This document shows, piece by piece, positions 1 to 23,486 of a DNA stretch of 23,486 nt (its first letter is position 1; every line of letters starts with the position of its first letter). Location: IMG/VR virus record IMGVR_UViG_3300027970_000146, positions 1-23,486 of that record; one strand, written 5' to 3'. The notes beneath the pieces are model-generated. The model worked only from the letters and a program-made list of their open reading frames with translations. It ran no database searches and was not told where the DNA came from. The position numbers and the translations under genes are program-made. The DNA is from a virus.

Positions 1-545
1 TTATTTTTTACTTTATTACCATTTCTTAAAACACCAATAGATGTTAGACCATATTTTTTCAAACACGTTTCATCTCTTTTTATTGTTGTTTCTGGTAATC
101 TACTAATGTTATCAACCCCATATAATTCTAAATTTGTTTCTATTCTTTTTAAACAAGCTTCAGCATTTGTACCCACCCAAAAACCATTTTCTTCAAAAAA
201 AATTTCTTGACCGATTTTTACTTTTTCTTTATGTTCTTCGGTTTCCCATAATTTTTTCATTCTTTCAGAATTCCATTTTTTCCATTCATCAGTATGTTCA
301 ATATTATAAACTGGGTTACCTTCTTTAATATAAAGTTCTTTTTGATGAGAATCTTTACAAACTCTAGAACAGTATTTTTTACCATTATCTATTTTATTTT
401 GTAACGTTTCAAACTCCTTGTTACATAGTAAACAATTAATTTTAACTCTATCAACTTTTAATTTTTTATAACCAATATGTTGACATTCTATCGAGCAATA
501 AACTTTATTTTTTGTTTCTTTTTGACAATTTTTACAGTTATTCAT
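1..545 (-). CDS. Zinc-finger homing-endonuclease-like protein, 3' end outside window (partial)
   Basis: The reading frame is open from the ATG at 545 down to base 1 with no stop, so at least 181 residues are visible and the C terminus lies outside. Two CxxC-CxxxC treble-clef-like fingers are clear: C4/C7 with C17/C21, and C38/C41 with C59/C63. A charged linker follows, then two repeats of the type TNLELYGVDNISR and TCLKKYGLTSIG. Such KYGV-type repeats are known from phage homing endonucleases that carry a VSR-like or EDxHD nuclease domain further on. No catalytic domain is visible here, so the nuclease assignment is inference from the N-terminal architecture. It sits just downstream of an Mre11-like gene with an abnormal C terminus, which fits a mobile endonuclease inserted into or next to that gene. 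Base composition is even more AT-rich than the neighbours. Confidence 0.6.
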   Translation of the reverse strand, partial: MNNCKNCQKETKNKVYCSIECQHIGYKKLKVDRVKINCLLCNKEFETLQNKIDNGKKYCSRVCKDSHQKELYIKEGNPVYNIEHTDEWKKWNSERMKKLWETEEHKEKVKIGQEIFFEENGFWVGTNAEACLKRIETNLELYGVDNISRLPETTIKRDETCLKKYGLTSIGVLRNGNKVKN

Positions 546-554
546 TTTCTCTAA

Positions 555-598
555 ATTTTTGTTGTATCATTATTTATTAATAAATATAACAACAAAAT
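555..598. repeat. Imperfect inverted repeat upstream of the homing-endonuclease-like gene
   Basis: Bases around 555-577 (ATTTTTGTTGTATC then TTATTTATT) pair imperfectly with 577-598 (AATAAATATAACAACAAAAT). The element lies between the Mre11-like stop and the ATG at 545. It could be a weak terminator for the phosphoesterase gene or a hairpin controlling translation of the endonuclease gene, as is known for some T-even homing endonuclease genes. The stem is almost all A/T and partly bulged, so it may be only structural noise in AT-rich DNA. Confidence 0.35.
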
Positions 599-609
599 TA
601 AAAAGATAA

Positions 610-1293
610 TTATTCATCTAACACCCACCCCATTTTTTCATATTCGTATAATTCTTCTTCATATATTTCTTTAGTTTCCTTAAAATTTAAAACACCCCTT
701 TTATGGATATCACCACACATAACCATATCACAACCTTCAAATATATCTAAATTATACCCATGTTCTATTTCATAACCTATATCAGTAGTTGAACCTATTA
801 GCGGAGCATGAAATAAACCAATATATGTTTTATCATCACCGAAAGCAAGTCTTGCAGACTCAATATCTGGTCTTAAATTACCTTCAAAAATAGAATAAAC
901 ACACCATACTATATTATCATCCAAATAACATTTGCTCTCTTTAAAAAAGTTTATATTGTTGTCTGGTAGAAATTGAACCATCGGTGTGATACTGTCCATA
1001 CGGTCTTTATTATTCTCTAAAAGGTCATGATTGCCAGCTATTATAATAACTGGTGCTATCTTTTCAAGAGACCTTAAAAGCCATGTACCTAGAATAAGTT
1101 GTTCGTTAGAGATTACGATTTTTTGGTGAACTAAGTCACCAGCTATCACAATTCTTACTTCATCTCTTTGATAATCTTTTACTAGTTCAGATATATCGTA
1201 TAAGAGCTTTTTAAACACGTCTTTATACTCATCGTGAAGTCTATATGTTCTGATATGAATATCAGCCATATGTATAATTTTTTTTACTGTCAT
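610..1293 (-). CDS. Mre11/SbcD-like (T4 gp47-type) metallophosphoesterase, C-terminally abnormal
   Basis: This is a calcineurin-type phosphoesterase of the SbcD/Mre11 family, the nuclease subunit that works with an SbcC/Rad50-like ATPase in DNA end processing and recombination. All core metal-binding motifs are visible in 227 residues: D11-x-H13, GD at 52-53, GNHD at 87-90, H162 in FHAP, and GDIH at 194-197. Family members continue well past the last motif (T4 gp47 is about 340 aa, SbcD about 400) with capping or ATPase-contact segments; here the protein stops about 30 residues later. The last 20 residues contain EEELYEYEKMGW, which resembles a GW-type motif seen in homing endonucleases rather than this family. 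I chose the ATG at 1293, not the in-frame ATG at 1338, because a promoter-like element occupies 1308-1338. A homing-endonuclease-like gene follows immediately, so the gene is probably split, with its 3' part beyond the left edge. Confidence 0.85.
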   Translation of the reverse strand: MTVKKIIHMADIHIRTYRLHDEYKDVFKKLLYDISELVKDYQRDEVRIVIAGDLVHQKIVISNEQLILGTWLLRSLEKIAPVIIIAGNHDLLENNKDRMDSITPMVQFLPDNNINFFKESKCYLDDNIVWCVYSIFEGNLRPDIESARLAFGDDKTYIGLFHAPLIGSTTDIGYEIEHGYNLDIFEGCDMVMCGDIHKRGVLNFKETKEIYEEELYEYEKMGWVLDE

Positions 1294-1307
1294 TAGTATA
1301 CTTTTTA

Positions 1308-1338
1308 CAAATATACTAAAAAACTCAGTAAAACACAA
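1308..1338 (-). promoter_or_regulatory. Bacteroidota-type promoter for the Mre11-like gene
   Basis: Read on the minus strand, TTG at 1338-1336 is followed by exactly 20 bases and then TATATTTG at 1315-1308, matching the Bacteroidota TTG / TAnnTTTG promoter. The gap from the -7 box to the ATG at 1293 is 14 bases, so the leader would be only a few nucleotides. The same layout and spacing recur at two other replication-type genes in this window. Confidence 0.6.
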
Positions 1339-1343
1339 CTAAT

Positions 1344-1523
1344 TTAATAAATAAAATCGTCACGGTCAAAATGGTCGTCTTTTCCTTGATTTTTATCGTG
1401 GAATTTTTTACTAATTTCTTCACGTTTTTTCTTGTAGGCTTCTTTTAATGTTTTATCTTCCTTCCAAGGCTTTTGTTTAATAAACCTACCCAAAAATTCT
1501 CTTAAGTTTGTAACCTTTTTCAT
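1344..1523 (-). CDS. Small basic/acidic hypothetical protein, 59 aa
   Basis: An ATG at 1523 opens a 59-codon frame ending in TAA at 1344. The start lies 2 bases after the stop of the glycosyltransferase gene, so the two are probably co-transcribed and translationally coupled. The protein starts MKKVTNLREFLGRFIKQKPW, is very rich in Lys and Glu in the middle, and has an acidic tail (DDHFDRDD). It is predicted soluble, with a central helix that could be a coiled coil. No recognised family. The tight fit between its neighbours and the promoter just after its stop supports it as a real gene. Confidence 0.65.
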   Translation of the reverse strand: MKKVTNLREFLGRFIKQKPWKEDKTLKEAYKKKREEISKKFHDKNQGKDDHFDRDDFIY

Positions 1524-1525
1524 TG

Positions 1526-2539
1526 TTAATTATTTATTGTTGAGAGCCAAATTTTCTTGGCTTTTTTATTGTACCATTTAAGATATAATTTTTGAATAAT
1601 TGACACTAATTTTGGATTATTGTACGCAAAACGTAATTTACTAAAAATATCGTCATGCGATGTTGGTGTCGCTTTCAAAAAGTTTGGCATCCAGTCAATA
1701 TCTTTTGAAACAACTATTGGTCTATCAACCGAAACAACATCAGCAGTTACTATGTTGAACGACTCCGTTAACGATACCTGCATACAAACATCCATCGTAG
1801 CTAAAACTTTTAAAAACTCAAAATGGTTGTACCAACCATGCTCAACCAATGTATGGGGTGAATGTTCAAATAGAGCTTGTAAATTTTTCAACACATTGTT
1901 TCCGTTTTGTTCTAATCTACTTGAATTGATGTGGAACCTTAATTCTTTATTAATAGACTCGGAAAAATCAATAGCAACCAAAGCTTGTTGGTAAATATTT
2001 TTAAGCGGTCTAACAGCACCAAAACAACCAATATCTATGGTGTTATCGTCTTTATTTACATTTGATTTAACGATTTTCTTTGGAAAATAAACATTAGGTA
2101 GGTATGTGAATGTTCCGAAAGGAAACGCAATAGACAATTGCTGTGTTAATTCTATTGTATTAGGCGCTAATTCAACCACTCCGTTTTTAATTAATGTATA
2201 CTCACCAATCCATTTAGTGGCTAGTCCTTCCATACTTAAAAATGGAGCTTTAGAATGAATTCTTACTATCCATCTTCTATCTTTGTGTCTTGAAATGTTA
2301 AATAATTCATGAAACTTATATGGCGGCACCCAAAGAGCCTCAATCACCACAATTGTCGGATTGTATTCAGTAACAACCCTATCTATTGAATTTGAATCTG
2401 GGATGGAAATTAGCTTCGCCTCATATCCTTTTTTTTTTAAAAATGAAACAACAAAAGAAGCGGAATTAAACAAACCAGAAGTTATACCATAAGAGTCTTT
2501 CACTTTATCAGAACTAATGAAAAGAATTTTATTTGTCAT
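1526..2539 (-). CDS. GT-B fold (GT4-like) glycosyltransferase
   Basis: The 337-aa protein shows the two-Rossmann-domain layout of GT-B glycosyltransferases. The N-terminal half starts KILFISSDKV with SYGITSG at 17-23, an acceptor-side glycine region. The C-terminal half starts near residue 168 with DIGCFGAVRPLKN, the usual beta-strand/loop opening the nucleotide-sugar domain, and has TESFNIVTADVV at 258-269, which corresponds to the donor-binding ExFxxxxxE-type motif, with the second acidic residue replaced. It transfers a sugar from a nucleotide-sugar donor; the acceptor cannot be read. Phage enzymes of this class may glycosylate modified DNA bases, phage proteins or host surface sugars. Its location in a DNA-metabolism block would fit DNA modification, but no base-modifying gene is present in the window. 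No membrane segment is seen. A weak -7-like box (TATATTTA) ends 6 bases before the ATG. Confidence 0.75.
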   Translation of the reverse strand: MTNKILFISSDKVKDSYGITSGLFNSASFVVSFLKKKGYEAKLISIPDSNSIDRVVTEYNPTIVVIEALWVPPYKFHELFNISRHKDRRWIVRIHSKAPFLSMEGLATKWIGEYTLIKNGVVELAPNTIELTQQLSIAFPFGTFTYLPNVYFPKKIVKSNVNKDDNTIDIGCFGAVRPLKNIYQQALVAIDFSESINKELRFHINSSRLEQNGNNVLKNLQALFEHSPHTLVEHGWYNHFEFLKVLATMDVCMQVSLTESFNIVTADVVSVDRPIVVSKDIDWMPNFLKATPTSHDDIFSKLRFAYNNPKLVSIIQKLYLKWYNKKAKKIWLSTINN

Positions 2540-2597
2540 AGTTTTTAAATATAATTATCTATTAAAAGAGTAAAGTAATAAAAAAAAGAAAATAATT

Positions 2598-4385
2598 TTA
2601 TCCGTTTTTTATAATATTATAGTGATGCATCTCAATAAGCTGCTTAGCCTCTTTTTTAAGATACATTATTTGTATTTTTTGAAATGATTGTTTTTCTTTG
2701 TCCCAATACAAAACATAAATCTGTCGACACTTTCTTTTAGGGAACTCTAACTCGTACATATAAGCATATACACTTAACTGCAAAGTGTACACAGACCATT
2801 GACAAGCTTGAAGATGCTCAAAAGGTTTTAATAGCGTTTCATAACCATATGGGTTATAAAAATTAAAAACACGATTTGTATTATGTGTTACAATAAAACT
2901 ATGACCGAATAAAAATGTATGTTTTGGGCTCTTGACCTCAATACATATCGTTGGCTCTGATTCTACTTTATTAACTGATACAATATTTATATGATGACAA
3001 AAACTATTTCTAAATTCAATATTTATATCTTGATTTCTAACTAAAAATGGGTTTAAATAATGTGAGGTAAAACAAACATCGTAAGCAATAAATGTTTTAC
3101 CACTTAATTTTCGGTTAGTTGTTATGATTGTTGCTTTAAGCCCCAAGCTAGACACTAACATATTTATTGCATTGGCTTGCCATTTTCTGGTAGTTGACAT
3201 GACAAACCTATTTCTTTTTTTATTATAATACCCATCAGCATCCATAAGCCCTCTTAACACATCTAATCTTTGATTGAAAGATGAATTTAAAAAAACATCT
3301 GGTAATTGTTTATTTTTTAATACTCCAAGCTTATTCAATTCATGTGTCAAACCAAAAATAGTTCTAGTACTAGCCAAACCAGAACCACCACCAGAGATAT
3401 CCTCCCCAATTTTATAACCTCTTTTTTCTATTTCAGACCACACATTTTCATCCATGTTTGTTATTTTCCCATCAGCTGAATGTCCATCACCTAACCAAAC
3501 ACCAAAAACATATGGGTCTATTGGTAAATTAGCTATATCGATTTCTAATGGTCTAGCGCAAACAATTTTAGGTATTTTCCAAGAATATCTTTTTTTACCT
3601 TTTGGTAAAGTTTTCATGTAATCAAATAACTCTATTGTTGTCATAACAACATCTTTATATTTTTTTTCTCTTAAAAAAGAAACTAACCATCTATGTTCAA
3701 AATCAGAAACTATTTTTTCACCAGTATCAAAAGTAATTTCGTAACAATCTTTATTTTTAATGTCTGATATTGCTTTAATTTCTGTTTGACACCCATCACT
3801 ATCAAAAACTTTGTCTTCTAATGTCAATGTTCCCATTGTTTTCCACCCATTAGACGTAAATATTGGAGTGTTTAATGGTAACCCTTTATAATCAGCAACA
3901 TCAAAAAAGACATCATTTATATCAATAATCAAGTCTGAAGTACCAGCAAGTTCGTATTGTTCAGAAAACAATATTCTTTCTGGCCACATCGCATCGCCTT
4001 CTTCAATATTCAACGCATTGTAACCGTCAATAACTTTTTGTTCAAAGATACCCTCTTCATTGTCTTCTGGAAAATACCACTTATTCGCAAGTAAATAACG
4101 CTCAACAATATCATGAACCTTGCTACCGTATACGTTAGCTTCATCATTCAACAACTGCCAATAATCCAAAATTTGTTGTTGAGACAAACCAATATAGCGT
4201 TCTTGTTTAACGTTATCAGGTTGTCTTGTAATAGCCAACGAAACACCTTCAGCATCAAAATGTGGTTCAATTGATGACAAAGTAGTTGTAACTGATTTGT
4301 ATATCTTACCAGTCTCTCTATGATGATATTTATGTTGTATCGGTTCTAAGTAAATTATTGATTCCCACTTTTTAATTTTAGCCAT
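2598..4385 (-). CDS. RecB/Cas4-type PD-(D/E)XK nuclease interrupted by an in-frame intein
   Basis: The precursor is 595 aa; excising residues 168-502 leaves a nuclease of 260 aa. The extein has every motif of the RecB-type PD-(D/E)XK family: GSKVHDIVE near residues 87-95 (GxxxHxxxE), GTSDLII near 148-154 (metal-binding Asp), DYK at 165-167 joined after splicing to TNR, and LQLSVYAYMYE in the C-terminal part (QxxxY). Such enzymes are DNA exonucleases used in recombination or DNA processing. The intein lies exactly between Lys and Thr of DYK-TN, so unspliced protein should be inactive. I chose ATG 4385 over the in-frame ATG 4451 because a promoter-like element lies at 4391-4421 and the longer start would overlap the divergent acetyltransferase gene. 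The leader from this promoter would be nearly absent. The gene is divergent from the acetyltransferase gene, and the glycosyltransferase follows after 58 bases. Confidence 0.9.
   Translation of the reverse strand: MAKIKKWESIIYLEPIQHKYHHRETGKIYKSVTTTLSSIEPHFDAEGVSLAITRQPDNVKQERYIGLSQQQILDYWQLLNDEANVYGSKVHDIVERYLLANKWYFPEDNEEGIFEQKVIDGYNALNIEEGDAMWPERILFSEQYELAGTSDLIIDINDVFFDVADYKGLPLNTPIFTSNGWKTMGTLTLEDKVFDSDGCQTEIKAISDIKNKDCYEITFDTGEKIVSDFEHRWLVSFLREKKYKDVVMTTIELFDYMKTLPKGKKRYSWKIPKIVCARPLEIDIANLPIDPYVFGVWLGDGHSADGKITNMDENVWSEIEKRGYKIGEDISGGGSGLASTRTIFGLTHELNKLGVLKNKQLPDVFLNSSFNQRLDVLRGLMDADGYYNKKRNRFVMSTTRKWQANAINMLVSSLGLKATIITTNRKLSGKTFIAYDVCFTSHYLNPFLVRNQDINIEFRNSFCHHINIVSVNKVESEPTICIEVKSPKHTFLFGHSFIVTHNTNRVFNFYNPYGYETLLKPFEHLQACQWSVYTLQLSVYAYMYELEFPKRKCRQIYVLYWDKEKQSFQKIQIMYLKKEAKQLIEMHHYNIIKNG
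2880..3884 (-). mobile_element. Class 3-type intein with LAGLIDADG homing endonuclease
   Basis: A 335-residue intein in the nuclease gene. It starts GLPLNTPIFTSNGW, with Gly instead of the usual Cys or Ser at position 1, and ends FIVTHN, followed by Thr as the +1 residue. Block B contains FEHRWLV (His B:10, Trp B:12), block F contains TICIEV (Cys F:4), and block G has Thr just before the terminal His-Asn (G:5). This Trp-Cys-Thr set is the known signature of class 3 inteins, in which the block F Cys, not residue 1, makes the first attack. Between the splicing blocks are two dodecapeptide motifs, FGVWLGDG and LRGLMDADG, both with their catalytic Asp, so the homing endonuclease may be active. 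The boundaries are fixed because removal rejoins DYK to TNR, restoring a standard RecB-family motif. Confidence 0.9.
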
Positions 4386-4390
4386 ATTCG

Positions 4391-4421
4391 CAAATATACG
4401 ATAGTTTGTTATGGTATGCAA
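4391..4421 (-). promoter_or_regulatory. Bacteroidota-type promoter for the RecB-like nuclease gene
   Basis: On the minus strand TTG at 4421-4419 is followed by 20 bases and then TATATTTG at 4398-4391. Only 5 bases separate the -7 box from the ATG at 4385, so the transcript should be leaderless or nearly so. The upstream box touches the upstream region of the divergent plus-strand gene. Confidence 0.6.
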
Positions 4422-4422
4422 G

Positions 4423-4430
4423 TATTTATA
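4423..4430 (+). promoter_or_regulatory. TATTTATA motif upstream of the acetyltransferase gene
   Basis: The octamer TATTTATA lies 12 bases before the ATG at 4443 and is followed by ATAAAAG. The same octamer, read in gene direction, lies 14-15 bases before two other starts here. It could be a phage-specific promoter element, but it also occurs by chance within coding DNA. Confidence 0.3.
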
Positions 4431-4442
4431 ATAAAAGTTACC

Positions 4443-4940
4443 ATGAGTCAATTAGTTAAAAAATTATTACGTGAAGCTTTAACTGTACCATCGTTTAGGG
4501 TACCAAAAGATATAAAATTTAGCAATGATGAAAAACTAGCAATAAAAAATGTTAGTTGGGAAGACCTTAAAATAGAAGATTTAGGTGGTTCTGGAAATAT
4601 TGCTCATTTAGGTGTCAACCTACCATTTGAATCAGCCGCATCGGATGCTATTGTTGTTGATATTCAAGTGATTAAAGATATGATATATCAAATACATATG
4701 CATTTGCCAGAAGATTTAAGAGGATTAGGGTTAGGGTATAAAATATACAAAGCGGTTATACATGATTTAGGACATTTGTACTCTGGTAAAGGTAGACGAT
4801 TAAACCAAATGGTTGCAAAAATATGGGATAAATTAAAAAACGACCCAGATTTTGAATGTGTTTCAAGTGAATTAGGCGATTTGTGCATGATTAAAAATCA
4901 TCCTAACAAAGAAGAACTAACTCAATTCGTTGTAGGTTAA
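4443..4940 (+). CDS. GNAT-family N-acetyltransferase-like protein
   Basis: This 165-aa protein is the only plus-strand gene. Residues 91-104 (DLRGLGLGYKIYKA) match motif A of GNAT acetyltransferases, R/Q-x-x-G-x-G/A, which binds the pyrophosphate of acetyl-CoA. The segment just before it (VVDIQVIKDMIYQIHMHLP) is the expected preceding beta strand. The C-terminal segment with NQMVAKIWDKL looks like the conserved helix of phage GNAT proteins. The substrate is unknown; phage GNATs may modify host or phage proteins. The N terminus is a short basic helix (SQLVKKLLREAL) separate from the catalytic fold. ATG 4443 was preferred to ATG 4416 because the shorter form starts cleanly at this helix and leaves the promoter region free. 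Its 3' end overlaps the convergent primase gene by 24 bases. Confidence 0.7.
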   Translation: MSQLVKKLLREALTVPSFRVPKDIKFSNDEKLAIKNVSWEDLKIEDLGGSGNIAHLGVNLPFESAASDAIVVDIQVIKDMIYQIHMHLPEDLRGLGLGYKIYKAVIHDLGHLYSGKGRRLNQMVAKIWDKLKNDPDFECVSSELGDLCMIKNHPNKEELTQFVVG

Positions 4941-5873
4941 TTGTCTGGCACTCATTAACAGTTTGACAATACCTTTTGGACCTAACTTTTCGTATATTTT
5001 TGATGGGTCGTAACCTTCAGGGCATTTGGCTAATTTTATCCTACCATAAAGATTTCCAAAATTTAGCTGTCTGTATAAATTTACCGCATCTTCATAAGCA
5101 TCGTCATCAAGGACTATGACTATGTAGCTAGTGGCTCTTTCATAAATCAAATCTAGTAGTTTTGGTGATATAAATTTACCCAATAAAGGTATTGAATTCG
5201 GTGTGACAATATGGTCAGTCACACCTTCTACCAAATAAATGGTCGCATCAAAGTTTATTTTACCTTCATTAAAAATTATTTCTTGTTTTTCCGCTTCTGG
5301 GTTTAGATACTTTAATTTTGTTTTTTCCTTGGCGAACCATCTTGCAATAAAATAGTTTAATTTTCCTTCAGAATCGTAAGACGGAATGATTATTCTATTA
5401 AAGTATGTTCCTCGTATTGTGTAACCAATTTGGAACTCTTTTATAATCTCATCGGTTATTCCACGTTCTCTCAAGTATCTCAAAGCCAAATCAGCTTTGT
5501 AATCCATGCTTGAACACAATGATAATTTTTTATAACCTTCTGGTAGTGTTACTATAATCTCTTTGTGTTCCTTGTCGTGTGTTTCATTAGCATCTGGCTT
5601 TACCAGCAAATAATCACGAATATTCCTTGGTGATGCATACCTTTTAAGTAGCTTCATTACTGGGCCATGCATGTTGTTGGTGTCTTGACAAGCCCAGCAT
5701 TTAAACACATTCCTTTGATAATTAATCTCTAGATTGCCTTTTCCATCACCTTCTGGCATTCCTTTGTCCTCTGAACACGCAGGGCAATCAAAAGATACTT
5801 GACCAGTATCTTCATTATGTTTTCTATGTTCGCCTAGAAACCCTTCTAAAATGTTAACCAATAAATGTGACAT
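4917..5873 (-). CDS. DnaG-type DNA primase (zinc finger plus TOPRIM)
   Basis: The 318-aa protein has an N-terminal zinc-binding domain with C30-x2-C33 and C59-x2-C62, then a primase core with TYFNRIIIP at about 156-164, and a TOPRIM domain with E216 in YLVEGVTD and the Asp cluster LDDD at 255-258. This is the compact layout of T4 gp61-like primases, which make RNA primers for lagging-strand synthesis with the replicative helicase. No helicase domain is attached, so a separate helicase gene is expected elsewhere. The ATG at 5873 is preceded by a promoter-like element that leaves only 4 bases of leader. The stop is TAG, inside the end of the convergent acetyltransferase gene. Confidence 0.9.
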   Translation of the reverse strand: MSHLLVNILEGFLGEHRKHNEDTGQVSFDCPACSEDKGMPEGDGKGNLEINYQRNVFKCWACQDTNNMHGPVMKLLKRYASPRNIRDYLLVKPDANETHDKEHKEIIVTLPEGYKKLSLCSSMDYKADLALRYLRERGITDEIIKEFQIGYTIRGTYFNRIIIPSYDSEGKLNYFIARWFAKEKTKLKYLNPEAEKQEIIFNEGKINFDATIYLVEGVTDHIVTPNSIPLLGKFISPKLLDLIYERATSYIVIVLDDDAYEDAVNLYRQLNFGNLYGRIKLAKCPEGYDPSKIYEKLGPKGIVKLLMSARQLTYNELS

Positions 5874-5877
5874 TCCA

Positions 5878-5909
5878 CAAAGGTATTAAATAAAATCGAG
5901 AAAACCAAA
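5878..5909 (-). promoter_or_regulatory. Bacteroidota-type promoter for the primase gene
   Basis: On the minus strand TTTG at 5909-5906 is followed by exactly 20 bases and TACCTTTG at 5885-5878. The -7 box ends 4 bases before the ATG at 5873. The position just after the RuvC-gene terminator is what an independent transcription unit would show. Confidence 0.65.
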
Positions 5910-5935
5910 TAATATGGTTATATAAATAGAGTAAT

Positions 5936-5963
5936 AAAAAGAGATAATTAATTATCTCTTTTT
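5936..5963 (-). terminator. Palindromic terminator at the end of the RuvC-like gene
   Basis: Bases 5936-5949 (AAAAAGAGATAATT) are a perfect inverted repeat of 5950-5963 (AATTATCTCTTTTT). The T run at the end of each arm gives a U tract in either direction, so it could work for both strands. It covers the stop codon of the RuvC-like gene and lies just before the primase promoter. The stem has few G/C pairs, so strength is uncertain. Confidence 0.6.
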
Positions 5964-6604
5964 TTATTTTGATTAAACCATGCTAAACCACATGTATAAG
6001 CATCACTCATGTCAAAATTTTCTTTTTTTAATTTATTGTGTTTATCTAAAATCCATTTTATTTGGGGTTCTAAATCACATACTTTTTCAAATATTACCAT
6101 TTTTTTATCCACATCGAATGGGTAATCTCCAAATAAAACTGGTTCGTTTTTGGCTATTTGTTTTTCTGATAACGGGGTGCCATCTTTTTTAGCTTTTCTA
6201 ACAGCCATTAATTCTGGAAACGCATATTTACGAGCATCATATGATGAAATAAAATCTGGTACTATACCTATTGTGTCAAACACAGATTTTGATATCATAC
6301 CGTTAAAACGTAAAAGAGTTGCAATTGTATATACGTTATTTGATTGAAGAAGCGGTTCTTCAATGATAACTTTTGTAATACCAAAATCAGCGTATTTGTT
6401 TAAAAATTCAGTCTGGAAGATTTCAACTTTTTTAAAAAGTTCTTCCATTTTGTTTTCTGGTTTTGGGTTTACCTTTGGGCTAACGTGATGTAATAATTTA
6501 AGTTCGCCATTATCTCCTAAATCCTCAAACAAAGCGATGCCTATTGTGGATGTTGACACATCCAGACTTAACAAAAACTCTGGGTTATTATTTTTTTTAT
6601 CCAT
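5948..6604 (-). CDS. RuvC-like Holliday-junction resolvase (RNase H fold), N terminus replaced
   Basis: The 218-aa protein has the acidic active-site pattern of RuvC-family junction nucleases: D15 in LSLDVSTSTIG, E82/E83 in KVIIEEPLL, and D198 with D201 in FDMSDAYTCGLA. It would cut branched DNA during recombination or before packaging. ATG 6604 is used because residues 9-18 (EFLLSLDVST) align with the upstream gene remnant at 7558-7605 (NFILALDVST); the in-frame extension to 6643 overlaps the GIY-YIG gene and is not conserved in that remnant. The gene begins 10 bases after the GIY-YIG stop, and no Bacteroidota-type promoter is seen directly upstream, so it may now depend on transcription through the inserted cassette. 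It ends inside a perfect palindrome that probably terminates transcription. Confidence 0.8.
   Translation of the reverse strand: MDKKNNNPEFLLSLDVSTSTIGIALFEDLGDNGELKLLHHVSPKVNPKPENKMEELFKKVEIFQTEFLNKYADFGITKVIIEEPLLQSNNVYTIATLLRFNGMISKSVFDTIGIVPDFISSYDARKYAFPELMAVRKAKKDGTPLSEKQIAKNEPVLFGDYPFDVDKKMVIFEKVCDLEPQIKWILDKHNKLKKENFDMSDAYTCGLAWFNQNKKRDN
6550..6564. repeat. 15-bp direct repeat, left copy (in RuvC-like gene)
   Basis: ATGTTGACACATCCA occurs here and again at 7560-7574, offset by exactly 1010 bases. On the minus strand it encodes the DVST residues of the RuvC active site. It marks one junction of the inserted homing cassette. Confidence 0.85.
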
Positions 6605-6614
6605 TCTAACTTGT

Positions 6615-7355
6615 TTATTTTTTATGCTTCCAGATAAAACCACCAGAAGTTTTAATTTTATTATTAGTACACTGTCTTATTGATTTAGCTGATAAGTTTA
6701 AAACATTTGCAGCTGTAGTTGCACTACCAAATTCCCGTATGAACTCACCGTTTTTGGTATATTGTTCAACTGGTTTAGCGTTTGGGTGTTTATCACCAGT
6801 AAATTGCCCTTTATGTGCCACACTTAGCTTTTTCTTTAGTTCGATTGCTTTTTTTTCACCATAAAAGTCACCATAAGTTTTACCATCTTTTTCAGATATA
6901 CGACCTTTACATGATTCACTTAATTTTTTTTTGTGTTCTTCACTTCTTGGTTCACCTGTATTCATCCAAGAAAGTGGTTTACCTTTTCTTATTTCAGACA
7001 TTTGTTTTATTTGTTCTGGTGTTTTTTTAACACCTAAAGAACTACCAGCAATTTTACATATATTATAACCTAAATCAACGTTATATGATTCGTACAAATC
7101 TAAATAATATTGTTCTCTAAGTAATAATGTTTCTTTTGTAAATTCTTCAATTATCTCTAATATTTCAAAAACAAATGAGTCTTCACCATATTTATTCCAC
7201 GCTCTTTGTAAATGTCTAGAATGGTGTTTATTTTGTCTTAAATCATTTAAATGATATGACCATCTTTTTTTAAAACCACATTTATTTCCAGTACTACCAA
7301 TATAAACTTTATTGTTAGCCAGATTAACTATTTTATAAACACCATTATTTTTCAT
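6615..7355 (-). CDS. GIY-YIG homing endonuclease with NUMOD repeats
   Basis: The 246-aa protein starts with a GIY-YIG nuclease domain: GVYKIVNL and KVYIGST supply the GIY/YIG halves, KKRWSYH gives the catalytic Arg, and LLREQYYLD the catalytic Glu, with GYN behind it. Three basic NUMOD3-type segments follow (around TPEQIKQMSEIRKGK, SEEHKKKLSESCKGR and ELKKKLSVAHKGQ), then a NUMOD1-like C-terminal DNA-binding module (EFGSATTAANVLNLSAKSI, ending GGFIWKHKK). This is the build of I-TevI/Seg-type homing endonucleases, which cut alleles lacking the element and drive its spread. Its start overlaps the end of the small upstream gene by 11 bases, suggesting coupled translation. The ruvC-like gene follows after 10 bases. 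Confidence 0.92.
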   Translation of the reverse strand: MKNNGVYKIVNLANNKVYIGSTGNKCGFKKRWSYHLNDLRQNKHHSRHLQRAWNKYGEDSFVFEILEIIEEFTKETLLLREQYYLDLYESYNVDLGYNICKIAGSSLGVKKTPEQIKQMSEIRKGKPLSWMNTGEPRSEEHKKKLSESCKGRISEKDGKTYGDFYGEKKAIELKKKLSVAHKGQFTGDKHPNAKPVEQYTKNGEFIREFGSATTAANVLNLSAKSIRQCTNNKIKTSGGFIWKHKK

Positions 7356-7494
7356 AAAAATATTTATTTAATAATCTTTCAATAAATTCCGATTTATTAT
7401 TAGTTTCATAATTAATTTTTTCATATAATTCTCTAGATATAGTTACACCTAATCTAATTTTTTTATCTTCTTCTTTTAATTTTGGTCTTGCCAT
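7345..7494 (-). CDS. Small ribbon-helix-helix-like protein, 49 aa
   Basis: ATG at 7494 opens a 49-codon frame ending TAA at 7345, overlapping the GIY-YIG start by 11 bases. The protein begins MARPKLKEEDKKIRLGVTIS and continues RELYEKINY...KSEFIERLL. A basic N terminus, a short strand (RLGVTIS) and two helices is the pattern of ribbon-helix-helix DNA-binding proteins, which act as dimers. It may regulate the endonuclease gene or be a passenger that binds the cassette; this is inference from position. A TATTTATA motif lies 15 bases before its start. Confidence 0.7.
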   Translation of the reverse strand: MARPKLKEEDKKIRLGVTISRELYEKINYETNNKSEFIERLLNKYFYEK

Positions 7495-7509
7495 AATATT
7501 TATCTTTAT

Positions 7510-7517
7510 TATAAATA
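7510..7517 (-). promoter_or_regulatory. TATTTATA motif upstream of the ribbon-helix-helix-like gene
   Basis: Read on the minus strand, CATATTTATAATAAAG precedes the ATG at 7494, with the octamer 15 bases away. It is the same motif as at 4423, 11006, 11039 and 12868. It would give the homing cassette its own promoter if functional. Confidence 0.3.
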
Positions 7518-7557
7518 TGTTGATAAAACCAAAAAGTTGTATTTAAATGAAATTTTT

Positions 7558-7605
7558 TCATGTTGACACATCCAAGGCCAATATAAAATTTGGTTCTTTT
7601 TGCAT
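7558..7605 (-). pseudogene. 5' remnant of the original ruvC-like gene
   Basis: ATG at 7605 encodes MQKEPNFILALDVST followed at once by TGA. It matches the N terminus of the intact RuvC-like protein (NPEFLLSLDVST) residue for residue in the last part, and ends at the catalytic DVST where the cassette joins. It is the severed start of the pre-insertion gene. Confidence 0.75.
7560..7574. repeat. 15-bp direct repeat, right copy (in ruvC remnant)
   Basis: Second copy of ATGTTGACACATCCA, at the other junction of the homing cassette. Identity stops abruptly on both sides at the nucleotide level, while protein similarity continues towards the N terminus. Confidence 0.85.
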
Positions 7606-7649
7606 ATATTTTTAATACCAATCTAAGAACCGTTGTTGAAAGGTAAAGA

Positions 7650-8852
7650 TTATAAATTTATTTTTACACTTAAAGCCAAAAATTCATTTATATTTTTTGT
7701 AACTTGTCTATCAGTTTTAGCAACAGCTAATAAATTACCCAAGTTATCATATAACCCAACTTCCGAAATTCTGACAACATCTGAACCTGAGAATGTTGGA
7801 TTTGTGGATATTCCAAATTCACCTCTAGCAGCAATACATGTTATATTTTGATATATTGATGTTGATATGCTGTCAAATGTTACAGTAGCAGCTGTTAAAG
7901 TAACTGAATCATAATCTGTAATAATCTGAGGATTCGTGATGACCACAAAGCCTTTATCAAGATATGCAATACCAACAATGGTGTCAGCAGTGGTTGCGAG
8001 ACTGCTATTCGTTTGTAAGTTGTAAAGTTGTTTACCATTAACACTAAAAGGTTTTGTAGTACCATAACCAGTTGCCCAGCTTAATGAACCAGAACCGCCA
8101 TTTGGTGTTGTTATGTTATCAGAAAACAACATTGCAATGTTATCATCTAGATAATCAGTTACTACTGATGTGTCTCTTATGTTAGCGTCTTGAACTAATA
8201 AAGAACTTCCATCATTTTGGAATGTACTGTATATGGTATATGTACCAGCACTAGTGGGTAATTCTATTTTTACTGTTTTACCATCAATACACTCACCATA
8301 ATTAGCATTGTTTATTCCTAAAACTAATATATTTGTTTGTGCTATTGCACTCAATGCTGTATCTGAATAACCACCACTAGCAAAAGTAATTCCAGTATAT
8401 GTCTCGTCATCAGATGAATTCAAAGGTAAACCAAATGAATAAAATAGATTCACCAAAGCGTCTGTATTATAATCATTTCTGTCAATTAATACTTGCGTTA
8501 AATTACTACCGCTAACAGTTGTAAATCCGTTTGAAAGCAAATCCGTAGATATTGTGATTGATTGCTGTTCTACTGGTTTTCTTAATAAACCACTAGGATT
8601 TACAATTATTGGAGATTTTATTCTGGCGTTTTGAGCTGTGCTATTACTAAAAGTTGCGTTTGCACCAATTTCACCAGCTTCAGCTGGAATTTCACCAGTT
8701 GATAAAGTCAATGGAACGTAATAGTTTGCGTCTGAATCCCCCAAAGAAAATGTGGCGATAAGCGCATTGTTTGTAGATACCATTTTTTGCCTACCTAGTG
8801 GTGTTAACTTAGCTGTTAACGTAATTGTATTTGCTGTTGATAAAAATCCCAT
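7650..8852 (-). CDS. Fibre-like structural protein, paralogue of the next gene upstream (400 aa)
   Basis: The first 45 residues contain LTPLGRQKM at 16-24 and LGDSDANYY at 37-45, and the last 40 contain RISEVGLYDNLGNLLAVAK. The neighbouring 711-aa protein has equivalent blocks at the same ends. A conserved start, variable middle and conserved EVGxYD end also recall tail-collar/fibre proteins of the DUF3751 type. Low-complexity Ser/Thr/Asn-rich beta-type sequence fills the middle. It probably forms or attaches part of a tail fibre; receptor contact is inference. It is the last gene of the structural run, and the ruvC remnant begins 44 bases beyond its stop. No signal peptide or membrane segment is seen. 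Confidence 0.6.
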   Translation of the reverse strand: MGFLSTANTITLTAKLTPLGRQKMVSTNNALIATFSLGDSDANYYVPLTLSTGEIPAEAGEIGANATFSNSTAQNARIKSPIIVNPSGLLRKPVEQQSITISTDLLSNGFTTVSGSNLTQVLIDRNDYNTDALVNLFYSFGLPLNSSDDETYTGITFASGGYSDTALSAIAQTNILVLGINNANYGECIDGKTVKIELPTSAGTYTIYSTFQNDGSSLLVQDANIRDTSVVTDYLDDNIAMLFSDNITTPNGGSGSLSWATGYGTTKPFSVNGKQLYNLQTNSSLATTADTIVGIAYLDKGFVVITNPQIITDYDSVTLTAATVTFDSISTSIYQNITCIAARGEFGISTNPTFSGSDVVRISEVGLYDNLGNLLAVAKTDRQVTKNINEFLALSVKINL

Positions 8853-8865
8853 ATCTTAATTATCT

Positions 8866-11001
8866 TTAAAAATCCATACTTAACTCAAGCATTATTGTAT
8901 TTCCTGGAAGCAACGTCACTGGTTTACTTAATTTACCAATACAAACAAGGTTTTGTAAATTATCATAAATACCAACTTCTGTAACTCTAATATTAGGTGG
9001 ATTGGTAGCTGGGTCTGTGCTTCTAGTTGGATTTGATGTCAAGTTAAACAAGCTTGTATTAACTCTGATATCAAAAATTGTTTTATATATTGTGGCACCA
9101 ATATATGTTTCTAAATTACCATAGAAAAATCTTTCATCACCAAACTGTAAATAACTTGGTTGATTGGTTTGTGGTAAGTTTAACAAAGGTACTAAATTAA
9201 ATGTGGTTGCTGATGCAGCTTTTAAAGAATCCAAAACAAATCCAGTTGTTGCTGGTGACTGGTTTTCTAATAATTTAGGGTCGATTGTCTTTCCAGTGTT
9301 TACTGTTATAGCATTGCTAGTAAAATCATATGCCTTCCATGCAGCTGGGTCTGGTCTTTGTGTAGAACCAGAAACAACTTGGTATAATAATTTGAAGTTT
9401 GTTGCATAAAAACCTAACCCATCATAACCAACATTTTCAATCTTACGCATGTAAGGTAATAAATCAGTACCATTTATTCTAAATGCAACATCTTTGGCCG
9501 TTGATGTAACGTTATCAACTTTAACATAGTTTTGACAAGGCAAACTTGATGTTATTCCGCTAACACCAGATACTTCCAAAGAATATGTTAAATACATTGT
9601 TTGGTTTGAGTTCAAAACACCTGTTGATGTTCCACCAGAAGGTGATTGTAATGTTGCCGCCAATTCTGGTAACGTCCAGTTTCTGTTGGATTTGTAAGAC
9701 ATAGCCGCAACAATTTCATCATCGTCAATTACAATCATTTTCAATTGTGGAAATACTTTACCAACAACTAAAGGTGTCGTGTTTGCTGTTGATATAAAAG
9801 ACGGGTCTTCAATCAAGTCAATATATTCAATATCGCTGGTTCCAATTTTTTGAGTTGCCCCAGTGGCTATAAAATCCATTCCCATTGATGTACCACTAGC
9901 GGTTGAATAGCCATCTCTGTGATACATTAAATTAGGTATATGTAGTTTTATATATTTGTTGTTTGTTGCGTCAACATAGAAAAACTCACCATATAAGTTT
10001 GATATAGCGTTGTTAGTATAATGTATAATTGATATAGATTTTGAAACATCATCAAAATAACTTACTCCTGGGTCGTTACACTTAATTTGTGTTTCGCTAG
10101 TTCCAGTAGATACGCAAAGATATTCAAAATATGGGTTTTTGGTACCCAAGTATGGGTATGAACCAAAATATGTATAATCTTCATATGTGCCACCAGACAT
10201 ACCAGCTAAGTTTTCACACCACACATTATTCATGTTCCAAACTGGAACATCATGACATGTCACATTTACTGATGAATTAAATGATAAAGTACCAGTATCC
10301 CAGTAAGCTGTTGTTGTACCTGTTGATATTGTGTTATAAATCTCACCACCTCTATAAATCAAAACTTGTGAAGATTGTGAATCACCAGAAAGGTTTGGTA
10401 GATTTCTATCCAATGTAGCTGTAGTTCCAGTCAAACCTTGAACCTTATACCATAGATTTGGCGTGGCTATTGTTGTTTCGTCAGCTGAAATAGGGCCGAC
10501 AATTGAATTGGTCAATTTAAGTAATATTATATCACCAACACTAACAACTGGCGAACCACTCAATGTTAATGTACTAGTACCAGACAATGTAGCATTTGCT
10601 ACTGGTTGATAATATGGTGTTAAAGTTGTTGACAAGTCAGTTGTAAAACCAGTAATATTATTTGTAAAAAACCCTCTTTCAGCTGCCTCATTGTTAACAA
10701 TCGCCTTTACAACATTCATGTTTGAAGCGTTAATTGCTTGATAATTTGAGGTTGAGGTGCTGGTTGTAATAAAGCTTTTTATGTTTGGTTGTCTGTCAAC
10801 TGGTCTTAAGACTTTACTACTAGCTGATAGTGTTACATTTGTTGGATTAGCGTCTACTATCGCTTCTCTATCGTAATTTATTTCAGAATCGCCAATAGCC
10901 CAAAAACTAAAATTTAATTGGCCTAGAGAAAGTTGTTCTCTTCCTTTTTCAGTTAATTTAATGCTCACAAATGGATTCGTACTGGTTATAATGTAGCTCA
11001 T
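8866..11001 (-). CDS. Large fibre-like structural protein (711 aa)
   Basis: The N terminus has LTEKGREQL at 16-24 and IGDSEINYD at about 36-44; the C terminus has IRVTEVGIYDNLQNLVCIG and then a beta-rich end. Both blocks match the 400-aa downstream gene, so the two arose by duplication, with the middle here about 300 residues longer. The middle is beta-type sequence rich in Thr, Ser, Asn and Gly, as in phage fibres. The downstream gene starts 13 bases after this stop. Upstream are two copies of an ATATTTATAAC motif. Role as a tail or fibre component is inferred from composition and neighbours; no enzyme motif is visible. Confidence 0.6.
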   Translation of the reverse strand: MSYIITSTNPFVSIKLTEKGREQLSLGQLNFSFWAIGDSEINYDREAIVDANPTNVTLSASSKVLRPVDRQPNIKSFITTSTSTSNYQAINASNMNVVKAIVNNEAAERGFFTNNITGFTTDLSTTLTPYYQPVANATLSGTSTLTLSGSPVVSVGDIILLKLTNSIVGPISADETTIATPNLWYKVQGLTGTTATLDRNLPNLSGDSQSSQVLIYRGGEIYNTISTGTTTAYWDTGTLSFNSSVNVTCHDVPVWNMNNVWCENLAGMSGGTYEDYTYFGSYPYLGTKNPYFEYLCVSTGTSETQIKCNDPGVSYFDDVSKSISIIHYTNNAISNLYGEFFYVDATNNKYIKLHIPNLMYHRDGYSTASGTSMGMDFIATGATQKIGTSDIEYIDLIEDPSFISTANTTPLVVGKVFPQLKMIVIDDDEIVAAMSYKSNRNWTLPELAATLQSPSGGTSTGVLNSNQTMYLTYSLEVSGVSGITSSLPCQNYVKVDNVTSTAKDVAFRINGTDLLPYMRKIENVGYDGLGFYATNFKLLYQVVSGSTQRPDPAAWKAYDFTSNAITVNTGKTIDPKLLENQSPATTGFVLDSLKAASATTFNLVPLLNLPQTNQPSYLQFGDERFFYGNLETYIGATIYKTIFDIRVNTSLFNLTSNPTRSTDPATNPPNIRVTEVGIYDNLQNLVCIGKLSKPVTLLPGNTIMLELSMDF

Positions 11002-11005
11002 ATGT

Positions 11006-11013
11006 TATAAATA
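11006..11013 (-). promoter_or_regulatory. TATTTATA motif, gene-proximal copy
   Basis: On the minus strand GATATTTATAAC lies just before the ATG at 11001, leaving 4 bases between octamer and start. As a promoter this would give a leaderless transcript at best, so the distal copy is the better candidate. Confidence 0.25.
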
Positions 11014-11038
11014 TCTTTGTTTTTACCTTTATTTTAGT

Positions 11039-11046
11039 TATAAATA
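11039..11046 (-). promoter_or_regulatory. TATTTATA motif, gene-distal copy
   Basis: On the minus strand GAATATTTATAAC lies 37 bases before the ATG at 11001 and 33 bases from the proximal copy. It is followed by an A-rich leader containing AAAGG, a possible ribosome-binding site. It lies in the 62-base gap after the preceding stop. Confidence 0.35.
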
Positions 11047-11063
11047 TTCAATAGTCAATAATA

Positions 11064-12500
11064 TTAGTATGAATTTATGGAATTAGTTTGAACGATTACT
11101 GGTATAGTTTCGCTATATGCTGTGTCTGTAATAATGTTACCGCAAAAAGTCTCATAATTCTTTTCATTTTTTACCCTGTAGTAAAAAGTCGTACCAACTG
11201 TTCCGCTAGCTATAAAGCTATCAAAATACAACGCAATACCAGTTACATATGGTTGTGAACTGCTACTATAAAGTGTTGTAAATGAATTTCCAGTACTAAC
11301 CTCCAATGTAAATGTACCATTAGATTTTTGTGGTGCATTAGCTATTTGCCAAGATACACCTGGATTATTTGTAAATAATCCATTCACGGCTGATACCAAC
11401 GGAAAATAAACAATAGTTATTAAATCACCAACCAATAAATCACCTTCTAATATAATTCTTTTTGGGTTTGAAATTGATTGATAATAATCAATATTATTCG
11501 CCAATGTCGCCCCATTAATCATAACTAATATTGAACCACCAGTGGCTGGTGATACGCTAGTGTATATTTCATATTTATTTGTTGTTATGTTATAGTAAGC
11601 GGTATTTGAACCTTCATTTCCAGATGTTCCACTAACTACTGCTGATGAAATATTAATATTATCACCAATAAGATTATTCCCACCGCTAGTTGTATAAATT
11701 ATGGTAACAATATCACCTTTAACCAAGCTTGAATTCATGGTTACAACGTTTCCAGTATATGTGTAATCATAAGTTGGCGCCAAAACCAAACCATTAAGCG
11801 TTACTATAAAAAACCCTTCATATAAGAAAGAAATAACAAATGTTGTTTGCCCTTCTTCTGGTAATATAACTTGTTGAAATAATTGGTTGGCTGGGGCTAA
11901 ATTGCTGCTATTGTATAGCAATGTTGGTACATCGGCTCCTTTAAATGCTATAAAATAATAATCTGTGTTAGAATCATATAAGCCATATTCATTGCCGTTT
12001 TTATATTGCGCTGTGTCTATGTTTTTACCTAATTGACCTAGGTATTCTGTAGATGCACTAAAATTGTAGTATCCTTTTACAAGATAATCACCATCCAAAG
12101 ACAATGAACTAACAGATATATTTTGTGAGAGTATTTTATTTATACCACTTGAAACCAAATTAGAATAATCAAAGTTTTCTGACTTAAATACTGGTGGTTG
12201 TGTAAATATGTTCGCATTATTGTTATATTTGTATATTTCGTATTTAAACGTAGCACTATTAGCAGTAAAAGAATTAGTATTAGCCGTAAATATAAATTCA
12301 AAAGGAATTTCAGTTTCTGTAGTTATAACATACGTATTCCCTGTGGTAACACCAGAACAATCAATTTTTGAAGCGCCACTTAATGTAAACAAAGGAGCTT
12401 CAAATATGCTAATATCAGAACTCATGTTTACATTTACAAAGTCTTTGTTTCTGACAGCACTATGTTGATTTTGAATATATATTAGTTCTTGGTACCTCAT
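11064..12500 (-). CDS. Tail/fibre structural protein with two repeat modules (478 aa)
   Basis: Two similar modules are visible, at about residues 227-275 (FFIVTLNGLVLAP, DYTYTG, LVKGDIVTIIY) and 318-365 (ILVMINGATLANNIDYY, LLVGDLITIVY). Both follow the pattern hydrophobic-hydrophobic-NG-x-L, DYxY, then hydrophobic-GD-hydrophobic-TI-hydrophobic-Y, a beta-rich repeat found in phage fibre and appendage proteins. The rest is Asn/Ser/Thr-rich beta-type sequence; the C-terminal part after about 370 may be a separate beta domain. The ATG overlaps the stop of the 80-aa gene (TAATG), so the two are translationally coupled. Exact structural role unknown. Confidence 0.6.
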   Translation of the reverse strand: MRYQELIYIQNQHSAVRNKDFVNVNMSSDISIFEAPLFTLSGASKIDCSGVTTGNTYVITTETEIPFEFIFTANTNSFTANSATFKYEIYKYNNNANIFTQPPVFKSENFDYSNLVSSGINKILSQNISVSSLSLDGDYLVKGYYNFSASTEYLGQLGKNIDTAQYKNGNEYGLYDSNTDYYFIAFKGADVPTLLYNSSNLAPANQLFQQVILPEEGQTTFVISFLYEGFFIVTLNGLVLAPTYDYTYTGNVVTMNSSLVKGDIVTIIYTTSGGNNLIGDNINISSAVVSGTSGNEGSNTAYYNITTNKYEIYTSVSPATGGSILVMINGATLANNIDYYQSISNPKRIILEGDLLVGDLITIVYFPLVSAVNGLFTNNPGVSWQIANAPQKSNGTFTLEVSTGNSFTTLYSSSSQPYVTGIALYFDSFIASGTVGTTFYYRVKNEKNYETFCGNIITDTAYSETIPVIVQTNSINSY

Positions 12501-12742
12501 TAGTAATCTATATTTAATGTTCTTACTGGTAAGTTTCTGTTATTTTTTAAACCAAACAAAAGTGGTTTTGTTAAGGCAGATGTTTGCTCAGCTCTCGTTA
12601 GATTTTGCAAATATGCCACAAGACCATATACATTTATATAGTCTTCTTGCTGAAGCTCAGCTGAAATAGATTTTAGATACACAACATTTCCAGTTGTGTT
12701 ATCATAAAAATTACCTTGTATGTTTTTGATTAATTGTGGCAT
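12500..12742 (-). CDS. Small structural-operon protein, 80 aa
   Basis: The 80-aa protein begins MPQLIKNIQGNFYDNTTGNV and contains VYLKSISAEL and a helical LVAYLQNLTRAEQ. It overlaps the 478-aa gene by one base (TAATG), the normal sign of co-translation. No recognised family, membrane segment or zinc motif. Its position among tail genes suggests a small tail or baseplate component, or a chaperone for the protein it is coupled to; neither can be shown from sequence. Confidence 0.65.
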   Translation of the reverse strand: MPQLIKNIQGNFYDNTTGNVVYLKSISAELQQEDYINVYGLVAYLQNLTRAEQTSALTKPLLFGLKNNRNLPVRTLNIDY

Positions 12743-12776
12743 ATTATTTAAATTATGATAAGTCTACCCAAATGGT

Positions 12777-12857
12777 TTAACTAACATTTTTTTGAAATTT
12801 ATTAGTTGGTGTGTTATAAACAATCATATCATTTGGTCGTCTTTTAGTTTCATACTC
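12777..12857 (-). other. Short open frame of 26 codons without a clear start, possible gene remnant
   Basis: The 145-base gap between the 80-aa and 1173-aa genes holds a frame preceded by a stop (TAA at 12858-12860). It contains YETKRRPND then MIVYNTPTNKFQKNVS and a TAA. The only in-frame ATG is at 12827 (16 codons). The residues look like coding sequence, but an ATG at 12853 in another frame gives only nine codons. It may be a decayed gene, a frameshifted small gene, or chance. Confidence 0.25.
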
Positions 12858-12867
12858 TTATTTTATG

Positions 12868-12875
12868 TATAAATA
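12868..12875 (-). promoter_or_regulatory. TATTTATA motif between two structural genes
   Basis: On the minus strand GATATTTATACATAAAATAAG reads out of the 1173-aa gene end towards the 80-aa gene. The octamer is 126 bases from the 80-aa start and 14 bases from a short ATG at 12853. It may mark an internal promoter of the structural run. Confidence 0.3.
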
Positions 12876-12887
12876 TCATTTGTTAGG

Positions 12888-15800
12888 TTAAGTAATTACG
12901 ACTTCTTTTCTTATGTTACAACAATTTCCATCACTAACAGTTAAATAATATTTGCCAATTGATGGGAAGGTTGTTGTTTGACCAGTTGCGCCATTGCTCC
13001 AATCATAATATATTGGTGCGGTTCCGTTCACAACATTAGCCGTAGCTGTTAACCCTTGTGTTGTTATTGTAACACCTAATGAACAATCAACAATGACCGT
13101 ACCTTGTACTGTACAGCTAGTAGGTGTTACGCTTATTGTACTAACACCGCCAATAAATTCTGAACCATGGTTCATTTGCGCCAAACAAAGACTACCACAT
13201 GATGAAAGTTGTGGTTTCACAACTCTTATCGGTGTTTGTCCAGATAGTGATATATTTTGTGTTATTACCTCAACTGTTTGACATTGGCCAGACGTTCCAT
13301 TTATAGGACTTAATACTGTGTCGCCACTAAATACGTTTCCGCATAATAATGATGTATATGATTTATATTTAAACTTTTGTTGGTCAAATATTGTGTTTGT
13401 ATAAACCTTTATACTACCCCATATAGTTGTTGCTGGTATTACTTGTTCTATTATATCAACCCAATAATTACCAACCAAGTTAGCAAATTTGTCCATGGTA
13501 TAATAATCAAATGCTGAACTTTGGGCTGCACAATATGTTGTACTTTCTATGTACCTATCATATAAAGCTCTTAATGTTGGGTAAGCAGAAATTGTTTGCC
13601 TATTCTTAGCATCAATTAATTCAGATAATACATGATATTGGAAATCTTCTAATACTGTTACAGCTGATAATGGTTGTGTTAAAAGAGCATTAAAATCCAA
13701 TAAATCACCACATGTTGTGCCTGTATAATAACAAGACGTAGCTGATGATGGTATTGTTGTTTGAATACTACAAGATGGTGACCCATCACATGTGTTAAAT
13801 GCAAAACCATCTGGGCAAGTAAATGTTGTGTAGGTTGAACCAGTTTTACCGCTAGTTGTAAAAATAATATATGGTTCTAGTTGAGAAATTGTGGTAAGAC
13901 CGCTTAATATTGATACTGGCACATTATAAACTTCCGCACCAAAACCAGCTGGGTTTGGTGATGGATAAGCACCAGTGTTATCGTTAGCACCCTCTAATTC
14001 AATAATATTTGTACCACCGCTAAGAGTTATTGGAAAAACATTCCAAGTTCTATAGTTTAAATTTGGGTTATTGTTTGATGGACTAACGTCTATTATTGTT
14101 ATTCCATTTAATTTAGCTTTTATATAGTTATCACCAGATATACCAATACAATATTCAGCGGTTGCTGGCGCATCAAAACAAAATGAAAACCCAATAAAGG
14201 TATCTGCCGATATTGTAGTTCCTGTGGTTGCCCAAATACCTATATTGTTTAGTCTACCTCTATTGTAAGGTAAAGTTGTACCACTACCCCATAAATTATT
14301 TAATACTGTTGCTTCAACTGTTAATGTTGAACCAGTACCATTATCTTCCGCAAATACTGGCAAAGCAAATGAAGCACCAGTTATTGAAATGGGGAATATT
14401 TTATTAGTTATGTTTTCATGAAAAATTGCACCATTTGAATTCCAATTTAGGTCTGGCCCAGCTGTTTCAGCAGTAAATGTTATACCAACCCCTGTTGCAG
14501 GTACGTTTGTAAATCCAATACATTGTGTTCCATCTAGTGATAAAGTATACCCAGATGGGCATGATTTTGGTATAGTTTGACCTTCACAAATAAATTCACA
14601 AGTTGTTTGACCAGTCAATAAACACGGATTGTCAACAATGTAACACCAAACATCAGTTTCAATGGCTGCTGCAATGTTTATATCCAAATCAATTTCTTTG
14701 GTGTTTATAATTAAACGTTCGTTATCTATGTCGTAATTTGTTTGACGAATTGGGTATAGACCATTAGCGTTGAATACTCTAAAGTCTCTATTAACTGGTG
14801 TTGTATTTGCCAACCATGATTTTTTATTGTCAATAATCTTTTCTAATTTAAATCCTAGACACTCTGTCACAAATATATTTGTGTTTGATGTTGTAGAACA
14901 GTTTTTGTTCAACTTTATATTATCCATCAAAATGCAAATATCACCACACGTATGATTTAATTTTAGATTTATTTTGATTTTTTGATTTGTTATGGCTGAT
15001 AAAACAACTGGGTCGGTAATATCTGTGTTAAACGAAAGCCAATCAGAGTTAAAAGAATCTGTTGGTAGGCTGTCTGTAAATATTGTTATATCATCAGATG
15101 TGTTTTGTAAACCAGATTGATTAAAAAGTGCTTGCGTTAAGTTCTCAGCAACCGCATCACATGTTGTTGTATTTTCACCAATAAATTGACCAGTATTTAA
15201 ATACATTGGTTGACAATCAGAACCGCCACAAACGTAAAAACCGCTTGGTGACCTTTCTGTTAAGTAATTGTATAAGTTACCAGCGCCTATTGCTGGGAAA
15301 AGCGTATTATCCTCATATACTACAACATATGTTCCACCACTATAAACACTAAGAGTCATTGAAACATCTAACGTTTCAAACATATCAATAGGGTCACCGC
15401 ATTTTACAACTTGTGTTTCTTGTGTGGCGGTTAAAGTAGCCAACTGAGAATAAAGTGTTTGTAAGACATTATTACAATCAATTTGTTGTTGTAAAGAATT
15501 TGCTAAATTAACCTCTAATTGTGTTCTCGTACCAAATGGTATTGTACAAGTTGATAGTAATGGTTGGCCACCAGTTGCGACAGCTGTTTGTGATTGTTCG
15601 TATAATTGACTTACCTCATCACATCCATATGATGTTGGGTCACCGTTGATAAAATTTTCATAGTTAACCGCCCCCAATATTGTCGCCCAAGCAGATAATC
15701 CATCTGGTTCTGAAATACAAAAAGTTTGATTATTAACATGTCCAATATTTGGTGTTATTGGTTGTATAACTTGGGGACCTCTTGTTGGTTCACTTGTTGT

Positions 15801-16409
15801 ATTACCAAAAGCCGTACTACCCATAATTTGATTAGAAGAATTAGGTAAAGCAACATTTGATTGCGATATTGGTATAGAACAAAAAATAGAATACGGTGTT
15901 TGTTTTATTCCATCAGTCAAGAAATTTATTGTGTTCTGTATCGCACTACATTCTGTTTCTTGATTTTGAATTTCTCCTTGAAGGTTTATGATTTGTATTA
16001 AAACATCTGGGTCATACGTAGGTTCTGTCGAATTTTGTGATTCAAGTAAAAATTTATTAAGTGTTTCACACTTAATCTTAAATAAATAATCAAATTCAAC
16101 ATTAAGCTGACACGATTCGTTAGAACCAACATTGAATATCACACTAGAGTTACCAACAGGGTTTAATTCTATGTTAAATGAATTTTCAATACTACATTTT
16201 GATTTTGCAGACCATAAACATTTTTGATTATTTGCATCAAAAGTATAACCTAAAACTTCGCAACAATAGCTTGTTAAAAAAACTGGTGCCAAAACATTCT
16301 GTGTGTTTCTTACAAATATAGACACAGAACCATCTTGGTTCTCAACTAACGAACCGTTAGTAGATAAGTATTGTTTTGTATAACAACTAGTTTGTTTTCC
16401 TGTTGGCAT
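12888..16409 (-). CDS. Large Cys-rich tail/adhesin-like protein with C-terminal SprB/PKD-like domain (1173 aa)
   Basis: The N-terminal part has a Cys cluster, YCCEVLGYTFD with KCLWSAKSKC, at about residues 47-72. Further clusters occur near 615-632 (CPSGYTLSLDGTQC) and 865-880 (CPDGFAFNTCDGSPSC). Between them, about 635-825, is a beta-sandwich-like domain (IGFSFCFDAPATAEYCIGIS, ending NPAGFGAEVYN) resembling carbohydrate-binding or galactose-binding-like folds. Residues about 1109-1173 match the SprB-repeat/PKD pattern of Bacteroidota adhesins: GTAPIYYDWSNGATG, then GKYYLTVSDGNC. The whole looks like a modular receptor-binding or baseplate-attached protein. The start at 16409 lies 37 bases after the stop of the 904-aa gene, which has a similar Cys-rich end. 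Function beyond structural or adhesion is inference. Confidence 0.6.
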   Translation of the reverse strand: MPTGKQTSCYTKQYLSTNGSLVENQDGSVSIFVRNTQNVLAPVFLTSYCCEVLGYTFDANNQKCLWSAKSKCSIENSFNIELNPVGNSSVIFNVGSNESCQLNVEFDYLFKIKCETLNKFLLESQNSTEPTYDPDVLIQIINLQGEIQNQETECSAIQNTINFLTDGIKQTPYSIFCSIPISQSNVALPNSSNQIMGSTAFGNTTSEPTRGPQVIQPITPNIGHVNNQTFCISEPDGLSAWATILGAVNYENFINGDPTSYGCDEVSQLYEQSQTAVATGGQPLLSTCTIPFGTRTQLEVNLANSLQQQIDCNNVLQTLYSQLATLTATQETQVVKCGDPIDMFETLDVSMTLSVYSGGTYVVVYEDNTLFPAIGAGNLYNYLTERSPSGFYVCGGSDCQPMYLNTGQFIGENTTTCDAVAENLTQALFNQSGLQNTSDDITIFTDSLPTDSFNSDWLSFNTDITDPVVLSAITNQKIKINLKLNHTCGDICILMDNIKLNKNCSTTSNTNIFVTECLGFKLEKIIDNKKSWLANTTPVNRDFRVFNANGLYPIRQTNYDIDNERLIINTKEIDLDINIAAAIETDVWCYIVDNPCLLTGQTTCEFICEGQTIPKSCPSGYTLSLDGTQCIGFTNVPATGVGITFTAETAGPDLNWNSNGAIFHENITNKIFPISITGASFALPVFAEDNGTGSTLTVEATVLNNLWGSGTTLPYNRGRLNNIGIWATTGTTISADTFIGFSFCFDAPATAEYCIGISGDNYIKAKLNGITIIDVSPSNNNPNLNYRTWNVFPITLSGGTNIIELEGANDNTGAYPSPNPAGFGAEVYNVPVSILSGLTTISQLEPYIIFTTSGKTGSTYTTFTCPDGFAFNTCDGSPSCSIQTTIPSSATSCYYTGTTCGDLLDFNALLTQPLSAVTVLEDFQYHVLSELIDAKNRQTISAYPTLRALYDRYIESTTYCAAQSSAFDYYTMDKFANLVGNYWVDIIEQVIPATTIWGSIKVYTNTIFDQQKFKYKSYTSLLCGNVFSGDTVLSPINGTSGQCQTVEVITQNISLSGQTPIRVVKPQLSSCGSLCLAQMNHGSEFIGGVSTISVTPTSCTVQGTVIVDCSLGVTITTQGLTATANVVNGTAPIYYDWSNGATGQTTTFPSIGKYYLTVSDGNCCNIRKEVVIT

Positions 16410-16426
16410 TATTGTTTTTATTTAGA

Positions 16427-16434
16427 GATAAATA
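16427..16434 (-). promoter_or_regulatory. TATTTATA-like motif upstream of the 1173-aa gene
   Basis: On the minus strand GAATATTTATCTC lies in the 37-base gap before the ATG at 16409. It matches the octamer at 7 of 8 positions and is 17 bases from the start. Weak evidence alone; listed because the same context recurs upstream of other genes. Confidence 0.25.
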
Positions 16435-16446
16435 TTCATTTTATTA

Positions 16447-19161
16447 TTATGGGGTGTAAAAACAATCTATTTTTCTTGGATAAAAATTATTAGTAACCCC
16501 ATTTGCTTTATTATTATAGAAAGCATATATTGTTCCATTTTGACCATTTGCTATGTCAACCATACCAAATTGTGTTAATTGACATGCTACACCAACTTGT
16601 CCAGTAAATGGGTCGGTTATATTTGGAACGGGAGTTGTAAGTGTTTGACCAGCCGCATTTTTTTTAATACAATTACATTTATCTGGCATAACAACATGAT
16701 TACTTCCATCCAAATCTTTAAATAATAGATAATTAGATTGTTGAGCTTGTTGAGCTAATACTGGAAGGGTTACATAGTTTGTTTGAACCATCCATTTACA
16801 AGTAACAAAACAACCACATCTTTCAAATGACGAAGATGGTGTTTGGTTTGCTTTACAACAAATATAACCTTTATTTTCAACCACACCTTTGTTTATTTCA
16901 CTGTAAGGAAATGGGTTACCACCAACTTTTTTACAACAATCTATTGACGTAAATTTAGAATCCAAACCAACTCGTGAATTATTTACTTGGTAAACACTAC
17001 CATTTGGTAGATATTGTTCATACGAAAATGAAAGTAACCCAAGAGATGTTAAAGATGGTTCCTTTACAAATTTAGGACAATTTTGTTTTTTTGGTTCCGT
17101 TTCACTCACACAAAGGCTTAATACATTATCTATTTGACCAGTATCACAACCACATTCATTCAATATTGGTGATGGATTAGGGTCTACGATAATAGATGGT
17201 TTGAAGACAATACAATTATCCAAAGTACTACCATCTACATTTGTCATGTTTACCGATGTGACGGTTGTTGCTGTCGTAACACCGCTATTAAAACTACCGA
17301 AATCGTAATTACTATACAGATTTGTTGTGTCGGTTGTTGTTGTAACTGAACTAACCGTAACAGCGCTAAATCTAGGTATCAAACAAGTAAATTGGTCAAG
17401 ATACCTAGACCCACCGTCATATGGCCCAACGTGTGGGTTGTTGCCGCCCAATATATCTATTGTTGCACCTGTTCCGCCAGTTTCTCTATACCATAAACCA
17501 TAATTTTGAAAATACATGTCTGGTGTATCTGCTAATGGTCTTGGATAACCTTCAGAATCAATTGGATATATTGATAAATCATCATTATTTAACCCATTTA
17601 AAAGCAATACAGCATTAAATAACTCAACATCAATTGGTCCATCTGCTTTGTAAATGTATTCGTTGAATTGAATCAAACCTTTTGGTGACCCAATAAATCT
17701 TAATAAAAATTCAATTGATTTTCTTGCACCTTTTGATTTCCATATCCACGGACTATTTAGAATTATTCTTCTCCAAAGTTCAACATCAGCTTCAACTGGT
17801 GTCAAGCCAACGCTTTGACCAGAATAGGTTGATTGTGGTGTAGACACATAACTAGTTAATAAGTCATTGTCAAATACTGCCGATACTAATTCCCACCCTA
17901 AAACATTTGCTAAATTTTTAAGGTAAATGTCTGGCGTGTTATCTTTTTTATCGTAACTTACCGTATTTGCAAAACTAATACCTATTATGTATCTATTTAA
18001 CTCATCATATTCTCTACCATATATTTGTAACGTTTTGTTTATCTTTTGACCTGTATCATCTTCTTCGTCTGCTGATAAACGAACTGGTGCTGTGTCGAAA
18101 GATGTAATTGATTCAGAAACCAAAAACCTATTCATTAGGTTGCTTGATGACAAATCATTTACATCACAAATCTCTAATAATTTTGTTGCATAATCAAAAT
18201 AATCACTACTTTTAAAATCAATATTGTAACCATCACTTACTGGCCATGTTGCAGAATTTGTAACATAAACAATAACACCAACGTCTGATTTTACAGGATA
18301 GGTAAAGCTAGCGGTATATATTGGTGTTACATCACGACTTAACAAATAATACTCTAAATCAGGTAATTCATTGAAGAATTTATCTACTAAAACGTTTTTA
18401 GGTTTTATATGATATGTCGCAGCTAAATCTGGTGTTGCAGCTGAAAATGGGTCGCCTTTTACTTTAAAATAAGCATAATCATTAGAAGTATATGTTGACG
18501 CAGTATATTCTAATATTTCATATTCTTGATTATTATATGCAATTGCATATGAGTTGTAGTTAACCGTAAAATTTCTTAAGTCATTTGCTTCATTAAAAGT
18601 ATTAAGAATTGAACCATTTGTTGTATAAACAATTCCGAAATTATTATTTACAAATGATGTGTTTATTCTAAATGTTGATGTTTCATATAAATCATCATAA
18701 ATATAATTTTGTACTGTATTACCAGTTACTGGAACACCTAAAGCACCAGTTGTTAGTGGTGTCAAATACAAAGAAGCTGGCCACTTTAAAATTATATCCT
18801 CCAAAGAAACTCTCATAAGTTCTCTAAGGGAACCAAACAAAGCATAATAATCTAATTTTGATTTATCTAAATTTAAGATTGGTCTAGCATTGTCATCTAA
18901 CAATACAGCGGCTTGTTCTACCGTTACATTTAAACTTGATAGGGTGACAAAATTAGAAAAGTTTGATGTTGTAAAAAACTTTGTTAGTTTAGGGTCTAAG
19001 TTTGTTGTAACAGCAAAGTTACCCATTGTGAACAATGGGGTGTTGCCATCACTAGCAAGCTGTACACCAACTAAGTCAGGTGTAAAGTTTCTATACTCGA
19101 TACCATCAGTATAAACAACTTTTTGAGCATATCCAACTACTTTTATTCTGTCATTAGCCAT
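16447..19161 (-). CDS. Large tail/baseplate protein with P2 gpI-like core and Cys-rich C terminus (904 aa)
   Basis: Residues about 460-497 contain LWRRIILNSPWIWKSKGARK followed by SIEFLLRFIGSPKGL. This resembles the helical segment (R-x-L-L...Y-K-x-K-G-T...L-L...G) of phage tail proteins of the P2 gpI type and their large relatives, which join the baseplate to other tail parts. The N-terminal 450 residues are mixed alpha/beta without a recognised motif. From about 670 to the end there are roughly 15 Cys, including CGC, DCCKKVGG, ICC, CGCFVTC and CNC, which is unusual for a cytoplasm-assembled virion protein. The start lies 6 bases after the stop of the preceding gene, so both are in one operon. 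Confidence 0.6.
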   Translation of the reverse strand: MANDRIKVVGYAQKVVYTDGIEYRNFTPDLVGVQLASDGNTPLFTMGNFAVTTNLDPKLTKFFTTSNFSNFVTLSSLNVTVEQAAVLLDDNARPILNLDKSKLDYYALFGSLRELMRVSLEDIILKWPASLYLTPLTTGALGVPVTGNTVQNYIYDDLYETSTFRINTSFVNNNFGIVYTTNGSILNTFNEANDLRNFTVNYNSYAIAYNNQEYEILEYTASTYTSNDYAYFKVKGDPFSAATPDLAATYHIKPKNVLVDKFFNELPDLEYYLLSRDVTPIYTASFTYPVKSDVGVIVYVTNSATWPVSDGYNIDFKSSDYFDYATKLLEICDVNDLSSSNLMNRFLVSESITSFDTAPVRLSADEEDDTGQKINKTLQIYGREYDELNRYIIGISFANTVSYDKKDNTPDIYLKNLANVLGWELVSAVFDNDLLTSYVSTPQSTYSGQSVGLTPVEADVELWRRIILNSPWIWKSKGARKSIEFLLRFIGSPKGLIQFNEYIYKADGPIDVELFNAVLLLNGLNNDDLSIYPIDSEGYPRPLADTPDMYFQNYGLWYRETGGTGATIDILGGNNPHVGPYDGGSRYLDQFTCLIPRFSAVTVSSVTTTTDTTNLYSNYDFGSFNSGVTTATTVTSVNMTNVDGSTLDNCIVFKPSIIVDPNPSPILNECGCDTGQIDNVLSLCVSETEPKKQNCPKFVKEPSLTSLGLLSFSYEQYLPNGSVYQVNNSRVGLDSKFTSIDCCKKVGGNPFPYSEINKGVVENKGYICCKANQTPSSSFERCGCFVTCKWMVQTNYVTLPVLAQQAQQSNYLLFKDLDGSNHVVMPDKCNCIKKNAAGQTLTTPVPNITDPFTGQVGVACQLTQFGMVDIANGQNGTIYAFYNNKANGVTNNFYPRKIDCFYTP

Positions 19162-19167
19162 TTTCTA

Positions 19168-20091
19168 TTATACTGTTGTTACTGTTGTAAAGTTTTTAGT
19201 AAAATCAATAGTTGTTCTTTGTTGTCTAACTTCAAACAATGGTTTACCAGTAAACCTATCTTTTATTTCATACAAATCATACTGTTTGTAAATCTGATTA
19301 TTGAAGTTGTAGATAGTATAAATACCATCTTCGATAGATTTTGTTTGATTTCCGAACAAAGCAAAGGCCAATGTTTCAATATCTTGTTCAACCATTTCAA
19401 TTTCAATCATCAAAGGATTGAAAAATGTATTTGTTATGATAACTTGTTGGTTTGGTTGACCAATATAAGGTAACGCATTTGGTTTTACATTAGATGCTGA
19501 TGATGGTGAAACAGTGCAAAATGTTAAAGTTGAATTGTCATTAAACCTATATCTAATAGCTTTTTGATTGCTATTGGTTAAGTTTTGATTTACTGGTTCA
19601 GCTCTGTTATTTGATGTAATTACCCTAAAAAAGTTATTTATTTTAGCATCAGGACCACTAGTATTGGTACTCAAATACTCAACTCTGTACCCAACCAAAC
19701 CATTATTTTCGAATCTAGTCAAAAATTGTTGTGGAATAGCCGCCAAATCAAACAATAAACCTTGTATGTCTGGAAATGCAGACAATACACCAATGTCAAC
19801 TATTTTGGTTCTTATTTCTATTGGTTTTATTATAATTGAATAAAACCCTTTTATACCAAATAAATTTGCTGGTAATTTTAATGTATACATTCCACCAAAT
19901 ATTTCAAAACCAGTCACATTCGACTGAGTTTTGTTTGGATTATCCAGCGGTATTAAAACATCAGCTGGGTTTAACTTTTGTAATGTAGTGTTACCAATTT
20001 GGTCTCTAGATGGTGAATAATGATAGAAAATCTCAACGTCATCTGGTCTGATGTCTGCTGGTCTAACTATTCCATAAGTTCCTGTTGCCAT
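19168..20091 (-). CDS. Structural-operon protein of unknown fold (307 aa)
   Basis: The protein begins MATGTYGIVRPADIRPDDVE and is mostly beta-type sequence, with no signal peptide, membrane segment or enzyme motif. IFYHYSPSRDQIGN and FGGMYTLKLPANLFG are its most distinctive segments. It lies among closely packed tail genes, 49 bases after the preceding stop and 6 bases before the 904-aa gene. A baseplate or tail role is inferred from position only. Confidence 0.65.
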   Translation of the reverse strand: MATGTYGIVRPADIRPDDVEIFYHYSPSRDQIGNTTLQKLNPADVLIPLDNPNKTQSNVTGFEIFGGMYTLKLPANLFGIKGFYSIIIKPIEIRTKIVDIGVLSAFPDIQGLLFDLAAIPQQFLTRFENNGLVGYRVEYLSTNTSGPDAKINNFFRVITSNNRAEPVNQNLTNSNQKAIRYRFNDNSTLTFCTVSPSSASNVKPNALPYIGQPNQQVIITNTFFNPLMIEIEMVEQDIETLAFALFGNQTKSIEDGIYTIYNFNNQIYKQYDLYEIKDRFTGKPLFEVRQQRTTIDFTKNFTTVTTV

Positions 20092-20140
20092 TTTATTCTT
20101 TTTTTTTTATAATATAACTATGATTTTTTCAAAGTGTATT

Positions 20141-21022
20141 TTATGTTCTTCTAATTGTGTAAAATCCGTTACCATATCTGGCTAATTCTCCCATATTTTT
20201 TATTTCAGAAAGTCTTAAGTGCATATCCATAACTGAAGTTATACCTCTATCTATAAATACATCACTTTGAACTTCTGGTGTAGAAATTATTCCAAACAAA
20301 TATTCTTCTTTGGTAATGGCGGATAATGAGACTGTTGTTTGGTTTTTACCCTCACCCCTAAACCTAAATTGAGTTACTGGGATTACTTCAGTCACCCCAT
20401 CTTCATATGTAACAGTTCTAGTTATACCAGAATAGTCTCTATATAATATACCACTGCTTTGGTTATTTGTACCCAATAATGCATTATTCGCTGTATCTAC
20501 TACATAAACAACTGGCTCTCCATCAGATGAAACTCTACTAACACCGTTTATTGTATTTCCAATATAGTTTATGTATGTCTCAGCTTCAATATCCAAACCA
20601 ACTTTTAATCTGTCTAACTGACTATAAGAATACACGTCTTCTATTTTGCTATCTGTGAAACCAGTTATTGGTATATTAAAATATGCATAATATGATGATT
20701 CCGTATTCCCTGTAAAACGAAGTGTTTTAAGGTCTGTCTCAGTTATACCTGTAAATGCTGGTGGTAAAATACCAAACATAAAAGGTGAAGTATAACCACT
20801 CTGAATCATTTTATTAATTAAAATGGAATAATCTACTGGTGATTGAGCTACTGGAACATTTGAAAAATATTGTATATCAGTAAAAAGACCCATATCATCA
20901 ATATCTTGAGACAAGAAAATATTAACGTAAAACGTACTAGCGGTCATGGCACCCCATGATGAGCTAAAATCACCCCTATTTGTGCTGTTTTCTAACGATA
21001 TTTGACGTTTAACTAATTCCAT
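20141..21022 (-). CDS. Structural-operon protein of unknown fold (293 aa)
   Basis: The protein begins MELVKRQISLENSTNRGDFS and has no motif I recognise; the sequence is beta-rich with scattered Tyr and Asn. The C-terminal end (DMHLRLSEIKNMGELARYG) looks helical and conserved-like. Its ATG overlaps the stop of the 279-aa gene by one base (TAATG), implying translational coupling and related stoichiometry. Baseplate or tail role is inferred from the neighbours. Confidence 0.65.
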   Translation of the reverse strand: MELVKRQISLENSTNRGDFSSSWGAMTASTFYVNIFLSQDIDDMGLFTDIQYFSNVPVAQSPVDYSILINKMIQSGYTSPFMFGILPPAFTGITETDLKTLRFTGNTESSYYAYFNIPITGFTDSKIEDVYSYSQLDRLKVGLDIEAETYINYIGNTINGVSRVSSDGEPVVYVVDTANNALLGTNNQSSGILYRDYSGITRTVTYEDGVTEVIPVTQFRFRGEGKNQTTVSLSAITKEEYLFGIISTPEVQSDVFIDRGITSVMDMHLRLSEIKNMGELARYGNGFYTIRRT

Positions 21023-21861
21023 TATAGAGCATTTATTTGATATAAATTAACAAAAATCTTATTACCTAGGTAAGTTACATTATTTGATGGTGCTGGTATG
21101 TTTCCTTGATAGGAATCATCTATAGTATAGAAATACCCAGTTGTTGTCCTAGATAATATAAATCTAGTGTACAATTCGTGTATAAGCGTATCAATAGGTT
21201 GTGCTGCTTGTTTGACCATCATGTTTGTAGTTCTGCCATCTTTTGCATTTTTAAAGCTGGCTCTCATGTACAAGTATTTAGGTGGTCCGCCTATTAGCAA
21301 TTCATCTTTATAGTCATACAAAAAATATCCTTCAGAAAAACCTCTAGGATTTAAAAGAGGGCTTTCTAATGTGTATGTTATTGGTATTTGGTTTGCTGGT
21401 TTTGGTTGGCCGATAACACCAATTGGAGACCCCATGGGTACCAAATCAGATTGTGTTATTCTAGAATAAAGTGTAATATTTGTAACTAGATTTTGTGATA
21501 AAGGATTGTCAGAATCATAAAAATTCAAATTTAAAAAACTTTGTCTAAAATTTTCTTTTCTAAATTTTATATCATCATCTGTAAAACCTATTGCACCATA
21601 TGTATTACCAGCTATTAATGTTACTCTATATATTATTCTATCTATTGGTAGTGATGTTTTATCAATTGGAACAAACCTTGTTTTTTCGTAGTCAATAATT
21701 GGGTTAATGTTTTTTTCAGTTTCAACGTCAACAAACACACGGTCAACCAACTCAGCATTGTCAACAACTTGATATTCCATATTTATCGGAATATTTATTG
21801 TCGTTGCTGTTGTACCGCTAGCTAGTGTTGCTAGGTTTATTTGAAATTTGTTAACAAACAT
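21022..21861 (-). CDS. Structural-operon protein of unknown fold (279 aa)
   Basis: The protein begins MFVNKFQINLATLASGTTAT and reads as mostly beta-type with a helical segment near TLIHELYTRFIL. Its ATG lies 11 bases inside the end of the upstream gene, and its stop overlaps the next ATG by one base, so it is embedded in a coupled string of genes. No enzyme motif or membrane segment is visible. A virion (tail or baseplate) role is inferred from position. Confidence 0.65.
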   Translation of the reverse strand: MFVNKFQINLATLASGTTATTINIPINMEYQVVDNAELVDRVFVDVETEKNINPIIDYEKTRFVPIDKTSLPIDRIIYRVTLIAGNTYGAIGFTDDDIKFRKENFRQSFLNLNFYDSDNPLSQNLVTNITLYSRITQSDLVPMGSPIGVIGQPKPANQIPITYTLESPLLNPRGFSEGYFLYDYKDELLIGGPPKYLYMRASFKNAKDGRTTNMMVKQAAQPIDTLIHELYTRFILSRTTTGYFYTIDDSYQGNIPAPSNNVTYLGNKIFVNLYQINAL

Positions 21862-23486
21862 CTTCAGCCGAGTTAATTGTAAATTTATCAGTAATGCTTT
21901 CCCCTACAGGGTCGCTTGGATAGGTTGAGTAGTATAAATCCCAATTATCAAATGGGTCTTGTCTTCTTACATAAAAACAATAATTGTCGTATCTGTAGTG
22001 ACAACCATTTAAAAATGGATAATTTAAAGCCGTTCCATCAACTTGGTTAAATCCAATATCCAAAACATCCCTCCATAAATATGTGCCGTCACCCAAAGCT
22101 ACAGCATAACTAGGTATACCAATTGTGTTAGCATCACTTTGTTCTATATAGGTTGAAAATTGTTTTATTCTAATCATATGATGGGCTTTATAGAAATAAC
22201 CTTCTTGTCTAGGCCCTAAATTTGTGGTAACAGTAGTTGCTGGTGTGTTTGGTGTCGTAAAAGGATTTGCTTCAATTGTTGTATACGTCATTGATGGGCT
22301 GGTCTCTCTATTACGAGTATTAAATCTATGAGAAACGTGAGCTAAAATATATTCTCTTAATTCAGCTTCATTGTATTCTACCAAATCACCATAATAATCA
22401 TTATTGTTTGTAATATTATTATTGTTGTTTATTGTTACATTGAATTCTAATTCTTTATGGCTAGGAAAAGGCAATGAACCACCATTATGTATTTTATTTA
22501 TAACAGGTATATCTAACAAATATGGGTTGCTACTACTGCTAGTATTTAACTGTGCAATAAATGGCAACTCAATACCAGATTTAACTTGTGTAAACAAATT
22601 ATTGCTGTCTGTTTTTATCACTGTCAAATATAATTCTGTAAGTGGTCTACCTAAATTATCAACCAAATCAGATACGTCAATGTCTTCATTAAAAACAAAT
22701 TGAGTTATATCATCTTGATAAGAATTTTCACTAAAAGCAACTCTGTATGTTTCATAGTCATCTGTCTCAATAACTGGAGTATTTCTTGTTTTTATTTTTC
22801 TAAATTTTCTAAAATAGTAAACAGACTCTTTATCGTTTACCACTTTTTTCATTCTAGAGTCAAAGTCTATAGTATTGAAAGGTGATGTCGGTACGTCTAT
22901 AACAAAATAATAGCCTTTTAAATCACCATTATCTAAACCTGTTCTTACTACCAAATGGTCTCCATCATAACCGTTTGAACCTGTGATTCTAACTAAATCA
23001 CCCACAGCCAAATTGTGTAAACAACCAGCTGATATTGCACTCATTTGTCTGGTTGAAACATCCGCTGGTTGAATATCTACCAACAACAGACCACCATTTA
23101 CCATTGTGTGACCAGAATCTGAAGTCGCTGGATATGTTATTGTTAATTCCCAATTTTTTACTGGTTCTCCTGTTGGATTGTGGTATGGGTCTATGTCTTG
23201 AATAAATGAAAACCTTTCTCTTTTAGGTTCCATATCAAAATAATTACAAAAACCAGCTTTTGTTATGTCTGGGTCATAATAACCAAACCAACCATTATTT
23301 TCTTTTAAATATTTTTTAATAACATTTGGATATACTGGGTCTGTAAAACGATAATCACCATTTTGATTTACGTAGTTAAATCCTTTCCAAGTGTATAAAT
23401 CCAAATAAGCACCAGAATCATCCAAATTAAACAGTGGATTTGATGCCAATATATTGATTGTTCCAAGTATTCTATAATATGTGCTT
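21851..23486 (-). CDS. Tail/baseplate structural protein, 5' end outside window (partial)
   Basis: The frame stays open to the right edge: codons upstream of 23449 read STYYRILGTINILASNP without a stop. The only start-like codon near there, TTG at 23449, is therefore probably an internal Leu and the true start lies outside. At least 545 residues are visible. A beta-rich segment GDLVRITGSNGYDGDHLV lies in the first half; an Asn-rich low-complexity stretch (NNNNN and NNN close together) lies near 22385-22430; the C-terminal region has conserved-looking aromatic segments (GTYLWRDVLDIGF, PFLNGCHYRYDNYCFYV). I cannot name the family; aromatic, beta-rich sequence at the head of a coupled tail operon points to a virion protein. 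Confidence 0.7.
   Translation of the reverse strand, partial: STYYRILGTINILASNPLFNLDDSGAYLDLYTWKGFNYVNQNGDYRFTDPVYPNVIKKYLKENNGWFGYYDPDITKAGFCNYFDMEPKRERFSFIQDIDPYHNPTGEPVKNWELTITYPATSDSGHTMVNGGLLLVDIQPADVSTRQMSAISAGCLHNLAVGDLVRITGSNGYDGDHLVVRTGLDNGDLKGYYFVIDVPTSPFNTIDFDSRMKKVVNDKESVYYFRKFRKIKTRNTPVIETDDYETYRVAFSENSYQDDITQFVFNEDIDVSDLVDNLGRPLTELYLTVIKTDSNNLFTQVKSGIELPFIAQLNTSSSSNPYLLDIPVINKIHNGGSLPFPSHKELEFNVTINNNNNITNNNDYYGDLVEYNEAELREYILAHVSHRFNTRNRETSPSMTYTTIEANPFTTPNTPATTVTTNLGPRQEGYFYKAHHMIRIKQFSTYIEQSDANTIGIPSYAVALGDGTYLWRDVLDIGFNQVDGTALNYPFLNGCHYRYDNYCFYVRRQDPFDNWDLYYSTYPSDPVGESITDKFTINSAEDVC

Follow-up and report, generated by a model that had tools for sequence, protein, structure and literature searches.

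A class 3 intein with a LAGLIDADG homing endonuclease, proposed to splice and home, in a phage RecB/Cas4-like nuclease gene

The window, meaning the whole stretch of DNA analysed, is a 23,486-base virus record from IMG/VR. One frame on its minus strand, running from 4385 to 2598 and open throughout, encodes a precursor of 595 aa, or 260 aa with the intein left out. The features of this locus, with the basis for each, are as follows.

2598..4385, minus strand: intein-containing RecB/Cas4-like PD-(D/E)XK nuclease gene, predicted (open frame, phrog_298, PF12705)
3885..4385, minus strand: N-extein, 167 aa, C-terminal end AGTSDLIIDINDVFFDVADYK (translation, motif reading)
2880..3884, minus strand: class 3 intein, 335 aa, GLPLNT...FIVTHN (empty alleles, PDB alignment, tree, model)
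3882..3884, minus strand: Gly1, intein residue 1, without a nucleophile (codon listing)
3687..3695, minus strand: block B, His B:10 (H64) and Trp B:12 (W66) (PDB alignment, 52-row alignment)
3234..3488, minus strand: LAGLIDADG motif span from Asp133 to Asp217 (motif 1 ...VWLGDG, motif 2 ...LMDADG), including block D Lys192 (PF14528, PF05204)
2943..2945, minus strand: Cys F:4 (C314), the predicted branch-point nucleophile (PDB alignment, 52-row alignment)
2880..2888, minus strand: end of block G, Thr G:5 (T333), His G:6 (H334) and Asn G:7 (N335) (52-row alignment)
2598..2879, minus strand: C-extein, first residue Thr+1 (TNRVFNF...), with the QxxxY-type motif QLSVYAY (empty alleles)

The host protein is predicted to be a RecB/Cas4-like PD-(D/E)XK nuclease. 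In the N-extein, Asp151 is presumably motif II of that family, and Asp165-x-Lys167 motif III; the D...(D/E)xK core (D151, D165-x-K167) is regained once the intein is removed. The spliced extein matches PF12705 PDDEXK_1 at 22.1 bits, which barely exceeds the family cut-off of 22, and the N-extein alone matches phrog_298, an exonuclease family of PHROGs. A Pfam search with the unspliced 595-aa precursor gave no match to PF12705. To judge from where the insertion sits, the active site would be broken in the unspliced protein.

Standard family searches describe this gene poorly. The Pfam Intein_splicing family misses the window intein (12.1 bits against a cut-off of 35.8), and a Pfam family search of the record itself did not find it. 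PHROGs labels the precursor ‘terminase large subunit’, because it is the intein that drives the match. Phage annotations based on Pfam or PHROGs will misname intein-bearing nucleases of this type.

The ends of the intein are fixed by empty alleles. The intein occupies precursor residues 168-502, in frame (3884..2880), between the catalytic Lys of D-x-K and Thr+1, and the joined exteins read ...DVADYK^TNRVFNF... (the caret marks the insertion point here and below). The joined 260-aa extein matches 36 related viral contigs, at least 34 of which align without an intein; the closest intein-less allele is 96% identical across residues 1-260, with no gap. In the DNA of the intein-less contigs, DYK, DWK, DFK or DHK is followed immediately by TN. 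The ends can be taken as exact because these relatives read across the junction gaplessly, and the coordinates in the initial annotation are right to the base. Its proposal that removal joins DYK to TNR as a RecB-family motif III is borne out in the same contigs, which carry that sequence uninterrupted. Chance is ruled out as an account of an intein in this nuclease.

Assignment of the intein to class 3 is well supported by its sequence. Residue 1, at an N-boundary set by the empty alleles, is Gly and offers neither Cys nor Ser as nucleophile; His B:10, Asn G:7 and a Thr at +1 are all present. In an alignment of 52 rows, H64, W66, C314, T333, H334 and N335 are invariant. The class is defined by the Cys124-His65-Thr143 triad and Trp67 of MchDnaB1 (PMC7664689). 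Class 3 DnaB inteins are the top PDB matches in a phmmer search (6rix, 2.3e-15; 6riy, 1.1e-14; 6bs8, 7.9e-14); in these alignments W66, C314 and T333 fall on the WCT triad of MchDnaB1, with EHRW, ICIEV and VTHN of the window intein opposite AHQW, RCVEV and PTHN. Gly at residue 1, Trp B:12, Cys F:4, Thr G:5 and Thr+1 had all been read from the letters of the sequence; all five are confirmed, and a misplacement of the Trp, Cys or Thr, which would have undone the reading, is contradicted by alignment to solved class 3 inteins (MchDnaB1, 6rix; MsmDnaB1, 6bs8).

One might instead suppose a class 1 or class 2 intein with a degenerate first residue, the WCT residues being coincidental. Taken by itself, Gly1 could also come from a class 1 intein that has been damaged, and the class 1 gp41-1 intein has Thr G:5 and a similar block B in common with the window intein. 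This supposition is nevertheless scarcely credible: the intein has each of the WCT residues, none of which varies across its relatives, and class 3 structures far outscore gp41-1 with the 52-row profile (135-138 bits for class 3 PDB chains, 50 for native class 1 gp41-1, 63 for WCT-engineered gp41-1). Class 2 consists of KlbA orthologues with Ala1 and Ser G:6 (PMC4031507), whereas the window intein has His G:6. In a tree the window intein is nested among WCT inteins, the clustering with class 3 that the initial annotation looked for; as the only class 1 reference in that tree is itself a long branch, the class split rests on the PDB profile scores.

An AlphaFold2 model of the intein (pLDDT 93.7, pTM 0.91) is matched best over its whole length by PI-SceI-type inteins with an endonuclease (TMq 0.68-0.76); it also covers the DnaB inteins of class 3, with TMt 0.80-0.85. 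PI-SceI and other inteins combining HINT and LAGLIDADG domains have the same two-domain architecture, but are class 1, with a Cys1 nucleophile and a different host gene. MchDnaB1 and MsmDnaB1 (PDB 6rix, 6riy, 6bs8) share the HINT fold and the positions of the WCT/His triad residues; they differ in being mini-inteins without endonuclease, in the P-loop of DnaB, with Ala1 and Ser+1.

The homing endonuclease is apparently intact. Two Pfam families score over their cut-offs (LAGLIDADG_3 PF14528, 28.8 bits; Hom_end PF05204, 24.1 bits), and the block D residue K192 is retained. Both dodecapeptides keep their catalytic aspartates, as first noted, and these (D133 and D217) are conserved in the 52-row alignment. 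In a shorter relative of 296 aa (L054:2001-2888), the equivalent of D217 is aligned as Asn, perhaps a decaying endonuclease.

The distribution of the intein among relatives is patchy. L006, L007 and L040, which lie closest to the window on the extein tree, are all empty, and the intein reappears in L041 and L042 amid other empty alleles; in two near relatives, L041/L043 and L042, it occupies the identical codon. L041 was found among the extein matches; L042, L044 and others were added by profile search. The pattern of gain and loss needs at least four changes on the extein tree, a rough lower bound because distant hosts form very long extein branches. Identities of intein and extein are discordant: 61% vs 81% between the window and L041, 68% vs 56% between L041 and L044, and 54% vs 28% between the window and L046. 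In distant phages, then, the inteins resemble each other more closely than their host proteins do. This discordance, together with the empty nearest exteins, fits horizontal movement of the intein. Raised identity flanking the insertion, as from co-conversion, was sought against L006 and not clearly seen (27/30 and 25/30 bases, vs 85% overall).

At least three homing-type elements are found in the window. A free-standing GIY-YIG homing endonuclease with NUMOD1/NUMOD3 (6615-7355, minus strand) adjoins a RuvC-like gene, and an HNH-like ORF (3-545, minus strand) is cut off at the contig end.

Very probably, this phage gene for a RecB/Cas4-like nuclease holds a mobile intein of class 3, which carries a LAGLIDADG homing endonuclease and would both splice and home. 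In the proposed sequence of events, Cys F:4 would attack the Lys-Gly1 bond after translation, with His B:10 and Thr G:5 activating the Cys; the N-extein would then be transferred to Thr+1; Asn335 would cyclise, releasing the uninterrupted 260-aa nuclease; and cleavage of empty alleles by the endonuclease would let the intein spread through gene conversion. Sequence, ends, empty sites, class signature, fold and patchy distribution are observed; the steps of splicing, an inactive precursor and homing are inferred.

Class 3 inteins can decay: that of Arth_1007 is a pseudogene (PMC3196547). Splicing might likewise have been lost here, leaving a pseudogene or a functionless nuclease. Such decay is highly improbable in the window, given 335 intein codons that are still open, every splicing and endonuclease residue intact, and an extein still 96% identical to empty alleles; the Arth_1007 intein lacks His B:10 and Cys F:4, both of which the window intein has. 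A different proposal would add a function to the selfish role: the intein as a conditional switch, with the nuclease held inactive until Cys F:4 is freed to react by a redox signal or some other cue. The active site is split directly behind the catalytic lysine, and a related class 3 intein, in M. smegmatis DnaB, has been proposed as an oxidative stress sensor (PMC6195587). A switch is unlikely all the same: it would be dispensable, as most close relatives lack the intein, and an intact homing endonuclease explains persistence well enough.

The site itself is on record. The initial annotation suggested that the nuclease site might be a new insertion point; Kelley et al. (2016) described 40 inteins, treated as class 3, in RecB/Cas4-like exonucleases of C1 mycobacteriophages, all inserted at one point within the PD-(D/E)XK motif (PMC5050341). 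The junctions of ET08 gp202 read VELK^S...THN^TQN, and intein-less Alice gp201 and similar relatives read ELKTQN without a gap; the mycobacteriophage site is E-x-K^T, at a codon homologous to the insertion codon in the window. The insertion point is therefore already known, since ET08 gp202 and empty Alice gp201 share the (D/E)xK^T codon. ET08 gp202 is 99% identical to Catera gp206 (PMC3029335), which has served as a class 3 reference (PMC3196547). The C1 mycobacteriophage RecB inteins (ET08 gp202, Catera gp206; Kelley et al. 2016, PMC5050341; Pope et al. 2011, PMC3029335) have WCT, LAGLIDADG and the (D/E)xK^T site in common with the window intein; they are about 33% identical to it and begin with Ser or Ala, where the window has Gly. 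The rarity ascribed to class 3 at the outset holds only in a relative sense: by 2020 the total for class 3 in NCBI nr, according to a large survey, stood at 1701 inteins, with LAGLIDADG motifs in 82.5% (PMC7891396). The window intein is a clean further example; its class and its insertion point have both been described.

What may be new, modestly, is a large lineage of Gly1 inteins in many phages, separate from the published mycobacteriophage RecB inteins. With the intein as query, a close-relative protein search of viral contigs gave no match; an intein profile search returned at least 572 matching stretches. At N-junctions of the form [DE]xK, Gly is first in 50 of 56 rows, and at GK junctions Ala is first in 29 of 29, in a sample skewed to relatives of the window and with a few [DE]xK rows, L108 for example, that are not RecB. 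Within the set L042-L133, then, residue 1 tracks the insertion site, which could be phylogeny or a requirement of the junction. L108 (HEFK^A) is a terminase-like ATPase, and the LEGK junctions in bacterial genomes (...LEGK^SSLGRLG...) do not resemble RecB; neither was counted as a RecB site, because the fit to [DE]xK is by chance.

In the tree, a clade of 41 (99/95) unites the Gly1 rows with L081 and with L106, whose first residue is His; the window belongs to a starred group of 9 (98/91), inside a clade of 12 (100/100). Other phages also have Gly1 inteins at D-x-K^T/S/C: those of L042, L041, MT835539, Streptomyces phage Frankenweenie (gp79), Pseudomonas phage Rollin and Mycobacterium phage Zeeculate (gp67) share the site, Gly1, WCT and the clade (99/95) with the window, at 33-61% identity; most are unannotated as inteins, and their host genes are distant. 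The mycobacteriophage RecB inteins branch apart, near the TerL1-d-type intein of phage Eureka; Kelley et al. likewise found their own RecB set near the TerL1-d type (PMC5050341). An AU test rejected a single clade of all RecB-site inteins (p = 0.009): the window intein shares its codon with the mycobacteriophage RecB lineage, and common ancestry at the site was not found.

Several further Gly1 or related inteins turned up in the same searches. Two (L081:2001-2999, and L155 near 2001-2987) are Gly1 class 3 inteins in what appear, judging the extein by eye, to be RecT-type recombinases, with junctions that are again Lys^Thr (AKK^G...THN^T and IKK^G...THN^T). Another relative (L051:2001-2987) has in-frame stop codons in intein and C-extein, which may reflect stop recoding of the sort seen in certain crAss-like phages. 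Same-site Gly1 inteins also occur in bacterial bins, L166 and L138 (a Nocardioides MAG, VDYK^G, and an Alphaproteobacteria MAG, IDWK^G); these may be prophages or stray phage contigs.

Because the Gly1 lineage is phylogenetically separate from the mycobacteriophage RecB inteins, the same catalytic codon has probably been colonised at least twice. A fuller account has about an even chance of being right: that a second, widespread and undescribed Gly1 class 3 lineage independently targeted the Lys^Thr codon used by the mycobacteriophage lineage, that residue 1 goes with the site, being Gly for D-x-K and Ala for the P-loop GK, and that the shared Lys(-1)/Thr(+1) junction may permit jumps between ATPase and nuclease active sites. 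No description of the Gly1 lineage was found in the literature searched, which was for the most part open-access.

With these findings, the known range of class 3 inteins that interrupt a nuclease active site reaches far past the mycobacteriophages. The suggested repeated colonisation of one catalytic codon would favour the view that invariant active-site sequence is what inteins target.

What the first reader, a model, noticed from the sequence alone, without database searches (positions are those of the whole stretch)
6550..7605. Homing cassette interrupts a ruvC-like gene and restores it with a divergent N terminus
A 15-bp repeat (ATGTTGACACATCCA) flanks about 1 kb containing a ribbon-helix-helix-like gene and a GIY-YIG gene. 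Upstream lies a dead fragment, MQKEPNFILALDVST-stop; downstream the gene restarts as MDKKNNNPEFLLSLDVST and continues. The two starts are homologous but not identical, so the element carried a related 5' end from another allele. This gives a mobile element that lands in an active-site codon of an important gene while supplying a replacement exon, without needing an intron or intein.
Basis: partly seen in the sequence, partly recalled or inferred. Interest (0 to 1): 0.7.

Follow-up and report, generated by a model that had tools for sequence, protein, structure and literature searches.

The report
Phage endonuclease cassette repairs gene it breaks
In several different uncultured phages a selfish DNA-cutting gene sits inside the start of a DNA-repair (RuvC-like) gene but carries a substitute start for that gene, so it can invade an important gene without splicing and without destroying it.

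Summary
On the minus strand, a dead ruvC 5' fragment (MQKEPNFILALDVST*, 7605-7558) is followed by a cassette with a small RHH-like gene and an intact GIY-YIG/NUMOD homing endonuclease, then a full RuvC-like gene with a different 5' end. Relatives in IMG/VR settle the reading. The nearest relative (L003) is uninterrupted and reads MQKEPKFILALDVSTSTIGIA. Six further distinct phage contigs carry the same arrangement, always broken just after the DVST codons. They use two different endonuclease families. The replacement 5' block moves with the cassette: it is 97-100% identical between alleles whose gene bodies are only 68-72% identical, and only 50-69% identical to empty sisters whose bodies are 89-97% identical. 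Most replacement starts overlap the endonuclease's 3' end. No group I intron or intein was found, and the model has a RuvC fold. The same design occurs at a uracil-DNA glycosylase gene, and mirror-image 3'-end versions exist. Fungal mitochondrial mobile ORFs that replace gene C-termini are the closest precedent. This is a phage, 5'-end version: a new variant of a known kind. Cleavage and mobility were not tested.

The parts
7558..7605 (-). dead 5' fragment of the native ruvC-like gene (MQKEPNFILALDVST, stop)
   Evidence: 42 of 45 coding bases match the start of the uninterrupted sister L003
7560..7574 (-). upstream copy of the 15-bp repeat TGGATGTGTCAACAT (DVST codons of the native allele); left edge of the cassette
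7495..7559 (-). cassette leader, conserved in the related cassettes (TTTCATT-AAATACAA-TTTT ... ATATTTATAATAAA)
   Evidence: comparison with L004, L016, L067, L083
7345..7494 (-). 49-aa ribbon-helix-helix-like gene, 86-94% identical in the four related cassettes
   Evidence: Pfam RHH_1 only below cut-off
6615..7355 (-). GIY-YIG homing endonuclease gene with NUMOD3 and NUMOD1 DNA-binding motifs
6563..6604 (-). replacement 5' block of ruvC carried by the cassette (MDKKNNNPEFLLSL)
   Evidence: 50% identical to sister L003 over 36 nt while the gene body is 89% identical
6550..6564 (-). downstream copy of the 15-bp repeat; the codon of the likely catalytic Asp15 is 6560-6562
6500..6564 (-). probable co-conversion tract brought in with the cassette (78% identity to L003, against mostly 85-95% further on)
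5948..6604 (-). restored RuvC-like resolvase gene, 218 aa
   Evidence: phrog_159; RuvC fold

Best explanation
This is a free-standing homing endonuclease cassette that invades the coding sequence of a phage RuvC-like resolvase at the conserved DVST codons around its first catalytic aspartate, and that carries a substitute 5' end for the gene. Proposed cycle: the endonuclease cuts an empty ruvC allele near GATGTNTCAAC. The break is repaired from a cassette-bearing genome. On the left, homology is the dead 5' fragment; on the right, it is the gene body. The recipient's own 5' end is cut off as a dead stub upstream. The endonuclease and the divergent replacement 5' end are copied in, and a complete in-frame gene is restored without an intron, an intein or splitting the protein. 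The replacement 5' end has to differ in sequence, which would stop the enzyme from cutting the restored copy and hinder recombination between the two starts that would delete the cassette. Shown here: the anatomy, the recurrence, the empty alleles, the shared fate of block and cassette, and the conversion tracts. Inferred: cutting, homing, cleavage immunity, and translation of the restored gene.
For: Uninterrupted sister L003/L046 with the predicted sequence. Same architecture in L004, L083, L016 and L067 (RHH plus related endonuclease) and in L054-56 and L244 (a different GIY-YIG, no RHH), all broken after DVST(S/K). The 36-nt 5' block is 97-100% identical among L004, L083 and L032 although bodies are 68-72%; 1062 pairs of empty alleles with bodies below 75% reach at most 83%. 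Cassette or relic versus sister: body/block W-L003 .89/.50, L032-L037 .97/.69, L016-L076 .94/.53; control pair of empties L027-L076 .89/.97. The 14-mer TTAAGTCTGGATGT spanning the junction occurs only in the window, L004, L006, L007, L083 and the L032 group among 83 alleles. Identity drops next to the insertion and recovers with distance. Decay stage L006/L007. Endonuclease ORF intact with GIY-YIG, NUMOD3 and NUMOD1. No Rfam intron. Restored protein models as RuvC with pLDDT 94.
Against: No cleavage or mobility data. All cassette-bearing loci are metagenomic contigs with no cultured member, and ruvC has no match in 50,697 phage records. The source allele of the window's MDKKNNN block was not found. 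L067 has the same LSL residues in its dead and live copies, so immunity by the LAL to LSL change is not universal. The start codon of the window's live gene (ATG at 6604, or an upstream GTG) is not proven.
Confidence: 0.85

Rival explanations
1. The insert is a spliced intervening sequence: a group I intron (or an intein) whose endonuclease gene is seen, with the dead fragment as exon 1.
For: The endonuclease belongs to a subfamily named group I intron endonuclease (TIGR01453), and intron insertion at conserved codons is common.
Against: No Rfam match in the window or seven related loci, nor in the cassette at E up to 5. The downstream gene already has a complete homologous 5' end and models as a complete RuvC fold. 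The upstream frame ends at a stop, so an intein is excluded.
Confidence: 0.04
2. The endonuclease gene lies harmlessly in the spacer, and the short upstream ORF is an unrelated or functional leader peptide.
For: The fragment has its own start and stop, and several relatives keep a start codon in it.
Against: The fragment is the start of the sister's intact ruvC at 42 of 45 bases. In all seven distinct occupied loci it is a ruvC start ending at the same codons, and in L016 the Asp codon is already mutated to Tyr. In the UDG cases it is a UDG start instead.
Confidence: 0.04
3. A local tandem duplication of the ruvC 5' end came first, and the endonuclease gene later landed between the two copies.
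For: It would give the same gene order.
Against: The two copies in the window are too different for a recent duplication, while the dead copy matches the sister. The 5' block is shared across lineages with unrelated bodies only where the cassette is or was. No duplicated allele without cassette DNA was seen among the 80 ruvC loci.
Confidence: 0.05
4. The cassette arrived by ordinary homologous recombination between phages, and the endonuclease is only a passenger.
For: Phage genomes are mosaic (general knowledge), and one relative has lost most of the endonuclease gene (L006/L007).
Against: Two unrelated endonuclease families arrived at the same codons of ruvC, and the same design recurs at another gene. 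Conversion tracts centre on the insertion point.
Confidence: 0.08

Closest known systems
Fungal mitochondrial mobile ORFs (mORFs) that replace gene C-termini: Allomyces macrogynus atp6; Glomus sp. atp6, atp9, cox2, nad3 (PMC3630166)
   Same: An endonuclease gene sits beside a foreign copy of a gene end. The native end is displaced and resembles that of the sister species, the inserted end is divergent at DNA level, and the hybrid gene stays in frame without splicing.
   Different: There the 3' end is replaced and the genes are mitochondrial, mostly with LAGLIDADG enzymes. Here the 5' end is replaced, in phages, with GIY-YIG enzymes, and the new start overlaps the endonuclease gene.
Introns carrying duplicated host-gene fragments in Tremella fuciformis mitochondria (PMC7315562)
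   Same: Partial replacement of a gene by a mobile element that brings a foreign gene fragment.
   Different: The duplicated piece resembles the exon that follows the insert, some cases are true introns, and the genes are mitochondrial.
T4 free-standing seg/mob endonucleases and intronless homing (review PMC2988022)
   Same: Free-standing phage GIY-YIG genes spread by double-strand break repair with co-conversion of flanks.
   Different: Seg/mob genes mostly lie in spacers, with cut sites hundreds or thousands of bases away. Here the gene lies within a coding sequence at the inferred cut site and carries a replacement gene end.
Insertions that split a gene: Aeh1 mobE in nrdA, T4 mobA in gene 60 (PMC2988022)
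   Same: An endonuclease gene inserted into a functionally critical part of a phage gene.
   Different: Those leave two polypeptides that reassemble. Here one full-length protein is restored by a substitute 5' end.

Membership tests
GIY-YIG homing endonuclease | GIY-YIG catalytic domain | tested here: met
   PF01541 E 8e-10, above cut-off; invariant Y7, Y18-I-G20, R31, E81, N98 in the family alignment
GIY-YIG homing endonuclease | NUMOD DNA-binding modules | tested here: met
   NUMOD1 and NUMOD3 above cut-off
GIY-YIG homing endonuclease | occupied and empty alleles at one conserved site | tested here: met
   L003 and about 50 other distinct empty ruvC alleles; seven distinct occupied loci
GIY-YIG homing endonuclease | cuts empty alleles and is inherited preferentially | not testable with these tools
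   needs biochemistry and crosses
Mobile ORF with gene-end replacement (fungal mitochondrial type) | displaced native end retained and similar to the sister species | tested here: met
   dead fragment 42/45 bases identical to L003
Mobile ORF with gene-end replacement (fungal mitochondrial type) | foreign, divergent replacement end in frame with the gene | tested here: met
   block 50% identical to sister, body 89%
Mobile ORF with gene-end replacement (fungal mitochondrial type) | the replaced end is the C-terminal one | tested here: not met
   the 5' end is replaced here; 3'-end cases exist elsewhere in phages (L140, L293, L032)
Group I intron | group I intron RNA around the endonuclease gene | tested here: not met
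   no Rfam match
Split-gene insertion (mobE/nrdA type) | two separate functional polypeptides | tested here: not met
   one polypeptide with a complete RuvC fold; the other part is a 15-residue stub
RuvC-like resolvase | RuvC fold | tested here: met
   top PDB matches are RuvC (7xhj, 6lw3, 1hjr), TM-score to target 0.66-0.75; phrog_159 E 3e-8
RuvC-like resolvase | four conserved acidic catalytic residues | tested here: met
   invariant D15, E82/E83, D198, D201 in 51 sequences
RuvC-like resolvase | Holliday-junction cleavage | not testable with these tools
   needs an enzyme assay
Ribbon-helix-helix protein | RHH fold or profile match | tested here: inconclusive
   RHH_1 15.5 bits, below the cut-off of 20.5; model of low confidence with two helices in the expected places

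The most novel reading that the evidence does not exclude
Phages host a general class of splicing-free, gene-end-replacing homing cassettes. Endonuclease genes of several families independently adopt the same solution: carry a recoded 5' or 3' end of the target gene, so that they can occupy the most conserved codons of important genes, restore the gene, and make it immune to their own cutting. They thereby pass gene ends between phage lineages and leave a stratified record of dead starts, as in L191, which has two.
Probability: 0.55. Interest if true: 0.72.

Novelty: new variant of a known kind. Interest (0 to 1): 0.62.

Why it matters
Introns and inteins are the textbook ways for a homing endonuclease to live inside an essential gene. 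This is a third way in phages: replace the damaged end instead of splicing. It explains duplicated short gene starts beside endonuclease genes that annotation pipelines would miss, shows how short terminal gene segments move between lineages with unrelated bodies, and gives clean natural alleles (empty, occupied, decayed) for testing how such an element avoids cutting its own host gene.

Tried and rejected
Target-site duplication: rejected, because the two repeat copies are not identical in relatives. Group I intron and intein: rejected. Split gene with two working halves: rejected, because the second gene is complete. Cultured examples: 12 reference-phage endonuclease loci (crAss-like, Acinetobacter, Bacillus, Xanthomonas) showed no duplicated gene ends, top score 37, and the window's ruvC has no match in the phage records. 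A scan of bacterial genomes gave three distant ruvC-like loci whose flanks I did not examine. High flank scores judged not to be gene-end replacement: L319/L301 and L277; L235 and L133 were not pursued. A promoter reading of TATTTATA in the cassette leader was dropped: the motif is scattered over the window. The RHH model is too poor for fold comparison. No uninterrupted donor allele with the MDKKNNN start was found. Literature searches of the held library returned no phage paper with gene-end replacement, but the library lacks most subscription journals.

Full report
WHAT IS THERE. The window is a 23,486-base virus record. All parts lie on the minus strand. Reading downstream: the end of a virion-type gene (stop at 7650); a dead ruvC start, MQKEPNFILALDVST-stop (7605-7558); a leader; a 49-aa RHH-like gene (7494-7345); a 246-aa GIY-YIG gene overlapping it by 11 nt (7355-6615); and the ruvC-like gene starting MDKKNNNPEFLLSLDVSTSTIGIA (6604-5948). 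The 15-bp repeat is exact and spaced 1010 bases apart.

IDENTITY OF THE GENES. The endonuclease has GIY-YIG, NUMOD3 and NUMOD1 above Pfam cut-offs and falls in NCBIfam's 'group I intron endonuclease' subfamily. The interrupted gene has no significant Pfam or NCBIfam match but hits PHROG 159, RuvC-like resolvase. An AlphaFold2 model from 51 relatives has pLDDT 94, and its best PDB matches are RuvC proteins. Invariant acids D15, E82/E83, D198 and D201 fit the RuvC catalytic set, so the duplicated DVST codons carry the first catalytic aspartate (the correspondence to RuvC residues rests on general knowledge of the family).

EMPTY ALLELES. A scan of IMG/VR with the ruvC protein returned 80 loci. 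The nearest, L003/L046, is uninterrupted and reads MQKEPKFILALDVSTSTIGIALFED. Against L003, the last 200 nt upstream of the window's insertion, dead start included, are 89-92% identical. The first 60 nt after the insertion are 78% identical. Further on most windows are 83-95%. This is what repair from a diverged cassette-bearing donor would leave.

RECURRENCE. The same order, dead start ending at DVST then cassette then complete ruvC with another start, occurs in L004, L083, L016 and L067, with the same RHH plus endonuclease family. It also occurs in L054-56 and L244, with a different GIY-YIG enzyme and no RHH gene. That makes seven distinct occupied loci including the window, with two enzyme families at the same codons. 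L006/L007 are L004-like alleles with most of the endonuclease deleted, a decay stage. In six of the seven loci the restored gene has an ATG 11-35 nt inside the endonuclease's 3' end; in the window the first ATG is 10 nt beyond the stop. The element therefore also supplies the start codon.

THE REPLACEMENT END TRAVELS WITH THE CASSETTE. The 36 nt before the DVST codons are identical in L004 and L032 and differ at one base in L083, although the gene bodies are only 68-72% identical. Among 1062 pairs of empty alleles with bodies below 75% the highest value is 83%. Against near sisters the pattern reverses: W-L003 body .89, block .50; L016-L076 .94 and .53; L032-L037 .97 and .69; a control pair of empties, L027-L076, has .89 and .97. 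L032 has no dead ruvC start, so it looks like an allele that lost the cassette but kept its 5' block. Identity to L037 rises from about 89% next to the DVST codons to 100% some 300 nt away.

NOT A SPLICING ELEMENT. No Rfam match was found in the window or seven related loci, nor in the cassette at relaxed thresholds. The upstream fragment ends at a stop, and the downstream gene is complete.

OTHER GENES. A systematic comparison of the two flanks of endonuclease genes (153 distinct loci; 912 random pairings gave at most 40) put the ruvC cases at 43-71 and found more. In L111 a uracil-DNA glycosylase is broken as MNWEKFKNKFYIFV-stop and restored as MEIQKKGKLSWEKFSSKFHPSWH, starting inside the endonuclease's last codons. 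Uninterrupted relatives read MNWEKFKDQFHESWH. L191 is a second such case with two dead starts in a row, as if invaded by a cassette that already carried a dead start; the join lies at ATGA. Mirror images that duplicate a gene's 3' end occur in L140 (a 5-hmdU kinase helical-domain gene), in L293 and in the gene upstream of ruvC in L032. Twelve loci of reference phages showed nothing comparable, so the arrangement is a minority one.

MECHANISM. The best account is homing within coding sequence. The enzyme cuts the conserved codons. The dead stub and the gene body provide homology, and the cassette brings both itself and a recoded gene end. The recoding is expected on two grounds: the restored site must resist the enzyme, and the two starts must not recombine the cassette away. 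Establishment at a new site probably needs only one homologous side, the left join being made at a few bases, as the ATGA join in L191 suggests. Shown: anatomy, recurrence, empty alleles, linkage of block and cassette, and conversion tracts. Inferred: cutting, immunity, mobility, expression.

COMPARISON WITH WHAT IS KNOWN. Fungal mitochondrial mORFs (Allomyces atp6; Glomus atp6, atp9, cox2, nad3; PMC3630166) do the same at the 3' end of genes, and Tremella mitochondria have introns with duplicated host-gene fragments (PMC7315562). T4's free-standing endonucleases cut far from their own position, and the mobE and mobA insertions split their host genes (PMC2988022). A survey of phage endonucleases (PMC10448857) discusses introns, inteins and split genes; gene-end replacement did not appear in the passages I searched. 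The system works like the fungal elements but replaces the opposite end, in phages. I call it a new variant of a known kind.

LIMITS. All occupied loci are metagenomic contigs. No enzyme was assayed. The donor of the MDKKNNN block is unknown. The paper library is incomplete, so an earlier description in phages cannot be excluded.

Noticed in passing
window 2598-4451 (minus strand): An exonuclease-like ORF (PHROG 298) is interrupted by what looks like a LAGLIDADG intein (GLPLNTPIFTSNGW ... FIVTHN); its first residue would be Gly rather than Cys or Ser, so its class and activity deserve a check.
   Followed up: partly
L168-L180: Small proteins similar to the cassette's RHH-like protein (MGRPKIKQEDKKI..., MKPRKKEEDKKI...) directly precede and overlap HNH endonuclease genes in other phages, so a small RHH-like gene coupled to a homing endonuclease may be a wider module.
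   Followed up: partly
L111:2900-4535 and L191:1100-2800: A uracil-DNA glycosylase gene is broken by a GIY-YIG cassette and restored with a substitute 5' end; L191 shows two nested dead starts.
   Followed up: yes
L140:900-1830 and L293:1430-2160: Endonuclease genes flanked by duplicated 3' ends of the preceding gene (a 5-hmdU kinase helical-domain gene in L140), the mirror image of the ruvC case.
   Followed up: partly
L032:2620-3300: A second GIY-YIG gene sits at the 3' end of the gene upstream of ruvC, with that gene's native 3' end displaced behind it; the same 1-kb region has thus been invaded from two sides.
   Followed up: partly
L312:1560-2510: An HNH-like endonuclease gene lies just before a terminase-like gene and is flanked by a 27-nt direct repeat whose second copy supplies that gene's start codon.
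   Followed up: no
alignment A2, columns 190-266 (P0002, L083-L085, L016): The DNA-binding C-terminal parts of the RHH-linked endonucleases come in two kinds while the catalytic parts are nearly the same, which suggests module swapping linked to different replacement ends.
   Followed up: partly
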